A stretch of 64,000 nucleotides of DNA from Blautia wexlerae DSM 19850 (lineage in GTDB: Bacteria > Bacillota > Clostridia > Lachnospirales > Lachnospiraceae): contig NZ_CP102267.1 of NCBI RefSeq assembly GCF_025148125.1, positions 3,482,501 to 3,546,500 on the forward strand, in the 5' to 3' direction. The notes under the pieces were generated by a model. That model ran no database searches. It saw nothing but the letters and a program-made list of their open reading frames with translations, and was not told where the DNA came from. Shown here piece by piece: positions 1 to 64,000 of this stretch (position 1 is the first letter of the stretch; every line of letters starts with the position of its first letter). The translations under genes were made by a program, and so were the position numbers.

Positions 1-129
1 ATAAAAGCTTCCAAAAATATCCTGTGCTTCTTCTTTCTGCAAAAATCCAAGCATTCCTTCTATATTATTTTCCACACTGTCCGGATAAGCATTCAGCATT
101 GGACTCATATCCATTTTACTGATTTTCAT
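1..129 (-). CDS. GH13_18-type glycoside phosphorylase, N-terminal 43 codons only
   Basis: Partial gene entering from the window edge. The visible protein begins MKISKMDMSPMLNAYPDS and runs through GMLGFLQKEEAQDIFGSFY. This matches my memory of the opening of GH13 subfamily 18 enzymes (sucrose, sucrose-6-phosphate and glucosylglycerol/glucosylglycerate phosphorylases), which split an alpha-glucoside with phosphate to give glucose-1-phosphate in the cytoplasm. The start is fixed by a strong GAGGAGGAAAG ribosome site 8-9 bases upstream. It overlaps the end of the kinase gene by 14 bases, so it is the seventh gene of the LacI-controlled operon. No catalytic residue lies in the window, so the substrate cannot be judged. 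Confidence 0.6.
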   Translation of the reverse strand, partial: MKISKMDMSPMLNAYPDSVENNIEGMLGFLQKEEAQDIFGSFY

Positions 130-1078
130 CACAACTTTCCTCCTCATCCATCAGTTTTGTATATTCTTCATATGTCAGTATTTCTCCATTTTTCGAAAGG
201 ATAATCTGAGCTTTATGTGCATCCCTTCTCAACAGTTTCTGTTCCAGCGCAAGCACTAATGTAGTAAACGGACTATCTACTGCTCCATCTCTGTTTCTGC
301 TTCTTCTGTGAGCTAACGTTTCTTTCGGCGTACTATTCAACAATACAGGTATATCCACTCCTGTATAATTTTTACTGTTTCCATGTGTCCATTCAATAAT
401 CAGGATATCCTTTTCTGAAAAATCCACTTCTTCATACCAAAGTTCTGTATCTTCTCTTCCCATACGCTTCAGCCATATTTTTTCTGCTCCACTTTTAAAT
501 TCTTTTACGATATTCTGAATTTCAAAAAAATTAATTTCTTTTTCTGTTCCCAAATATCCCTGTAATCCCATAGCTCCATTTCTGATATAACTTTCATACC
601 ATGGATATTTAACTATATTCTTTGGCTCAGAATCTTTATTTTCCAACTGATACTGATGGATAATATTAAATCTTTCAAAAGAATATTCACCATCTGTGAT
701 CATCCCTCTGATGGCACTTTCCCTGAATATTCTCAAACGTTCTGCATCATTATATACAGGAATTCTGTGCGGATAATTGTCCCCAGATAATGTATAACAT
801 CCAACTCCCATATTCTCAAAATAATGTGCAAGTAATGAAGCGATCTCAGATTTTCCAACACCAGAACCGCCACAAACTGTTATTACCACTTTTGAATTTG
901 TTGTTGCACATTCTTTTACTTTTTTTATTAATTCAGGAAAAATCACTTTTGCCTTTTCTATGTGAGATTTTTCAATATTTATTTTATCTCCTGGCATATC
1001 CCCATGTGGAATATGTAAAATATCCCCATCTTCATCTGCCAAATTATTCATACTCAATTCTAACAGTTTATTATGCAT
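116..1078 (-). CDS. P-loop kinase of the uridine kinase / APS kinase-like superfamily
   Basis: 320-residue soluble protein. A Walker A motif GGSGVGKSE sits near residue 70, followed by a nucleotide kinase-like core. A conserved-looking SGDNYPHRIP stretch follows the first strand, and a basic AHRRSRNRDG segment near residue 255 may form the lid. The class transfers phosphate from ATP to a small alcohol, sugar or nucleoside. The substrate here is unknown, but the position between an oxidoreductase and a GH13_18 phosphorylase in a sugar-import operon suggests a sugar or polyol released from the imported glycoside. The ATG is preceded by AGGGAG at 8 bases. I do not recognise an exact family name. 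Confidence 0.6.
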   Translation of the reverse strand: MHNKLLELSMNNLADEDGDILHIPHGDMPGDKINIEKSHIEKAKVIFPELIKKVKECATTNSKVVITVCGGSGVGKSEIASLLAHYFENMGVGCYTLSGDNYPHRIPVYNDAERLRIFRESAIRGMITDGEYSFERFNIIHQYQLENKDSEPKNIVKYPWYESYIRNGAMGLQGYLGTEKEINFFEIQNIVKEFKSGAEKIWLKRMGREDTELWYEEVDFSEKDILIIEWTHGNSKNYTGVDIPVLLNSTPKETLAHRRSRNRDGAVDSPFTTLVLALEQKLLRRDAHKAQIILSKNGEILTYEEYTKLMDEEESCDENQ

Positions 1079-1199
1079 TACACATTCTCCCTATCATTCA
1101 AATACTATTACTTTACTTATAACCAACTCTTCCTGTAAAAAACAAATTACTGATTAAGGGGAAACTACAACTGTCAGTAGTCATAGTCTCCCCCCATAT

Positions 1200-2291
1200 C
1201 TACATTGTCAGAAAAGAATTCCATGGCTGTTTTTCCGTATATACCGGTTTATATTCGTCAGCCATTGCTTCTTCCATTTTCAGGCAAAGGTACATATCCT
1301 GCAGCGCATCTGCCAGAGAATAAATTTCTTTTCCATTTTTTAAATATTCATGCATTCCCATTAAAAGACTTCCCACTGCAATTTCATCATCATTCAGTCT
1401 TGCATTTACAAAAGGTGTCTTATAAAGAAATTCTTCTCCTAGCATAATTGCAAAATGAGACCATTCCTGATTACCGTAAACACCAAGATCAATTCTATTA
1501 ATCTCTTGCGTTACCGGAATATTTTCTTCAGTAAGATATCGAATGGTAAGATCATCAATCTCCCCTCTCTCTCCCTGAATGTTCAGCTGTCTTGTACGAA
1601 TAAAGGAATGATACTGGGCCGGATCAGAAAAATCAAAGAATGCTATCTGTCCATTATCAAATTCCAAAGTGACACGATCCCGTGAACAGATAAAAGTATC
1701 TCCATCAAAAGCCATTCCTTCTCTGCCATATGTTTCTGTCACTGAAAACTCATATCTTTTCCCGTATATAGTACAAGGAATACCCTTTGTTCCAAGCATC
1801 CATCTAATCATACTAATCCCATGATATCCATGAAGCGAAGAAATATTAATATTCTCCACTTTTCCAATCAGCCCTCTTTCAATCGCATTATGCCAGGATG
1901 CATATAACGGCTGCAGAAAATACTGTTCAGCCACCTGAATCCTTGGCTGATATTTTTCGTAGGCCTTCCATAATTTCTGAAGATCTTCCTGACTTTCTCC
2001 AGGTGGAGTTTCCGCAAGAACCGGTATGTTTTTCTCAAATAACTGCAGAAGATAATCTGTTACATAACCACGTTTGATTGCCAACACCACAAACTCCGGA
2101 TTCTCTTTCATAAGCTCATCCAGTGAATTAACAACTGCAACTCCGAATTTTTCGCTAAATGCTCTGCCTTTTTCTTTATCTCTTATTAAAACAGCAGTAA
2201 ACTCAAATTTATCCGGTACAGCTTTAGCAATACGGATATAAAACTCCGCACGCCATCCTGAGCCAATCACTCCATATCTGATTTTTCCCAT
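1200..2291 (-). CDS. Gfo/Idh/MocA family NAD(P)-dependent oxidoreductase
   Basis: 363 residues. The N-terminal Rossmann fold is seen as YGVIGSGWRAEFY (residues 6-18), and AETPPG near residue 95 stands where family members carry the E-K-P-type loop. Here the usual lysine is replaced (ETPPG, not EKP), which may alter catalysis. The C-terminal alpha/beta dimer domain follows, with HGYHGISMIRWMLG around residue 155. The family oxidises or reduces hydroxyl groups of sugars, inositols and amino sugars. It lies between the aldo/keto reductase and the kinase in the same operon, so the two reductases may interconvert a keto intermediate of the imported sugar. RBS GGTGA precedes the ATG. Confidence 0.75.
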   Translation of the reverse strand: MGKIRYGVIGSGWRAEFYIRIAKAVPDKFEFTAVLIRDKEKGRAFSEKFGVAVVNSLDELMKENPEFVVLAIKRGYVTDYLLQLFEKNIPVLAETPPGESQEDLQKLWKAYEKYQPRIQVAEQYFLQPLYASWHNAIERGLIGKVENINISSLHGYHGISMIRWMLGTKGIPCTIYGKRYEFSVTETYGREGMAFDGDTFICSRDRVTLEFDNGQIAFFDFSDPAQYHSFIRTRQLNIQGERGEIDDLTIRYLTEENIPVTQEINRIDLGVYGNQEWSHFAIMLGEEFLYKTPFVNARLNDDEIAVGSLLMGMHEYLKNGKEIYSLADALQDMYLCLKMEEAMADEYKPVYTEKQPWNSFLTM

Positions 2292-2327
2292 TTCTAATCA
2301 CCTCTGTCTAACTTCTAAGTGTTCATA

Positions 2328-3224
2328 TCACGGTACATCAAATCCTCTGGATACTGCCAAAATTGCATACCATTCATCATAAGTAAGATCTAATTCCAAC
2401 GCATCTACAGCATTTTTTACACGGCCAACATTCATTGTTCCTGTAATAGGCATAATTTCTGCCGGATGCTTTAATACAAATGCATACATTACCACATCAA
2501 TATCAGTCTGATGTTCTTTCGCAATTGTTTCAAGCACTGTACGAAGACGTACTGATTGTTCATCTTCACCTTTAAACACACTACCACCACCTAGCGGTGA
2601 CCATGCCATAAGAGCTGTTTTATTCATCTGCGCATTATCTACTACACCATTAAAGAAATTGTAGGTAGCTTTAACAGAAAACTCCATCTGATTTGCAACT
2701 AGCTTATATGGAAGATATTTCTGAAGAGCTTCAAACTGTGCAGGTTCATAATTTGAAACACCAACATTAAGTGCCTTACCTGCTTTTACGATTTCAGTAA
2801 GGGCTTCCGCAGTTTCCTCCGGATTACTAAGCACATCCGGACGATGAATCAGTAATAAATCTACATGATCTGTTCCAAGTCTATTAAGGGAAGCATCCAT
2901 CTCTGCAAGAAGATTTGATTTCGTAGAATCATAAAAAATATGTTTATTTCCCTTCTGCCCCGGAAGAATGATTCCTGCTTTTGTAACAATTTTTATCTTA
3001 GAACGAAGTTCTGGCTCTTTTCTAAGAACCTCATCACCAAAAATCTTTTCACATCCGCCTGCACCATATACAGGTGCATGATCAAAAGTATCAATTCCCA
3101 TATCCATACAATTATGCACAAAATTTCTGAGTTTATTACCATCCATTCCTGCATCCAGAGTACGCATACATCCTGCAATAATACGACTAAATTTCAAATT
3201 TTCATTTAAACTTGTATATTTCAT
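2328..3224 (-). CDS. Aldo/keto reductase
   Basis: 298 residues, the size of a single-domain (beta/alpha)8 aldo/keto reductase. Visible family landmarks are the catalytic Tyr region DHAPVYGAGGCE (around residue 50), the Lys strand KIVTKAG (around residue 80), the LLIHRPD strand with the catalytic His (around residue 125) and the GVSNYEP segment (around residue 157). It reduces carbonyls of sugars or aldehydes with NAD(P)H in the cytoplasm; the YdhF-like subgroup is the closest style. It is preceded by GAGGG and follows the permease by 35 bases, so it is cotranscribed with the importer. Confidence 0.8.
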   Translation of the reverse strand: MKYTSLNENLKFSRIIAGCMRTLDAGMDGNKLRNFVHNCMDMGIDTFDHAPVYGAGGCEKIFGDEVLRKEPELRSKIKIVTKAGIILPGQKGNKHIFYDSTKSNLLAEMDASLNRLGTDHVDLLLIHRPDVLSNPEETAEALTEIVKAGKALNVGVSNYEPAQFEALQKYLPYKLVANQMEFSVKATYNFFNGVVDNAQMNKTALMAWSPLGGGSVFKGEDEQSVRLRTVLETIAKEHQTDIDVVMYAFVLKHPAEIMPITGTMNVGRVKNAVDALELDLTYDEWYAILAVSRGFDVP

Positions 3225-3259
3225 AGTTATCCCTCACTCTTTTTCAATAATATATATAT

Positions 3260-4108
3260 TTAACCTTTCATACCACCAGTTGTTAAACCGGCAACAATAT
3301 TTTTCTGGAAAATAAGCACCAAAGCAATTAACGGTAATGTGCAGACAATAGAAGCTGCTGCCATGTCTCCCCATGGAAGCTGATAATTACTTGGGAACAA
3401 AGCAATTCCTACCGGGACTGTTCTCATATTATCCTTGCTCATAAATGTCAGAGAATATAAATACTCATTCCAGCAGTTAATAAACACAAGCAAACCAACA
3501 GAAAATGTAGCTGGTTTGATTAACGGCAGCATAATTTTAGTAAATGTCTGGAAATAGCTGCAACCATCAATTGCTGCTGCTTCCTCAAATCCTCTCTCAA
3601 TCTGTGAGAAGAAATTAGTCATCAGCCAAATAGCCATAGGTAATGAAAAACCAATATAAGTCAGAATCAGTCCTCTGTATGTATTTAACAAATTCATATT
3701 TTTCAAAATCAAATATAACGGAGACAGTGTTGCAATAGTAGGAAACATAGATACTCCAAGAATCACCATTAACAATACTGTTCTTCCCTTAAAATGAAGT
3801 CTGGATAATGCATATGCAGCGGATGCTCCTACCAGAAGGCTTAAGAGTGTTGCAGTTGTGGCCACTATCAAGCTGTTAAGCATATATCTTGCAAACGGAT
3901 GCTTTGTAAATACATTTACATAAAAATCTCCATGAATATGACTCGGTATCCATTTTGCCGGCATTTCAGCAATTTCATTTAAAGGTTTTACTGAGGTCAA
4001 AAATTGCCAGATAAATGGAAGCAGAAGCAAAATAACAAAAATAATTACAAATAAATAGAATGCGATCCAACCTACTGTACGCTGTGTTTTTTTCTTCATA
4101 ACTTTCAT
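3260..4108 (-). CDS. Carbohydrate ABC transporter permease, MalG type
   Basis: 282 residues with six predicted membrane segments, starting with a hydrophobic stretch at residues 14-34 (WIAFYLFVIIFVILLLLPFI). The cytoplasmic EAA loop is visible as EEAAAIDGCSYFQTFTKIML around residue 185, the contact point for the MsmK/MalK-type ATPase. The protein ends NIVAGLTTGGMKG, typical of this subfamily. It forms a heterodimeric channel with the upstream gene (3 bases apart) for the sugar delivered by the binding protein. No ATPase gene lies in the operon, so a shared MsmK-like ATPase elsewhere in the genome is expected. Confidence 0.88.
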   Translation of the reverse strand: MKVMKKKTQRTVGWIAFYLFVIIFVILLLLPFIWQFLTSVKPLNEIAEMPAKWIPSHIHGDFYVNVFTKHPFARYMLNSLIVATTATLLSLLVGASAAYALSRLHFKGRTVLLMVILGVSMFPTIATLSPLYLILKNMNLLNTYRGLILTYIGFSLPMAIWLMTNFFSQIERGFEEAAAIDGCSYFQTFTKIMLPLIKPATFSVGLLVFINCWNEYLYSLTFMSKDNMRTVPVGIALFPSNYQLPWGDMAAASIVCTLPLIALVLIFQKNIVAGLTTGGMKG

Positions 4109-4111
4109 CCC

Positions 4112-5011
4112 CTATTCTGCTGTTAAATCTTTTTTCAAGAAGCACATATAAATCATACTAATGCCAAAAACAATTAAGAAAATTAAAATTGCAAGTGCTG
4201 ATCCATATCCAAAATCAAGGAATGTCATAATCTGTTTATATGCATACATCGCAATACTTTCAGTACCGTTTGCACCTCCGGTCAATACGCTTACAAGGTC
4301 AAATACTCTAAAAGCATCCAGAGTTCTGAACAGCAATGCTACCAGCAGGGAAGGTTTTACGATAGGAAGTGTAATCTTGAAAAAGCGCTGAAATACATTT
4401 GCACCATCGATTTTTGCTGCCTCATACAATCCTTCATCAATAACCTGAAGTCCTGCAAGTAAAAGAAGTGCCATATATGGAGCTGTTTTCCAGACATCTG
4501 TAATCACCATAGCCATAAAGCTTCCACTTGTTGTGCTCAACCACGCTTTATAGCCATCAATAATTCCCAGTCTATATAAAATGTCATTGAACATTCCATA
4601 TTGGTCATTATAAATAAATTTCCACATCATGGCAGATACAGAAGTCGGTATTGCCCACGGAACCAGAATTGCTGCACGAACCAGCCCTCTGCCTTTAAAT
4701 ACACGGTTCATAACCAACGCTGCCGCGAATCCAATTATTAATTCCAAAACTACTGTAGCTACAGTAAATTCTAATGTAAATAAAATATCTTCTCCAGCAC
4801 GGCTATCTGTGAAAATTTTGGCATAATTACTTATACCTATCCACGGAAATCCTGACTGAGGCCTTTTCAGATTTATCTCATGAAAACTCAGCCAAAAAGT
4901 CCGCAGTATAGGATATCCCTGGATAAGTGCCAAAACAACAAGTGCCGGTGTCAGCATCGCCCAGGCAGTTTTTGCTTCTTTTATCTGCGATTTCATTTTT
5001 TTCGTTCTCAA
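4112..5011 (-). CDS. Carbohydrate ABC transporter permease, MalF type
   Basis: 299 residues with six membrane segments, the first at residues 15-37. The EAA loop EAAKIDGANVFQRFFKITLP is near residue 197. This is the first permease of a CUT1-type sugar importer and pairs with the following permease. It lies 91 bases downstream of the binding-protein gene, with a perfect hairpin in that gap, a common arrangement that keeps binding protein in excess over membrane subunits. Confidence 0.88.
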   Translation of the reverse strand: MRTKKMKSQIKEAKTAWAMLTPALVVLALIQGYPILRTFWLSFHEINLKRPQSGFPWIGISNYAKIFTDSRAGEDILFTLEFTVATVVLELIIGFAAALVMNRVFKGRGLVRAAILVPWAIPTSVSAMMWKFIYNDQYGMFNDILYRLGIIDGYKAWLSTTSGSFMAMVITDVWKTAPYMALLLLAGLQVIDEGLYEAAKIDGANVFQRFFKITLPIVKPSLLVALLFRTLDAFRVFDLVSVLTGGANGTESIAMYAYKQIMTFLDFGYGSALAILIFLIVFGISMIYMCFLKKDLTAE

Positions 5012-5037
5012 GATTTTTCTCCTCTATCTCTGTTTAT

Positions 5038-5068
5038 CGGATTCTGCAGTTTTATACTGCAGAATCCG
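5038..5068 (-). other. Intercistronic hairpin between binding-protein and permease genes
   Basis: Perfect 12-bp inverted repeat: arms CGGATTCTGCAG at 5038-5049 and its complement at 5057-5068, with a 7-base loop. There is no T-run after it on the minus strand, so it is more likely an mRNA-stabilising or partial attenuation structure than a full terminator. Confidence 0.6.
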
Positions 5069-5102
5069 GTAAATTTCCAGCTAATTATAATTCAACTTTT
5101 TA

Positions 5103-6386
5103 TTACTGAAGTTGCTCAGCTTCTTTCTGAAGAGCCTTTAATGCATCTTCTGCAGACTCTTCTTTTGTTAATGCAGAATGAACATTTCTCTGGATCGCAT
5201 CAGATAATAATGAATAATCCGGTGAGGAAGGACGTCCTTTTCCATTCTCAATAATTGAATAAAAGTCTTTGTAGAACGGAATCTGTTCAAGCACATCTGC
5301 ATCTGTATAAACATCTTTTACTGTAGGTGGCTGAGAAGAGCTCAGGCAGAAAGCTTTTTCTTCCTCTTCAGATGTCATCCATTTAATAAATGTTTTTGCG
5401 GCCTCTTTCTGTTTGTCATCAATGTTTGAGTTAATAGCTAAATCAAGTCCACCAAGACAGCTATGAGAAGTATCACCTTCTTTATATACAGGCAGCATTG
5501 TCATACCAACATTTCCTGCAACATCAGACTGTTCAGGATCATTAAATGTGTTCCATGTTCCAGACCATGTACGGCAGGTAAGAGCTTTACCTTCCTGGAA
5601 AACCTGCTGAGATTCTGTTTCAGTATAAGTAGTTGTTCCTTCCGGTGCATACTTTCCAATATAATCTGCCATAAGCTGTGTTGCTTCAACAGCTTCCTTT
5701 GAATCGCAAACCGGTTTTCCATCCTCATCTAAAACGCTTGCTCCAAAAGATGCAAGAAATTCAACCCAGTTGCAAACCATAGCTTCGCTCTGTGCACCCT
5801 GATAACAGAATGCATAATCAATTCCAGAATCCTTTGCAAGTTTCTCATATACATCAATCCAACCCTGGTATGTAGTTGGAACCTCTGTAATTCCCAGATC
5901 CTCTAATACATCTGTACGATAGAATAATGCAGAAGCATTCGTAAACCATGGTGCTGCATACAGTTTTCCATCATATTTTGCACCTTCCACAGTACCATCC
6001 AAATATGCTGAAAGTTCGTCTTCTGTATATAAATCATCTAACGCTTCAATCCATCCGGCAGATGCAAATTCTGCAATATACACAACATCAAGCGCCATAA
6101 GATCAACACTTGTATCTCCGGCAACCATCTTATTTACAAAATCATCATGAAGATTATTAGCATCCTGTGGAAGATGATATGACTGGACTTCAATTTCATC
6201 CTGACTCTCATTGAATGCTTTGATAGCCTCTTCTGTCGGAGTACCTACACCTTCGTCAAACGCAAAGGTAAGTGTTATTTTGTCAGAAGAATCTCCCTCT
6301 TCTGCAAAAACAACTGCTGACTGTGATGCTGTCAGTGCTGCAATCATTCCTATTGCAGTAACTTTGTGTAATGTTGCTTTTTTCAT
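5103..6386 (-). CDS. Extracellular sugar-binding protein (family 1 SBP)
   Basis: 427 residues. The N-terminal signal peptide (MKKATLHKVTAIGMIAALTA) ends with a type I site after AVVFA; there is no lipobox cysteine, which is unusual for a Gram-positive importer. The mature part has the family 1 fold: ITLTFAFDEGVG strand, AIKAFNESQDEIEVQ helix, and the hinge KLYAAPWFTNASALFYRTDVL. It delivers a sugar or glucoside to the two permeases downstream. RBS AAGGAGGAAA precedes the ATG. A LacI-type operator lies 65 bases upstream of the start. Confidence 0.85.
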   Translation of the reverse strand: MKKATLHKVTAIGMIAALTASQSAVVFAEEGDSSDKITLTFAFDEGVGTPTEEAIKAFNESQDEIEVQSYHLPQDANNLHDDFVNKMVAGDTSVDLMALDVVYIAEFASAGWIEALDDLYTEDELSAYLDGTVEGAKYDGKLYAAPWFTNASALFYRTDVLEDLGITEVPTTYQGWIDVYEKLAKDSGIDYAFCYQGAQSEAMVCNWVEFLASFGASVLDEDGKPVCDSKEAVEATQLMADYIGKYAPEGTTTYTETESQQVFQEGKALTCRTWSGTWNTFNDPEQSDVAGNVGMTMLPVYKEGDTSHSCLGGLDLAINSNIDDKQKEAAKTFIKWMTSEEEEKAFCLSSSQPPTVKDVYTDADVLEQIPFYKDFYSIIENGKGRPSSPDYSLLSDAIQRNVHSALTKEESAEDALKALQKEAEQLQ

Positions 6387-6450
6387 TTTGTTTCCTCCTT
6401 AATATATAGTTTTTATATACTTCCCCCTTTTAAAAGGTTAGTTTTATGTT

Positions 6451-6466
6451 GGGAAAGCGCTTACCC
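6451..6466 (-). promoter_or_regulatory. LacI-family operator in front of the sugar operon
   Basis: GGGAAAGCGCTTACCC is a near-perfect palindrome centred on the GCGC core typical of LacI/GalR and CcpA sites. It lies between the lacI-type gene and the binding-protein gene and is the likely target of that regulator; CcpA binding is an alternative. Confidence 0.65.
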
Positions 6467-6562
6467 GATAGTTTCTTAAATATCCTGTTTCATAACCAAT
6501 TAGTTATAAAACAGGATCTGTTTTTTTCTCAAGCAGCAGCTTATATTGCTTTGCTCATCGTC

Positions 6563-7582
6563 TTATCCTATATTTTTAACACTAAACCTTCTGATTATTT
6601 TATGCGGAACATAAATCAGAGACTCTGTAGACTGTTTTTCTTCTTCAATCAGCATTAACAGTTCTCTTGCAGCTTTTCTTCCCTCTTCATAATAAGGAAT
6701 CCTTATTGTAGATAACGAAGGAGTTACATACTGAGCCAACTCAGTATCATCTATCCCCATTACCGAAAGACTTTCAGGAACTTTCATACCAAATTTTCTG
6801 ATACATGCAATAGCTCCAATTGCTGTCATATCACAACAGGCAAGCACAGCCGTTGGAAGAACCAAGCTCTCTTCATAAATACGCTGCATCGCATTCATAC
6901 CACTTTCATATGAAAAATCGCCCTCTACAACATAAGAGTCTGGTATGTCCAGATTAAAGTTCTTTGTAATTTCATAAAAGGCCTTTAATCTTTGTGCTCC
7001 TGAAGAATAATCGTTTTGTGGTCCGCTGATATATGCAATTCTTTTATGTCCATTTGCCATAAGAAATTCTACTGCATCTGCAATTATTTTCTTATTATCA
7101 TGAGTTACAGTATTGATCAAAGTCTTATTGTCAGCTGCTTCTTGTGTAAACAATACAATGGGATAATCTAATTCCAACATCCATTGTACCTGGCTGCTAT
7201 CAATATTTACCCCTGCCAGTAAAACCCCTGATGCCCTATGCTCCTGCATTCTTTCAAGTAACATTTTTTCCTTTTTACTGTCACCATCCGATTCACAGAT
7301 CATAACTGTGTAACCTTTTTTCTGACAAATACTGTTAATCCCCTTAATTGTTGATGAAATTACTGCATTAGACACGTCACTGACTATTACCCCAATAATA
7401 TTGGACTTATCAGTAGCAAGCCCTTTCGCAAAGGTATTTGGTTTAAAGCGATTTCTCTCTATTGCATCAAGAACTCGCTTTTTTAATTCGGGACTTACCG
7501 TTTTTGTACCATTCATTACTCTGGATACTGTAGCTATAGAAACTTTTGCTTCATTTGCAATGTCTTCAATCGTTACTGACAT
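6563..7582 (-). CDS. LacI-family transcriptional regulator
   Basis: 339 residues from the chosen start. The N-terminal HTH is MSVTIEDIANEAKVSIATVS followed by RVMNGTKTVSPELKKRVLDAI, then a periplasmic-binding-protein-like effector domain (IIGVIVSDVSNAVIS onward). An ATG six bases earlier (7588) is possible, but GGAGGA abuts it. The ATG at 7582 has GGAGG at seven bases and gives the usual MxVTIxDIA opening. It lies just upstream of the sugar operon in the same direction and probably represses it through the site at 6451-6466 and itself through 7601-7614. Confidence 0.9.
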   Translation of the reverse strand: MSVTIEDIANEAKVSIATVSRVMNGTKTVSPELKKRVLDAIERNRFKPNTFAKGLATDKSNIIGVIVSDVSNAVISSTIKGINSICQKKGYTVMICESDGDSKKEKMLLERMQEHRASGVLLAGVNIDSSQVQWMLELDYPIVLFTQEAADNKTLINTVTHDNKKIIADAVEFLMANGHKRIAYISGPQNDYSSGAQRLKAFYEITKNFNLDIPDSYVVEGDFSYESGMNAMQRIYEESLVLPTAVLACCDMTAIGAIACIRKFGMKVPESLSVMGIDDTELAQYVTPSLSTIRIPYYEEGRKAARELLMLIEEEKQSTESLIYVPHKIIRRFSVKNIG

Positions 7583-7600
7583 TTTCATTCCTCCGCTTTA

Positions 7601-7614
7601 GGAAAGCCCTTTCC
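7601..7614 (-). promoter_or_regulatory. Candidate autoregulatory operator of the LacI-type regulator
   Basis: GGAAAGCCCTTTCC is a palindrome apart from its central pair, lying 19 bases before the regulator start. It shares the GGAAAG half-site with the operator at 6451-6466. Confidence 0.5.
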
Positions 7615-7766
7615 TTAATCAATAAGCTATCACACTTTCCTTTTATTGTCAATATTTTTCTATTTTTTTCTCAATTAATATAACTATTTCGTCATATTAT
7701 ACATTTTTATAATTTTATTTTTGTTTATATTTCTGCTGCTTTTGATTTTTGAAGTAAACGGTTACC

Positions 7767-8411
7767 TCAAAAGTCAAATAATTCCGGAAACAGCGGTTTC
7801 AATACACGCATATGTATTCCCACACAAACATAAGCAGGACACACAATCCAAAATAAAATAACCAGCGGAAGTAATCTAAGCATCATAGATACAGGAAACA
7901 ATGCTACAATAAATACAGACATACTCAATAATGAGGTCAAAATAACCACAGGAAATTTTGCCAATGTCAACAAAAAGCTGTTTTTAAGAAAATCCCGATT
8001 CCATTTTTCTGAAAGAGCCACAAAAATTGAAAGATACTGCATAATACCTGATACGAACAGCAACAGCACTATATAAACTCCACAACCAATAAAACGTATC
8101 ATTCCTTGAGTATTATTGATGATATAATTTATATTACATCCCAATAATATATAGCATATTACAATTACACACCATGCCGGAATAAGGGGCTTCAAACTTC
8201 TTCTAAATACTCTAAAAAACATCTTTACAGAAAAACACCCTTCTCCATATTTATGCATTCCATATAGACTATGCAGCATTGCTGAATAAGCAGCTCCAAT
8301 AGTTACTATCGGAATAGAACATAGTAAAAAAAGTAAATTGATTTCTGCAAGTTCCAACAATATTGTCATAAACCTAAACGATGGTGAATCTGTCCCAAAA
8401 AATCGTTTCAT
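7767..8411 (-). CDS. DUF624 (YesL-like) membrane protein
   Basis: 214 residues from ATG 8411, which has GGAAAGGAGG at an ideal distance; an in-frame start 36 bases upstream lacks a site. The opening MKRFFGTDSPSFRFMTILLE and the following ELAEINLLFLLCSIPIVTIG match the DUF624/YesL family. About five membrane segments are visible. The family is often encoded beside sugar-acid or glycan ABC importers and YesM/YesN systems, but its biochemical role is unknown. It sits upstream of the LacI-type gene in the same orientation. Confidence 0.75.
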   Translation of the reverse strand: MKRFFGTDSPSFRFMTILLELAEINLLFLLCSIPIVTIGAAYSAMLHSLYGMHKYGEGCFSVKMFFRVFRRSLKPLIPAWCVIVICYILLGCNINYIINNTQGMIRFIGCGVYIVLLLFVSGIMQYLSIFVALSEKWNRDFLKNSFLLTLAKFPVVILTSLLSMSVFIVALFPVSMMLRLLPLVILFWIVCPAYVCVGIHMRVLKPLFPELFDF

Positions 8412-8494
8412 GTTTTCCTCCTTTCCTCTTTTTTCATAGTATAACATATATTAAAATAACTAGACAAGCTGTAATGCCTGCAAAACAGGCAAAT

Positions 8495-9682
8495 TCACCC
8501 CAGATATTCACTGATAACTACATTTCGCAGTTTTCTGGTCAGAGGAAAGGTTCCTGCATCTTTTTTTTGCGTACCCATGAGAATGGTCATGTCTTCCTTT
8601 GGGAAATTTGCAAAATACATGCCAAGCCATCCATCCCAGCCGTATTCACCTTCCCTGGCAAACATAACAGCCTGTGACGGATTTTTACAGACACGCATCA
8701 GGTTACCATAGCTGAAACCATCCAGTCCGATCCACTGGTCAAAGTCCTGCTGTCTCACAGGCAAGAGCTGTCCACTACACATATAGCGCACAGTTTCAGG
8801 CTTAAGGATCTCACGCTTGCCTGCTCTTCCCCCATTTCTCAGCATTCTGACAAATTTCATATAATCATCCAATGTGGACGCCAGTCCTGCACCGCCGGCC
8901 TCGTATGCCGGTGGTTTTGCCATATCATTTCTCACAGCCAGATTGTTACCTGTATAAAGCTGCATGCTTTTACTTCCATCCTCAGCTGTGACTGTCTCAT
9001 AAGCCTTTGCCAGACGTCCCTGTTTTTCAGCCGGCACCCAGAATGCAGTGTCCTTCATTTCCAGAGGAGCAAAGAGCTCATCCTGCATAAATTCCGACAG
9101 TTTTTTCCCTGAGATCACTTCGATCACAGCTCCCAGAACATCTGCGGAGGTTCCATATCTCCATCCGGTTCCCGGTTCAAAGGCCAGTGGACACCGAGCC
9201 AGTCTGTCTGCCAGTTCCCGGGTAGTCATAGGTCTGTCTGTATCCAGACGGTCACAGGCTTCTGCAAATACCTTATCCGCTGCTTTTCCCGGCTCCGTAC
9301 AATCATCCGGATAAACCAGCCCTGATGTCATATTCAGCAGGTCAATGATCCTGAGAGGCTGCTTTGCAGGGCTGGTTCCATGAACATCTGCTGTTTTTAA
9401 TTCCGAATAGGAAGGCAGATACTCGGATACAAACTCGCCCGGATCCAAAAGTCCTCTTTCCATCAGAATCATAGCACATGCTGCTGTCACCGGCTTTGTC
9501 TGAGAATAGAGACGGAATATGGTATCTCTGGAAATTAATCTGCGATTTTCCCTGTCAGCCATTCCCTCCTCACAATAGAGGAGCTCTTCTCCTCCTTTTT
9601 CTACCAGAAGATTCACTCCCATCACTTCACAATGGTCCACTGCCTGTTTCATTACCTTACTGATCTTCTCTTTTATATCCAT
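8495..9682 (-). CDS. Serine beta-lactamase-like hydrolase (class C / DD-peptidase fold)
   Basis: 395 residues from ATG 9682 (GAGG at nine bases); a TTG-started extension to 9733 has no ribosome site. The nucleophile motif SxxK is seen as SQTKP (around residue 75), and the second motif is probably WRYGTSADVLG (Y-x-S form, around residue 182). The rest resembles EstB-type esterases and penicillin-binding-protein-like hydrolases. No signal peptide is visible, so it is probably a cytoplasmic esterase or amidase rather than a true beta-lactamase. The substrate is unknown. Its AraC neighbour upstream, in the same direction, may regulate it. Confidence 0.8.
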   Translation of the reverse strand: MDIKEKISKVMKQAVDHCEVMGVNLLVEKGGEELLYCEEGMADRENRRLISRDTIFRLYSQTKPVTAACAMILMERGLLDPGEFVSEYLPSYSELKTADVHGTSPAKQPLRIIDLLNMTSGLVYPDDCTEPGKAADKVFAEACDRLDTDRPMTTRELADRLARCPLAFEPGTGWRYGTSADVLGAVIEVISGKKLSEFMQDELFAPLEMKDTAFWVPAEKQGRLAKAYETVTAEDGSKSMQLYTGNNLAVRNDMAKPPAYEAGGAGLASTLDDYMKFVRMLRNGGRAGKREILKPETVRYMCSGQLLPVRQQDFDQWIGLDGFSYGNLMRVCKNPSQAVMFAREGEYGWDGWLGMYFANFPKEDMTILMGTQKKDAGTFPLTRKLRNVVISEYLG

Positions 9683-9748
9683 GTCACAATACCTCGTTTC
9701 TGATTTTTTATCGTTCACTTTTCCTGTATTCAAATATTTTTTCTTCCG

Positions 9749-10732
9749 CTACAGTCTTACCTGTGCCTGCTGCCTGTTTTCCTCCCTGAATGCCCTGGGA
9801 GTCATATGGTATCTTTCCTTAAATACCCGGTGAAAATAACTGTTATTCTCGTATCCCACAGCTGCAATAATGTCACTGATGGCCAGATCTGTGTCACACA
9901 TCAACTCTACGGATTTATTCAGACGTTTCCTCTGAAGCAACTCCTTGAAATTAAAGCCTGTGGTTTTCTTGATCATCTTGCTTAGCACATGCATGGGCAG
10001 ATGAAGCGTTTCACACAGCTCAGTGAGAGTTGCAGTTTTGTATTTCTGTTCTATATAGTCCAGGGTTGTCATAGAGATCATATTCTCGTACTGATTTGGC
10101 ACACGCATTTCCACATACTGTACGGAATCCACCAGATACAGGAAAATCAGCCCCATAGTTGTCTGATTGATCCGGTTATTCTCACCCTTACCTGTCACCA
10201 GAGAATAGATCATATTCTCCAACAGATTCTGGATCTGCAGAACCTCTGCCACTCTGAAATAAAGATACTCTCCCTTCTCCTCATCCTGGCGAAGAATATT
10301 TACCAGAAAATCTGCCAGCACATTATTTCGCCCTGCCATGGAATAAGTCACATCAAAAAATTCCGGAAGGATCATAAAATTAATAGCAATGTCACTCTCT
10401 CCCGCAGGCAGAAGCTCATGTTTTGTATACTGATTAAGAAACAGCAGCTCACCCTTTCCAACCACTACTTTCTTGCCGTCTATAATATTGGTGACAGAGC
10501 CCTCGCATACATAAAGCACCTCAATAAAATTGTGTCTGTGAGCAGGGAAATAAACAAACCGGGTATGGGTACGCACAGTGATCAGCTTACCCTCATTCAG
10601 CATCTTTCTGCTGTCTACAATGAAATCCCTGCCTGAGGTGTATAGCTCCTTATCCACCTCTGCTCTTCCATCCAGGATTTTCTGCTCTTCCTCTGTGATT
10701 TTCTTTAAATGATCTAATAATTCCTGCTGCAT
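9749..10732 (-). CDS. AraC-family regulator with cupin sensor domain
   Basis: 327 residues from ATG 10732 (AGAAGG upstream); the GTG three codons earlier is less likely. The N-terminal cupin shows FVYFPAHRHNFIEVLYVCEG around residue 57. The C-terminal pair of HTHs is seen as LTELCETLHLPMHVLSKMIK and ISDIIAAVGYENNSYFHRVF. It probably controls the adjacent serine hydrolase and/or nearby transport genes in response to a sugar or peptide ligand; the ligand cannot be read from sequence. Confidence 0.85.
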   Translation of the reverse strand: MQQELLDHLKKITEEEQKILDGRAEVDKELYTSGRDFIVDSRKMLNEGKLITVRTHTRFVYFPAHRHNFIEVLYVCEGSVTNIIDGKKVVVGKGELLFLNQYTKHELLPAGESDIAINFMILPEFFDVTYSMAGRNNVLADFLVNILRQDEEKGEYLYFRVAEVLQIQNLLENMIYSLVTGKGENNRINQTTMGLIFLYLVDSVQYVEMRVPNQYENMISMTTLDYIEQKYKTATLTELCETLHLPMHVLSKMIKKTTGFNFKELLQRKRLNKSVELMCDTDLAISDIIAAVGYENNSYFHRVFKERYHMTPRAFREENRQQAQVRL

Positions 10733-10875
10733 GAATTTCACCTTCTGTATCTTTCACAATAATCTGTAAATTCTGTTCCTCACTGCAATTCACAGATATC
10801 AGGTCAGGAACAACATAGTTTTTTTCAAACACACTCTAACCTCATTATATACGATTCATTTTTTTCATACAACCA

Positions 10876-10918
10876 CAAAAAGAAACGGAGCTAATGCCCC
10901 GTTCCCTTTTGTATTTTT
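10876..10918 (-). terminator. Terminator after the rhamnose-type binding protein
   Basis: The stem GAAACGGaGC / GCcCCGTTcC (about 10882-10904) has a T-run on the minus strand at 10877-10881 and T-rich sequence on the plus side as well, so it may act in both directions. Confidence 0.6.
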
Positions 10919-10941
10919 ATGGAATTTATCAGGTTATCTGA

Positions 10942-11970
10942 TTAGTACAGTTTAGCCATCTCTTCGATGTTTTCTGTGTTGAACTGTAATGGCTCGCCAA
11001 GAACGATCTCTGTGCCACCGTCATCAGCTTCTGTGATTGTATAATCACCAAGGTCACCAGCTGTGAATGTCTCATCCAGTGCACCTGTGATGTCGCCGTT
11101 GATCAGAGCTGCTGTTGCATATGCGCTGAGTTTACCAAGGCCCTGCATATCCCACAGATAGAAGTATGGGCAGGAATGAGCATCGTCATCACCTGTGTAC
11201 TCCTGCATTTCAGAAGGAAGTCCAAGTCCTGTCAGTTTGCAGGCGGAACCATTATCCTGAAGATATTTAGCTGCTGCTGCAATACCAACTGTTGTAGGTG
11301 CACAGATAACTTTCAGATCCGGATATTTCTCAAGAAGAGCTGCTGTCTGATCTGTGGATTTCTGAGGTTCGTCATCACCATAAGCAACCTCTACAAGTTC
11401 CAGTTTGCTGTATTTGTCATCGCCTTCCATAATGGATTTCATTGCATCAATCCATGCATTCTGGTTAGCAGCCTGGGAAGTAGCAGAAAGAACTGCCCAC
11501 TGTCCTTCTCCGCCGGAGATATCAAGAACTGCATCCAGAAGAGCCTGTCCAACCTGTTTTGTACCAGCCTGGTTTACAAATACCTGACGGCTGTCTTTAT
11601 TTGGTGCAGAGTCAAAAGAGGATACTTTAATTCCAGCGTCCATAGCTTCTTCCAGTTTAGCCTGAAGAGCATTAACATCATTTGCAGAGATACAAATTGC
11701 ATCAGGTTTCTGAGAGATCAGGTTATCCAGAACTTTGATCTGAGCATCAGCTGTTGCAGCTTCCGGATAAACAACATCTACAGAACCGCCTTCTGCTTCT
11801 ACAGTTTCTTTGAAAGAATTTGCTGCGATCTCAAAGAATGCATTACCTGCTGATTTACCAACCAGTGCGATTTTTTTGCCGTCTGCTACTCCACCGTCTG
11901 CCATTACAGGTGTAGCTGCTGCGAGAACCATTGCTCCACAAAGAATTGCGCTTACTAATTTTTTGTTCAT
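10942..11970 (-). CDS. Sugar-binding protein of the RhaS/LsrB/RbsB type
   Basis: 342 residues. A signal peptide MNKKLVSAILCGAMVLAAAT ends with a type I site after PVMA. The cysteine at residue 11 has a leucine at -1 and does not form a lipobox. The family 4-type periplasmic-binding fold is seen as KIALVGKSAGNAFFE and PDAICISANDVNALQ. It is the last gene of a CUT2-type importer operon (ATPase, two permeases, binding protein). The adjacent RhaM and rhaB remnant point to L-rhamnose or a related deoxysugar, but autoinducer-2-like ligands use the same fold. Confidence 0.82.
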   Translation of the reverse strand: MNKKLVSAILCGAMVLAAATPVMADGGVADGKKIALVGKSAGNAFFEIAANSFKETVEAEGGSVDVVYPEAATADAQIKVLDNLISQKPDAICISANDVNALQAKLEEAMDAGIKVSSFDSAPNKDSRQVFVNQAGTKQVGQALLDAVLDISGGEGQWAVLSATSQAANQNAWIDAMKSIMEGDDKYSKLELVEVAYGDDEPQKSTDQTAALLEKYPDLKVICAPTTVGIAAAAKYLQDNGSACKLTGLGLPSEMQEYTGDDDAHSCPYFYLWDMQGLGKLSAYATAALINGDITGALDETFTAGDLGDYTITEADDGGTEIVLGEPLQFNTENIEEMAKLY

Positions 11971-12025
11971 GTTTTTTTCCTCCCTTGGATGAATTAGATT
12001 AAACTTATATAGCTTTTATTTGCAA

Positions 12026-12056
12026 CTGCCCTTATTTTCCATACCCCAAAGGGCAG
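12026..12056 (-). other. Intercistronic hairpin before the binding-protein gene
   Basis: Arms CTGCCCTT (12026-12033) and AAGGGCAG (12049-12056) flank a 15-base loop between the permease and the binding-protein gene. No T-run follows. It probably marks processing or protection of the binding-protein message. Confidence 0.5.
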
Positions 12057-12106
12057 CTACTGACTGAGTAGTTCTGTCCGAATCCGTTCTGCAGATCCTG
12101 ACTGTT

Positions 12107-13105
12107 TTATTTTTTTACTGCTCTCTTAATATTTTCAATGATATTTGGAAGTGCTACTGCACAGATCAGAAGTACTCCGATGATAAGCAGGATTACCTGT
12201 GCATGTACGTTTCTCTGTCCAAGACCAACTCGCAGACATACGATGATAAATGCAGAAATCAGACCGCCTGCCAGATTACCTTTTCCACCTGTGGAAGAAA
12301 TTCCTCCGAATACTGCCATTGCAATAGCATCCATTTCAAATCCATTACCTGTGGTAGTGTTAGCTCCATAGGATGATGCTACCAGAAACAGGGCGCACAG
12401 TCCACAGAAGGTTCCCATAACTGTGTAGATAATAAAGCGAATCTTCTTTACATGGATTCCTGAGTAATATGCTGTGAGGCGGTTTGTACCAATTGCATAT
12501 ACCCTGCGTCCGAAAGTGGACTTTCCAAGGATCACTGCAAAGATTACTGCAAGAATCAGAACCAGAAACAGAATGTAAGGCACCTTTCCTACTTTTCCAC
12601 CAATAAGACGGAAGCCATCTGTATTGGATGCTGAGATACTTCCACCACTTCCCAGTACGATCTCGGCAATACCACGGAAAATAATCTGTGTTGCCAGTGT
12701 TACGATCATTGGAGGCAGCTCCTCAAACTGTGTAAGGATAAAACCATTGACTGCACCGCAGACAGTTCCCACGATCAGTGCTGTAAGAATTACTACAATA
12801 AATGGTGCTCCTGTATTACACATTATACAGCTTAATGTAGCAGACAGACACACGGTTGCACCTACGGAAATATCAATCTCTCCCAGTACCAGGATATATG
12901 CCATAGGGATCATCAAAAATACCTCAGCAAGATATACCGGCATCTGACGAAGCAGATTTTCTAAATTATAATATTCTGAAAAGCCTTTACAGAAAATGTT
13001 GACCATGATAAACAGGATTACCAGGATGCCTTCCCAGCTGAATATCATATGTTTGATCGGACTTTCCGGCACGTTGTTAATACTTCTTCCAGATTTTCCA
13101 GCCAT
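12107..13105 (-). CDS. CUT2 sugar ABC permease (RhaQ/RbsC type)
   Basis: 332 residues with about ten hydrophobic segments. The family signature is visible: GEIDISVGATVCLSATLSCI (residues 79-98) and AVFGGISSTGGKGNLAGGLI near residue 258. It forms the membrane channel with the second permease, 3 bases away. It lies in the ATPase-permease-permease-binding protein operon. Confidence 0.87.
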   Translation of the reverse strand: MAGKSGRSINNVPESPIKHMIFSWEGILVILFIMVNIFCKGFSEYYNLENLLRQMPVYLAEVFLMIPMAYILVLGEIDISVGATVCLSATLSCIMCNTGAPFIVVILTALIVGTVCGAVNGFILTQFEELPPMIVTLATQIIFRGIAEIVLGSGGSISASNTDGFRLIGGKVGKVPYILFLVLILAVIFAVILGKSTFGRRVYAIGTNRLTAYYSGIHVKKIRFIIYTVMGTFCGLCALFLVASSYGANTTTGNGFEMDAIAMAVFGGISSTGGKGNLAGGLISAFIIVCLRVGLGQRNVHAQVILLIIGVLLICAVALPNIIENIKRAVKK

Positions 13106-13108
13106 GAA

Positions 13109-14101
13109 TTACATCTCCCTTCCTTTTAATGCATTTCTGTCAGCGATCCGCTGTAATACCACATTCACTACAACTACCACCAGGATCAGCACACCCTTGA
13201 TCGTATTCTGCCACAGTGCACCGATTCCTACCAGAGGAAGTGCCTTGGCAATAGTTGCCAGAATCAGGGAACCTAAGAGAGCACCCATTACTGTACCGCG
13301 GCCACCGCTCATGCTTACACCACCGATCACGCAGGCTGCGATAACATCCATCTCACCGCCGTACTGCATATCCGGCATGGCTGATGCATAGATAGAAACC
13401 TGAAGAGCTCCGCCCAGACCTGCAAGGATACCCATGATCGTGTAAACCAGTAAGTTAATATTTTTAGCATTGATACCGGAAACCTCAGCTGCGCTTGAAT
13501 TACTTCCTACTGCATATATCTTACGTCCGGTTCTTGTCCATTTCATAAACCAGAAGAAGAATACATAACAGAAAATAATGATCCAGATAACACAGTTCAG
13601 TCCCAGAAATTTGGATGTTGCAAAATTTTTAAAGTTTCCAAGTGCTGCTGCACCTGCCCATTCTCCACCGTGGGATACCAGATATCCCATAGCACGGAAT
13701 ACATACATAAAGCCCATAGTTGCAATAATGGGAGGTACGGATGCTCTGGAGATCACCAGACCAACAACTGCTCCGCAGGCTGCACCAATTGCAATGGCGA
13801 TCACAAATGCCAGGAAAGTATTTGAAATATGTCCGTATTTCAATAACATACCAACGGACATTCCCGACAGTGCCAAAGTTGACATGATAGAAATATCAAT
13901 ACCACCAACCAGCATAACACATAACATACCAAGTGACATAACAAGTGTAACTGCGTTATTTTTCAGAAGCTCCATGATTGACTTCGGTGTCAGGAAGGAT
14001 GGACTGATCGCTGTGACTACCAGACACAGAAGAATCAGTATCACTGCCAGCAACGCTTCACGAGAACCTGTTATTTTCTTCATGATGGATTTCTTTTCCA
14101 T
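13109..14101 (-). CDS. CUT2 sugar ABC permease (RhaP/RbsC type)
   Basis: 330 residues. The signature GGIDISIMSTLALSGMSVGM is near residue 66 and CVIGGVSMSGGRGTVMGALL near residue 260. It is paired with the downstream permease as a heterodimer. The first base of its ATG coincides with the last base of the ATPase stop region (both at 14101), so translation is coupled. Confidence 0.87.
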   Translation of the reverse strand: MEKKSIMKKITGSREALLAVILILLCLVVTAISPSFLTPKSIMELLKNNAVTLVMSLGMLCVMLVGGIDISIMSTLALSGMSVGMLLKYGHISNTFLAFVIAIAIGAACGAVVGLVISRASVPPIIATMGFMYVFRAMGYLVSHGGEWAGAAALGNFKNFATSKFLGLNCVIWIIIFCYVFFFWFMKWTRTGRKIYAVGSNSSAAEVSGINAKNINLLVYTIMGILAGLGGALQVSIYASAMPDMQYGGEMDVIAACVIGGVSMSGGRGTVMGALLGSLILATIAKALPLVGIGALWQNTIKGVLILVVVVVNVVLQRIADRNALKGREM

Positions 14102-15615
14102 TATTTAGCTGCCCCCTCTCCTGCATTCTGGCTTTTCTCCATAGCCAGTTCAAGGATTCTTTCCTGTGTTGCCTCTTCTTTATCCAGTTCTCCTGTCTTG
14201 CGGCCATTGCACATAACAATGATCCTGTCTGACATTCCAAGGATCTCAGGCATTTCTGAAGAAATCAGAATAATCGCATAACCTTTCTTTGCCAGATCTC
14301 CCATGATCGCATAAATCTCAGCTTTTGCACCAACATCAACACCCTTGGTAGGCTCATCCATGATCACGACCTTCATCTCCTGACTCAGAGCCTTGGCAAC
14401 AACTACCTTCTGCTGATTACCACCGGAAAGTGAGCTTGCAGGCTGGAAAATATCCACAGCCTTGGTATCCACTTCTTCCAGAAGCTTTTTTGCCAGATCT
14501 CTCTCTGTCTTTTCATCATTTAAGCCGTTCTTTGCATATTTACTGATTGTTGGAAGAGTAACATTTCTTCCAAGCCCCCAGCTCATGATCAGACCCTCTT
14601 TCTGCCGGTCCTCCGGCAGAAGGATAATTCCTTTTTCCATTGCATCTGACGGCTGTTTAATGTGGATTTCCTGACCTTCCAGATATACCTTGCCTTCATC
14701 CGGTCTTGTGATTCCACAGACACTCTCAACTACTTCTGTACGTCCTGCACCTACCAGACCGGTAAGTCCCACGATCTCTCCTGCATGAACATTAAAGGAT
14801 ACATTTTTATAATAACCGGTTCTGGAAAGTCCCTCTATACGAAGCATTTCCTCTCCGATCTCTACCTCAGGTTTAGGGAAAAGATCCTTAATCTCACGTC
14901 CAACCATAGCTTTGATCAGATCTGCATTTGTAATTCCGTCTACATCATACGTTCCGATGTACTGAGAATCACGGAATACCGTAACTCTGGAAGCCAGACG
15001 ATACATATCTTCAAATCTGTGAGAAATAAAGATAATGGAAACGCCCTCTTCTCTCAGCTGATCTACGATCCTGTAAAGCTCCTCGGACTCTCTTCTTGTC
15101 AGTGATGCAGTGGGCTCATCCAGTATAACGATCTTTGCATGTGTAGAAAGAGCCTTGGCAATCTCTACCATCTGCTGCTGTGCCACACTTAAGGTTCCCA
15201 TTTCAGCTGTAGCATCAAAATCTGCATTTAACTGTTTCAGCAGTTTGTTAGCTTCCTCATTCATGGCTTTCCACTGTATCATCTTATGTTTGATGATCTC
15301 ATGACCCATGAAAATATTTTCTGCTACAGACAGATGTGGATAAGATGTGGGATGCTGATAAACGGCTGCAATCCCTGCTGCCTGTGCATCCTTTGGTCCC
15401 TTAAAGTCTACCTTCTCACCAAAAAGATACATCTCACCCTCTTCTGCTTTATGTACACCGGTAATAACCTTAATAAAGGTAGATTTACCTGCACCATTTT
15501 CGCCCATCAGTGCATGAACTTCACCGGGTTTTAACTGAAACTGAACATTGTTTAATGCCTTCACGCCCGGGAAAATCTTAGTGATGCCTTTTAATTCAAG
15601 AACATATTCAGACAC
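14101..15615 (-). CDS. Sugar ABC transporter ATPase with two nucleotide-binding domains
   Basis: 504 residues, the standard size for RbsA/RhaT-type ATPases. The first domain has Walker A GENGAGKST (about 38), the LSVAQQQM signature (about 138) and Walker B VILDEPTA. The second domain has a degenerate Walker A GLVGAGRTE (about 287), LSGGNQQK (about 395) and VIMDEPTKGVDVG. It energises the two permeases. It is the first gene of the operon, divergent from the YesN/YesM two-component system. Confidence 0.92.
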   Translation of the reverse strand: MSEYVLELKGITKIFPGVKALNNVQFQLKPGEVHALMGENGAGKSTFIKVITGVHKAEEGEMYLFGEKVDFKGPKDAQAAGIAAVYQHPTSYPHLSVAENIFMGHEIIKHKMIQWKAMNEEANKLLKQLNADFDATAEMGTLSVAQQQMVEIAKALSTHAKIVILDEPTASLTRRESEELYRIVDQLREEGVSIIFISHRFEDMYRLASRVTVFRDSQYIGTYDVDGITNADLIKAMVGREIKDLFPKPEVEIGEEMLRIEGLSRTGYYKNVSFNVHAGEIVGLTGLVGAGRTEVVESVCGITRPDEGKVYLEGQEIHIKQPSDAMEKGIILLPEDRQKEGLIMSWGLGRNVTLPTISKYAKNGLNDEKTERDLAKKLLEEVDTKAVDIFQPASSLSGGNQQKVVVAKALSQEMKVVIMDEPTKGVDVGAKAEIYAIMGDLAKKGYAIILISSEMPEILGMSDRIIVMCNGRKTGELDKEEATQERILELAMEKSQNAGEGAAK

Positions 15616-15679
15616 GGTTGTGATTCCTCCCTTTCTTAATGTAGCTTTATCATACCATCGGTACTTTTATTTGGTAATG

Positions 15680-15713
15680 GGAAAATATTTGGAATCAGGG
15701 TAAAATATTTTCC
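15680..15713. promoter_or_regulatory. Inverted repeat in the ABC operon / yesN divergent promoter region
   Basis: Perfect 11-bp arms GGAAAATATTT (15680-15690) and its complement (15703-15713) are separated by 12 bases, one helical turn. The repeat lies in the 236-base divergent gap. It is a plausible binding site for the YesN-type regulator encoded next door. This is inferred from position and symmetry only. Confidence 0.45.
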
Positions 15714-15851
15714 TGTTTTTCTCATTCATAATGCACAAAAGAGTTTTGATTATACCCTCGTATTCCCGTCAGTTTTATGATAGAATGTCAGTAAACATCA
15801 ACAGAACAGTTACATATATACCAAAATACAATATCAAAACGGAGAACAATC

Positions 15852-17411
15852 ATGAAATTACTTATTGTAGATGATGAAGAGCTTACCCGCACCGGCGTGA
15901 TCTCCTCTATCGACTGGAAAGCACTTGGAATAGAAGAAGTCCTTCAGGCTGATGACGGAATAAACGGACTGGAAATTGCCCGTAAATATCGTCCTGAGAT
16001 CATTCTCTGTGATGTAAGAATGCCACGGATGACAGGTATCGCAATGTTGGAAAAACTTGAGAATATTCTTCCTGACTCCATTCCTATCTTTATGAGCGGA
16101 TACTCAGACAAGGACTATCTGAAAGCAGCGATCAAATTAAAAGCTGTCAGTTATATTGAGAAACCATTAAACCCGTCAGAGATCCGGGAGGCTGTTCTTG
16201 AAGCAAGAGAACGCTATTTAAAGAAAGTCCGTTCCCATCGCGGTGAAGCCCTGCAGTCCATGAAAACTGCCTCACATCTGGCACAGCTTCTGACCACTCC
16301 CTGCAATGATACCTCATCCACTGAAATCCAGCACTTAATCACTGAACTTCTCCTTCCCAGCGGTCCTGGTATCCACATTACCTGTGCAGTGATCCATCTC
16401 CATACAGTCCCGGAATTTATCGAACCATCTCCTGAGAAGATTTATCAGAAATTCCATCTGCTTTTATCTCATTATCACGCAGACTGTGTATTTGTAGCCA
16501 AGAAACTGCAGTATCTGGTATATTTTATTTTTACCACCGGTCCTGTCTCTTCCACACTTTCTAATGCTATGAAAGAATTTTTATGCGAACAGTTTCAGAA
16601 CTACGATGATCATTTCATTGCCTTAGGAGAGAGCTTTACAGGTATTTCCCACGCTTATCAGGCTTATACCTCTGCAGTGATCCTGTTGGAAAGCAGTTTT
16701 TTCTTTCCTGTGAACTCCTATCTGACTCCCGAAATGATAACTGCTCTGCCACTTAAAGTTTCAGAAACAATGCCCACAGCTATAGATGGACTTTTCTCTG
16801 AAGCACTGACCTCCCAGAATAATAGCACATGCCAGGAACTTCTAACAAAGCTCCAGGAGCATTATGACCAGAACACAAATGTACTTCCTGATCAGACTAA
16901 GGATCTTTATTATAAGCTTTTTATTGCTCTGGAAAATGCAAGAAAACAGCAACAGCTTTCTGCACTGTCTTATACTTCCAGCAGTATGGTTTCCTTTCTC
17001 GAAAAATGTTTTACCTATCAGGAACTTCATAATACACTTATAAAGCAGACAGATCTCTATTTTGAGGAGCTTCAGACTTCTGTACCAGAGCATTCCACTA
17101 TTTTTCTGATAAAGGACTATATAAGTAAGAATTATAACAGAGAAACCCTCTCTGTAAAGGATATCAGTTCACATGTTTTCCTGTCAGCTTCTTATGTATG
17201 TACTTTCTTTAAGAATGAAACCGGACAGACTCTGAATCAATATCTGACTGAATACAGAATGGAAAAAGCCAAGAATCTCCTGGCTGATCCCAGATATAAG
17301 ATTGCCGATATTTCCTCCAGAGTCGGATACAGCGATGGTAATTATTTCGGAAAAAGTTTCAAAAAATATACAGGACTTTCTCCTTCTGAATACAGAGAGA
17401 AACTGAACTGA
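15852..17411 (+). CDS. YesN-type response regulator (receiver + AraC HTH)
   Basis: 519 residues. The N-terminal receiver has LLIVDDEELTRTGV and the phospho-acceptor Asp in ILCDVRMPRMTG (about residue 54). A long middle region of unclear fold follows. The AraC-type double HTH is at the C-terminus (VKDISSHVFLSASYVCTFFK and IADISSRVGYSDGNYFGKSF). Its cognate kinase follows 17 bases later. Pairs of this kind usually control the neighbouring sugar ABC operon, here the divergent rhamnose-type importer. Confidence 0.9.
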   Translation: MKLLIVDDEELTRTGVISSIDWKALGIEEVLQADDGINGLEIARKYRPEIILCDVRMPRMTGIAMLEKLENILPDSIPIFMSGYSDKDYLKAAIKLKAVSYIEKPLNPSEIREAVLEARERYLKKVRSHRGEALQSMKTASHLAQLLTTPCNDTSSTEIQHLITELLLPSGPGIHITCAVIHLHTVPEFIEPSPEKIYQKFHLLLSHYHADCVFVAKKLQYLVYFIFTTGPVSSTLSNAMKEFLCEQFQNYDDHFIALGESFTGISHAYQAYTSAVILLESSFFFPVNSYLTPEMITALPLKVSETMPTAIDGLFSEALTSQNNSTCQELLTKLQEHYDQNTNVLPDQTKDLYYKLFIALENARKQQQLSALSYTSSSMVSFLEKCFTYQELHNTLIKQTDLYFEELQTSVPEHSTIFLIKDYISKNYNRETLSVKDISSHVFLSASYVCTFFKNETGQTLNQYLTEYRMEKAKNLLADPRYKIADISSRVGYSDGNYFGKSFKKYTGLSPSEYREKLN

Positions 17412-17428
17412 TAAAGGAGAAACCATTT

Positions 17429-19252
17429 ATGACATCTGTAAAAAAACATGGTCTCAGGGAATGGTACGGTGACCTGAAGCTTCAGTCCAAATTTACTCTC
17501 GCCCTGACTCTTATTGTTGTGATTCCTGCCATACTGGTGGCTATATTCTTTTACAATCAACTCTATGATATGGTAGTTTCCAATACAATACGAAAAGAGC
17601 AGGAGATTTCAGCAAAAACAGCTCCTCTTATTGAGGAAACTGTAAGCCAGGTGACAAATGCATATAATGAACTTGCATCTCTTCCCTTTTTTAAAACAAT
17701 TTTTCATAATCCTGTCAGCACTTCTATGAAAGAACTGACATATACACAGGACGCCAAAGACTTTATTCAGAATGCCACAGCTATTACAGACCACTCCCCT
17801 GTCAATGACATACGTATCTATCTTCAGTCTCCGGCCCCCGGAAACATTCTGTTTACCAGTGAGAATACACAGGATATTTTCTTTCCTGTATCACAGGTAA
17901 AAGGAACCTACTGGTATGGTATCTTTCAGGGAAGTCATGTAGCTGAGCTTTTTTGTCCGTCTTTTTATCTTGGAACAAAAGAAAGAAAAAATTATGGTAA
18001 TCTTGCCTATATCCGGAAGCTTTCCATTAATTATTACAATAATGTGTATGATGCTTACATTGTACTCTATTATTCCAGCTCTTCTTTTGAGAAAATACTT
18101 CTGGATAATCTGGCTTTATCCGGCAGTGTTTCTTATATCATCAATGACAGAAACAGCGCCGTAGCCTCTTCTGATGATTCACTTTCAGGAATTTACTGGC
18201 TTGATTATGATACGATTGAAGACTCTTTCATGTCTTCCAATAACTTTGTTGAACAGAATATACTGGGTGAAACTGTTTATGCAGGCTTTTACAGTATTAC
18301 GCAGCCTAAATGGTATATGGTAACAATCCTTCCATCCAGGCCTCTCATCACACAAAGTAACCAGCTGATCATGCAGCTGCTGGCAATTTACCTGGCAATC
18401 CTGATCTTTGCCATTATACTCGCCAACGTTATAGCCCGTTCCATCACAAACCGCCTTTCCTCTGTAATCATGCAGATGAAGAAAGTCCGTCAGGGGCCAC
18501 CTGTACCAATGGAAAGTCCCATGGAACATGATGAGGTTGGTGATCTGATCGATACCTATAATTATATGACCCGCAAGATGAACGAACTGATCCAGAAACA
18601 GCTAAAGGCCTCTGAGGATCTCAGAATCGCGGAATTTAATTCTCTGCAGGCACAGATCAATCCACATTTTCTGTATAACACCATGGATATGATCAACTGG
18701 CAGGCATTACAGGGACATACTAATGAAGTAAGCACTGCAGTACAGAATCTCTCCAGATTTTATAAACTGACATTAAGCCGTAAAAAGGGTATATCCACCA
18801 TTGAGTGTGAGGAAGAACATGTTTCTATTTATATCACTCTCCAGAATATGCGTTATCATGACAGCATTGATTTCATATCCGACATCCCAGATGAACTTAT
18901 GGAGTACCAGATTCCAAAACTGACTCTGCAGCCTGTTGTAGAAAATGCGATTCTCCATGGAATACTGGAAAAAGAATCTAAATCCGGCACCATTGTGCTG
19001 ACAGGATGGCTGGAAGAATCAGACATTGTCATTCTGATCTCAGATGATGGTGTGGGTATCTCCCCTGAGAAGCTGCAGACGATCCTTTCCGGTACAGGAC
19101 AGAGTTCCTCGGGAGGTACAAATATTGCCATTTACAATACCCATCGCAGACTTCAGATCCTGTATGGTCAGAAATATGGGCTGTCCTATACCAGTATTTC
19201 TGGTCAGGGAACCGAAGTACAGATCCGAATACCTGCCAAAAAGGAATCCTGA
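17429..19252 (+). CDS. YesM-type sensor histidine kinase
   Basis: 607 residues. There is a membrane segment at about 22-44, an extracellular dCache-like region to about 310, and a second membrane segment with LIMQLLAIYLAILIFAIILA. A HAMP domain (ITNRLSSVIMQMKKVRQG) and the His-kinase box QAQINPHFLYNTMDMINWQ, whose His is the phospho-acceptor, come next, followed by an HATPase domain (PVVENAILHGI, ISDDGVGI). It senses an extracellular sugar or binding protein and phosphorylates the YesN-type partner. Confidence 0.9.
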   Translation: MTSVKKHGLREWYGDLKLQSKFTLALTLIVVIPAILVAIFFYNQLYDMVVSNTIRKEQEISAKTAPLIEETVSQVTNAYNELASLPFFKTIFHNPVSTSMKELTYTQDAKDFIQNATAITDHSPVNDIRIYLQSPAPGNILFTSENTQDIFFPVSQVKGTYWYGIFQGSHVAELFCPSFYLGTKERKNYGNLAYIRKLSINYYNNVYDAYIVLYYSSSSFEKILLDNLALSGSVSYIINDRNSAVASSDDSLSGIYWLDYDTIEDSFMSSNNFVEQNILGETVYAGFYSITQPKWYMVTILPSRPLITQSNQLIMQLLAIYLAILIFAIILANVIARSITNRLSSVIMQMKKVRQGPPVPMESPMEHDEVGDLIDTYNYMTRKMNELIQKQLKASEDLRIAEFNSLQAQINPHFLYNTMDMINWQALQGHTNEVSTAVQNLSRFYKLTLSRKKGISTIECEEEHVSIYITLQNMRYHDSIDFISDIPDELMEYQIPKLTLQPVVENAILHGILEKESKSGTIVLTGWLEESDIVILISDDGVGISPEKLQTILSGTGQSSSGGTNIAIYNTHRRLQILYGQKYGLSYTSISGQGTEVQIRIPAKKES

Positions 19253-19274
19253 AAAATCCAGGATTCCTTTTTGG
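19238..19274 (+). terminator. Terminator overlapping the yesM stop codon
   Basis: AAAAAGGAATCCTG and CAGGATTCCTTTTT form a 13-14-bp stem with a short A-rich loop and a T5 tract. The left arm includes the kinase stop codon. It also serves the converging isomerase gene. Confidence 0.75.
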
Positions 19275-19352
19275 ATTTGAATATGTAATTTTAGAAGTCA
19301 ATTATGGAGTATTTCGATTTCCTATATTTCTACCTTTTATATTGTTACATTC

Positions 19353-20771
19353 TTATCTTGTTACAATTTCAACCGGTATGTTGAATATCTTGGCAACTTT
19401 AAGGATCGTCTCAATATGTCTTCCTGTAGCAGCTGCCATATGATGTGTTGGGCCTGCTTCACTCCAGCGGTTTACAAATTCTCTTGCACCGCAGGTGAAA
19501 CGTGTTCTCATATTTGTGTCACCAAAAGAAAGGATTTTACCTTCTTCATTTACGCCTTCAGCGACAACAAACCTGAAGTGTCCGTCTGCATCCTGTGTGA
19601 TTGCCAGATAAGTAACAGGACCTGTATATGGATAGAACTGTGTCAGATATCCGCCACCTGTCTTACCGTGGAATACTTTTACGATCTTCATGGTTGGCTT
19701 CTTAGCAGAGATATCAGCATCACCACTTCCGGAATGACCGATAATACAGATATCATCATTGAAGTCAATGGAGTACATCTCAGAAAGCTGTCCTGTTCCT
19801 GAAATGGTCTTTAAGATACTCATTGCCATGGCAACCTTCATATCCCCTTCTACAGCGCAGGCTGTACCCTGTTTGATCAGCATGGAAAATGCCGGGATCA
19901 GCATACTGTCCAGAACTCCTGCTTTACCCTGTGCAAATCCATCATAATGGGAAGCGATCATTCCAAGATGCTCATCTTTTACCCATTTTTCAAATGCTAC
20001 CACATATTTCGCCATATCCCATACTTTCTCAATTGTTCCGCCGCCTTCGATCTCAAAGGTATCCAGAATTTCCTGAGCTTTTGCACGGATAGCATCTTCA
20101 TCTGTAATATCATCAGCAATAGCCCACATTTTCTCCCAGTCAAACTGTTTTGTATACAGGAACATTCTGTTGTACAGATTTGTCTCATCAATATAGAGAT
20201 CCATCATGCCCGGATACGGTCTTCCAATCTGTGCGATATTAGTATCACGGAATCTTCTTCTTACCTGAGCAGCCTTACACCAATCTTCGATCTCTGCCTG
20301 AACTCCAGGATCTCCACCTTCTACAACACCTGTGATCACCGCGTGTCTCTTGCCTGCTCTCTCCAGGTCTGCCACAGCTTCGCCTACTGCACCGCATGCA
20401 TACCCCTCTCCTAACCAGGAGGCAATATCAGTGTGGTCATAATCCAAGGCTTTCAGCTTCTGCACATTCACCAGAACAACCGGTACATCCAGGTCACGGA
20501 CTGCCGGAAGCATGTTATAAGATGTGGCATAGGTAAGCATCTGAAGAAATACCAGATCAACATCAGCTGCACGGAACTTGTCCCCTGCTTCCATTGCCTG
20601 TTCCTTTGTAGTTACCATTCCACCGTCAATAATCTCTACTGTATCCGGGATTGTTTTCTTGAATGCTGCATACTGTGACTCAAATTCCGGTACCAGTGAC
20701 GGGAACTGAGGCAGATATGCACCTAAAGCGATAGAAAATACACCAACTTTTGCCTTTGTGTTTACTAACAT
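19353..20771 (-). CDS. L-fucose/L-arabinose isomerase-family protein
   Basis: 472 residues from ATG 20771 (AGGAGG upstream); the 12-codon extension to 20807 lacks a ribosome site. The protein opens VNTKAKVGVFSIALGAYLPQ and has WLGEGYACGAVGEA, a metal/substrate-loop-like IASHYDGFAQGKAG segment and the C-terminal HHMAAATGRHIETILKVAKI, which resemble AraA/FucI-fold enzymes. These convert an aldose to a ketose. In this locus it could act on rhamnose or another deoxysugar in place of a canonical RhaA, which is not present. Subfamily assignment by memory only. Confidence 0.7.
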   Translation of the reverse strand: MLVNTKAKVGVFSIALGAYLPQFPSLVPEFESQYAAFKKTIPDTVEIIDGGMVTTKEQAMEAGDKFRAADVDLVFLQMLTYATSYNMLPAVRDLDVPVVLVNVQKLKALDYDHTDIASWLGEGYACGAVGEAVADLERAGKRHAVITGVVEGGDPGVQAEIEDWCKAAQVRRRFRDTNIAQIGRPYPGMMDLYIDETNLYNRMFLYTKQFDWEKMWAIADDITDEDAIRAKAQEILDTFEIEGGGTIEKVWDMAKYVVAFEKWVKDEHLGMIASHYDGFAQGKAGVLDSMLIPAFSMLIKQGTACAVEGDMKVAMAMSILKTISGTGQLSEMYSIDFNDDICIIGHSGSGDADISAKKPTMKIVKVFHGKTGGGYLTQFYPYTGPVTYLAITQDADGHFRFVVAEGVNEEGKILSFGDTNMRTRFTCGAREFVNRWSEAGPTHHMAAATGRHIETILKVAKIFNIPVEIVTR

Positions 20772-20841
20772 AATATGATTCCTCCTGTTTTCAGAGCAGA
20801 GATTCATTATGCATTATGCAGTCTGCATTCCTGCTCTTTTA

Positions 20842-21146
20842 TTATTTATAAACTTTTACACCAAAGGACTCATGAATGATAGTACGAGCCTCTTCGATTG
20901 TTTTAAACTCTTCTGCTTTCAGCATCTGTGCTGTGATATTTCCGATTGCAGTAGCCTCTCCCGGGCCTGCATTTACAACCTCTTTAAAAAGGCGGTCAAA
21001 TTCCCGGCAGAGTTCTCCGTCTTTCTTTATCATTCCATTTTCAAAACGATAGATTTCTTCCAGAACCATTTTCCGTTTTCCATATGTCCAAGAATGTGAC
21101 GTCCGCTGGATACTCCGATATCTACTGCTAAATAATAAGCTGCCAT
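20842..21146 (-). pseudogene. rhaB: Rhamnulokinase remnant (frameshift plus large internal deletion)
   Basis: A good ribosome site (GAGGAGG) and ATG at 21146 start a RhaB-like N-terminus: YYLAVDIGVSSGRHILGHM. After ENGK one base is missing from an A-run, and the frame continues as MVLEEIYRFENGMIKKDGEL, still RhaB. At EVVN the sequence jumps in frame to AGPGEATAIGNITAQMLK, which is the RhaB C-terminus, so roughly 1.1 kb encoding the ATPase core is gone. The remaining ~105 codons cannot make an active kinase (normal length about 480). Confidence 0.8.
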
Positions 21147-21261
21147 TTTAAATCCTCCTCAATATATGAATTGCGCTCTTCATATCTGATGATTTCATTT
21201 TACCCTGATCTGCTCTCCAGGGTAAGAACCTCGTTTGTCCAAAAAAGTGTCTTTATTTGCA

Positions 21262-21426
21262 TCATCTTGTCTGAGCTGTAGCATCCTGGTTAACCTCACC
21301 GATGATAACCTGTCCTTCTGCGTTAGCTACAATATCTTTGCTGTTCTTGTTGCAACAGTATCCAGTTCAGCCTCCAGCCATTCATAAGAGAATTCCGGAA
21401 ATGTCTGATGTTTGAAATTTTTCCAT
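21262..21426 (-). pseudogene. Unidentified broken short coding remnant
   Basis: ATG at 21426 follows GGAG and encodes MEKFQTSDISGILL, then stop. Two frame changes restore coding-looking text: QTFPEFSYEWLEAELDTVA, then KNSKDIVANAEGQVIIGEVN ending at a stop. I do not recognise the product. It lies within the decaying rhamnose-type locus between the rhaB remnant and rhaM. Confidence 0.35.
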
Positions 21427-21654
21427 GTTACTCCTTTCTCATGAAGTAACTATCTACACATAAACAAACAGTGCTATCACTGTCATCGATCAGCAATAAG
21501 CCTCCATGTTTTCATATAGTTCCATTATACCTTGTCATTTTCCCAAAATCAGCATAATTCAACATGTATCAGCCGTTTATTTGTGTTGTTTTTTATTTGA
21601 TTTTTGTTGTATTTCAGTTGTTTTTATTTTGTTTTCACCACTTTACAAGTTTTT

Positions 21655-21697
21655 ACATTAAAAATAACAGATATCTATACAGATATCTGTTATTTGG
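21655..21697 (-). terminator. Terminator downstream of the rhaM-like gene
   Basis: Arms AAATAACAGATATC (21662-21675) and its complement (21682-21695) form a 14-bp stem, followed on the minus strand by a T-rich tract (complement of ATTAAAAAT). The ~340 bases between this and the rhaB remnant hold only the short broken ORF at 21262-21426. Confidence 0.6.
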
Positions 21698-21801
21698 GAC
21701 TGCATGTTGTTTTATGCCCGTTCTGGTTGTTTTTGATTGTAGACAATTTCTTTTACAAATTCTCCTGAACTCATCACACCCAGTACACTGCTGGTCTTCT
21801 G

Positions 21802-22449
21802 TCAGTTATGCCATGCAAGTCTTCTGCTTGCCGGATGCCATTCACCAGTCATCCAATCCATATCATCTGTGATCCAGTCCATGATTTCCAGCTGTCTTGT
21901 CTCCCATGCTACAGTAGTTTCTCTTGCCTCCGGCGTTTCATCAACTTCCATAGTAGTATCAATTTCATCATATCCAAAAATATATCCGCCTGCGCTCCAG
22001 ATAGTAAAATTACTATCTGGACCCGGATCTACTGTATCGCCTCTCTGCGCGATCAATCCATCATGTCGCGCCTTATACTCTTCTTCACATCCGTCTTTTA
22101 ATCTGGTCATAAACACTCTGTGACGAATCAGTTCTTTGTTTTCTCTTATAACTCCATAATTATGATACATCAGACGCATATCCTGACCTGGCTCGGAGAT
22201 CCATTCAAAAGTTTCTGCCATTTTTTCTATTAGTACATCTCTAACTGCTTTTTCTTCTGCGTTAAGTTCTGCATCGTCTTCTTTTTCATAATATCCGAAA
22301 ATCAGTCTCTCAGTATTCCAGATACTGAAATTTTTTACCTGATTTCTGTCCAGGAACAAAGTCAGATCTTTCCATATCTCCCCCAATTTCTGACGATAGC
22401 TGTTCATCATGTCATCTTTTACTTTCATCGCAAATGCATGTCTTTCCAT
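21802..22449 (-). CDS. rhaM: Tandem L-rhamnose mutarotase (two fused RhaM domains)
   Basis: 215 residues from ATG 22449 (GGAGG at nine bases; a GTG nine bases earlier is possible). RhaM proteins are about 104 residues. This one contains two copies: residues ~2-105 with NFSIWNTERLIFGYYE and residues ~108-215 with NFTIWSAGGYIFGYDE at the equivalent place, each starting RHAFAMKVK / RHRVFMTRLK. RhaM interconverts alpha and beta L-rhamnose before isomerisation. The fusion would make an internal dimer, as single-domain RhaM works as a dimer. It is the only apparently intact rhamnose-specific enzyme in the locus. Confidence 0.75.
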   Translation of the reverse strand: MERHAFAMKVKDDMMNSYRQKLGEIWKDLTLFLDRNQVKNFSIWNTERLIFGYYEKEDDAELNAEEKAVRDVLIEKMAETFEWISEPGQDMRLMYHNYGVIRENKELIRHRVFMTRLKDGCEEEYKARHDGLIAQRGDTVDPGPDSNFTIWSAGGYIFGYDEIDTTMEVDETPEARETTVAWETRQLEIMDWITDDMDWMTGEWHPASRRLAWHN

Positions 22450-22493
22450 TTTATACACCCTCCATGATATTTAACAACATATATTATTCTTTT

Positions 22494-22674
22494 CTTACCT
22501 TTTCTCTCTGCTTTGTGAGATCATAATAATCATCTGTCAGGATTCCATGTTTTCTCATCATATCAAACACCTGCTGCTGAGCAGATGTTCTTTCGTAATT
22601 CTTATATAATCACCATCCGAAAAATTCTCGTCCTTAACTTTCATTTCCTTCAGTAACTCTTCCGTTATTTTCAT
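22494..22674 (-). pseudogene. Unidentified small gene with a frameshift
   Basis: ATG at 22674 opens MKITEELLKEMKVKDENFSD but ends at an early stop. Shifting one frame near the middle gives YKNYERTSAQQQVFDMMRKH and continues to a normal stop before rhaM. The two halves together would make a ~60-residue protein. Family not recognised. The gap to the plus-strand remnant at 22776 holds nothing else except the repeat fragment at 22755-22770. Confidence 0.35.
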
Positions 22675-22754
22675 AAGTTTTTACCTCATCACAGTTTTAC
22701 CTGCCTCCATTATACGTATAGCAACAATGTTATGCAAGTATCAGTATTATTCCA

Positions 22755-22770
22755 GTTACTGTTCACACAC
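22755..22770. repeat. Fragment of the dispersed GTTACTGTTCAC repeat
   Basis: GTTACTGTTCACACAC is identical to one edge of the longer repeat at 33421-33524 (reverse strand). It directly abuts the gene remnant at 22776. Confidence 0.5.
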
Positions 22771-22775
22771 AATGT

Positions 22776-22877
22776 CATGATGCAGTTGTCAAACTGATCA
22801 AGGAAGAATTCCACAGAATCGAAGTAGTACGTGGTGGAAGTGTGGGAATTGAATCCATCAGCATGATGGAACGCTAA
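22776..22877 (+). pseudogene. C-terminal remnant of an unidentified gene
   Basis: An open frame without a start runs HDAVVKLIKEEFHRIEVVRG then GSVGIESISMMER and stops, followed 22 bases later by a good terminator. It looks like the last 33 codons of a lost gene, cut at its 5' side next to the repeat fragment. Family not recognised. Confidence 0.4.
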
Positions 22878-22899
22878 ATCTCATAATCAATATTTTTTG

Positions 22900-22937
22900 C
22901 AGGATATAGAAACGTCTCTATATCCTGTATTTATTTT
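22900..22937 (+). terminator. Terminator after the plus-strand gene remnant
   Basis: Ten-bp perfect stem CAGGATATAG / CTATATCCTG (22900-22909 and 22918-22927), then a T-rich tail. The retained terminator supports the view that a plus-strand gene once ended here. Confidence 0.7.
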
Positions 22938-23032
22938 CAAACATACTATAAAATATTGCAGTTTTTAATCAAATGTGTTATTGTTTACGAGAGCGTTATT
23001 CGAAAGAAAATGCATCTGTTTTCCACATCTGA

Positions 23033-23245
23033 CAGTCTGGTGGATAAATCCATCCACTTCACAGTCTGGTTAAATTCGTGAGGCGACCTGCAAGGCGTCT
23101 ACACACCGGAAATTTTTACCGGAAGATATTTCTTGTTTCATATCTTTTGTTCTGATGCATATTTTTCATAACGCCTGATCCCCATACTCTAAACTGTCTG
23201 AAAAGCAGGGGACGCATTGCGCCGTTTTATCAGACCAAAAGGAGA
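23033..23245 (+). promoter_or_regulatory. Structured 5' leader of the ECF S-component gene (riboswitch candidate)
   Basis: Several stems are visible in order. GTGGAT/ATCCAC lies at 23040-23057. A long hairpin of GTG-AGGCG-CCT pairing with AGG-CGTCT-CAC lies at about 23078-23104. A CCGG...CCGG stem lies at about 23106-23122. GTCTGA/TCAGAC lies at about 23196-23235, just before AAAAGGAG. The 8-mer CAGTCTGG occurs twice (23033 and 23062). Such a leader in front of a vitamin-type S-component suggests ligand control. It does not match TPP, cobalamin, THF, preQ1-I or purine consensus as I know them. Confidence 0.45.
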
Positions 23246-23251
23246 ATTCAT

Positions 23252-23887
23252 ATGAACACAACAACAACTACTACAACAGCTGCAGCAAAAAGAAGCAGCA
23301 CTCTTTACATGGTAGAGCTGGCTATGATGATTGCCATTATTCTGCTCATGTCCTTTACCCCGCTGGGCTACCTTCGTACTCCCGGCTTATCCATCACTCT
23401 TCTCACCATCCCGGTAGCTGTAGGAGCTATCATTCTCGGACCGAAAGGTGGTGCTGTATGCGGACTTGCTTTCGGTGCAACCAGCTTCTATATGGCTGTC
23501 ACAGGAAGTTCAGCTTTCGCTGCTGCACTTTTTAACATTAATCCATTTGGCACTTTTATTGTATGTATCGTGGCACGTGTGCTGGAAGGATGGATCACAG
23601 GACTTATTTTCGCAGCATTATATAAATCACCGGCGAAGAAATTTTCCTATTACGTTGCTTCACTGGCATGCCCGTTACTGAATACTTTCTTCTTCATGGG
23701 CTTTTTATGTCTCTTCTTCTACAACACAGATTACATTCAGGGTATTGTTTCCAGTCTTGGAGTAAGCAATCCTGTTGTCTTCGTTGCTGCTTTTGTGGGC
23801 GTTCAGGGACTGATCGAAGCGGGCTTCTGCTTTGTAGTGGGAAGTATCGTTTCCAAGGCACTTTCTGTGGCACTGAAACGTGCATAA
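23252..23887 (+). CDS. ECF transporter S component (substrate-specific subunit)
   Basis: 211 residues. A short poly-Thr/Ala leader (NTTTTTTTAAAKRSS) is followed by about six membrane segments. The family text is visible: LLMSFTPLGYLRTPGLSITL, PVAVGAIILGPKGGAVCGLA and FIVCIVARVLEGWITGLIFA. It binds a vitamin or cofactor precursor and works with an EcfAA'T module encoded elsewhere. The pantothenate (PanT)-like style is closest, but the substrate cannot be assigned. AAAAGGAG precedes the ATG; a terminator follows. Confidence 0.82.
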   Translation: MNTTTTTTTAAAKRSSTLYMVELAMMIAIILLMSFTPLGYLRTPGLSITLLTIPVAVGAIILGPKGGAVCGLAFGATSFYMAVTGSSAFAAALFNINPFGTFIVCIVARVLEGWITGLIFAALYKSPAKKFSYYVASLACPLLNTFFFMGFLCLFFYNTDYIQGIVSSLGVSNPVVFVAAFVGVQGLIEAGFCFVVGSIVSKALSVALKRA

Positions 23888-23916
23888 TCTTTAAAAGAAC
23901 AGCCTTTTCCAAAAAA

Positions 23917-23950
23917 CCTGACTACATTGTCACCGTAGTCAGGTTTTTTT
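23917..23950. terminator. Bidirectional terminator after the S-component gene
   Basis: CCTGACTAC/GTAGTCAGG stem (23917-23925, 23935-23943) with T7 on the plus side and A6 before it. The 200 bases from here to the peptidase start hold no other gene. Confidence 0.8.
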
Positions 23951-24145
23951 ATCTGGCACATTTAAAACAGAAATCCTACCTGATTCAATTAATATCTATA
24001 GCAATCTCACAAAATAATGCAATCAAGACAGTTCAGCAGAGTGCGAAAGACAAGGAAAATATCTGACGCAGTACTTCACATTCTGATGGGCTGGATTGCT
24101 CTCAGTATTTCATAGAATTGCTATCACATAATAAAGGAGATTTTT

Positions 24146-25111
24146 ATGTCATTATTAAAAGAGATTTCTATTACAGAGCTTTCAAATTTACGCATCGGTC
24201 ATACTTCTGACCATGATGCGAAGACCGGTGTAACTGTTCTTTATTTTCCAAATGGAGCAAAAGCAGGCTGCGATATAAGCGGAGGCGGCCCTGCTTCCAG
24301 AGAAACTCCTCTCACCTCTCCTGTCACTGCCGACAATCCCATCAATGCTATTGTCTTGTCCGGAGGTTCTGCTTATGGACTGGCTGCTGCTGACGGTGTG
24401 ATGAACTATCTGGAATCACAAAATATCGGTTATAACACCGGTGCAGCCCTGGTTCCTCTTGTATGCCAGTCCTGTATCTATGACCTCTCTTACGGAGATC
24501 CTAAAATACGTCCAACTGCAAAAATGGGCGAAGAAGCCTGCCGTCAGGCATTTGCAGGAACAGATGCCAGAACCGGGAATATCGGCGCAGGTACCGGTGC
24601 AACTGTGGGAAAACTTTACGGTATGAAACAATCCATGAAGTCAGGTCTTGGTATTGCCGCTGTATCAGTGGGAAATTTCCAGATGGCCGCAATTGTCGTT
24701 GTCAATGCACTGGGAGATATCTTTAGTCCACAAAATGGTCAGAAAATCGCAGGGCTGAAAACGCCTGACAGAAGCGGGTTTCTGGATAGTGTCCACGAAT
24801 TATACCGCTTTATGACACCTCATGACCAGTTTACCGGCAATACCACCATCGGGGCTGTGATCACCAATGGGGCATTTTCAAAGGCTGAACTGAATAAAAT
24901 TGCCTCTATGACCCGCTGTGCCTATGCCAGATGCATCAATCCTGTAGCAACTATGGCTGACGGCGATTCCATCTATGCTGCCAGCATTGGCGATGTTTCT
25001 GTAGATATCAATATGGCAGGAACTCTCGCCGCAGAAGTCATGGCTCAGGCTATCCAAAATGCCATCCATACTTCCCGGATCCAGGATGAAGAATTTTTGA
25101 AATATGTATAA
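24146..25111 (+). CDS. P1-family peptidase (DmpA/NylC-like N-terminal nucleophile hydrolase)
   Basis: 321 residues. N-terminal ITELSNLRIGHTSDHDAKTG and GGPASRETPL match the P1 (DmpA, beta-peptidyl aminopeptidase, NylC) family. The expected self-processing point is the Asn-Thr pair in FTGNTTIGAVITN (around residue 234), which frees a Thr nucleophile on the small subunit. AIVLSGGSAYGLAAADGVMN is the conserved loop near residue 72. It is a cytoplasmic aminopeptidase or amidase of unknown substrate. AAAGGAG lies upstream and a terminator immediately after. Confidence 0.85.
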   Translation: MSLLKEISITELSNLRIGHTSDHDAKTGVTVLYFPNGAKAGCDISGGGPASRETPLTSPVTADNPINAIVLSGGSAYGLAAADGVMNYLESQNIGYNTGAALVPLVCQSCIYDLSYGDPKIRPTAKMGEEACRQAFAGTDARTGNIGAGTGATVGKLYGMKQSMKSGLGIAAVSVGNFQMAAIVVVNALGDIFSPQNGQKIAGLKTPDRSGFLDSVHELYRFMTPHDQFTGNTTIGAVITNGAFSKAELNKIASMTRCAYARCINPVATMADGDSIYAASIGDVSVDINMAGTLAAEVMAQAIQNAIHTSRIQDEEFLKYV

Positions 25112-25120
25112 CAGTCCGCT

Positions 25121-25160
25121 ATAAAAGCGCAGAGAAAAAGTATCATCTCTGCGCTTTTAT
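25121..25160. terminator. Terminator after the P1 peptidase
   Basis: A 15-bp stem ATAAAAGCGCAGAGA / TCTCTGCGCTTTTAT with a 10-base loop; it is T-rich on both sides, so it probably works for the converging dinB remnant too. Confidence 0.8.
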
Positions 25161-25182
25161 TCTTCCTGTCTGTCTTCATTTT

Positions 25183-25508
25183 TCATCTGTGCTCTGGTTT
25201 TTCTCCAAGCCAGAGCTGTACATTTGCTTCCCGTTCCCTTGCCAGATCACCAATAGTACGGATTCCCTGATTCAGAAGCTTCTGCTCGGAGGCTTTTCCC
25301 AGAAATAACAGGTTACGGACAGGAAGTGGCCACATTTTCTCCGGTATTTCGTCCGGGAACAGCGTGTGTACTCTGTCCGTTTCTTTGGATCTCCTCCCAC
25401 ACAGGAGGGAATCTCCCTGAGATCCGGCAGCCCCTGGCTTACCCTTCTGGCTGACTCCCAGGAAAGAAATGCGCTGTTTACATCAATATGAAAAATTAAT
25501 CGTTCCAT
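25183..25508 (-). pseudogene. Y-family DNA polymerase (DinB-like) deletion remnant
   Basis: The N-terminus MERLIFHIDVNSAFLSWESA to GGDPKKR is the polymerase IV opening with its catalytic Asp. After KKR the frame changes and the text jumps to the thumb/little-finger border: HTLFPDEIPEKMWPLPVRNL then LFLGKASEQKLLNQGIRTIG and a stop at 25183. Most of the palm and the C-terminal domain are missing, so no active polymerase can be made. Confidence 0.75.
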
Positions 25509-25523
25509 ACTTTTTAATATATC

Positions 25524-26708
25524 TCAATCATATTTTTGCAGACTTCCAATCATCTTAATCCCCATTATCATCAACACAGGGAAAATCAGTGCCGCAAAGA
25601 TTCCAAGTTTCAGATTATCATTCAGTGCTCCTGAAATCATCCCCACATAGGTTGGTCCGGATGAGCATCCCACATCTCCAGCAAGGGCAAGGAGGGCAAA
25701 CAGGGCTGTTCCGCCACGCTTTACTGAGGCAGCCGCCATGCTGAAGGTTCCCGGCCACATAATACCTACAGACAGACCGCAAACCGCACATCCAAGGATT
25801 CCCAACGCAGGTACCGGGATAAATGCGATCATCAGATAGGAAACCATGCACAGAACTGCACTGTATTGCATAAAGCGTTCCAGATTGATTTTATCTCCAA
25901 ATTTTCCATAAAATGCCCTTGAACTTCCCATAAGAATTGCAAACGCCATGGGACCTGCCAGATCTCCGATAGTTTTATTGATTCCAAAGCTTTTCTCAGC
26001 CAGAGTAGAAGCCCACTGGCTTACCGCCTGCTCACTGGCTCCTGCACAGAGCATCATTAACATCAGAACCCAGAAGATTTTTTTCTTAAAAAGCTCTCCC
26101 ATAGTCAGCCCCTTTTCACCCTCATCCAGCAGTGGAGCAATGGGAACTCTGGTAAAAAAGATTCCATTTGCAATGGGAATCAATGCCCACACCAGCGCCA
26201 TATATTTCCAGTTTGCAATCCCGAAAATACGAAAGAATAATGTAGAAAGAAGTACCACTCCCACATGTCCCCAACAGTAAAAGGAATGAAGGAGACTCAT
26301 TGCTTTTTCCTTATTATCTGTAGGGCAGGCTTCCACCACAGGACTTACCAGCACCTCCAGCAATCCGCCTCCGATGGCATAGATCATAACTGCAATGAGA
26401 AGTCCCACAAACGGATCTCCCAGGCACTCCGGCAATACTGTGAGCAAAATCAGACCTGCAGCCGCCATTGCATGTGCCAGGATCATAGATGCACGATAAC
26501 CTATTCTGTCCACAAATCCAATCGATGCCAGATCTACCAGCAACTGAATCCCGAAATTAAAAGTAACCAGAAGTGTGATCTTCTGCAGCGAAATCCCGTA
26601 ACTGCCCTGAAATGTCAGAAACAGCAGAGGAACGAAATTGTTCACAATGGCCTGCACTACATATCCGATAAAACAGGCCTGCACTGTTCTGTTGTAATTT
26701 GTTTTCAT
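25524..26708 (-). CDS. Major facilitator superfamily transporter
   Basis: 394 residues with twelve hydrophobic segments. The conserved A-like loop between segments 2 and 3 is seen as FVDRIGYRASMIL (about residue 64) and the second-half equivalent as FYGKFGDKINLERFM (about 265). It resembles FucP/fungal-type sugar or metabolite permeases. Substrate unknown. The upstream 340 bases contain the hairpin repeat at 26742-26768 and no other gene. Confidence 0.8.
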   Translation of the reverse strand: MKTNYNRTVQACFIGYVVQAIVNNFVPLLFLTFQGSYGISLQKITLLVTFNFGIQLLVDLASIGFVDRIGYRASMILAHAMAAAGLILLTVLPECLGDPFVGLLIAVMIYAIGGGLLEVLVSPVVEACPTDNKEKAMSLLHSFYCWGHVGVVLLSTLFFRIFGIANWKYMALVWALIPIANGIFFTRVPIAPLLDEGEKGLTMGELFKKKIFWVLMLMMLCAGASEQAVSQWASTLAEKSFGINKTIGDLAGPMAFAILMGSSRAFYGKFGDKINLERFMQYSAVLCMVSYLMIAFIPVPALGILGCAVCGLSVGIMWPGTFSMAAASVKRGGTALFALLALAGDVGCSSGPTYVGMISGALNDNLKLGIFAALIFPVLMIMGIKMIGSLQKYD

Positions 26709-26741
26709 TCGATATGATATCCTCCAATCTGAAATTTATTA

Positions 26742-26768
26742 GTTACTGAGAACGGAGTAAGCAGTAAC
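26742..26768. repeat. Short hairpin copy of the GTTACTG repeat family
   Basis: GTTACTG (26742-26748) and CAGTAAC (26762-26768) enclose 13 bases; the 27-base unit is nearly identical to 38309-38335. It lies upstream of the MFS gene. Confidence 0.6.
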
Positions 26769-26989
26769 AATTTATTACGCTGATATCGTTCAGGCATTCT
26801 CATTCACCAAATTCTGCACCTTCACAGTTCTATCAATCAATAATGACAGTGTATCACAGATTCTTTCTTTTTTCTTTCATTATATTTTGAAAATCCTATA
26901 AATTTTTATGTTATTTTGACTTTTTCTCATATAACAATTCTATACACTCTAACAGGTAATCCATCAATCCAATTCAAAATATTTCCCGC

Positions 26990-27033
26990 AAAAAAAGATG
27001 TGTACCATACCATTTCTGACACCATACACATCT
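26990..27033 (-). terminator. Terminator of tcdA
   Basis: AGATGTGTA/TACACATCT stem (26996-27004 and 27025-27033), with a minus-strand T6 tract at 26991-26996. Confidence 0.7.
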
Positions 27034-27048
27034 CAAAATAAACACTTC

Positions 27049-27813
27049 TTATCTTCTGTACTCCGCAGTCAGGTCTTTAATAACCTCTCCTGCAATAATC
27101 AGCCCGACGACAGACGGCACAAAGGCCACACTGCCCGGAATATCTCTGCGCTCCGTACACTTATGCGCAGCACCCGGAGGACAAATACAATGCGACCTGC
27201 AGCTGATCGCCATATCTTCAATTGGTCTGATCGGCTGTTCCTCTGAATAAACAACCTTCAGTTTCTTCACACCACGCTTCTTCAGCTCTCTACGCATAAC
27301 CTTCGCCAGCGGACACACCTTCGTCTTATAGATATCCGCCACCCGAAACGCACTGGCATCCAGCTTATTTCCGGCACCCATACTGCTGATAACAGGAGTC
27401 CCTGCCTCCTTTGCACGCATGATCAGTTCAATCTTCGCAGTCACTGTGTCCACAGCATCTACCACATAATCATACTCACTAAAATCGAAATCAGCAGCAT
27501 TCTCCGGAAGATAAAAACAGTTATGGATTCTCACATCTGCTTTCGGATTAATGTCCAGGATCCTGTCCCGCATCACCTCTGTTTTATATTGACCAACAGT
27601 TTTCCTGGTGGCAATAATCTGTCTGTTAAGATTCGTCAGGCATACTTTGTCATCATCGATCAGATCAAAGGTCCCCACACCGCTTCTGACCAATGCTTCA
27701 CATACATATCCTCCAACCCCTCCGATTCCAAACACTGCCACACGGGAGTTCTCCAGTTTATTCATTGCTTCTTTTCCCAGAAGAAGCTCTGTTCTTGAAA
27801 ATTGATTCAACAT
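27049..27813 (-). CDS. tcdA: tRNA threonylcarbamoyladenosine dehydratase (TcdA)
   Basis: 254 residues, ThiF/MoeB/E1-like fold. The nucleotide loop is VAVFGIGGVGGYVCEALVRS (about 30-49), with LIDDDKVCLTNLNRQI carrying the catalytic Asp/Arg region and VDAVDTVTAK the adenylate-site Asp. TcdA cyclises t6A37 to ct6A in ANN-decoding tRNAs using ATP. A full-length enzyme with normal C-terminus. The start overlaps the end of a small membrane-protein ORF by seven bases (GGAG upstream), suggesting coupling. Confidence 0.9.
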   Translation of the reverse strand: MLNQFSRTELLLGKEAMNKLENSRVAVFGIGGVGGYVCEALVRSGVGTFDLIDDDKVCLTNLNRQIIATRKTVGQYKTEVMRDRILDINPKADVRIHNCFYLPENAADFDFSEYDYVVDAVDTVTAKIELIMRAKEAGTPVISSMGAGNKLDASAFRVADIYKTKVCPLAKVMRRELKKRGVKKLKVVYSEEQPIRPIEDMAISCRSHCICPPGAAHKCTERRDIPGSVAFVPSVVGLIIAGEVIKDLTAEYRR

Positions 27814-28004
27814 AATATCTCCATTTCATTCGGTATTGACCGACTATCTGCCTGCCTTTCTTCTACTTCATTATTTCTGGTCTGTTCTGCTTTGCTGCCT
27901 GTAATGTAAGCAGCTCTGCATGCCAGAAACAAAAAAACAAGGAGCAGAAACCAAAGCCAGAGCTTTCTTTTGTTTTTTATGAGCAACCGTTTCATAATCT
28001 GCAT
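27807..28004 (-). CDS. Small single-pass membrane protein upstream of tcdA
   Basis: 65 residues from ATG 28004 (AAGGA upstream; GTG 28007 is also in frame). A basic N-terminus MKRLLIKNKRKL leads into one hydrophobic segment WLWFLLLVFLFLACRAAYI, and the remainder is polar. A cysteine falls at the end of the segment but the lipobox is poor. It overlaps tcdA by seven bases. No family recognised; it may be a real small gene or just a leader for tcdA. Confidence 0.45.
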   Translation of the reverse strand: MQIMKRLLIKNKRKLWLWFLLLVFLFLACRAAYITGSKAEQTRNNEVEERQADSRSIPNEMEILC

Positions 28005-28139
28005 CACTATTCCTTAATATATTATTTTCAGATACCAGAGTTGCAACATACTTCCATCACAGATTTCTTATGATATCTTTACTTCTATAATGCGTCAAGT
28101 ATATCATAGAAAGAAAAATCCTGCAATGAAGAAACTCTG

Positions 28140-28826
28140 TTACTGTACATGAAGTGAACAGTGCTGAGTGAAATTCACAAACCGGAAGTGCTTATCCATC
28201 TCATCACCAATCAATCCAATTACTTTTCCCATGGTAAATGCCGCCATCACTGTTCCGATTCCCAGTCCGTTGATATGCCCCAGAATCAGCCCTGTCATAC
28301 AGGCAGTAATCATCAGACAGATCACATCAAAAGAAACCTTGATCTTAGAATATTTCACCTTTATAATCTCTGACAGTTCACGAGGAAACAGATCTGTAGG
28401 AATAATCGGCAGACCGCATCTGTTAGAAAGTGCGATCCCTATACAGATCAGCAGATAACTGATCACAAAATATAACACTCTGAGTGGAATTGTCTTTGGC
28501 AGGATATTGATCCATGCCTCATTAACATCCAAAAACTCACTGAATGCAAATCCAACCAGAAAACTGCACAGATAAGCAGGTACAAATTTTTTTCTCAGTA
28601 TCATCAGACTTAAGATCAGAAGTGCCTGAAAAATATAAGTCCATGTTCCCAGTGTAATTACCGGAAATACTTTTTCAAATGCATAAGGAACACTGGATAT
28701 GGCAGATATTCCTGAACCAGAATACAGCATCAGAATAACAGCAAGACTGTTGATCATGACTGCTATCACCAATGCCAGCTCTCCTCTGAAAATATGTCTC
28801 GAATCTTCTTCCTCATTTGTTTTCAT
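28140..28826 (-). CDS. DUF6198-type integral membrane protein (YczE/YitT-like)
   Basis: 228 residues from ATG 28826 (GAGGAGA upstream). Five hydrophobic segments are visible; the stretch CGLPIIPTDLFPRELSEII (about 148-166) and the later GLGIGTVMAAFTMGKVIGLI are typical of the YczE/YitT-like group of unknown function common in Lachnospiraceae. The product is probably a membrane permease-like protein; no substrate can be given. Confidence 0.65.
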   Translation of the reverse strand: MKTNEEEDSRHIFRGELALVIAVMINSLAVILMLYSGSGISAISSVPYAFEKVFPVITLGTWTYIFQALLILSLMILRKKFVPAYLCSFLVGFAFSEFLDVNEAWINILPKTIPLRVLYFVISYLLICIGIALSNRCGLPIIPTDLFPRELSEIIKVKYSKIKVSFDVICLMITACMTGLILGHINGLGIGTVMAAFTMGKVIGLIGDEMDKHFRFVNFTQHCSLHVQ

Positions 28827-28994
28827 AACAATTCTCTCCTCTAACACAAGCAAGGGACTGCTGTCAGAAAATATTTTCTGTCATACTTTTCTGACGGCAG
28901 ACCCCTGTGTCTTTTACATCTTATATTTTCTGAAAATACTATTTTTTATCGAATCAGGCAAGTTTCCCACTTCAACTACTGATATTTTCCTGAC

Positions 28995-30413
28995 TTACTC
29001 AACCGTGCAGACGCGGATCAGGTTTGTTCTTCCCGGAATTCCAAGCGGTACACCACCGGCAAATACAATAGTGTCGCCAACTTTTACAAGTTTATGCTTC
29101 TGTGCTGCTTCGATTGCTCTCAGGCAAAGGATCTCAGAACTGTATTCTTCCTTGATCAGCATCGGGTAAACACCCCAGGACAGATTCAGCTGGCGAAGAA
29201 CTCTCTCAGAGCTTGTACATGCACCGATCAGACATCCTGGTCTGTGTTTGGACATCATATGAGCTGTACTTCCGGATTTTGTCACTGCAAGGATTGCACT
29301 GGCCTTCAAGTCGATTGCGGTCAGACAGGTTGCATGTGCGATTGCATTTGTAATATCCGGATTCTCATTTCTGTCTGTTTTCTTAAAGATTGTATTGTAA
29401 TCAATATTCTGCTCCATATGTTCTGCAATACGGCTCATCATCTGAAGTGCCTGTACCGGATATTTACCAGCTGCGGTTTCTCCTGAAAGCATAGTTGCAC
29501 TTGTTCCCTGAAAAATCGCATTGGCAACGTCTGTAGCCTCTGCACGGGTTGGTCTCGGATGAGAGATCATGGAGTCAAGCATCTGTGTTGCTGTAATAAC
29601 CGGTTTTCCTGCTGTGTAAACTTTCTGGATGATTTTCTGCTGGATAACAGGTACATATTCCGGCGGGATCTCAACACCCATGTCACCTCTGGCGATCATG
29701 ATGCCATCTGCTGCTTCAATAATCTCGTCGATATTGTCAACGCCCTGTTGGTTCTCAATCTTTGCAATGATCTGAATCTCTTCACCGCCGTTTTCTTTCA
29801 GGATTTTTCTTACTTCGCGGATATCGTTTGCAGTACGTGTAAAAGATGCTGCAACGAAATCAAATCCTTCCTGGATACCGAAGAGAAGATCATCATGGTC
29901 TTTTTTACTGATGAATGGCATCTTCAGGTTTGCACCCGGAACATTGACACCCTTCTTGTCGCCAATCACACCTGCATTAATAACCTTGCAGACAATGTCC
30001 TTTCCTGAGATGTCCTGAACCTCCAGGTCTACAAGTCCATCATCAACCAGAATATGTCCACCCGGCTGCACATCCTTATAAAGCTCTTTATAAGTAATGC
30101 TTACGCACTCATTAGTTCCTTCAATATCTTTATTTGTAAATGTAAAAATCTGTCCTTCTTCCAGAGAAACCTTGCCATCCTTGAAGCATCCAAGTCTGAT
30201 CTCCGGTCCCTTTGTATCAAGAAGTGCTGCAACAGGTCTGTCATATTTCTTGCGAAGTTCTCTCAGTTTCTGGATACGGCCTCTCTGCTCATCGTGAGGT
30301 CCATGTGAGAAGTTGAAACGTGCTACGTCCATTCCCTCTCTCACAAGCTGCTCCATAACATCGCCCTTATCAGTAGACGGTCCCATTGTACAGATAATTT
30401 TGGTTTTTCTCAT
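28995..30413 (-). CDS. pyk: Pyruvate kinase
   Basis: 472 residues, so the short form without the PEP-utiliser extension seen in bacilli. Substrate and cation motifs are visible: RKTKIICTMGPSTDKG, VARFNFSHG, LLDTKGPEIR, the catalytic Lys region IIAKIENQQGVDNIDEI, MIARGDMGVEIP and PTRAEATDVANAI. It makes ATP and pyruvate from PEP in the last glycolytic step. It is monocistronic, with its own promoter upstream. An imperfect hairpin lies in the 142-base gap after it, but without a T-run. Confidence 0.96.
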   Translation of the reverse strand: MRKTKIICTMGPSTDKGDVMEQLVREGMDVARFNFSHGPHDEQRGRIQKLRELRKKYDRPVAALLDTKGPEIRLGCFKDGKVSLEEGQIFTFTNKDIEGTNECVSITYKELYKDVQPGGHILVDDGLVDLEVQDISGKDIVCKVINAGVIGDKKGVNVPGANLKMPFISKKDHDDLLFGIQEGFDFVAASFTRTANDIREVRKILKENGGEEIQIIAKIENQQGVDNIDEIIEAADGIMIARGDMGVEIPPEYVPVIQQKIIQKVYTAGKPVITATQMLDSMISHPRPTRAEATDVANAIFQGTSATMLSGETAAGKYPVQALQMMSRIAEHMEQNIDYNTIFKKTDRNENPDITNAIAHATCLTAIDLKASAILAVTKSGSTAHMMSKHRPGCLIGACTSSERVLRQLNLSWGVYPMLIKEEYSSEILCLRAIEAAQKHKLVKVGDTIVFAGGVPLGIPGRTNLIRVCTVE

Positions 30414-30521
30414 TTAATCTTTCCCTCCAAACTGTCAACTCAATTTTATCTATTTTATTCCTGTAAAATAATGTAATAAAATGTTACCTGTTTCTATAAA
30501 TGAAAACATTAAATCAAATAA

Positions 30522-30550
30522 AAATTACCATTATTGAGACTATCTGTCAA
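30522..30550 (-). promoter_or_regulatory. Promoter of pyk
   Basis: On the minus strand TTGACA (30545-30550) is followed by a 17-base spacer and TAATTT (30522-30527), about 110 bases before the pyk start. The -35 is perfect. The rest of the 250-base gap is A/T-rich with no gene. Confidence 0.65.
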
Positions 30551-30665
30551 TATAGAATTTCGACTTATTTTTGTTGATATTTGACAAAAAAATAACATAC
30601 TTTTGTTGCAAATATCACATATATTTTTGCTGATCCGACAGTTGGAAAATTTTCACTCATTCTTA

Positions 30666-31196
30666 TCAGAATCCAAAATCTGCATAGTCTTCCGGCAGAA
30701 ATCTGTGGTAAATGATATGGCATCCTTCATCTTTAAAACAATAATAATAAGGATCTGATCCGTCATCAAAGCGGATCATCACATCAAACTCCTCGTTATC
30801 CATTGGTTCAGTAATGATTTTATCTGAATAAGAATGGAACAGTTCTTTAATTTCATCTATCGTACATCCATGTCTGCCAACCAGTTCGATCAATGCCTTG
30901 ATGAATTCATTCTCTTTCATATTATTATGTACATATTCGGAAGCTTTTTCCGAAACAGTGAAGCAGAAACGATCTCCTCTGTGTGATACTGCTACTTCAC
31001 CAAATTTCTCTTTTATATAAGAAGGAAAATCTTTTAAAATCTCCATCATGCCTGCAGCATCCGTCTCATTGCCAAAGAAATGATTCAGGGAACTGAGCGG
31101 ATAATAAAGGCTGATCTTCTCCTTCATATATCCAAGCTTCGCCTGTTCCTCTTTGATCACATCAATCAGACTGTTTTCTAATCTGTTATAGTTCAT
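30666..31196 (-). CDS. DUF3877-family protein
   Basis: 176-residue soluble acidic protein opening MNYNRLENSLIDVIKEEQAK and ending with an aromatic FDDGSDPYYYCFKDEGCHII segment. From memory this matches the DUF3877 family, common and single-copy in Lachnospiraceae, of unknown function. No motifs of catalysis or DNA binding are visible. GGAGG precedes the ATG. Confidence 0.6.
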   Translation of the reverse strand: MNYNRLENSLIDVIKEEQAKLGYMKEKISLYYPLSSLNHFFGNETDAAGMMEILKDFPSYIKEKFGEVAVSHRGDRFCFTVSEKASEYVHNNMKENEFIKALIELVGRHGCTIDEIKELFHSYSDKIITEPMDNEEFDVMIRFDDGSDPYYYCFKDEGCHIIYHRFLPEDYADFGF

Positions 31197-31524
31197 TTAT
31201 GTTCCCTCCTGAAAATCTGTTCTTTTGTTTTTTCTGGTTAATATTTTATCAGACATTGCCCGAAAATCAATGCATTTCTTTTTCAATTGTACGCCCGTCA
31301 AAACAATTTCAATGTTTTCTTTTTCATACAAAAATAAAGACCTTGCGAAACTGTCCTTTTTTCCCTCTGACAAATGACTCTGACTGGATAAAACAAAACA
31401 GATAAAACCAACCACTTCGTTGCTTTTTTTACCAAATAACTGCTTGATTCGGTTAAAAAAACAGCGTTCCGAATATTATTTATATCCGAAACGCTGTCAT
31501 TATTCCAATTATTTCATTATGTAT
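31197..31524. other. Intergenic stretch between DUF3877 gene and malQ
   Basis: Contains the DUF3877 promoter region and the malQ terminator (31454-31498). A 72-codon open frame here has no family features and no ribosome site, so no gene is called. Confidence 0.5.
31454..31498 (-). terminator. Terminator of malQ
   Basis: Long stem ACAGCGTTcCG / CGaAACGCTGT with a T7 tract on the minus strand (complement of 31455-31461). Confidence 0.8.
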
Positions 31525-33030
31525 TTAATCCCAGTTCTTACGTCCGTAACGAAGTGTCACATCATAGATTTCCTTCTGGAGTTTCTTTGTAAGATCTCTC
31601 TTCTTGATTCTCCACTTCCAGTTCGTACCAACTGTAGATGGTTTATTCATTCGGAATCTGTTGTCCAGTCCCATATAGTCCTGCATTGGGATAACGCAGA
31701 CACGCGCAGCACTGCGCATGATCAGACTGATGAAACATTTATACAGTTCTTCTTCCGGTGTTGCATGATCACACAGATAATCTCTCGCCAGTTTTCTCTC
31801 AGCTGCTGTGATGCTATTCCACCATCCCACGATAGTTTCATTATCATGGGTTCCTGTATATGCCACGCAGTTCTCCGGATAATTATGTGGCAGATAATCA
31901 CTGGCACATCCGGAATCTCTGGAGTCAAACGCAAATTCCAGAACCTTCATTCCCGGGAAGCCGCTCTCATATACCAGATGACGTACGGAATCTGTCATAT
32001 ATCCCAAGTCCTCCGCGATAACCTGCTTCCATCCAAGCGCCTGTTCAATCTTACGGAACAGATCAATTCCGGGACCCTTTTCCCAGTGTCCGCCTCTTGC
32101 ATCTTTATCTCCGTATGGAATAGAGAAATATTCATCAAATCCACGGAAATGATCGATTCGCACAACATCATACAGTCTGAAGCAATAACTCATTCTGGAA
32201 ATCCACCACTGATATCCTATATTTCTGTGATAATCCCAGCGATATAACGGATTTCCCCATAACTGACCGGTTGCAGAAAATCCATCCGGAGGGCATCCTG
32301 CTACTGCCAGTGGTACATTATCCTGATCCAGCTGGAACAGCTCCGGATGCGCCCATGCATCAGCACTGTCCATGGCAACATAAATCGGAATATCTCCAAT
32401 GATCTGGATTCCTTTTGAATTTGCATAGGATTTCAGTTTCATCCACTGCTCATAGAACTTAAACTGCATATACTGCTGGAATTCAATATCAAAATAGAGT
32501 TCTTCACGATAATAATCCATGGCATTGTTCCAGCGGAGTCTGATATCCTCAGCCCATTTGGTCCATTCTACACCTTCGAAACGGTCTTTTACTGCCATAA
32601 ACAGAGCATAATCTGACAGCCACCATCTGTTCTCTGCTACGAATTTCTGATAGTCAGGATTCTTGCTGATATCACTGTTCTCGTATGCTTTTCTCAGAAG
32701 AGGATAACGGCCTTTGTAGATTTTTTCATAATCTACCTCATCAGGCTTCTTTCCCCAGTTAACTTTCTCGCAGTCTTTCTTATCAAGAACTCCTTCTTCC
32801 ACAAGTGTATCCAGATCAATAAAATATGGATTACCTGCAAATGTAGAGAAAGACTGATATGGAGAATCTCCATAGCTGGTCGGTCCCAATGGCAGAATCT
32901 GCCAGTAAGTCTGTCCGGCTTCCTTTAACCAGTCTACAAATTCATATGCACTTTTGGAAAAACATCCGATGCCATAGTCTGATGGAAGACTGCTGATCGG
33001 CATTAATATTCCTGCTGCTCTTTTTCCCAT
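31525..33030 (-). CDS. malQ: 4-alpha-glucanotransferase
   Basis: 501 residues, GH77. The opening RAAGILMPISSLPSDYGIGC and YWQILPLGPTSYGDSPYQSF are family hallmarks. The catalytic nucleophile is in VVRIDHFRGFDEYF (about residue 295), the acid/base in VIAEDLG and the third carboxylate in TGTHDNETIVGWW. It transfers alpha-1,4-glucan segments, releasing glucose, in maltodextrin or glycogen turnover. RBS AAGGAG. It is divergent from the GH13 alpha-glucosidase gene, with which it would complete maltodextrin breakdown. Confidence 0.95.
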   Translation of the reverse strand: MGKRAAGILMPISSLPSDYGIGCFSKSAYEFVDWLKEAGQTYWQILPLGPTSYGDSPYQSFSTFAGNPYFIDLDTLVEEGVLDKKDCEKVNWGKKPDEVDYEKIYKGRYPLLRKAYENSDISKNPDYQKFVAENRWWLSDYALFMAVKDRFEGVEWTKWAEDIRLRWNNAMDYYREELYFDIEFQQYMQFKFYEQWMKLKSYANSKGIQIIGDIPIYVAMDSADAWAHPELFQLDQDNVPLAVAGCPPDGFSATGQLWGNPLYRWDYHRNIGYQWWISRMSYCFRLYDVVRIDHFRGFDEYFSIPYGDKDARGGHWEKGPGIDLFRKIEQALGWKQVIAEDLGYMTDSVRHLVYESGFPGMKVLEFAFDSRDSGCASDYLPHNYPENCVAYTGTHDNETIVGWWNSITAAERKLARDYLCDHATPEEELYKCFISLIMRSAARVCVIPMQDYMGLDNRFRMNKPSTVGTNWKWRIKKRDLTKKLQKEIYDVTLRYGRKNWD

Positions 33031-33152
33031 GATTCTTGTCTCCTTCGTGATTTTTCACTCTTACCGCTTATATTTCTCCAATTGATCCACAATCTGGTAT
33101 CAACGTTGCTATAAGCAGCATTTTATATACCTTATGCGCAATTGTTTTTTTT

Positions 33153-33181
33153 ATTATACTTATTTTTTGTGCAAATTGCAA
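33153..33181 (-). promoter_or_regulatory. Promoter of malQ
   Basis: On the minus strand TTGCAA (33176-33181), 17 bases, then TATAAT (33153-33158). The spacer begins TTTGCACAA, a string also found in the spacer of the divergent glucosidase promoter. Confidence 0.6.
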
Positions 33182-33420
33182 TATAGTTTTCGTAACAACT
33201 TTTTTTTCGTGAAAATCACCAGTTATTGTTCTCTCCATGGCCATCCGCATGATTCGTAATGTACTGAATTTGTGCTAATTCGACTGGTAGTTTCTTTTTC
33301 TCCAGTTTTGTTGTATTCATTTCAAAAACCTCCCTCTTGATAAATCATTTCTATGATTTACAGCAATTCCATCATAACATGGCGCCACATAAAACACTAT
33401 CTGTGTTTTCCGGTGTCTTT

Positions 33421-33524
33421 CATTCCAGATTGCCTGCGGCAATGGAATTTTGGCTTGTATGTCTCGGGATTTTGGCATATTCATGCCAAAACACCTCGCG
33501 GAATAGTGGTGTGTGAACAGTAAC
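33421..33524. repeat. Dispersed 104-bp repeat, copy A
   Basis: Inverted copy of 38193-38296 with only a few mismatches. It contains two small hairpins: ATTGCCTGCGGCAAT and TTTTGGCAT-attc-ATGCCAAAA. One edge reads GTGAACAGTAAC. It lies upstream of the glucosidase promoter and carries no open frame; non-autonomous REP/MITE-like DNA. Confidence 0.8.
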
Positions 33525-33563
33525 TCCGTACTTGTTAAGGAAGTAATAATCTCATTTTCTTTA

Positions 33564-33592
33564 TTGCGTTTTTTTGCACAATACAATATAAT
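33564..33592 (+). promoter_or_regulatory. Promoter of the alpha-glucosidase gene
   Basis: TTGCGT (33564-33569), 17 bases, TATAAT (33587-33592), 44 bases before the ATG. The spacer contains TTTTTTGCACAA, shared with the malQ promoter. Confidence 0.6.
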
Positions 33593-33635
33593 AATTTCAG
33601 AGTTTATTTATGCAAAAAGACGAAAGGATGTACAT

Positions 33636-35294
33636 ATGAAACACAAAAAAGACTGGTATAAAGATCTGGTGATCTACCAGATTTACCCAAGAAGTTTTAA
33701 AGATGGCAACAATGATGGAATCGGTGATCTGAAGGGAATGATTGAGAAGCTGGATTATCTGAAGGAGCTTGGCATCAATGCAGTATGGATGTCTCCTGTC
33801 TATGCTTCTCCGAATGTGGATAACGGTTACGATATTTCTGATTACTTCGCGATCATGGAAGAATTCGGAACTATGGAAGACTGGGATGCTTTCCGCGACG
33901 GTGCGCATGAACGCGGTATCGCCATTATCATGGATCTGGTTCTGAACCATTCTTCAGATAAACATAAATGGTTCCGGGAATCAAAGAAATCCCGCAATAA
34001 TCCTTACAGTGATTACTATATCTGGCGTGATCCTGCACCGGACGGAGGCGCACCCAACTGCTGGATGTCCGTATTTGGCGGAAGTGCCTGGGAATATGTT
34101 CCTGAACGTGGACAATACTATCTCCATTTCTTTGCTAAAGAACAACCGGATCTGAACTGGGATAATCCGGAAACTAAAGAGAAAATTTTTGATATTATCC
34201 GTTTCTGGAATGAGAAAGGTGTTGACGGATATCGCATTGATGCCATCAGTTATCTTGACAAAGGACTGGACGGACGTGCAGATATGAATGAACCCATTGG
34301 TACTGTAGCGTGTGTAAATCTGGAGGGAACCCACCGCTACATCCGTGAAATGGTTGCAGAAACAATGACTCCCGACAATCTGATGAGTGTAGGAGAAGTT
34401 AATATCAACAATGAACAGGATGCCATCAACTATTCCAGCGCAGCAAGCAAAGAATTTAATATGGCTATTCCATTTGTCCCTCCGATTGTTGAAATCCAGA
34501 CATGGTCACCAGAGAAAATGAAACGTGATCTTAAGAAAGATTATGAAATCCTGAAAAAAGACGGATGGTGGGCAAGATTTTTAAGTAATCACGACAAACC
34601 GCGTCAGGTTTCCCTTTACGGAAATGACAGAGAATTCTGGTCAGAATCTGCAAAAATGCTGGCATGTTATCTGCACACACTTCCCGGTACCCCCTTTGTT
34701 TTCCAGGGCGAAGAATTGGGAATGACCAATGTTGCCTTCCCATCTATCGATGATTACAATGACATTGATACCCGCAATTATTATAAAACCATGATCGAAC
34801 AGGGAGCTTCTCCTGAAGAAGCACTGGCAGAATCCAGAAGTATCAGCCGTGATAATGCAAGAACGCCTATGCAGTGGAACGACAGTCCAAACGGCGGATT
34901 TTCTGAGCATACTCCGTGGCTGGGTGTCAATCCAAACTACAAACTCATTAACGCAGAAAGCCAGATGAATGATGACTCTTCCGTTTTCAGATTCTACCAG
35001 AATCTTATCGCACTACGCAAAAAACACCCGATAATGGCTCATGGAGATTTCAAACTCTGCTGCCCGGAAGAGGGACCGGTTATCGCCTACACCAGAAGCT
35101 GGCAGAACGAGACATGGCTGGCAGTGCATAATTTCTCTGCATCCATGCAGAAATTCCATTATGGCGCTGAAGATATTGAATTATCGTGCAACACTCCCGT
35201 AATCATTTCCAATTACGGAGAAAATGAAGTTGAATACGGAATTGGAACACTTGTACTCAAACCTTACGAAACTGTTGTGTTCCAGTTACATTAA
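33636..35294 (+). CDS. GH13 alpha-glucosidase (oligo-1,6-glucosidase type)
   Basis: 552 residues from ATG 33636 (GAAAGGA upstream); the longer open frame to 33513 crosses the promoter. GH13 regions in order: DLVIYQIYPRSFKDGNNDGI, region I DLVLNHSSD (about 101), region II DGYRIDAIS with the nucleophile Asp (about 200), region III VGEV with the acid Glu (about 258), and region IV FLSNHDKPR (about 330). This is the GH13_31 style, which cleaves isomaltose, isomalto-oligosaccharides or sucrose-like alpha-glucosides in the cytoplasm. Terminator follows. Confidence 0.93.
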   Translation: MKHKKDWYKDLVIYQIYPRSFKDGNNDGIGDLKGMIEKLDYLKELGINAVWMSPVYASPNVDNGYDISDYFAIMEEFGTMEDWDAFRDGAHERGIAIIMDLVLNHSSDKHKWFRESKKSRNNPYSDYYIWRDPAPDGGAPNCWMSVFGGSAWEYVPERGQYYLHFFAKEQPDLNWDNPETKEKIFDIIRFWNEKGVDGYRIDAISYLDKGLDGRADMNEPIGTVACVNLEGTHRYIREMVAETMTPDNLMSVGEVNINNEQDAINYSSAASKEFNMAIPFVPPIVEIQTWSPEKMKRDLKKDYEILKKDGWWARFLSNHDKPRQVSLYGNDREFWSESAKMLACYLHTLPGTPFVFQGEELGMTNVAFPSIDDYNDIDTRNYYKTMIEQGASPEEALAESRSISRDNARTPMQWNDSPNGGFSEHTPWLGVNPNYKLINAESQMNDDSSVFRFYQNLIALRKKHPIMAHGDFKLCCPEEGPVIAYTRSWQNETWLAVHNFSASMQKFHYGAEDIELSCNTPVIISNYGENEVEYGIGTLVLKPYETVVFQLH

Positions 35295-35321
35295 GCAACT
35301 TCATCAATACAGACAGTAAAA

Positions 35322-35369
35322 AGCAGAACCATTGAATCACTATCCCTCAATGGTTCTGCTGCTTTTTTG
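35322..35369. terminator. Terminator of the alpha-glucosidase gene
   Basis: AGCAGAACCATTGA/TCAATGGTTCTGCT stem with an 11-base loop and T6 tail on the plus strand; A-rich on the other side, so possibly bidirectional. Confidence 0.8.
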
Positions 35370-35938
35370 TATTTGTTTTTCATTTATTTGACTGCCATTA
35401 CTTTGCATTTCTTTTTGTAAAATGCAATACCGTACTTCAAGTGCTTCTCCATTCTCAGAAACAGTTTTCTTAAAATATTCCATAATCTGTGTCAGAAAAA
35501 TATTACGTATTTCCATATTAGGAATGGTAAACATGAACGTATTTGTATCTTTTCTTCCAGTCTGTGTGAGATATCCCGTAGTAAAAAGAACACTCCACAG
35601 GTTTTCAATCGAAGCATACATATCCTGATATGTCAGTTCCTGATAAATCTCCTTTACAATTGTTTCTCCTGCTATCAGTTTCTCAATTTCCTTTCTGACC
35701 GTTCCTTATCAGTCTCCTGAATAAAGCGTTTCACTGCTTCATTACTGCTAGTATTAGACCAGTAATTCTGTGGCTGCGCCATATTGTTTATACGCAATTC
35801 ATCACAATAATTTATCACATCCCAGGGACAGTAAACCTCTACATTTCCAAACCGATATCCGTCATACCACATTTTTATTTCATCATAATGCTCAGAAAGT
35901 TCATAATATTCCAATATATTCTTTTTGGAAGTTTCTTT
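35340..35938 (-). pseudogene. AAA-ATPase / PD-(D/E)XK nuclease-like (DUF1703) remnant
   Basis: Two overlapping minus-strand frames carry parts of one protein. The first has EIKMWYDGYRFGNVEVYCPW and NYWSNTSSNEAVKRFIQETD. After a frameshift near 35700 the second reads EIEKLIAGETIVKEIYQELT and NLWSVLFTTGYLTQTGRKD. These are middle-region hallmarks of the AAA-ATPase/nuclease family abundant in gut bacteria. The N-terminal ATPase part and the C-terminal nuclease part are absent. Dead gene. Confidence 0.7.
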
Positions 35939-36077
35939 TTAATTTGTTTCAATAGACACACTTCCCTTTATATTTGATATATTAAACTCTAACTTTCATA
36001 AAGTGTAACATATTGTTATTGAATTCGTCTATCAAAATTTCTTTACATTCCATAATGTTTCTATTAATACTGGAGCA

Positions 36078-36128
36078 AAAATAGAGATTGCCAGCTATTT
36101 AATAACCACTGACAATCTCTATTTTTTA
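36078..36128. terminator. Terminator downstream of the flavodiiron gene
   Basis: ATAGAGATTGcCAG / CTGaCAATCTCTAT stem with T6 on the plus side and an A-run on the other, probably bidirectional. The 140 bases before it, back to the DUF1703 remnant, show no gene. Confidence 0.65.
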
Positions 36129-36213
36129 TTTTATCAATCAGATCACTCTGAAATCTCAACAATTATTCATATAACAGAATGCCACTCTTTAGCAGTTTAA
36201 CAAGAGAAATCTT

Positions 36214-38004
36214 TCATCCAATTGGCTCGAAGTCTACAGCTCCATGTTTACACAGTGGGCAGATATAATCTTCCGGAAGTTCATCACCTTCGTAGATATA
36301 TCCGCAGACTTTACATACAAATCCTTTCTTACCTTCTATTTCAGGTTTCGGTTTTACATTTTTCTGATAATAGGTGTAGCTCATTGTCTCCTGGTCACTT
36401 ACCACGCGGGCTTCTGTCACACTGCAGATGAACATTCCGTGAGTTCCCAGATCTACATACTGCTCTACTTTCAGGGACATAAATGCGTTGATATATTTGT
36501 CCAGGAATATCAGTCCGTTATCAGAACGATTCACCTTCTGTCCCGCAAATTTATCCACGCTTCTTCCACTCTGGAAACCAAACTGTTCAAATACAGAGAA
36601 CGGAGCTTCTACAGAGAGACAGTTTACATTCATCACCTCTGTCTGCTTGATAACATGGTGAGAATAATTTGCCTTATTGATATTAACTGCAACACGGAAC
36701 GGAGAGTCTGTCAGCTGGGTAACTGTGTTGACAATCAGTCCGTTATCCTTCTTACCGTCATTTGATGTCACTACATAGAGACCATAACCAATGCGGAATA
36801 ATGCTGTCATGTCATTTTTATTTGCCAGTTCATCATTCTTTGCAATATATTCCTTACAAAGCTCGGAAGCCATCGCTTCCATCTGATCTCTGTTTTCCTG
36901 ATTTACTGCGGACATGATCTTCACTGTGGTGTCCAGCCAGTTGATCTTCTTACATTCAGAAAGCATATTTTTCATTACTTTTGCTGCCAGAGGTGCCCAG
37001 GAACCGTTTTCAATAAGACCTACCGTACGGTTCTGAAAATTATGCTCTGCCAGACGGGTAATAAAGTCATTCATAAACGGATAGATTCCTGCATTATAAG
37101 TAGTTGTTGCCAGTACCAGCTTACTGTAGCGGAATGCATCGCTGAGTGCCTGAGACATATCATCTCTTGCCAGATCATAAACAACTACTTTCGGACATCC
37201 CTTGCTCTTTAATTTCTCCACAAACTGATTGACTGCATCTTTGGTATGTCCGTATACAGAAGTATATGCAACTACGATTCCTTCTTCCTCCGGTGTGTAA
37301 GAGGACCAGGTATCATAGAGGCTGATATAATGTCCCAGATTTTCTGTAAGTACCGGACCATGTAACGGACAGATGATCTGAATATCCAGAGTAGCTGCTA
37401 CTTTCAGAAGTCTCTGTACCTGTGCGCCATATTTACCAACAATACCGATAAAGTATCTTCTTGCTTCATCATCCCAGTTTTCTTCCACATCCAGAGCACC
37501 GAACTTACCAAATCCATCTGCCGAAAAAAGAACTTTATCTGTGCTGTCATAAGTCACCATAACCTCCGGCCAGTGTACCATTGGCGCAAATACAAAAGTA
37601 AGATTATGATTTCCCAGACTCAGTGTAGAACCATTCTCTACTTCCAGTTTCTGCCCTTCCAGATCCAGTCCGAAGAAATTCTTGATCATTACAAATGTCT
37701 TCGCATTGGCTACTACTGTAGTGCCGGGATATACTTCCAGAAAGTTCGCTACATTTGCTGCATGGTCAGGCTCCATATGCTGAACGATCAGATAGTCCGG
37801 CTTACGTCCGCCCAGTGCCTGTTCAAGATTATCCAGCCATTCATGTTTGAAATTGGCATCTACAGTATCCATAACTGCAACCTTGTCATCCAGAATCACA
37901 TAGGAATTATATGCCATTCCGTTTGGCACTGCATACTGTCCCTCAAACAAATCTACCTGATGGTCATTAACTCCGACATATTTAATGGTATCTGTAATCT
38001 TCAT
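36214..38004 (-). CDS. Flavodiiron protein fused to flavin reductase and rubredoxin
   Basis: 596 residues from ATG 38004 (GAGGG upstream). Four modules are visible. (1) A metallo-beta-lactamase-like diiron domain with ligands in QHMEPDHAAN (H-x-E-x-D-H, about 80) and CPLHGP. (2) A flavodoxin domain with VVAYTSVYGHTKDAV (about 262). (3) A flavin-reductase-like domain from ALFRIGYGLYVVTS (about 405). (4) A C-terminal rubredoxin with VCKVCGY and CPLCKHG. Such proteins reduce O2 to water or NO to N2O in anaerobes. The fusion places reductase, electron carrier and oxidase in one chain. Confidence 0.93.
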   Translation of the reverse strand: MKITDTIKYVGVNDHQVDLFEGQYAVPNGMAYNSYVILDDKVAVMDTVDANFKHEWLDNLEQALGGRKPDYLIVQHMEPDHAANVANFLEVYPGTTVVANAKTFVMIKNFFGLDLEGQKLEVENGSTLSLGNHNLTFVFAPMVHWPEVMVTYDSTDKVLFSADGFGKFGALDVEENWDDEARRYFIGIVGKYGAQVQRLLKVAATLDIQIICPLHGPVLTENLGHYISLYDTWSSYTPEEEGIVVAYTSVYGHTKDAVNQFVEKLKSKGCPKVVVYDLARDDMSQALSDAFRYSKLVLATTTYNAGIYPFMNDFITRLAEHNFQNRTVGLIENGSWAPLAAKVMKNMLSECKKINWLDTTVKIMSAVNQENRDQMEAMASELCKEYIAKNDELANKNDMTALFRIGYGLYVVTSNDGKKDNGLIVNTVTQLTDSPFRVAVNINKANYSHHVIKQTEVMNVNCLSVEAPFSVFEQFGFQSGRSVDKFAGQKVNRSDNGLIFLDKYINAFMSLKVEQYVDLGTHGMFICSVTEARVVSDQETMSYTYYQKNVKPKPEIEGKKGFVCKVCGYIYEGDELPEDYICPLCKHGAVDFEPIG

Positions 38005-38192
38005 ATTTCTGCCCTCAATTCTTTCTTTATAGTATATCGTCTGTCCGTTACTATTCAGCAATCTGCTATCACTCAACGTTAATAAGTTATAGTTGCTATG
38101 CATTCTTAATTTGTTTATGTTTTTATATTATACTATTTTAATCCAATTTTCAAGTCCTTTTGGTAATTTTTTTCATTTATTTATAAGATTTT

Positions 38193-38335
38193 GTTATTGT
38201 TCACACACCACTGTCCCGCGAGATGTTTTGGCATGAATATGCCAAAATCCCGAGACATACAAGCCAAAATTCCATTGCCGCAGGCAATCTGGAATGAATT
38301 TTGGCTACGTTACTGTGAACGGAGTGAACAGTAAC
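38193..38335. repeat. Dispersed repeat, copy B, with terminal hairpin
   Basis: 38193-38296 is the inverted copy of 33421-33524. It is followed by the hairpin GTTACTG...CAGTAAC at 38309-38335, which recurs at 26742-26768. No coding capacity. The following 245 bases to the M20 gene hold no gene that I can see. Confidence 0.8.
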
Positions 38336-38581
38336 GAGATTTTTCATAGAGTCAGGTGGATATCCTCAATTGAAGCAGGGCTTACTTAATTTGGTCAATT
38401 TACAGTATTCTCTGAAATTATTACGAGTATACTCAAAAAACAGCAGAACAGATACAAATTATCCATCCTGCTGACGTTCCTTCCATAGCAATCTGCGTAA
38501 ATAATACATTGATCCAGTTCAGTAGAATTTCACGCTCTGCTGAACCACATCACCATTCATTATTTTCCAAAATTGCAATAC

Positions 38582-39751
38582 TCATAATGTAGTTATAATC
38601 TTATACAATGCTTCCACGCTGTACGGCAGTATCCTCTCATCCAATTGAAATTTCGGATGATGCAGAGGATGATTTTCTCCTGGTATTCCTGCAAGAAATA
38701 CTGTGAAAAGTCCTCTGGTTTCTCTGAAATATCTGTATGCATTATCACCTGAAAGAAACAGCTCATCTTCTCCTTCCAGGACAAACTTATCCCCGAATAC
38801 TTCTTCACCCACTGCCTTTGCTGTCTCTGTAAGTTCCTCATCATTGGCAAACGCATATACCGGATCTTTTGGAAATTCCATACGGATCTGTGTGCCAGTC
38901 TGCTTTTCAATTTCCTGCAGATTTCTCTCCAGCTCGTGCTCAAGTGCCATGTAAGTTTCTTCATGAACTGCGCGTATATTTCCGTTTAATACCACATGGT
39001 CTGCAATAATATTCGTATATTCACCGCCATGGATCGTACCCGTACCCACAATATATTTTCCTGCATCCGGATGCTGTTTTCCAAAACTTTCATTCAGATT
39101 ATGAATGGCACTTATCACTTGAGCAGCTGCATAAATTGCATCAATCCCCTTATCCGCTTCACACCAGTGACTGGATTTTCCATGAACATGAATCTGCATA
39201 CTGTTGATCATGGAAGATGCCTGTCCCCGATGCACTGCCATCCCAAATGTCATATCCGCTGCGTAATGAAACATCAGAAATGCATCTGCTTTCGGATTCT
39301 CTAATGCTCCGGCCTGAAGCATTCTTTTTGCACCTTCACCAATCTCCTCTGCAGGTTCAAAAAGGAACCGGAGCCTGACCGGAAAACTTTCCTGCATTCT
39401 TTGCTCTTCTGCCACAATTTTTGCAAGGATCAGTGCTGCTGCCAGGATCATATCGTGACCGCAGGCATGCATACATCCCTGATTTACTGATGCATATGGT
39501 AGATTTGTCTGCTCCTGTATGGGCAATGCATCCATCTCCGCCCTGAGTACAACCAGTTTCTCCCTGTTTCTCAGAGATGGAAGTTCCGCGATCAATCCTG
39601 TAGGTTCTATCGGCACAATCTCATATCCCAGTTTCTCCAGATATTTCCGGATATATGCAGACGTCTCCACTTCCTGAAGTGCCAGCTCCGGATGTTGATG
39701 AAAGTAATGTCTCAATGTGATTAATTCTTCCGTATATTTTTCTATATTCAT
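38582..39751 (-). CDS. M20-family amidohydrolase/peptidase
   Basis: 389 residues. Metal-binding and catalytic motifs: MHACGHDM (about 96), FEPAEEIGEGAKRM (about 132) and the C-terminal HHPKFQLDE. The dimerisation domain begins around 185. This is the amidohydrolase subgroup (hippurate hydrolase, N-acyl-amino-acid or indole-acetyl conjugates) and acts in the cytoplasm. It starts 20 bases after recQ stops and may be cotranscribed with it, but no functional link is evident. Confidence 0.88.
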   Translation of the reverse strand: MNIEKYTEELITLRHYFHQHPELALQEVETSAYIRKYLEKLGYEIVPIEPTGLIAELPSLRNREKLVVLRAEMDALPIQEQTNLPYASVNQGCMHACGHDMILAAALILAKIVAEEQRMQESFPVRLRFLFEPAEEIGEGAKRMLQAGALENPKADAFLMFHYAADMTFGMAVHRGQASSMINSMQIHVHGKSSHWCEADKGIDAIYAAAQVISAIHNLNESFGKQHPDAGKYIVGTGTIHGGEYTNIIADHVVLNGNIRAVHEETYMALEHELERNLQEIEKQTGTQIRMEFPKDPVYAFANDEELTETAKAVGEEVFGDKFVLEGEDELFLSGDNAYRYFRETRGLFTVFLAGIPGENHPLHHPKFQLDERILPYSVEALYKIITTL

Positions 39752-39771
39752 CTGTTTTCCAACCTTTGTTC

Positions 39772-41661
39772 TCAGGGATTACCATTTTCATCTTCCGACA
39801 TACTCAAAACCGCATTCGGACGTTCCAGGCAGAACTTCTGTATCTCTTCCAGAAATCTCTGACCGTATTTCTTTAGCTTATTCTCGCCCACACCGGAAAC
39901 CTCCAGCATTTCTTCTTCATTTGACGGACATTTGATGCACATATCTATCAGCGTCTTATCACTGAACACGATATATGGAGGCATGGCTTCCTCTTTTGCA
40001 ATTTGCAGACGAAGTTTCCGCAGGGCTTCAAATAAATCGTAACCTGCTGCCGTAAGCGCATCTGTACTGCGTTTTCTGACAGATTTCTGGGGCTTTTTCT
40101 TTTTATCCGGTTCTTTTTCCTCGTAAGTACGCATGATCACGTGAGTATTTTCATCTCTTAGCGGAGAAATATCGCCCAGTTTCAGCACACTGTAACGTTC
40201 CTGTGTCTGATAGAGATATCCCATCTCAGTCATCTGGCTGATCAGTGCCCTGAGTTCTGCCTCACTGTGATCATTCAATGCTCCATAAGATTTATACTTA
40301 TCTGCTCCAAGCTCCCTCAACCGGGCTCTCTTAGCCCCCAGCAAAGTACCAAGCACAATTGTCAGTCCATACCTTCCTCTCGTCTCAGCTACACAGTTCA
40401 CTACCCACTTCGCCTCTCTGGTCATATCTGTCTCATGGTATTCTCTGTGGCAATTTCCACAATTATCACAGGGACCGAAGGTCTTTTCACCGAAATACTC
40501 CAGAATATAATTTCGCAGACATCCTGTTGTTTTACAATATCCTTCCATGATCTGAAGCCTTCGTATATCCCGCTGACGAATGAGAAATTCATCCTCTTCA
40601 TCCACATCGGAAAAATCTTTGTTATCCAGAAGCATTCGGTCGATCATAACATCCTGTGCAGAAAACAATAGAACGCACTGGGAATTCTCTCCGTCACGCC
40701 CTGCACGTCCTGCCTCCTGATAATAATTCTCCATACTCTGCGGCATATTGTAATGGATCACATATCTCACATTGGATTTATCAATCCCCATTCCAAATGC
40801 ATTTGTTGCAATAATAACGGGGGTTCTGTCGTAAATGAAATCATCCTGATTCTTTTTTCTGGTTTCATTATTCAGTCCTGCATGATATCTGGTAACAGCA
40901 ACTCCTTTTTGGAAAAGCAGTTCAAAAAGATTGTCCACATTTTTTCTTGTAGAGCAGTAAATAATCCCGCTCTCTGTTGGATGTCTGTCTATGTAATCCA
41001 TCACAAAATCGTCTTTTCGCCGGATATTTTCCACGCTGTAATATAAATTCTTTCTATCAAACCCGGTAATCACTACTTTCGGATCTTCCAGATTTAAAGT
41101 ACAGAGAATGTCGTTCTTTACTTCCTCTGTTGCAGTTGCGGTAAAAGCACTGACGATCGGACGACCGGGAAGATTTTTTACAAAGTCTACGATTTTGACA
41201 TAGCTTGGTCTGAAATCCTGGCCCCACTGTGAAATACAATGTGCCTCATCCACTGTCACCATGGAAATCTCCACCTGTCTGGCAAATTCCAGAAACTCAT
41301 AATTTTCCAGACGTTCCGGTGCAACATAAATAATTTTGTATCTTCCTCCTGCTGCCAGGTACAACGCCTTGCTAATCTGACTTTCCGACAGTGAAGAATT
41401 GATAAATGCGGCATGTATTCCCGCTTCATTCAAAGCCTTTACCTGATCCTGCATCAGTGAGATCAGAGGAGAAATTACAATCGTAATTCCTGACAGCATC
41501 AGTGCCGGTACCTGATAACAGATGGATTTTCCGGCTCCTGTCGGCATGATTGCAAGCACATCCCGGTGTTCCAGAATGGACTCCACAACACTCTCCTGCC
41601 CTTCTCTGAATGTATCATATCCAAAATAAGTCTTTAAGGTCTGTACTGCCTGTCTGTTCAC
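39772..41661 (-). CDS. recQ: ATP-dependent DNA helicase RecQ
   Basis: 629 residues. Walker A MPTGAGKSICYQVPALMLSG (about 39), DEAH box VTVDEAHCISQWGQDFRPSY (about 136), and motif VI QEAGRAGRDG (about 320). The RecQ zinc-binding cluster is seen with CDNCGNC (about 400). A winged helix follows, then a C-terminal HRDC domain (AGYDLFEALRKLRLQIAKEE). The enzyme unwinds duplex and fork DNA in recombination repair. Full-length and typical. Confidence 0.95.
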   Translation of the reverse strand: MNRQAVQTLKTYFGYDTFREGQESVVESILEHRDVLAIMPTGAGKSICYQVPALMLSGITIVISPLISLMQDQVKALNEAGIHAAFINSSLSESQISKALYLAAGGRYKIIYVAPERLENYEFLEFARQVEISMVTVDEAHCISQWGQDFRPSYVKIVDFVKNLPGRPIVSAFTATATEEVKNDILCTLNLEDPKVVITGFDRKNLYYSVENIRRKDDFVMDYIDRHPTESGIIYCSTRKNVDNLFELLFQKGVAVTRYHAGLNNETRKKNQDDFIYDRTPVIIATNAFGMGIDKSNVRYVIHYNMPQSMENYYQEAGRAGRDGENSQCVLLFSAQDVMIDRMLLDNKDFSDVDEEDEFLIRQRDIRRLQIMEGYCKTTGCLRNYILEYFGEKTFGPCDNCGNCHREYHETDMTREAKWVVNCVAETRGRYGLTIVLGTLLGAKRARLRELGADKYKSYGALNDHSEAELRALISQMTEMGYLYQTQERYSVLKLGDISPLRDENTHVIMRTYEEKEPDKKKKPQKSVRKRSTDALTAAGYDLFEALRKLRLQIAKEEAMPPYIVFSDKTLIDMCIKCPSNEEEMLEVSGVGENKLKKYGQRFLEEIQKFCLERPNAVLSMSEDENGNP

Positions 41662-41686
41662 CTGAAGCCTCCCTCTGCATTTTAAT

Positions 41687-42574
41687 CTATTTTAATCTCT
41701 TTTTCAGCTCCTGAATCAGTTCGGAATAGTCTCTGTGCTGCATCTTCGGAAATGCCTTGATGATACGCCCCTGACCGACAACGGTATGATTGGTAATAGA
41801 GCTGGACAGTTCCTCAAACTGAGCCTGAAGCTCCGCTCTTTTTATACGAAGCATTTCGATAGATTTTTCTCGCTGTGCGGCAGTTGCATCACGCAGTTCT
41901 GCTGCTGCAAGAGTTGCCTGAACCTTTCCTTCTCCCACTTTCTGTGCTGTGCCAATCGTAGTCGTAGCCAGTGTATCACTCAGTTTATCACTTACAATTC
42001 TCAAATCTGAGCGAACCTTATCCAGTCTGGTAAGCTTTTTATTCAGTCCCTGGATCACTGCTACCGTCACAATAAAATCTGTCAGATACACAGCATACAA
42101 AACTGCTATCACAATCCACTCCCAGGTTGCAGGTGTATGTAACGCATGTGCCTCTACATACTTCTGGAAAACTTTTACTACCATAACGATAGCCAGTCCC
42201 CAGATCAGAGAAAACTCCAGGCAAATGTAGCCATGAAAATTAAAGGGTTTATCTGAATAATCCCACCATCTTGCGTGGAAACACACATCCAGCAGCCAGC
42301 CTGCAACCAACTCCACCGCAGTTGCCAGAACAATTCCAAACACAAAAATCATTCCATCACTCATCTGACGCCCGCTGCCCTGAATTGTATTGAGCAAAGC
42401 AAAAACAGAAAGCACCCCAAATCCATATACCGGGCAGACCGGTCCATTCAGGAAACCTCTGTTTATAACTTTTCCCAACGCTACTGCATGAAAAATAACT
42501 TCAACAACCCAGCCGCCAAAAGAATAAATAAGAAAATACAGACATATCTGAAAATACGTCATTCCACAAATCAT
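41687..42574 (-). CDS. PF06541-type membrane protein (putative ABC permease CmpB)
   Basis: 295 residues from ATG 42574 (AAGGAGG); the 17-codon extension reads through the ribosome site. About six N-terminal membrane segments include SFGGWVVEVIFHAVALGKVI and RGFLNGPVCPVYGFG, the family signature. A soluble helical tail runs from about 180 to the end (EGKVQATLAAAELRD region, likely coiled coil). The family is annotated as ABC-permease-like, but the function is unproven. Confidence 0.7.
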   Translation of the reverse strand: MICGMTYFQICLYFLIYSFGGWVVEVIFHAVALGKVINRGFLNGPVCPVYGFGVLSVFALLNTIQGSGRQMSDGMIFVFGIVLATAVELVAGWLLDVCFHARWWDYSDKPFNFHGYICLEFSLIWGLAIVMVVKVFQKYVEAHALHTPATWEWIVIAVLYAVYLTDFIVTVAVIQGLNKKLTRLDKVRSDLRIVSDKLSDTLATTTIGTAQKVGEGKVQATLAAAELRDATAAQREKSIEMLRIKRAELQAQFEELSSSITNHTVVGQGRIIKAFPKMQHRDYSELIQELKKRLK

Positions 42575-42641
42575 TCGTTGCTCCTCCTTGCTTTCATCAA
42601 ACCACTTTTCATATCCCATTATCACAGTTCAAACAGAAAAC

Positions 42642-45590
42642 TTACCCCAGACTGTTTTGTAATGTACTGATCAATTCCTCTATAACAATTGGTTTGGATA
42701 GAAATCCATCCATACCACATGCCAGTGCTTTCTTTCTGTCTTCGTCAAAAGCATTGGCAGTCATGGCAAGGATCGTAATTCCCGCCAGTGCCGGATCATC
42801 CAGTGAACGGATCTGCTCAGTAGCCTCATATCCGTTCATTACAGGCATCTGCACATCCATAAGCACCAGATCATAATCACCTGGTCTTGAATTCTTAACC
42901 TTCTCCACAGCCTCTGCTCCATCTTCCGCTGTATCAACCTGAAAACCATATTCACTAAGGAGTGCTACTGCAATTTCTCTGTTCAGTTCATTATCTTCCA
43001 CAAGCAGTATTTGCCTGCCTCTGAAATCTGAATCTGCTGCCGGAAGAATATTATCCTCTGCCCCGGCCTGCTTCTGACCGATAGCAGCCATCAGAGTCTC
43101 TCTGATATCTGACATAAACATAGGTTTGGCACAGAACGCAGTCACCCCTGCTGCCCTGGCTTCCACTTCAATATCTGACCAGTCGTAAGCAGTCAGGATA
43201 ATGATTGGCGTATCATCACCAAGACTGCGGATCTGACGGGTAACTTCAATGCCATTCATATCAGGCAGACGCCAGTCAATGATATAAGCGTGGAATGCAT
43301 CCCCCATTTCCATAGACTGTCGTGCACGGAGAACAGCCTCCTTACCGGAAAGTGTCCATTCCGAACGCATTCCAACCTTTACAAGCATCTTAGTCACACT
43401 GTCACAGGTATTGAAATCATCGTCTACTACCAATGCCTTCAGACCTTCCAGTTCTGCGATTTTCTCTATACGGTGGTTCTCAGGCTGAATCCGCAATGGC
43501 AGACGGATAATAAATTCAGTACCTTTGCCCTGTTCTGTTTGAACCTCAATGGTTCCGCCCATCATATCCACGATGTTCTTGGTGATAGCCATGCCCAGTC
43601 CTGTACCCTGAGTCCTGCTTACAGTGGAAGTCCGCTCTCTCTCAAAAGGAGAAAATATCTTCTGTACAAATTTTTGACTCATGCCGATTCCGTTATCCTT
43701 TACCCGGATTTCGTACAGTTCACAGCCTCTCTGTATACCCGGATACTCTCTCAGCCGGACAGAAACGGTTCCGCCTGCAGGAGTAAACTTGATCGCATTG
43801 GACAAAAGATTCAGCAGTACCTGATTCAGCCTGGTCTTGTCACAATAAACATCCTCATTGATAACATCCATGACATCCATGTAAAGCTCTAACTGTTTCG
43901 CATGGATCTGTCCGCTGATAATGGTTTTCAGATCATGAAGAACCTCTGACAGACTGACTTCCGTCTCTTCCAGATGGATTTTCCCGCTCTCAATACGGCT
44001 CATATCCAGGATATCATTGATCAGTGAGAGCAGATGATTACTGGAGGAAAGAATCTTACCCAGATAATCCCGAACCCTTTCTTTATCATCAATGTTGCTT
44101 ACAGCCAGTGTGGTAAAACCAATGATCGCATTCATTGGTGTACGGATATCGTGAGACATATTGGAAAGGAAGGTGCTCTTTGCCTTGTTTGCAGTCTCCG
44201 CAGCGCGGACCGCCTCAGAAAGGGCCTGATTCATTTTTCTGTCAGAGGTACGATCTGACAGAACCAGGATATATTTCTTTTTCCCGTTTACCTCGCTGCC
44301 CATTGCAACGTTATGAAACCAGCGGTGTTCTCCTGTTTTCTGATGAACATATTCAAGATCCCATTCCTGCTGCTCATGAACCTGGATTTCTTCCAAATAC
44401 TTCTTCTCCGGATCTTCAACGTCCCCGGGATGCAGTTTTCCAAGGACACAAATATCTTTACGAATCTGTTCTACTGTAATTCCCAGCAGTTTTTCCACAT
44501 TGGGACTGACGTAATCTGCCTGATATGTTTTTGCATCCAGCATCAGGAAAACGTCATCTACATTCATTGACAGCTTTTGAAACAATTCGTCCCTGTACAG
44601 GATCTCCGTATCCTTTCTCTTCAGGTTTACCCTGTTTTTCCGGAGAATAATTCCAATAAAAAGACCGGCAATACACACCGCTACTGCACTTACAAGCAGC
44701 ACAGTGCTACGCTGCAGAACATTCATACTTGCATTGACGATATCAGCCTGGACAAGTCCCAGAAAGATCCAGTCCTGAGGTTTGGATTTCTCATAGACCA
44801 GATAGTAATCCTCTCCATCCAGATTTATCAGCATTGCATCTGTATGTCCTTCCTTAAACTCTTCTGAAAGTTTAAGGATCTCTTTTTCAGACATATTGGA
44901 ATGTTCTCTCAGAATCCCAAAGAAATTATACACCTCTCCCCATGCCTCAGAAGAATGATCCACAACAACACGGCCATCCGGATGAACCACATAACTCTGG
45001 GCATTTCCATTGAAAGCAGAAATATTCAGCACATTTACGATATCAGAGTTTTCATAGGCAATGGCAATGGCATCATATTCAAAGCCCTGATAACTTCCAT
45101 GAGGCCTGGGAGTAGCAAAAACAAGGAGCTGGGATTTTCCGGGAACCGTTGCATTGGTTATCACATCATTTCCCTGCCGGATCTCATCTTCAATATTTTC
45201 CTGCAATCCCAGATACCCGGTTTCACCTGTTGCCATCTTATAGTTCCCGTCCGCTGACAGGAAATAAAAATCTAAAAAGCCTGCATCTTCCTGTGCTTTC
45301 TCTATATACTCACGAATTTCACTTTCATCGGAAGTGTTCTGCAAATATTCCCCCCATATATGGAGATAAGTCAGATTCTTATTTGTCAGCTCACTTAGCA
45401 TATTATCAGACTGATGAAAAATTTCTGTCAGGTGAGAAACACTTTCCTCATAAACAGTCTTCGATACAAACCCCAAATATTGGAAAACAGTCAAAAGGAT
45501 TCCAACAAATAGGGCAATAAGAACTGCTGCATTCCATCGTTTTCTCACAACCCGTTTCTTTCTGTTTGTATTATGATTCTTAACATCCAT
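42642..45590 (-). CDS. Hybrid sensor histidine kinase with two receiver domains
   Basis: 982 residues from ATG 45590 (GAGGTGA). A membrane segment at about 25-45, an extracellular dCache-like sensor to about 295, and a second membrane segment (LLVSAVAVCIAGLFIGII) come first. A PAS domain (about 340-455), HisKA with SHDIRTPMNAI (His about 483) and HATPase (NLLSNAIKF, GTGLGMAIT) follow. Receiver 1 has the Asp in YIIDWRLPDMNG (about 780) and receiver 2 in LVLMDVQMPVMNGY (about 915). No HPt or output domain is present. The start overlaps the stop region of the lipoprotein gene upstream, so the lipoprotein may be its co-receptor. Confidence 0.92.
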   Translation of the reverse strand: MDVKNHNTNRKKRVVRKRWNAAVLIALFVGILLTVFQYLGFVSKTVYEESVSHLTEIFHQSDNMLSELTNKNLTYLHIWGEYLQNTSDESEIREYIEKAQEDAGFLDFYFLSADGNYKMATGETGYLGLQENIEDEIRQGNDVITNATVPGKSQLLVFATPRPHGSYQGFEYDAIAIAYENSDIVNVLNISAFNGNAQSYVVHPDGRVVVDHSSEAWGEVYNFFGILREHSNMSEKEILKLSEEFKEGHTDAMLINLDGEDYYLVYEKSKPQDWIFLGLVQADIVNASMNVLQRSTVLLVSAVAVCIAGLFIGIILRKNRVNLKRKDTEILYRDELFQKLSMNVDDVFLMLDAKTYQADYVSPNVEKLLGITVEQIRKDICVLGKLHPGDVEDPEKKYLEEIQVHEQQEWDLEYVHQKTGEHRWFHNVAMGSEVNGKKKYILVLSDRTSDRKMNQALSEAVRAAETANKAKSTFLSNMSHDIRTPMNAIIGFTTLAVSNIDDKERVRDYLGKILSSSNHLLSLINDILDMSRIESGKIHLEETEVSLSEVLHDLKTIISGQIHAKQLELYMDVMDVINEDVYCDKTRLNQVLLNLLSNAIKFTPAGGTVSVRLREYPGIQRGCELYEIRVKDNGIGMSQKFVQKIFSPFERERTSTVSRTQGTGLGMAITKNIVDMMGGTIEVQTEQGKGTEFIIRLPLRIQPENHRIEKIAELEGLKALVVDDDFNTCDSVTKMLVKVGMRSEWTLSGKEAVLRARQSMEMGDAFHAYIIDWRLPDMNGIEVTRQIRSLGDDTPIIILTAYDWSDIEVEARAAGVTAFCAKPMFMSDIRETLMAAIGQKQAGAEDNILPAADSDFRGRQILLVEDNELNREIAVALLSEYGFQVDTAEDGAEAVEKVKNSRPGDYDLVLMDVQMPVMNGYEATEQIRSLDDPALAGITILAMTANAFDEDRKKALACGMDGFLSKPIVIEELISTLQNSLG

Positions 45591-45595
45591 TCTTC

Positions 45596-47446
45596 TCACC
45601 TCAGAGTAATGTAGTCTTCAGGCTCTGCAAGAATGGCATTACCATCTGAAACATATGTTGTCCAGGTATCTTCCACAGAGGTATCCCCTCCATCAAATAC
45701 AATATTTTCCTCTGCCGGATAAGCTTCCATATATTGTGGTGCTGCAAGGCAGGTCACAGTAAAAGTATCCTTGTCCTGAATCTGTTTTCCATTCTTTGAA
45801 ACTTTACTCAATGTATAACCATTATCCGTTTCCCTGATTTCTACAGAAATACCACTGAACACAGGCAGAGAGCCACGGTTAAAGGGGATAAAGCCTCCCT
45901 GGTAGCCTTCTACGAAGTTTCTGACCGTTTCCTTCAGTTCTGCCCCGCTCATCTCACTGCTGTAAGCGGAAAGCTCGTTTGGCATAATCATGTTGCCTGC
46001 CATTTTTTCTGTATAACCGGCCTTCAGTACATTTCCTGTAAAGCTGTTTCCTGTTGCAATCAGCACATCCGTCCCATAAATACCACGCAAAGTGTTTGCC
46101 ATAACAGAATAGGCTTCATTGCCTCCGCTGGTATGGAAACGATTGGAATAAGTTTTCTTTGAATCCAACACAATATCCTCAGAAGTGGATTTTTCTTCAA
46201 GAAGCTGGGAATTAAATGACTGATAAGCCTGCTCTGCATTATATTCTCCTGAGATCATCTTAGACACCACATCCCTGGAAATGGAAAAAAAGTCATTTGA
46301 CGCAATACGGATATACATATGGTTTTCTTCGATCACAGGTTTCACATCCTTCAGATATTCCGTAAGCCGGAAATCCACATCCTGGCTATAGCTTAACAGA
46401 TCCTGCCCATCATAAATGATCCGGTTCTGCGCATCCTCTGAAAGCATTGTGTTCAGTACCTTCATTGCTTTCTGCCGACGTGTTTCATCCTTTGTCAGGT
46501 CACGGTTTAAAGCTATCTGGAAATATGGTGTAGTCATCAGCCACTTTTCGCCGTTCTGCTGAAAGAATGGCAGGAATGTTGTGTTAATGCCCTGATCCTG
46601 GAACATTTTTACACCGGCAGAACTGCCGAAATACATGGCAAGCTTACCACTTTTGTACATCTCAACCACATCATCATAATTCATATCCAGATCATCCTGG
46701 CTCAGCCCTGTATCCTGAATAAACTGCTCCATACGTTCAAAAGCCTCCGGCCAGACAATACTGTCCAGACCTTCTCTCTTTGTATTGTCCGGGTCACTGT
46801 AGATGGTACGCCACTTACGTCCATCCCCAGAAGACAGCTCTGATGCAGACAGACCCTGCAGTGTTTCCATACAGGTATAATCATAGTAATAGTCTGCAGT
46901 AAACCCACGGATACCCACCTCATCAAATGCCTGGCAGGCAGAAACGAAGCTTTCATAATCCGTTGGAAGAGGAATATCATACTTTTCAAAAAGATCTTTG
47001 TTCACTACAAAGCCATGGGCATCTGCACACACAGGAAGCCAGTTTACGCTGCCATCCTGATTTTTGAAATTGTTAAGGTAGGTATCATAGACAGCACCTG
47101 CAGCATTGGTTGTGGAAAGATCCATCAGACTGTCCTTCAGGGGGCTTGCATCATGGAGGGAAAACCTGCAGCAGGTTATAATATCCGGCAATCCGCCGTT
47201 TTCATTCAGAAAACGATAGAAATCCAGATCATTATTGCCTACTACAAATTCAACGTTGATATCCGGAAGCTGTTCCTGGATGTATGGCGCATATTTTTCA
47301 TACAGCTTTGTGCTCCATAAATACACTGTGATGGTTTCTGCATCTTCTTTTTCCGCACTTTTCCCGCCGCAGCCAGACAGAAGTGATACGGCTGTCACCA
47401 TCGCCAAAAGCACAGAAACTAACTTGTTCCATTTTTTCTTTTTCAT
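45596..47446 (-). CDS. Lipoprotein: family 1 binding protein fused to a 5'-nucleotidase-C-like domain
   Basis: 616 residues. The signal peptide ends in the lipobox SLLSGCGG, so the protein is lipid-anchored. Residues ~35-400 look like a sugar-type solute-binding protein (ITVYLWSTKLYEKYAP, WLPVCADAHGFVVNKDLFEK). Residues ~440-560 resemble the 5'-nucleotidase C-terminal domain: DVLIATGNSFTGNVLKAGYT, SGAELKETVRNFVEG and FSGISVEIRE. No transporter permeases are nearby; it lies between two hybrid kinases (TAATG overlap with the upstream kinase). I infer a sensory rather than transport role. Confidence 0.78.
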   Translation of the reverse strand: MKKKKWNKLVSVLLAMVTAVSLLSGCGGKSAEKEDAETITVYLWSTKLYEKYAPYIQEQLPDINVEFVVGNNDLDFYRFLNENGGLPDIITCCRFSLHDASPLKDSLMDLSTTNAAGAVYDTYLNNFKNQDGSVNWLPVCADAHGFVVNKDLFEKYDIPLPTDYESFVSACQAFDEVGIRGFTADYYYDYTCMETLQGLSASELSSGDGRKWRTIYSDPDNTKREGLDSIVWPEAFERMEQFIQDTGLSQDDLDMNYDDVVEMYKSGKLAMYFGSSAGVKMFQDQGINTTFLPFFQQNGEKWLMTTPYFQIALNRDLTKDETRRQKAMKVLNTMLSEDAQNRIIYDGQDLLSYSQDVDFRLTEYLKDVKPVIEENHMYIRIASNDFFSISRDVVSKMISGEYNAEQAYQSFNSQLLEEKSTSEDIVLDSKKTYSNRFHTSGGNEAYSVMANTLRGIYGTDVLIATGNSFTGNVLKAGYTEKMAGNMIMPNELSAYSSEMSGAELKETVRNFVEGYQGGFIPFNRGSLPVFSGISVEIRETDNGYTLSKVSKNGKQIQDKDTFTVTCLAAPQYMEAYPAEENIVFDGGDTSVEDTWTTYVSDGNAILAEPEDYITLR

Positions 47447-49623
47447 TATAACTTCTCCCTCTGATCGCGTTTTACTAACTCATTGATCACTTTTACTAAT
47501 AATTTCCCATCAACAGGCTTGGCAATATGTTCATCCATTCCTGCTTCCTTTGCTCTCATTTTGTCCTCAGTGAACGCGTTTGCTGTCATGGCAATGATCG
47601 GTATCACTTTTGCATCCTCTCTGTCCAGAGAGCGGATCATCTTTGCTGCTTCATATCCATTCATGACAGGCATCATAATATCCATAAGAATAGCATCAAA
47701 TTCTCCAGGTCTGTTTTTTCTGAATATGTCAACAGCCTTCTGTCCATTCCATGCTTTTGTCACCACAGCGCCTTCATTCTGAAGCACAAATTCTGCAATC
47801 TCCATATTCAGCTCATTATCCTCTGTCAGAAGAACATGGAGTCCATGGATAGAAGTTTCCGTTTTTTCTTCAGCTTCAGTCCTGTCCTTCATATCTGTGT
47901 CAATCCGGAATGGAATCCGGATCACAAATGTAGTCCCTGTGCCTTCTTTACTTTCAAAGGAAATGGTTCCGCTCATTTTTTCCACCAGTTTTTTTGTGAT
48001 TGGCATTCCCAGCCCTGTTCCGGCGAATTTTGTGCGGCTTCCTGCATGTTCCTGTGCAAATGGTTCAAAAATGCGTTTCTGGAATGCCTCTGTCATTCCA
48101 ATTCCGGTGTCTCTGCAGACAAATTCCAATGTGGTCATTGCTGTCTGTTTCGATGGGATTTCCCGACAGCTGATATAGACATATCCGTTTTCTTTGTTAT
48201 ATTTCACCGCATTAGACAAAATATTCATTAGAATCCGTTTCACATGCACCGGACTTCCAATAAGATTCCAGTGTGTAACTTCTTTCTCTTCCCAAATGAT
48301 CCGGATATTCTGCTCTGTAGCCATATGTTCGATCACACCCAGTATTTCCTCAGAAATACTGTTCAGATTAAATGGGATTTCTTCCAGAACCACTTCATCT
48401 GACTCCAGCTTGCTCATGTCCAGAACCTCGTTTATCAGTTCCAGCAACAGATGAGATGCCTCTTTGATCTTTGCCCTGCATTCCGTCTGTTTCTCCATAT
48501 TGTCTGCATAATAGTCTGCCACATTGATCATGCCGCAGATTCCATTGATCGGTGTCCGGATATCATGGCTCATTCGCTGCAGAAACTCGGTTTTTGCCTC
48601 ATTGGCTGCTTCTGCTTTTTTTGCTGTTCTCAGAAGTTCTGCTTTATATTTTTCATCTTTTTCCTGTTCCTGTTTCCGGTGTGCCAGATCCGCTCTGTAA
48701 CCCCAGAAGCAGAATATACCGAATATGAGTAAATAAAGAAAAACGACAGCTGTTACACTTAGCGGCAGGTTACGGAATACTTCCGTATCCGGAAGATAGG
48801 CATAAATATAATAATCCCGCTGCTTCAGCATGATTCCATAACATCTGGTTCCTTCATTTTTTAAATGAAAAATATGCTGACTGTCTGTATGCTCTTTCAT
48901 TGCCTGGACAACCTGATTGCCGGCAGTATCCTGTCCCAGCAGGCTTTCATCGTTGCTGGCAACGATGGTTCCCTTATCTGCAACAATAATCGTTCCATCT
49001 TTCTGAGTGCTATAGCCATTTAAAAGGTTCTGTATTGTCAGGGTATAATTTCTGACAAATTCCGGAGATGTGTAATAATAAATTGCAACCATACCTGGTG
49101 CATCTTTTCTGGCACAGGCTGCAATGTCGATACGTGATCCGTCTTCTCGGTCAATCCGTTCCGAATAAGATCTTTCTTCATATCCGGTAAAATCCATGAT
49201 AATGTCTTTTTGCAGATAATCTGTGATCTCATTGGTCAGAGCCTCATCCATGCTGTATTTGCAGACTGTCTTTCCCTCTGCATCCAGCACAAGGATACCA
49301 TCCACCCAGAGGGTCTGCAGATTTTCTTTCAGAAACTCCTGGCTTAACCGGCAGCCGTTTTCTGTTTCCATGTCGATATTCGTACTCATCTGTCTGGCAC
49401 TTTCAATGGCGCGGAGGAGACTTTTAGATTCCGAAGCTTCATTATAATGGGTGTAGGTGGAACACTGCACTTTGACATAGTTTACAGTTTTCACCATCCT
49501 GTTCTCTGCTTCCTTTTTCTCTGCCTGAAAAAAGTAATACAGGGAAGCTGCAGTCACACAGATTCCAAGCAGAATGCCGAATATCCAGAATCGCTTTACT
49601 TTTATTCTTCTCCTAATATCCAA
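47446..49623 (-). CDS. Hybrid sensor histidine kinase with one receiver domain
   Basis: 725 residues, read from TTG 49623, which has GGAGGTGG at six bases; the ATG at 49656 has no site. Membrane segment FWIFGILLGICVTAASLYYF, an extracellular sensor to about 280, a second membrane segment (VVFLYLLIFGIFCFWG), HisKA with SHDIRTPINGI, HATPase (NILSNAVKY, GTGLGMPIT), and a C-terminal receiver with the Asp in AILMDIMMPVMNGY. No DNA-binding output. It overlaps the binding-protein gene upstream by 11 bases and the lipoprotein downstream by one (TAATG). Confidence 0.9.
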   Translation of the reverse strand: MDIRRRIKVKRFWIFGILLGICVTAASLYYFFQAEKKEAENRMVKTVNYVKVQCSTYTHYNEASESKSLLRAIESARQMSTNIDMETENGCRLSQEFLKENLQTLWVDGILVLDAEGKTVCKYSMDEALTNEITDYLQKDIIMDFTGYEERSYSERIDREDGSRIDIAACARKDAPGMVAIYYYTSPEFVRNYTLTIQNLLNGYSTQKDGTIIVADKGTIVASNDESLLGQDTAGNQVVQAMKEHTDSQHIFHLKNEGTRCYGIMLKQRDYYIYAYLPDTEVFRNLPLSVTAVVFLYLLIFGIFCFWGYRADLAHRKQEQEKDEKYKAELLRTAKKAEAANEAKTEFLQRMSHDIRTPINGICGMINVADYYADNMEKQTECRAKIKEASHLLLELINEVLDMSKLESDEVVLEEIPFNLNSISEEILGVIEHMATEQNIRIIWEEKEVTHWNLIGSPVHVKRILMNILSNAVKYNKENGYVYISCREIPSKQTAMTTLEFVCRDTGIGMTEAFQKRIFEPFAQEHAGSRTKFAGTGLGMPITKKLVEKMSGTISFESKEGTGTTFVIRIPFRIDTDMKDRTEAEEKTETSIHGLHVLLTEDNELNMEIAEFVLQNEGAVVTKAWNGQKAVDIFRKNRPGEFDAILMDIMMPVMNGYEAAKMIRSLDREDAKVIPIIAMTANAFTEDKMRAKEAGMDEHIAKPVDGKLLVKVINELVKRDQREKL

Positions 49624-50428
49624 GATTATCCACCTCCAGATACTTCTGGGGATCATCCAGATATTTTTTAATGATTTTCAGGGATGTGCCATCCTGACGC
49701 ATTTCTTCCAGCGTCTGATCCATCTGCTCACAAATTCCTCTGTCATCCTCTTTTGCAAAAGCAACACCTATCCCGACCACCATCAGCGGATCTTCCAGGA
49801 TACGGAAGCTTGCATCATAATCCTTCATGTACTGGACAATGGATTCCTCATGTGCAGCAACTGCATCTACATATCCTTTTCCCAGAAAGGTATAGATTAG
49901 TTCCCTGTGCCCAAGACTGATCAGATTGCCCAGTTTGGGGATCCTTTCATCTGTCCGGTTCAGAAAGATGCCTTCCGGTTTGGTTGTGGACTGGACGGCA
50001 AGGTTCTTTCCCTCCAGATCACTTAGTTTATAGATATCACTGCTCTCATTTACAGCAACTACCTGGCGGCTTGCTATGTAGGGTCCTGCCCAGCGGTAAT
50101 CGTCAAGGCGTCCTTCCATGGAAAAACAGCCCATAATACAGTCGATCTCTCCGCTTTCTACCAGTTCTTTTTTCTTCTCCCAGTTGATCTGGACAACATC
50201 CACCTGATACCCCATTCTTCTGAAAGCTTCTGTAGCCAGTTCCACATCAATTCCTGTGGGGATTCCATCTTCATTCAGATAATTGTATGGCGGATAACTG
50301 TCACTGCCCAGGGTGATAACGGGCTTTTCTCTTTCTTTTTTAGTAACATCTGCATTTTTGCACCCTGCCAGGGCAGTTGCTAAAATTCCCACAAGCAGAA
50401 TGCCTGCAATCACTCTTTTTCCTTTCAT
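49613..50428 (-). CDS. Lipoprotein, amino-acid-type solute-binding protein (family 3)
   Basis: 271 residues. Lipobox ATALAGCKN, then the family 3 fold: ITLGSDSYPPYNYLNEDGIP, GIDVELATEAFRRMGY, IDCIMGCFSMEGRLDDY and LEGKNLAVQSTTKPEG. There is no permease or ATPase beside it. It is the first gene of an overlapped set with two hybrid kinases, so it probably presents a ligand (amino acid or similar) to the kinase that follows. Its leader carries a c-di-GMP-I aptamer and an intrinsic terminator. Confidence 0.85.
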   Translation of the reverse strand: MKGKRVIAGILLVGILATALAGCKNADVTKKEREKPVITLGSDSYPPYNYLNEDGIPTGIDVELATEAFRRMGYQVDVVQINWEKKKELVESGEIDCIMGCFSMEGRLDDYRWAGPYIASRQVVAVNESSDIYKLSDLEGKNLAVQSTTKPEGIFLNRTDERIPKLGNLISLGHRELIYTFLGKGYVDAVAAHEESIVQYMKDYDASFRILEDPLMVVGIGVAFAKEDDRGICEQMDQTLEEMRQDGTSLKIIKKYLDDPQKYLEVDNLGY

Positions 50429-50521
50429 CTTTTCTCCATTCCTGCTGTTCTTCTCTATTTTCCATCAAATTTAACCGAATCAGGTAAGTCCCCTGCGGAG
50501 GTTGCGAATATCCGCTTGAAG

Positions 50522-50565
50522 ACAAAAAAAAGTTCCTTGTAAAAAATTTTACAGGAACTTTTTCC
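50522..50565 (-). terminator. Intrinsic terminator of the riboswitch expression platform
   Basis: AGTTCCTGTAAAA and its complement form a long stem. On the minus strand it is followed by T8 (complement of 50523-50531). It lies between the aptamer and the binding-protein gene, where a riboswitch terminator is expected. Confidence 0.75.
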
Positions 50566-50599
50566 ATAATGCCCATTTAACATTTACCTTTTTTTATTA

Positions 50600-50700
50600 C
50601 TGAGGCATGATGCAACCGGCTGGCATGGCCAGATTTCAATCTGACTTTAGCTCCTTCTGGCTTTGCGCCCCGGCTTTTCAACCGGTTTGCCAATAAATGC
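50600..50700 (-). ncRNA. c-di-GMP-I (GEMM) riboswitch aptamer
   Basis: Read on the minus strand: GGCAAACC, then GGTT-GAAA-AGCC (a stem capped by the conserved GNRA loop), GCGCAAAGCC, AGGAGCTAAAG (the tetraloop-receptor side with CTAA), a variable hairpin CAGATT/AATCTG, and GCCAGCCGGTTGCA closing P1 with flanking GGCAT/ATGCC. This is the order and spacing of the GEMM-I consensus. It lies between the MATE gene and the receptor array and is followed by an intrinsic terminator. A cGAMP-sensing variant cannot be excluded by eye. Confidence 0.85.
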
Positions 50701-50757
50701 CATAAAAAATTATTTTTATTATAGCACTCATACTATATCATGTCTATAAGAAAATAT

Positions 50758-50808
50758 GTTACTGTTCACAGCAACACGCTTCGCAGGATATTGCCAGTGA
50801 ACAGTAAC
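50758..50808. repeat. Palindromic member of the GTTACTG repeat family
   Basis: GTTACTGTTCAC (50758-50769) and GTGAACAGTAAC (50797-50808) form perfect 12-bp arms around 27 bases. It lies between the MATE gene and the riboswitch. Confidence 0.7.
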
Positions 50809-50863
50809 GAAAATATACCTCTTAACATACAAATCCAGCTTCCCATCAAAACTTAAGAGAAAT

Positions 50864-52207
50864 TTACCGGAATGAAACTCCTTCATCAACCGGCCATGAT
50901 TTTCTAAGTGCCCCATAGGAGATCAGAAAATTCGCAAGCCATCCGGCCGGTACAGCAAGCCAGACAAATGCAATTCCATAACGCGGTGCAAAAATCAAGG
51001 CAACTGACAGCCGAATGGCAAGGTTTACCATATTGGCAATGAGAAACGGCCGCATAATTCCAAGTCCACGAAGAACTCCATCTGTTGCCATCTTAATACC
51101 CATAAAAATAAAGAAATATCCCAGCCATTTCATATAATCCCCGGACACCTGATATGCCAGAGCGGTTCCATCTTTTCCAAGGAATAAGGAAGAAATTGGG
51201 GTGTGCAGTGTTTCAATGACTATGAAAGCAAGGACTGCGAAACACAGATCTAACACCAGTGCAGCGTGATATCCTTTTTTAATACGTTCAATTTTCTTTG
51301 CTCCAAGATTCTGGGAAACATAGGGCGAAACCGCATTTCCAATGGATACAAATATCAGTGAAAAAACATTCTCTACTCTCATGGTTGCCGCATAACCTGC
51401 CAGCGCCTGTGTACCGAAGGGATTTACAACCGCCTGTACGATCATCATACCAATTGACACTGTGGATTGCTGAAGAACCGATGGTACTGCAATACGAAGC
51501 ATGGAATGTAACTCCTGCCTGTCAAACCAGTTAAAGCGGCTTTTATATCGACGCATCCGGTTAAAGAAAATCAAAAGCGAAAACACTGCGGAAATCCCCT
51601 GCGCAATGAGAGTTGCAAGGGCGGCACCGAACACACCCAGCCCTAAACCTGCCACCATCCAAAGATCCATAACAATATTCAAAACAGAAGAAAATATCAA
51701 AAGGCCCAGCGGAATCTTCGATTCACCGATGGAATTGAACATCGTTGAAAGGATATTGTACATAAACAGAAAGGGAAATCCCACAAAATAAACACGCAGA
51801 TACAGTACCGCTTCATCCAGTATGTCAGCAGGTGTTTGTAATAAACTCATCATAAAATGAGAAAAAACAAAGCCAAAAACCCCCAGAAGTATACTCAGAA
51901 TCAGAAAACTGATCAACGATGTTGACACAATTGTTTTCATTTTGCTATAATTCTGAGCTCCAAAATAGCGGCTCACAAGTACACCTGCTCCTACACCGGC
52001 TCCCAAAGCCACACAGATGAAAACATTGGTCAAAGCGGCACAGGCTCCAACTGCCGCAAGTGCAGAGGATCCCACAAACTGACCTACGATAATGGAATCA
52101 GCCATATTATATACTTGTTGAAAGAAGCTGCCCAGAATCATAGGCATTGCAAAAACAGTCAGTGCTTTAAGAGGGGCATCTGTGATTAAATATTCATCTT
52201 TTGACAT
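50864..52207 (-). CDS. MATE-family efflux transporter
   Basis: 447 residues from ATG 52207 (GGAGG at nine bases; the ATG six bases earlier is too close to it). Twelve membrane segments. MATE hallmarks: PMILGSFFQQVYNMADSIIV (about 20-40), VGSSALAAVGACAALTNVF and YAATMRVENVFSLIFVSIG in the second half. It exports cationic drugs or metabolites using Na+ or H+. It is divergent from an Lrp-type regulator that probably controls it. Confidence 0.9.
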   Translation of the reverse strand: MSKDEYLITDAPLKALTVFAMPMILGSFFQQVYNMADSIIVGQFVGSSALAAVGACAALTNVFICVALGAGVGAGVLVSRYFGAQNYSKMKTIVSTSLISFLILSILLGVFGFVFSHFMMSLLQTPADILDEAVLYLRVYFVGFPFLFMYNILSTMFNSIGESKIPLGLLIFSSVLNIVMDLWMVAGLGLGVFGAALATLIAQGISAVFSLLIFFNRMRRYKSRFNWFDRQELHSMLRIAVPSVLQQSTVSIGMMIVQAVVNPFGTQALAGYAATMRVENVFSLIFVSIGNAVSPYVSQNLGAKKIERIKKGYHAALVLDLCFAVLAFIVIETLHTPISSLFLGKDGTALAYQVSGDYMKWLGYFFIFMGIKMATDGVLRGLGIMRPFLIANMVNLAIRLSVALIFAPRYGIAFVWLAVPAGWLANFLISYGALRKSWPVDEGVSFR

Positions 52208-52425
52208 TCTCATTTTCCTCCATCAATTCCTGCTTTTTATCCGAAATCACGATTGTATTTTCAAAATGTAAGTTTAAGATTTCGTTACGCAACAATTATA
52301 TGTAGTTACAGCAAATAAGTCAAGCTGCTGTTTACTTTTAGTAATATAAATGATATGATATTTGATATTGAAAAAAGCTGCTATCAGATGGATATTATTT
52401 TATATTATTTTACAGGAGGGAACTT

Positions 52426-52884
52426 ATGTACCTGGACGGTTTAGATGAGCTGGATCAGAAGATTATCCGGCTGCTTATAGAAAACGCACGTATCTCTTAC
52501 TCTGATATCGGTGAAGAAACCGGTATTTCCAGAGTGGCAGTAAAAGCCCGTATCCAGGCTTTGGAGAAAAGAGGCGTAATCGAAGAATATACAACAATTA
52601 TTAATCCGCAAAAAATCAGTGGGGCTGTATCATGCTATTTTGAAATTGAAACAAAACCGGAGTACCTGGCGCAGGTGACAGATATATTGTACAAAAATGA
52701 TACAGTCTCACAGATTTACCGTGTCACAGGAAGAGACAGGCTTCATGTACATGCCGTTGCTTCATCAGGTGATGAAATGGAGTACTTCCTGCACAATGTC
52801 ATTGATACACTGCCTGGCATTATCAGCTGCAGTTGCAATATGATCTTATCACGCATTAAAGATATTAAAGGATTACGGCTATAA
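52426..52884 (+). CDS. Lrp/AsnC-family transcriptional regulator
   Basis: 152 residues. N-terminal HTH: LDELDQKIIRLLIENARISY then SDIGEETGISRVAVKARIQA. The C-terminal RAM/ACT-like domain starts about residue 68 (SCYFEIETKPEYLAQVTDIL). It probably senses an amino acid. It is divergent from the MATE gene with a 218-base A/T-rich gap, so that exporter is the likely target. GGAGGG precedes the ATG. Confidence 0.9.
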   Translation: MYLDGLDELDQKIIRLLIENARISYSDIGEETGISRVAVKARIQALEKRGVIEEYTTIINPQKISGAVSCYFEIETKPEYLAQVTDILYKNDTVSQIYRVTGRDRLHVHAVASSGDEMEYFLHNVIDTLPGIISCSCNMILSRIKDIKGLRL

Positions 52885-52974
52885 AAGTCAGAAGCTGCAA
52901 CCAACCTTGATCCATACAGTCATATCACCTTGCCAAAGTGAATTAAATATAACGCTCCCAGCCACTTTTTGACT

Positions 52975-54190
52975 TCAACAGTTTGCTCTTCCTGAAACGC
53001 CTCGCAGCTTTTCAAAATAACAATAAAATGCCCATTTTTCGTACACGGGAACATATCCTAAAACGCCATCCTGATATTTCTTCTCATAAAATTTATCCAT
53101 GATATCCAGACTGTCCATCTGCTGTCCAAGTCTTGCTTTTGCTCCGGTCAGCTGCCTGTGCTGTTTTTCCAGTCTTTCAATCTCTTTTTCTATTTCTTCT
53201 GTATCTATTCTTGAACCGATTTTATTCAGAATTGCTTCTTCAAATTTCGGATTCTTCACCAGCTTCCGAATAACTTCTTCCACTGCATTGTTAATCTTCT
53301 CCTCGCTCCATTGTTTACGATATCCACATTTATGACCATCTACCAGGCGACGATGTTTGCAGGCATAATAGAAATAATCCTTATATAAGGTTCCGTCTTT
53401 CTTTTTCTTTCGGTTCACGTTTCCATACATACCGCTTCCACATAACGGACATCTCAATATTCCGGATAAAATATGCTCATGATCGAGGCTATGTGTCTTT
53501 TCATATTTCACACCTGTTTTTTCCCATTTTTGATGAGCCAGCTCCCAGTCTGTTTCCGAAATAATCCCTTCATGGATACCATCGTGCATCATATAATTTT
53601 CCTGCTTTACAATGCGATATTCATTTCTTGTACCAGAAACTTTCTCGTTTTTCCTTCGTCCATAAGCCAGCTTTCCACAGTATACCGGATTATCCAGAAC
53701 GCCTTTTATAAATGATGCGGCAAATGCGTCCAGTGTATTATTCTGTCGTTTTTTCTTTTTATATCCATGCTGGTTCAGCCATGCAGCAATCGCAGAGATT
53801 CCCATATTGGTATGAATAAATTTGTCATAGGTCAGACGAATAATCTCTGCTTCGTCCTCTGCAATCTGCAATTCTCCATTTACTAATTCATAACCATACG
53901 GAGCAAATCCACCATTCCATTTTCCTTCCCTGGCTTTCTGCTTACGTCCCTCCATTGTCTGAACAAGGATATTCTCCCGTTCAATCTCTGCCACCGCAGA
54001 CAAGACAGAAATCATCAGCTTTCCACTATCTTTTGAGCTGTCAATCCCATCTTCTACACAGATCAGATTCACTCCAAAATCCTGCATCCTCTGCAAAGAA
54101 TTTAAAACATCTGCCGCATTACGACCGAATCTGGAAAGCTTGAAAACCAGTACAAACTGTACCTCATCTGTTCCATTCTCAAAAAGGAAA
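52975..54190 (-). pseudogene. Large serine recombinase, truncated at both ends
   Basis: Recombinase text begins ENGTDEVQFVLVFKLSRFGR and has the zinc-ribbon region LRCPLCGSGMYG...YYACKHRR and a C-terminal coiled coil (about 345-380). The N-terminal segment with the catalytic Ser is missing: at 54190 the sequence passes into DNA flanking the tnpB element. The C-terminus diverges after FYEKKYQD. Intact relatives are about 500-550 residues. It is a relic of an integrase of a Tn4451- or phage-type element. Confidence 0.8.
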
Positions 54191-54207
54191 AAACAAACTC
54201 TTGAATA

Positions 54208-54350
54208 GTGACATGCTCTCGCCACTTAAATCTTACAGATTTTGAAGTGGGAGCTTCCTGCTCAATTGCCCTTCAGGGCAAAGCTAAAACAGGCTATCCC
54301 CGCGTGTCCCGCGGTTCTTTTTTATCCGGTTACGGATCTTTTCTGTGCTA
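54208..54350 (-). ncRNA. Probable omegaRNA/reRNA and right end of the tnpB element
   Basis: The 143 bases directly after the tnpB stop fold into several hairpins on the minus strand: CCGCGGG/CGCGGGG region, TTGCCCTgaAGGGCAA, and CACTTC...AAGTGGCGAG. The segment ends GAGCATGTCAC, as IS605-family right ends do. In characterised TnpB systems this RNA binds the nuclease, and the bases just beyond the end (here TATTCAAGAGTTTG) act as guide. Assigned by position and structure, not by expression data. Confidence 0.6.
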
Positions 54351-55457
54351 TTATGCACATTTTTTATATATTCTTTTTCCTTCTTCCAGAATATTGACCG
54401 CCGCATTCACATCCCGGTCCATCCGGTTTCCACATTCGCACAGGTATGTCCGTTCTGATAATGCCAGCTCTTTCTTTTTATGCCCGCATACACTGCATAT
54501 CTTGCTGGATGCAAAATATCTGTCTACTTTTATCAGATATTTTCCACGTTCTTCCAGCTTATATCCAAGCATGGAAAGGAACTGACCGTATCCGTTATCC
54601 TGTATCCCTTTTCCGAAATGCAGGCCTCCGGCTATCCCCTTCAGGTTCAGATCCTCCACACATACCGCGTCATAGTCTTCTGCAAGGCTGTGGCTGAGCT
54701 TATGCTGGAAATCCTTCCTCTGGTTCTTTATCTTTTCATGAGATAATGCAACCTTTTTCTTCTGTTTCTGATAGTTACGGCTGCCCTTTTCACATCTGGA
54801 AAGTTTTCTCTGTTCCCGGGCAAGTTTTTTCTCTGCATTCCGGTAAAACATGGGATATCCGGCTCTTTCACCGGTAGAAAATACACACATCCCATGCATG
54901 GCAAAATCCATCCCCAGGAATTTTTCCGCCTGTCTTTTCTCCACTGTTTGGTTTTCACAGTCGAACAGCAGGCTGGCAAAATATTTTCCGGACGGTTCCC
55001 TGCTCACAGTCACTGATTTCAGCTTCCATCCCTCCTGGATCATACGGTGGAGTTTTATTTTTACCGGCTGCATCTTTGGCAGTTTCAGGAACCTGTCCTG
55101 CAGACAGATATTCCCATTTACCATATTCGTTGTATAGGATTTCCGCGAATGTTTTTTTGATTTATAATGCGGAAATCCCACTCCCGGTTCCCGGAAAAAT
55201 TTCCGGAAAGCCCCTTCCAGATTTAACTGTACATTCGCCAGCGCAAGAGAATCTACCTCTTTCAGCCATGGATATTCTTTTTTATATCCGGCCGGCGTAT
55301 TTTTCAGCATCTTTTTTTCTTCCTGATAATGACGGATCTTATCCGCAAGCATCCGGTTATAGAGAAAACGACTGCAGCCGATCGTCTTCTCTATCTGGGT
55401 TATCTGTTCTTTATTTGGATAGATCCTTATTTTTACTGCCCGGTTTATCTTTCTCAC
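54351..55457 (-). CDS. tnpB: TnpB RNA-guided nuclease-family protein (IS605 OrfB)
   Basis: 368 residues starting at GTG 55457. The N-terminal HTH-like part (VKIRIYPNKEQITQIEKTIG) is followed by the RuvC core: D in FLGMDFAMHG (about 194), E in AVCVEDLNLKG (about 273), and D in CGNRMDRDVNAAVNI (about 350). A zinc finger KICSVCGHKK...YLCECG lies between. All three catalytic acids are present, so the nuclease looks intact. It would use the adjacent omegaRNA to cut DNA at a TAM. Confidence 0.9.
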   Translation of the reverse strand: MRKINRAVKIRIYPNKEQITQIEKTIGCSRFLYNRMLADKIRHYQEEKKMLKNTPAGYKKEYPWLKEVDSLALANVQLNLEGAFRKFFREPGVGFPHYKSKKHSRKSYTTNMVNGNICLQDRFLKLPKMQPVKIKLHRMIQEGWKLKSVTVSREPSGKYFASLLFDCENQTVEKRQAEKFLGMDFAMHGMCVFSTGERAGYPMFYRNAEKKLAREQRKLSRCEKGSRNYQKQKKKVALSHEKIKNQRKDFQHKLSHSLAEDYDAVCVEDLNLKGIAGGLHFGKGIQDNGYGQFLSMLGYKLEERGKYLIKVDRYFASSKICSVCGHKKKELALSERTYLCECGNRMDRDVNAAVNILEEGKRIYKKCA

Positions 55458-55773
55458 CCTGACTCTCTATATACTGATGGATTGTTTCAACAGGTGCTAT
55501 ATTTCAAAGATTTCTTTTGTTCTCTCTGACATCTTATCGTCCAGCATCTTTCTGCTATATTTCATAACCAGAATCAAACAAAAACACTGAATGAGAATTA
55601 TTATCTAAACTCATTATGTACACTCACTTATTGCTTATTTCGACCGTCCAAATTCCAAGAGCATATTGTTCTTTTTTTTCTATTATAATATATTTATTGT
55701 ATCAGAACAAGTGTTTTTGCGATTTTTTATGAATTTGAGCAGACATGCTCGAATGTGCAATTCATCCCATCAC
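55458..55773. other. Upstream flank of tnpB
   Basis: Contains a short minus-strand coding-like stretch (MKYSRKMLDDKMSERTKEIF, then after a frame change ETIHQYIESQGEKDKPG) that ends at tnpB; identity unknown. From about 55600 the DNA is A/T-rich without a gene. Confidence 0.35.
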
Positions 55774-55896
55774 CTATAGGACGCCACTGAAAAACTATTT
55801 TTATACACATTATATAGTAGATTAAAACAAATAAAAACACTTTATATTGTACTGCTTTATGCAAAATAAAGACTTTTTCAGTGGCGTCCCTATAGA
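55774..55896. mobile_element. MITE-like element with 16-bp perfect terminal inverted repeats
   Basis: GGACGCCACTGAAAAA at 55779-55794 is the exact reverse complement of 55874-55889, enclosing 79 A/T-rich bases. The symmetry extends imperfectly outward (CACCTATA / TATAGAGGTG). No coding capacity. A non-autonomous derivative of an IS is the simplest reading. Confidence 0.65.
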
Positions 55897-55961
55897 GGTG
55901 AGGGAATTCCTGCTACGGTTATTAAATCAAAACCTCCGACAGAATTTATCTTATAAACAGC

Positions 55962-55981
55962 AAAAAACTCCCGAAGGAGCT
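55962..55981 (-). terminator. Terminator after the tnpV-like gene
   Basis: On the minus strand GCTCC-TTCG-GGAG is followed by T6. The compact UUCG-loop stem lies 10 bases after the stop codon. Confidence 0.7.
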
Positions 55982-55990
55982 TTCCACACT

Positions 55991-56314
55991 TTAAATATAC
56001 ACCAATTCTTTTAACACAATCTCTTCTGCCATATTACGAATACCATTTACCGCTCTGACCCATTCCATCTGATCACAAACTTTCAATTCTTCCGTAATGC
56101 CCTGCCTCTCCATCATCTGACGCACCAGAATATCCATTCTCTCCTGTGCTTCATCGTCCACAGTATTCAGATGTTCTGTCAGTCTGTCTTCCAACATATA
56201 CAGTGAATACATTGCCGGACGATGCTCTTTCAGATATGTTCTCCGTAGCATTCCATATTTTCCATAATGCGGTTCTTCATCTGTACTGACAAGATTCGTC
56301 AAGCGATTAGGCAT
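55991..56314 (-). CDS. TnpV-family transposon-encoded protein
   Basis: 107 residues: YGKYGMLRRTYLKEHRPAMY, LNTVDDEAQERMDILVRQMM and QMEWVRAVNGIRNMAEEIVL match the TnpV family, small accessory proteins carried by Tn4451-like and other conjugative or mobilisable Firmicute elements. Function unproven. The first ~10 residues (MPNRLTNLVS) are unlike the family and lie exactly where a plus-strand HTH fragment begins, so the gene is probably cut at its 5' end. Confidence 0.7.
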   Translation of the reverse strand: MPNRLTNLVSTDEEPHYGKYGMLRRTYLKEHRPAMYSLYMLEDRLTEHLNTVDDEAQERMDILVRQMMERQGITEELKVCDQMEWVRAVNGIRNMAEEIVLKELVYI

Positions 56315-56498
56315 TTCTGCTAATGAGCTGTTTTATCCTGACGCTTCGGAACAGGAAAAGCAAGTACAGCATTTCATGGGAAAGTTTCTGGCCTGTACCG
56401 AGGATGAGCGGCAGATTATCTTGAAAACACTGGATTATATGGCGGAGCAGTTTATCAGCCGACGTTACAAATCCTCCGATCCGCAAAATTATGAATAA
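56313..56498 (+). pseudogene. C-terminal fragment of an XRE-type HTH regulator
   Basis: An open frame without a start: ISANELFYPDASEQEKQVQH then FMGKFLACTEDERQIILKTL ending DPQNYE and stop, the tail found after the HTH in many element-borne Cro/CI-like regulators. Its 5' part is replaced by the tnpV-like gene on the other strand. It is followed by an intact terminator. Confidence 0.6.
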
Positions 56499-56543
56499 AA
56501 CCAGCAGGGCAAAATGCAATTTGTTTCTGCTGGTTTTATTTTG
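56496..56543. terminator. Bidirectional terminator between HTH fragment and AraC gene
   Basis: AAAACCAGCAG / CTGCTGGTTTT stem with T-rich tails on both strands. It ends the plus-strand fragment and, from the other side, the araC-type gene. Confidence 0.7.
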
Positions 56544-56577
56544 CCTCCGGCAGTAGACGTAATTTTTCCTAGCCCAA

Positions 56578-57549
56578 TCAATCGCCACTATTTTGTTTCC
56601 GGTATTCAGCCGGTGCAATCTTCATGACATCTCGAAATGCTGTTGCAAATTTACTCTGATTCTCATATCCAACCTGGCTGGCAATTTCTGCTATGGTTGC
56701 CTGCGTCTGACGAAGCAGAGCAGCGGCCTGTTTCATGCGGTACACTTTCATATAGGTTCCAATGGGCTGTCCATAAACTCCCTTGAACGTATCCTTTAAG
56801 GTTGCCGTATTGATAAGATACTCTTTGGAAAGTTCCTCAATCGTTGGCCGTTCCTGCAAGTTGGAGATAAGCCGCTTGTGAATGTCCCGTACAATCTCCA
56901 CCTGGGGAGAAGTATATAACTCTCGCTGCTTTTCTTTATTTACATCCACCATACACAAGAATAAGAGAAGCTCCTGCACCTTCAGCATGAAGTATGGCTT
57001 TTGCAGGCGATCCGGTACGGAATACAGTTCAGAAAAGATATGCTCAATCTCATCCTTGGCCCGCATGACAAAGCATGAGCCATCGGCACAAAATTTGTTT
57101 TTGAAATCTGCAATACCAATACCGCTCTCGGCGAGGATTCCAGGCGGATTTTGAGAAACCAGCTCCAGATCAAGCACTACTGAGATTCCGCGATAATGTC
57201 TCAAAGGAAAGGCCATTTCAGAAGCACAGTTATCCATTGTATGAATGGAAAGATCCCCTTCTCCGAGGTACAGGCAGGAACCGCTTTGCAATACGCTCCC
57301 TTCACGCCCTTCCCGGCAATGATTGATCTCCAGCACATTCTTATCAATGGTTCCGTCCCAATAACAACTCGTTGCTTCAAAATCATTGTAAATAAGCTGG
57401 ATACCGGGATAAACCTGATAGACTGTCATAAGCCCCAGGCCATCCTCACAGTCCATTTTATAGACGGTGCAATATCCGTCATTATCTTTTGGAATAATCG
57501 CAGATAACCCCGTAGCATTGGTGATAGGGTTTTTGTTCATAGTATTCAT
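56578..57549 (-). CDS. AraC-family regulator of the MATE-feo operon (inferred)
   Basis: 323 residues from ATG 57549; ATG 57540 (MNKNPITNATGLSAI) is nearly as good. A longer frame to 57651 runs through the promoter and is rejected. N-terminal ligand domain (MTVYQVYPGIQLIYNDFEAT) of PchR-like style. C-terminal double HTH: TIEELSKEYLINTATLKDTF and IAEIASQVGYENQSKFATAF. Its promoter carries the same ~40-base element, at the same distance to the -10, as the MATE-feoAB operon. I infer positive autoregulation and activation of that operon. Confidence 0.88.
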   Translation of the reverse strand: MNTMNKNPITNATGLSAIIPKDNDGYCTVYKMDCEDGLGLMTVYQVYPGIQLIYNDFEATSCYWDGTIDKNVLEINHCREGREGSVLQSGSCLYLGEGDLSIHTMDNCASEMAFPLRHYRGISVVLDLELVSQNPPGILAESGIGIADFKNKFCADGSCFVMRAKDEIEHIFSELYSVPDRLQKPYFMLKVQELLLFLCMVDVNKEKQRELYTSPQVEIVRDIHKRLISNLQERPTIEELSKEYLINTATLKDTFKGVYGQPIGTYMKVYRMKQAAALLRQTQATIAEIASQVGYENQSKFATAFRDVMKIAPAEYRKQNSGD

Positions 57550-57595
57550 TCCGTTATCTCGTATTTGTTCTGCCAGGATTCTCCTGGCGTCTTTT

Positions 57596-57660
57596 ATTAT
57601 ATAGTTTTTTCTCATTTTATACCGCTCCAATCGGCAGGATGTGCAATCCAATCAGAAAGC
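57596..57660 (-). promoter_or_regulatory. AraC-type operator and promoter of the regulator gene
   Basis: On the minus strand an element (57621-57660) with CAATCC/GGATTG halves and GGAGCG is followed after 21 bases by a perfect TATAAT (57596-57601). No good -35 is present, as expected for an activated promoter. The leader then forms the hairpin GCCAGGA-gaa-TCCTGGC. The element matches 61809-61848 at about three quarters of positions. Confidence 0.7.
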
Positions 57661-57752
57661 AAATTCTATTATAGTGCAGCCCTGCCGAATGTGCAAATAT
57701 ACGAAAAAGCCGATGCCCTCCAAAACGGAAAACATCGGCTATATGCGGGATT

Positions 57753-57896
57753 TTATTTGCTGCAATATTCCTTTCCTACACAACCGGAACAACTGCCGCT
57801 ACAACAAGAACCATTTTTGCGGTTCTTATGGATTTTTCGCACAGCCCATATTGCATAGAAAACAATCCCGATAAGGATTATACCAGTAACAAGCAT
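57753..57896 (-). CDS. FeoB-associated Cys-rich membrane protein
   Basis: 47 residues, below normal gene-calling length. An N-terminal membrane segment (MLVTGIILIGIVFYAIWAV) is followed by basic KIHKNRKNGS and a Cys cluster CCSGSCSGCVGKEYC with five cysteines. It matches the FeoB-associated Cys-rich family found downstream of feoB in Firmicutes and presumed to aid iron delivery. AAAGGAG lies just before the ATG. It is the last gene of the MATE-feoA-feoB operon. Confidence 0.8.
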   Translation of the reverse strand: MLVTGIILIGIVFYAIWAVRKIHKNRKNGSCCSGSCSGCVGKEYCSK

Positions 57897-57931
57897 CTAA
57901 AACTCCTTTCTGACTGGAAACTCACAACTTA

Positions 57932-58033
57932 TTAGCTTTGGGTCTCCGATCCTCTTTTCAAAATCCAAAGTCCAAATGCGACCACTGATAAAATGGCCGC
58001 TGAACGAAGCACTTTTCCAAACGTCATATTCAT
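57932..58033 (-). CDS. Small single-pass membrane peptide between feoB and the Cys-rich gene
   Basis: 33 residues starting three bases after the feoB stop (or 31 from the second ATG at 58027, which has TGAGGT at six bases). Basic start MNMTFGKVLRSAA, one hydrophobic segment ILSVVAFGLWIL, polar tail KRGSETQS. No family recognised. Size, position and ribosome site suggest a real Feo accessory peptide. Confidence 0.5.
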   Translation of the reverse strand: MNMTFGKVLRSAAILSVVAFGLWILKRGSETQS

Positions 58034-58036
58034 ACC

Positions 58037-60076
58037 TCACAGCAAAAGTCCAACACGATAAACCACAAAAGTAACAGCCCAGGCCACAACCAACTGGAAC
58101 AGGGCCGAGAACAGCATCCACCTTGTACTGCCGGATTCCTTGCGAATTGTAGCCAGGGCCGCTGCACAGGGAACGTAAAGCAGGCAGAAAATCATCAGGC
58201 AAAACGCATTGAGCTGTCCAAAACCGGCTGCACCCAGGATGCCGACCAATGTATCCATTCCCGCGCCGGAGTTGATATTGGGAATCCCAAACAGAACGGC
58301 ACAACTGGACACCACAACCTCTTTTGCAGAGATGCCAGCAATCAGAGCAACCGCTATCTGCCAGAATCCCAGTCCAATCGGTGCAAAGATCGGTACAAGC
58401 CAATGGCCCAGGATAGACCCGAAGCTGTCTGCCATTTCCATAGTATAGCCATGCGGCCCAAAGTTCAGGATCACCCACATAAGGATAGATGCTACAAAGA
58501 TGGTAGTACCTGCTTTGGTAAGGTAGTCCTTTACCTTTTCCCATACATAGATTGCCACAGTTCTGGCGCTGGGGGCCTTATATTCCGGCAGCTCAATCAG
58601 CAGATAATTTTCCGATTTTCTCCGGTCAATCAAATGGATGATCGCCGCTACCAGGATAGCGACCACCAGGCCGATCAGGTACATGGAATAGGCCACGAGC
58701 ATGGCGCGTTCCTGAAAGAACATCTCGGCAAACAAGATGTAGATTGGCAGACGGGCGCTGCAACTCATAAAGGGCGTAATCAACATGACCTTAAAACGAT
58801 CACGCCGGTTTTCCAAAGACCGTGAAGCCATGATTGCCGGAACAGTGCAGCCAAATCCCAAAATCATGGGGATAAATGCCCGTCCGGAAAGTCCCAGCTT
58901 GCTCATAATCCCTTCCATGACATACGCAACACGGGCCATATATCCGCTGTCCTCCAGAAAAGCCAATGCCAGAAACAGAATGAAAATGTTCGGCAGGAAA
59001 GTCAGGATACCGCCCACACCGGCGATGATGCCGTCTACCAGCAGGGAGCGCAGCACTTCATTGACCCCGACAGCAATCAGTCCATCGCTTATCAATGCCG
59101 ACAGGCTCTCAATTCCTAATTCCAGGAATCCTTTCAGCCAATCGCCAATGGTAAAGGTCAGGAAGAACACCGCCGCCATGACAACGAGGAAAATCGGGAT
59201 GCTCCAAAACTTATGCGTCAATACACGGTCTGCCTTTTCCGTCAAAGCGTCTTGACGATCCTTATTGACCAGAATCTCCCTGATGATTTCCTCAATAAAA
59301 TCATACTTCTCATTGATAATGTCGGATTCATAGTTCCGGTCGATCACATCCGGCATATTGACCGGATAACGTGCAGAGATTTCCTTATCCTGCTCCAGCA
59401 GCTTAATGGCGTGCCAGCGGTAATTGGACAGGTTCGGATATTTCCGCTTCAGCTCTGCCATGATAAGATCAATCTTGTCCTCAATAGCATCACTGTAAAC
59501 CATTGCGTATTCTGAATGGTGGTCGTGCCGGTGTTTTGGAGTATATTTATGATGATGAATCAGACACTCCGGATCTTTACAGTCTTTATGGTGCGCGGCT
59601 GCATGAAGCAGCACATCCAGTCCTGTCCGTTTTCTGGCTGAAACTGGAATGACCGGGATGCCCAGCATTTCCGGCAGTCTGTGTGTGTCAATCTCCATGC
59701 CGCGCTTTTCCACAATGTCCATCATGTTCAGCGCCAGCACAACCGGCTTGCCCAGCTCCAAAAGCTGCAAAGTTAAGTATAGGTTTCGCTCCAGAGCGGA
59801 AGCGTCCGCAACATCAATAATCACATCGACTTCATCGCTTAGTATAAACTGTCTGGATACCTGTTCTTCCATTGTGTAGGAGGTCAGGCTGTAAGTGCCA
59901 GGAAGATCGACCAGTCGAATATTCAGATCATGGTCTTTAATGGCACCCTCTACTTTCTCAACGGTTACACCTGGCCAGTTTGCCACTTTCAGATTTGCAC
60001 CGGTGTAAGCATTGAAAAGTGTTGTCTTTCCGCAGTTCGGATTTCCGATGAAGCCGATAGTCAAATTTTCTCTCAT
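58037..60076 (-). CDS. feoB: Ferrous iron transporter FeoB
   Basis: 679 residues. The N-terminal G domain has G1 GNPNCGKTT (about 11), G3 DLPGTYSL (about 57) and G4 NMMD (about 115). A His-rich linker HHHKYTPKHRHDHHSEY lies at about 175-190. Membrane core with two Gate repeats: GGILTFLPNIFILFLALAFL, FGCTVPAIMA, SCSARLPIY and ISAKEVVVSS. It imports Fe2+ across the membrane. It is six bases after feoA. Confidence 0.95.
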   Translation of the reverse strand: MRENLTIGFIGNPNCGKTTLFNAYTGANLKVANWPGVTVEKVEGAIKDHDLNIRLVDLPGTYSLTSYTMEEQVSRQFILSDEVDVIIDVADASALERNLYLTLQLLELGKPVVLALNMMDIVEKRGMEIDTHRLPEMLGIPVIPVSARKRTGLDVLLHAAAHHKDCKDPECLIHHHKYTPKHRHDHHSEYAMVYSDAIEDKIDLIMAELKRKYPNLSNYRWHAIKLLEQDKEISARYPVNMPDVIDRNYESDIINEKYDFIEEIIREILVNKDRQDALTEKADRVLTHKFWSIPIFLVVMAAVFFLTFTIGDWLKGFLELGIESLSALISDGLIAVGVNEVLRSLLVDGIIAGVGGILTFLPNIFILFLALAFLEDSGYMARVAYVMEGIMSKLGLSGRAFIPMILGFGCTVPAIMASRSLENRRDRFKVMLITPFMSCSARLPIYILFAEMFFQERAMLVAYSMYLIGLVVAILVAAIIHLIDRRKSENYLLIELPEYKAPSARTVAIYVWEKVKDYLTKAGTTIFVASILMWVILNFGPHGYTMEMADSFGSILGHWLVPIFAPIGLGFWQIAVALIAGISAKEVVVSSCAVLFGIPNINSGAGMDTLVGILGAAGFGQLNAFCLMIFCLLYVPCAAALATIRKESGSTRWMLFSALFQLVVAWAVTFVVYRVGLLL

Positions 60077-60082
60077 CGGAAT

Positions 60083-60298
60083 TTACCCCACTAAAATATT
60101 CTTTGTGATATTGCGCCCAAGTGCAAAGCGTGTTCCCCTGACTTTCACAATCAGGACACCCCGACTTTTGCTGTTCAGAACAGCGATAGAGGTTCCACGG
60201 GTCATCCCAAGGGCCTCCAAACGCTTTTCTATATTGACAGGCAGATCAATATCCTCAACTTTATATTCATTTCCTATTTTTCCATCGCAAAGATACAT
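60083..60298 (-). CDS. feoA: Ferrous iron transport protein FeoA
   Basis: 71 residues, SH3-like FeoA fold: IEKRLEALGMTRGTSIAVLN and RGTRFALGRNITKNILV. A cytosolic partner of FeoB. Slightly shorter than most FeoA at the N-terminus. It lies 13 bases after the MATE stop and six bases before feoB, so all three are one transcript. Confidence 0.9.
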   Translation of the reverse strand: MYLCDGKIGNEYKVEDIDLPVNIEKRLEALGMTRGTSIAVLNSKSRGVLIVKVRGTRFALGRNITKNILVG

Positions 60299-60311
60299 GA
60301 ACGCTCCCTCC

Positions 60312-61685
60312 TCACCGATTTACGGAAGAAGTCTCCGGCAGCTTGCCAAACTCATAAAGCATCATAGAAACGGTAATAACCACCAGAATTGCATCTGTCA
60401 GAGCAATCGCCAGCCATACGCCACGAATACCCATGCCGCCGATCATCGGAAGAACCACGCAGAGAGGAATAAACAGAATAATCTGGCGGAACAGCACCAG
60501 CCAAGTTGCCTTTTTCGCCTTGCCCAAAGACTGGAACAGGGTTACGGCAATCATAAAGCTGCCTTGCAGGACATAAGTGCTGAACATGATACGGAAGTTG
60601 GTTGCACCCGATGCCGCGATACCCGGCGTTGTCAGGAACATGGATAAAATCTTCTCTGGAAACAGCTCGGCAGGAATATAGAACACCAGCGACAGCAGCG
60701 TTGCAGCAGTAATAAAAACCCTGGTCAGCGTCTTTACCCGGTCATAGTCCTTTGCACCATAGTTTGTACCGGCGGCAGGCTGGAATCCCTGACTGATCCC
60801 CCACAGAGGAACGAAAGAGAAATTCCAGAAGCGGAGCGCCGCACCTAAAAGAAGCTGTGAAGTTTCCCCGCCATAGTTCGATGCCACACGATAGATCACT
60901 GTCTGCTGTACCAAGGTCAGAATCTGCATCAACAGAGCAGATACCCCGACAGAAAGAACCTGGGGAAGCAGTTCTCCGTCAATGCGGATGCGCCCAATCT
61001 TCACATGAGGACTTTTTTTCTTGAAATACCACAGCGTAATTGCAGCCTGGACAAACTGGGAGAAAATCGTTGCATAAGCAGCCGCCTCAATGCCCATACC
61101 GTAGGGATTCAGGATACTGATAAAAATAGGGTCAAGAATGATATTCAAAATAGCGCCGCTGGCAATAATCGTCATTGCCTTTTTAAGCTGGCCTTCTCCG
61201 CGAATGACCATGTTTGCACTTTGAAAAAAGTTTACAAACAAGGAACCGGCAAAGATAATCCGTAAATATTTTTCCGCATAATTCAAAATGTTGTCGCTGG
61301 CTCCGGTCAGGGACAAAAGCTGGCGGGTGAACACCATGCCTACCACTGTATAGATAACGGACAGCAGAAGAACCATAGCAACCAGGTTGCCCATGATCTT
61401 CTTAATTGTGTTTTCATCCTTCTTGCCGATAGCGCGGGACAGTACCGATGCAGAACCCACGCCCAGCATGGCCGCTGAACCGGCATTGATAAGCGTCAAG
61501 GGATAGGATACCGATATGGCTCCCATCTGCACGTCACCGACCATCTGGCCGACAAAGATGGAATCCATCATGTTATAAAGCCCAACGACCACCATGCCAA
61601 GAACCGCAGGGATGCTAAGTTCAATCATCAGCGGCCAGGGGCTTTTTGTTAAGAGCTTTGTTCTTGTGTCAAGTGCCTGTTTCAT
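60312..61685 (-). CDS. MATE-family efflux transporter in the feo operon
   Basis: 457 residues from ATG 61685 (AGGAGG at nine bases; the GTG one codon earlier is possible). Twelve membrane segments: ELSIPAVLGMVVVGLYNMMD, FVGQMVGDVQMGAISVSYPL, and in the second half FVPLWGISQGFQPAAGTNYG. It is the first gene of an operon with feoA and feoB, under the AraC-type operator at 61784-61848. Export of an iron-related ligand is possible but unproven. It is not closely similar to the MATE at 50864-52207. Confidence 0.9.
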   Translation of the reverse strand: MKQALDTRTKLLTKSPWPLMIELSIPAVLGMVVVGLYNMMDSIFVGQMVGDVQMGAISVSYPLTLINAGSAAMLGVGSASVLSRAIGKKDENTIKKIMGNLVAMVLLLSVIYTVVGMVFTRQLLSLTGASDNILNYAEKYLRIIFAGSLFVNFFQSANMVIRGEGQLKKAMTIIASGAILNIILDPIFISILNPYGMGIEAAAYATIFSQFVQAAITLWYFKKKSPHVKIGRIRIDGELLPQVLSVGVSALLMQILTLVQQTVIYRVASNYGGETSQLLLGAALRFWNFSFVPLWGISQGFQPAAGTNYGAKDYDRVKTLTRVFITAATLLSLVFYIPAELFPEKILSMFLTTPGIAASGATNFRIMFSTYVLQGSFMIAVTLFQSLGKAKKATWLVLFRQIILFIPLCVVLPMIGGMGIRGVWLAIALTDAILVVITVSMMLYEFGKLPETSSVNR

Positions 61686-61783
61686 CACTCTATTCCTCCT
61701 GGTCTATTTTAATTTCGAGGTATCCAGCAAAGCGCGCCAGTGACGTGCCTTGCTGGATTAGCCATATCTAACTAACCACTTAA

Positions 61784-61848
61784 AGTATATAAAATCCGGG
61801 CTTCTTTGTACGCTCCCAACCGCAGGATTTACAATCCAATCTGAAACG
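61784..61848 (-). promoter_or_regulatory. AraC-type operator and promoter of the MATE-feoAB operon
   Basis: The element at 61809-61848 (CGCTCC...GCAGGATTT.CAATCCAATC on the plus strand) lies 21 bases upstream of the minus-strand -10 TATACT (61784-61789). Spacing and orientation equal those of the regulator's own promoter. The leader includes a long hairpin ATCCAGCAA / TTGCTGGAT (about 61717-61757). Confidence 0.7.
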
Positions 61849-61852
61849 AATT

Positions 61853-61888
61853 TAGGAGCGGAAAGGACATAAGGCCCTTTCCGCTCCC
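61853..61888 (-). terminator. Terminator after csoR
   Basis: A 12-bp stem GGAGCGGAAAGG / CCTTTCCGCTCC (61855-61866 and 61876-61887). The minus-strand tail TAAATTCGTTTC is only moderately T-rich. It insulates the copper operon from the MATE promoter. Confidence 0.6.
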
Positions 61889-61892
61889 GTTG

Positions 61893-62156
61893 TTACTGTA
61901 TCATTTTTTCCAGTAGTTTCAGGGCTTCCTCAAGTTTTGGATTTACGGCGTCCGTTTGCAGGGCCTCCCGGACGCAGCTTCGTATATGGGCTTGCAAAAT
62001 CTGCTGATTGGCGCTTTTTAATAACGCCTGTGTAGCAAGAAGCTGATTGGAAATATCCACGCAATAGCGATTTTCCTCAACCATTTGCAGGATACCGTCA
62101 ATTTGTCCTCTGGCGATTTTTAGCTTGTGAACAATATCGCCTTTCTTGGCCTTCAT
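61893..62156 (-). CDS. csoR: CsoR-type copper-sensing repressor
   Basis: 87 residues, all-helical DUF156 fold. The Cu(I) ligands C-H-C are in place: RYCVDIS (about 32), QAHIRSC (His about 57, Cys about 61). The N-terminal KLKIARGQIDGILQMVEEN is the DNA-contact helix pair. Cu(I) binding releases it from DNA and derepresses the copper ATPase. It lies 10 bases downstream of that gene in the same operon, so the system is autoregulated. Confidence 0.9.
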   Translation of the reverse strand: MKAKKGDIVHKLKIARGQIDGILQMVEENRYCVDISNQLLATQALLKSANQQILQAHIRSCVREALQTDAVNPKLEEALKLLEKMIQ

Positions 62157-62166
62157 AAACGGCCCG

Positions 62167-64000
62167 TTACTGGATACTGACGAGCTGATAGCCAGCGTCC
62201 TCGATAGCAGCTTTCAACACAGCATCCGGCACATCCTGGTCAAGCTGCACCTGGGCCGACTTGCTCTCCAGGTGAACGGCCACATCCTTGATGCCCTGGA
62301 TGTCCCGCAGCGCCTTATCAACGTGTTTCACACACATTCCGCAAACCATACCTTCGATGTTCAATACTTTTTCCATGTGAATTGCTCCTTTTCGTTCTTC
62401 TTTTACTGTTGTCTGTTCGTACATAGGGTCTGAATCCAGTTCTGTATTGGCCTGATGCTTCGCCTTGAACCACCGCAGACGCAGGGCATTGGATACCACG
62501 AATACCGAACTAAAGCTCATAGCAAAAGCGCCGATCATGGGGTTCAGCTTCAACGCAAAGGGCAGATAGAACACGCCTGCCGCCACCGGGATACCGATGA
62601 TGTTGTAGATAAACGCCCAAAACAGATTTTGCTTGATGTTGCGGATAACCGCCTTACTAAGCTGGATTGCCGTAGACACATCCAGCAGATCGCTTTTCAT
62701 CAAAACAATATCCGCTGACTCAATCGCCACATCCGTTCCGGCTCCGATAGCGATACCAACGTCCGCTCTGGCAAGGGCCGGAGCATCGTTGATACCGTCA
62801 CCGACCATCGCCACTTTCTTCCCGGCGCTCTGCAAACGGCGGATCTCCTTCTCCTTATCCTGGGGGAATACCTCTGCCACAACACGATCCACGCCGACCT
62901 GACGCCGAATCGCTTCTGCGGTCTTTGCATTGTCGCCGGTCAGCATGACCACCTCAATGCCCATGCCGGTCAATTCCGCTATGGCCTGCTTGCTGGTGGG
63001 CTTGACTACATCCGCCACGGCAATAACACCAATAAACTGACCACCACGGGCAAAGAACAGAGGTGTTTTCCCGTCAACGGCCATTTTCTCACCCAACTGA
63101 AGGAGTGCGCCGCCATTGATGCCATTTGCTGCCATCAGTCGGCGGTTTCCGGCAAGGCACGTTTCGTTTCCAATCTGCCCCACAAGGCCCTGACCGGGAA
63201 TCTGCTTGAAACCGTCCACCGGAAGGAAGGAAAGGTCTGCTTTTTCGGCCTCCGCCACAATCGCGTCCGCCAGCGGATGCTCGGACATTTTTTCCAGCGA
63301 AGCGGCGATTTGCAGCAGCTCCTTTTGTGGAACGCCCTCTTTGCAGAGCATATTTGTCACTACGGGCGTGCCCTGAGTAATTGTGCCGGTCTTATCCAGC
63401 ACAACCGTATCAATGCTATGGGCCGTTTCCAGGGCCTCCGCCGATTTAATCAGGATACCGTTGCTTGCGCCCTTTCCGGTTCCGACCATAATGGCCGTAG
63501 GCGTTGCAAGGCCCAGCGCACAGGGGCAGGAAATGACCAGAACGGAAATGCCGATAGACAGGGCAAATTCAAAGCCATATCCCAACAGCAGCCAGACAAC
63601 AACCGCGATCAGCGCGATGCTGATAACTACCGGCACAAACACGCCGCTGACCTTATCAGCCAGTTTCGCAATAGGGGCCTTGGAGCTGGTCGCTTCATCC
63701 ACCAGCCGGACAATCTGTGCCAGCGTGGTATCATCGCCCACCTTGGTGGCCTGCATCTTGAAATAGCCGGACTTACTTGTGGTCGCACCGATCACTTTGT
63801 CCCCGATATGCTTCTCCACGGGGATGCTCTCGCCGGTCAGGGCAGATTCATCAACGGAGGAAAAGCCCTCTATGACAATACCATCTACCGGCACAGATTC
63901 ACCGGCCTTGACAATCAGGGTTTCGCCCAACTGCACTTCTTCCACCGGCACCTGAAGCTCTTTTCCGTCCCGCTCCACGATAGCCGTTTTGGGAGCCAGA
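62167..64000 (-). CDS. copA: Cu+-exporting P-type ATPase with C-terminal HMA domain (5' end off window)
   Basis: 611 C-terminal codons are visible. The actuator has SALTGESIPV, the Cu-binding CPC is in VISCPCALGLATPT, the phospho-Asp in VLDKTGTITQGTP, the HP motif in KMSEHPLADAIV, and the hinge is MVGDGINDAPAL. After the last membrane segments a ~30-residue linker leads into an extra C-terminal heavy-metal domain with IEGMVCGMCVKHVDKAL (MxCxxC). Typical CopA carries such domains at the N-terminus. It exports Cu+ from the cytoplasm. CsoR follows in the operon. Confidence 0.93.
   Translation of the reverse strand, partial: LAPKTAIVERDGKELQVPVEEVQLGETLIVKAGESVPVDGIVIEGFSSVDESALTGESIPVEKHIGDKVIGATTSKSGYFKMQATKVGDDTTLAQIVRLVDEATSSKAPIAKLADKVSGVFVPVVISIALIAVVVWLLLGYGFEFALSIGISVLVISCPCALGLATPTAIMVGTGKGASNGILIKSAEALETAHSIDTVVLDKTGTITQGTPVVTNMLCKEGVPQKELLQIAASLEKMSEHPLADAIVAEAEKADLSFLPVDGFKQIPGQGLVGQIGNETCLAGNRRLMAANGINGGALLQLGEKMAVDGKTPLFFARGGQFIGVIAVADVVKPTSKQAIAELTGMGIEVVMLTGDNAKTAEAIRRQVGVDRVVAEVFPQDKEKEIRRLQSAGKKVAMVGDGINDAPALARADVGIAIGAGTDVAIESADIVLMKSDLLDVSTAIQLSKAVIRNIKQNLFWAFIYNIIGIPVAAGVFYLPFALKLNPMIGAFAMSFSSVFVVSNALRLRWFKAKHQANTELDSDPMYEQTTVKEERKGAIHMEKVLNIEGMVCGMCVKHVDKALRDIQGIKDVAVHLESKSAQVQLDQDVPDAVLKAAIEDAGYQLVSIQ
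62374..62391 (-). other. Internal ribosome site and ATG for a separate CopZ-like product
   Basis: Inside the copA frame AAAAGGAGC (62383-62391) precedes ATG 62376 by an ideal distance. Initiation here would give a 69-residue protein MEKVLNIEGMVCGMCVKHVD... that looks exactly like a stand-alone CopZ chaperone. No stop codon separates it from the ATPase. Confidence 0.5.

Follow-up and report, generated by a model that had tools for sequence, protein, structure and literature searches.

c-di-GMP riboswitches are mostly discussed as controlling outputs: flagella, pili, and adhesins. The leader family studied here precedes inputs: in human gut commensals, it stands before genes for ligand-binding lipoproteins and their neighbouring hybrid kinases. 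Its representative in Blautia wexlerae DSM 19850 raises the question of whether c-di-GMP controls such receptors and, if so, in which direction. We analysed this locus within a stretch of 64,000 nucleotides (the window), and its counterparts in the genomes of relatives.

The leader and the receptor array

The search of the 64 kb window with covariance models (cmscan) resulted in a single match reaching any gathering score. It corresponds to RF01051 (c-di-GMP-I/GEMM-I), at 50701-50608 on the minus strand (60.0 bits for a gathering score of 35, E 3.2e-9), and the alignment spans the full length of the model (1-87 of 87). The conserved core includes GGCAAACC, the GAAA loop, GCGCAAAGCC, CTAAAG, and GCCAGCCGGTT, and the GAAA-capped hairpin is present. 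A preliminary description of this DNA had quoted these motifs on the minus strand and suggested the search with RF01051; all of them are found, in the order claimed, and the score exceeds the cutoff. As judged by the covariance model, the aptamer is thus a genuine c-di-GMP-I, a known riboswitch class.

Just upstream of the aptamer lies a predicted sigma-70-type promoter (TAGACA-N17-TATAAT, with a TG before the second hexamer) at 50746-50718 on the minus strand, with 11 out of 12 matches. It is the best of 31 sites in the 9.4 kb between 41500 and 50900, where shuffled sequences have 18.4 sites on average, and it predicts a transcription start near 50711. The sequence of Clostridium fessum shows a similar TGGACA-TATAAT ahead of the same array. 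A terminator-like stem-loop (50565-50525, minus strand), about 43 bases downstream of the aptamer, overlaps a U8 tract (50531-50524), the whole element covering 50524-50565. Its folding energy is -16.9 kcal/mol (z -5.25), which none of 200 shuffles equalled, and it matches the strong stem with T8 that had been described some 40 bases after the aptamer; a simple scan for terminators without bulges did not list it. The leader is therefore ordered as promoter, aptamer, terminator, and first gene. Between the last two there is a dispersed, MITE-like intergenic repeat of 53 nt (50467-50519, minus strand), with copies elsewhere in this and other genomes. We rejected it as a second control element because these copies lie at unrelated intergenic places.

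Four genes follow on the minus strand. They encode a family 3 solute-binding lipoprotein (SBP_bac_3, 49613-50428, 271 aa, Pfam 88.7 bits), a hybrid histidine kinase (HisKA-HATPase-REC, 47446-49656), an SBP_bac_8/SBP_bac_1 solute-binding lipoprotein (45596-47446, 616 aa), and another hybrid histidine kinase (HisKA-HATPase-REC-REC, 42642-45599, 985 aa), in which dCache_1 and PAS_3 match below their cutoffs. The Pfam assignments agree with the two binding lipoproteins and two hybrid kinases of the preliminary description. The true start of the first kinase gene is perhaps the TTG at 49623, where it still overlaps the 3' end of the gene for the binding protein. The translations show a lipobox-like signal at the start of either binding protein, and an MSHDIRTP box and a receiver aspartate are retained in both kinases. 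The SBP_3 protein resembles amino-acid binding proteins in general, and the SBP_1 protein weakly matches three chains. None of the four proteins matches Hpt in Pfam, and the window's own array has no HD-GYP or GGDEF c-di-GMP enzyme. A plasmid search in near mode did not find the array. LuxPQ, TorT-TorS, and BvgS are split and fused binding-protein/hybrid-kinase receptors. At the level of genes, the window resembles them in that a binding-protein gene adjoins that of a hybrid kinase, and fused forms occur in relatives. It differs in that its binding proteins are lipoproteins, its operon holds two receptors behind a riboswitch leader, and Hpt is not matched.

Recurrence of the leader in relatives

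We scanned 13 related array loci, leaving out one fragmentary match (L033). Nine have a GEMM-I upstream on the strand of the array, in two leader types that serve the same array; the other four have none over the cutoff in the stretch examined. A model of the leader (R1) was then used to search 397 genomes of the family. Among the strong hits, 17 of 18 head binding-protein/hybrid-kinase operons. Six of these 18 are training leaders of the model, and 11 of 12 strong hits head such operons when they are excluded. The same holds for both strong hits in a previously unused genome (2/2). Among the weaker hits, such operons follow 4 of 26 (of the 27 listed between 77 and 101 bits). The gene content behind the leaders is diverse: the first gene after the commoner leaders (type A) encodes an SBP1, an SBP3, an SBP3-HK fusion, or a GGDEF protein, some operons encode REC-HD-GYP or GGDEF proteins (a REC-HD-GYP protein is present in Blautia sp. 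Marseille-P3087, L030), and SBP3(-SBP3)-HK-REC fusions occur in related operons. The receptor array proposed as a riboswitch target in the preliminary description is therefore no peculiarity of this locus: such targets are found again in other genera, behind two leader types and in several gene orders. The riboswitch class is known, the receptor array is a recurrent target for it, and we found no description of this target in the literature.

Folding and the direction of switching

Direction was studied by folding the nascent RNA. In type A leaders, a putative antiterminator forms in free nascent RNA with a mean probability of 0.75 (above 0.5 in 19 of 22), and the terminator reaches 0.99 with the aptamer forced, vs 0.75 when free. 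The antiterminator helix is paired in 97.7% of cells, a share that falls to 15-58% on sliding it; its covariation is not beyond that of shuffles. Terminators keep their pairing via compensated changes. Folding thus predicts that type A leaders act as OFF switches, the antiterminator being exclusive with the aptamer as well as with the terminator. Another type A helix, beyond the terminator (AUGAAAU/AUUUCAU), was discarded: it pairs in 70.1% of cells, which is not above shuffles.

In the window leader, the proposed antiterminator strand is AGGAGCU, inside the aptamer (50649-50655, minus strand), and its partner is AGUUCCU in the 5' arm of the terminator (50553-50559, minus strand). They pair with a probability of 0.6-0.76 in ligand-free nascent RNA, before the 3' arm of the terminator emerges. 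Because 28 of 300 shuffled platforms attain the observed arm pairing, this assignment is suggestive only. The full terminator prevails in both states (0.99). With up to 10 bases of the 3' arm, pairing of the terminator arm with other upstream sequence is about equal in the two states, at 0.44-0.51 with the aptamer forced vs 0.39-0.54 free, the AGGAGCU helix being excluded by construction from the forced fold. The folding models of the window leader hence do not discriminate the direction of switching. Two other helices were considered. We dropped GGCAU/AUGCC, a helix closing the window aptamer, because E. ramulus does not preserve it. The hairpin CAUCAUGCC/GGCAUUAUG, which lies after the aptamer and before the terminator, shows one compensated change in E. 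ramulus, but a hairpin at this place forms beside the aptamer fold as well as the terminator fold and so does not explain switching.

The closest system for comparison is Cd1 (Cdi-1-3), which precedes the flgB operon of Clostridioides difficile. Its direction is OFF, through an antiterminator that is transiently stable and competes with the aptamer (PMC9262584, PMC6200980); in a figure legend, PMC3649979 presents flgB as under positive regulation by Cdi1_3. Cd1 and the window leader share the aptamer family and the downstream terminator. The two differ in their targets (flagella for Cd1, a receptor array here), in the inner aptamer strand used by the window's proposed antiterminator, and in the status of the direction, which is a prediction for the window.

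Proposed control of the receptors by c-di-GMP

We propose that the window leader is probably a c-di-GMP-I riboswitch that gates the four-gene receptor operon as an OFF switch by transcription attenuation. That the aptamer controls the operon at all is very likely; the OFF direction, drawn mainly by analogy with the other leader type and Cd1, is a prediction in which we have moderate confidence. When c-di-GMP is bound, the aptamer would hold its strands, the downstream terminator would form, and the array would not be made. Without ligand, an aptamer strand would engage the terminator's 5' arm, allowing read-through into the operon. Its products would be two split receptors, each made of a binding lipoprotein and a hybrid kinase.

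The converse, where c-di-GMP raises read-through and high c-di-GMP brings more receptors, seems unlikely. In its favour, the 5' end AAUUUUUU can occupy the terminator arm at one length (0.64) when the aptamer is forced, and GEMM-I ON switches exist, e.g., the cGAMP-sensing pilM (PMC9262584). But the AAUUUUUU helix is A-U rich, vanishes once the terminator is complete, and uses a 5' strand that the E. ramulus leader has not retained; OFF is also the folding result for the common leader type, which heads operons of this kind. The aptamer could also be real and its gate idle here, with the terminator deciding alone or internal promoters feeding the array. This would fit the terminator seen in both states at full length, the lack of significance of the antiterminator against shuffles, the repeat inserted before the first gene, and C. 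fessum, which has kept array and terminator and lost the aptamer. Yet the window aptamer still scores 60 bits, a third Blautia genome (G665) keeps leader and aptamer at 90% directly before the same gene, and the antiterminator of Cd1 is transient as well (PMC9262584), so that we give an idle gate little credence.

Descent offers another explanation of the association: leaders and arrays may co-travel by gene transfer, without selection for control. Across ten named genera, the array genes are 84-86% alike (blastn) and the first protein shows a likeness of 90% or more; type A leaders hardly differ from genus to genus. Against it stand the two leader types on the same array, the varied first gene behind type A leaders, and the compensated changes that maintain the terminator pairing, and we judge hitch-hiking quite improbable. 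As for the ligand, we take the site where GGCAAACC carries a G to be the ligand-specificity position of GEMM-I. The GEMM-Ib (c-AMP-GMP) riboswitches of Geobacter share the fold family of the window aptamer. The A that defines GEMM-Ib is absent from the window at this site and is seen only in L023, the E. ramulus relative, with AGCAAACC in place of GGCAAACC, as would suit 3',3'-cGAMP. The window's G form, a genome with 15 GGDEF and 6 EAL matches, and a GEMM-I heading a GGDEF gene make that ligand very improbable for the window aptamer, whose ligand would be c-di-GMP. The genome has at least four GEMM-I.

Since a phosphodiesterase (REC-HD-GYP) or a cyclase (GGDEF) is encoded in similar operons of relatives, the likely wiring would be a feedback loop: c-di-GMP would set receptor number, and the receptors would act back on c-di-GMP. 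The link of the receptors to c-di-GMP enzymes is tentative; no Hpt route to such an enzyme was found, the only Hpt match of the genome adjoining unrelated genes. It is conceivable, if somewhat doubtful, that Lachnospiraceae carry a horizontally moving regulon in which similar c-di-GMP OFF leaders gate receptor sets, with phosphorelays ending in HD-GYP or GGDEF proteins. If so, c-di-GMP would decide which outside signals a cell can hear, and positive feedback from a phosphodiesterase output would yield a two-state switch, the cell either listening or not.

c-di-GMP riboswitches in these gut commensals are hardly described in the literature that we found. C. fessum provides a natural control for the prediction. 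If it holds, c-di-GMP sets the breadth of cell sensing, and a compact feedback loop would arise from the HD-GYP or GGDEF genes that relatives carry in these operons. An internal signal may thus set how much Blautia listens to its surroundings.

The c-di-GMP-I aptamer and the genes that follow it

The preliminary description placed a c-di-GMP-I riboswitch (GEMM-I) in the minus-strand leader of the array, and the covariance model agrees: RF01051 matches over its full length at 50701-50608 (-), scoring 60.0 bits (gathering score 35, E 3.2e-9), the sole match in the 64-kb window at or above any gathering score. The quoted GEMM-I motifs are present in the order claimed, and the strong stem with T8 past the aptamer corresponds to a stem-loop that resembles a terminator and carries U8 (50565-50524 (-)). 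Its folding energy is -16.9 kcal/mol (z -5.25), equalled in 0 of 200 shuffles, and it is absent from the list of a no-bulge terminator scan. A promoter-like site at 50746-50718 (-) matches 11 of 12 positions, with a predicted start at about 50711, and ranks first among 31 sites in 9.4 kb. Between the terminator and the first gene lies a dispersed, MITE-like intergenic repeat (TCAAGCGGATATTCGCAA ... GGGGACTTACTTGATTCGGTTAAAT, 50467-50519 (-)), which also occurs elsewhere in this genome, in other Blautia, and in genomes of the family.

Domain matches bear out the gene types proposed earlier. The first and third genes match SBP_bac_3 and SBP_bac_1/8, and each is followed by a hybrid kinase, the second of which has two receivers; all four frames are open. 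Read by eye, the translations of both binding proteins start lipobox-like, and the kinase and receiver motifs are intact. It is very probable that the GEMM-I element controls this array. In the SBP_1/8 proteins (window 45596-47446; L021 5531-7468; L023 5016-6905) the C-terminal part weakly resembles the 5'-nucleotidase C-terminal domain; the match exceeds the cutoff in the two related loci, L021 and L023, whereas the window protein falls short of it. CmpB-like, RecQ, and M20 peptidase genes lie closely downstream (38582-42625 (-)), a part common to B. wexlerae only and not to other genera, and read-through into them is possible because no terminator is listed on the array strand at 41500-44666. 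Just upstream of the array region are a large serine recombinase (52975-54225 (-)) and an IS605 OrfB-type transposase (54351-55457 (-)).

Leaders of related arrays across the family

The nearest named record, from Blautia wexlerae, matches at 97.5% over 13.2 kb. The search with the first protein found 14 loci in ten named genera, including Faecalibacillus, with at least 90% identity over the best segment. By blastn, these loci have all or part of about 42650-50460 in common at ~84-86%, B. wexlerae and the fragmentary match L033 aside. Thirteen loci were scanned for GEMM-I, and nine carry it upstream on the array strand. It precedes the SBP_3 gene with no other labelled gene between in L020, L024, L028, L029, and L030, and heads SBP/kinase or REC-HD-GYP genes that continue into the array in L021, L022, L023, and L032. 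None was found over the cutoff in the stretches examined of L025, L026, L027, and L031. Because GEMM-I is this frequent though blastn among the loci shows the window's own leader only in B. wexlerae and E. ramulus (L023), two leader types, A and B, serve this array. Type B occurs in the window, B. wexlerae, genome G665 (90%), and E. ramulus, where it lies ~6.5 kb further upstream. In Clostridium fessum (L026, about 9745-9885), reading by eye shows a similar promoter and terminator kept before the same array, with the aptamer and adjoining strand missing, either because they were lost by natural deletion or because they had not yet been gained. In the B. wexlerae locus, a second GEMM-I precedes a gene for a 1068-aa HK-REC-REC protein (L020 3466-6989 for the two together), ~6 kb upstream of the leader of the array, and family genomes contain GEMM-I doublets and a triplet (G261:C7:89151-89391, G261:C14:84217-84447, G262:C26:727-987).

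We built a covariance model (R1) from ten type A leaders and ran it on 397 family genomes; it matches in 124, and RF01051 itself in 135. Domains behind the hits were assigned by local profiles, for all 18 hits above 110 bits and for 26 of the 27 weaker ones listed (77-101 bits). The first gene is of SBP or hybrid-kinase (HK) type in 15/18 strong hits and 3/26 weaker ones, and an SBP/HK operon follows 17/18 (just a 211-aa SBP3 piece in L160) and 4/26, respectively (Fisher p 1.7e-7, which overstates independence because the hits are related). The remaining strong hit has a GGDEF gene downstream. Without the six training leaders, the operon follows 11 of 12 strong hits. In G644, a genome new to the analysis, SBP/HK arrays follow both strong hits, and one of these arrays has a REC-HD-GYP gene close to its start. 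A sample of 295 genomes of the order gave five hits above 100 bits, all in three genomes of Blautia.

Folding and ligand of the two leader types

Among 22 type A leaders, the terminator is fully paired (100% of cells), and two of its pairs are compensated. The alternative helix, formed by the aptamer 3' strand with the terminator 5' arm and loop, is paired in 97.7% of cells versus 15-58% when slid, with no covariation above shuffles. Before the terminator 3' arm emerges, the antiterminator has a mean probability of 0.75 in the free RNA, exceeding 0.5 in 19/22 leaders (the exceptions being L124, L127, and L146), and terminator probability is 0.99 with the aptamer forced versus 0.75 free. By folding, the type A leader is thus predicted to be an OFF switch. 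In this it resembles C. difficile Cd1, described as having a likewise transient antiterminator (PMC9262584), and Cdi-1-3 before flgB (PMC6200980).

The window leader is less clear-cut. In free nascent RNA, pairing between AGGAGCU (50655-50649, inside the aptamer) and AGUUCCU (50559-50553, in the terminator arm) has a probability of 0.6-0.76, and the equivalent pairing reaches 0.70-0.82 in B. wexlerae and 0.71-0.94 in E. ramulus. In the window it drops to ~0.2-0.3 once 10 bases of the terminator 3' arm are out, and of 300 shuffled platforms, 28 pair as strongly as observed. The forced fold bars this helix by construction, and coverage of the arm by other stretches is about equal in the two states (0.44-0.51 forced, 0.39-0.54 free); the complete terminator dominates in both (0.99). 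The states differ more in E. ramulus (0.38-0.56 free, 0.16-0.24 forced). With folding alike in both states and pairing within reach of shuffles, an ON direction is possible for the window leader; we lean, mainly by analogy with type A and Cd1, towards an OFF switch.

The window has GGCAAACC, which we take to be the c-di-GMP form, and E. ramulus has AGCAAACC at the corresponding site. This E. ramulus aptamer (L023 3279-3372) has A replacing G, presumably at the c-di-GMP/cGAMP specificity site. A pocket change frequent in c-AMP-GMP variants is reported to have strengthened the binding of c-AMP-GMP by one aptamer that was tested (PMC9481103).

Receptors, c-di-GMP enzymes, and the range of targets

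SBP3(-SBP3)-HK-REC fusions occur behind the same leaders as the SBP/HK operons, which argues that the separate SBP_3 protein and kinase would function together as a single receptor. Analogues of such a receptor are LuxPQ, TorT-TorS, and BvgS. The arrays of L022, L023, L030, L032, and L160 encode REC-HD-GYP proteins whose HHExxDGxGYP motif is intact; in L149, L150, and L160 the first gene encodes a GGDEF protein, likewise with its motif intact. The window's own array contains neither, and a loop through c-di-GMP enzymes is a tentative reading.

The 4.69 Mb contig that includes the window belongs to a genome with 4 GEMM-I, 15 GGDEF, and 6 EAL matches. A second GEMM-I (C1:4068814) has SBP_1 and hybrid-kinase genes downstream, a third (C1:3464089) lies in front of a GGDEF gene, and REC-GGDEF-EAL proteins of 588 aa and 961 aa are encoded elsewhere. 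A 974-aa SBP_3-GGDEF-EAL protein (L103 9976-12900 (-)), a few kb from the 588-aa one (L103 3304-5070 (-)), would, from its domains, tie SBP_3 directly to c-di-GMP enzymes. A GGDEF-REC-HD-GYP gene (L109 11638-13389 (-)) may be broken, since its HD-GYP match covers two frames.

Our search of the partly accessible literature found no description of GEMM-I before binding-protein/hybrid-kinase arrays. Sensor genes as targets do not contradict expectation, because the genes downstream of GEMM-I are described as a large and disparate set (PMC7266159). The riboswitch class is known; the window copy is real and well placed, and its target is recurrent across the family.
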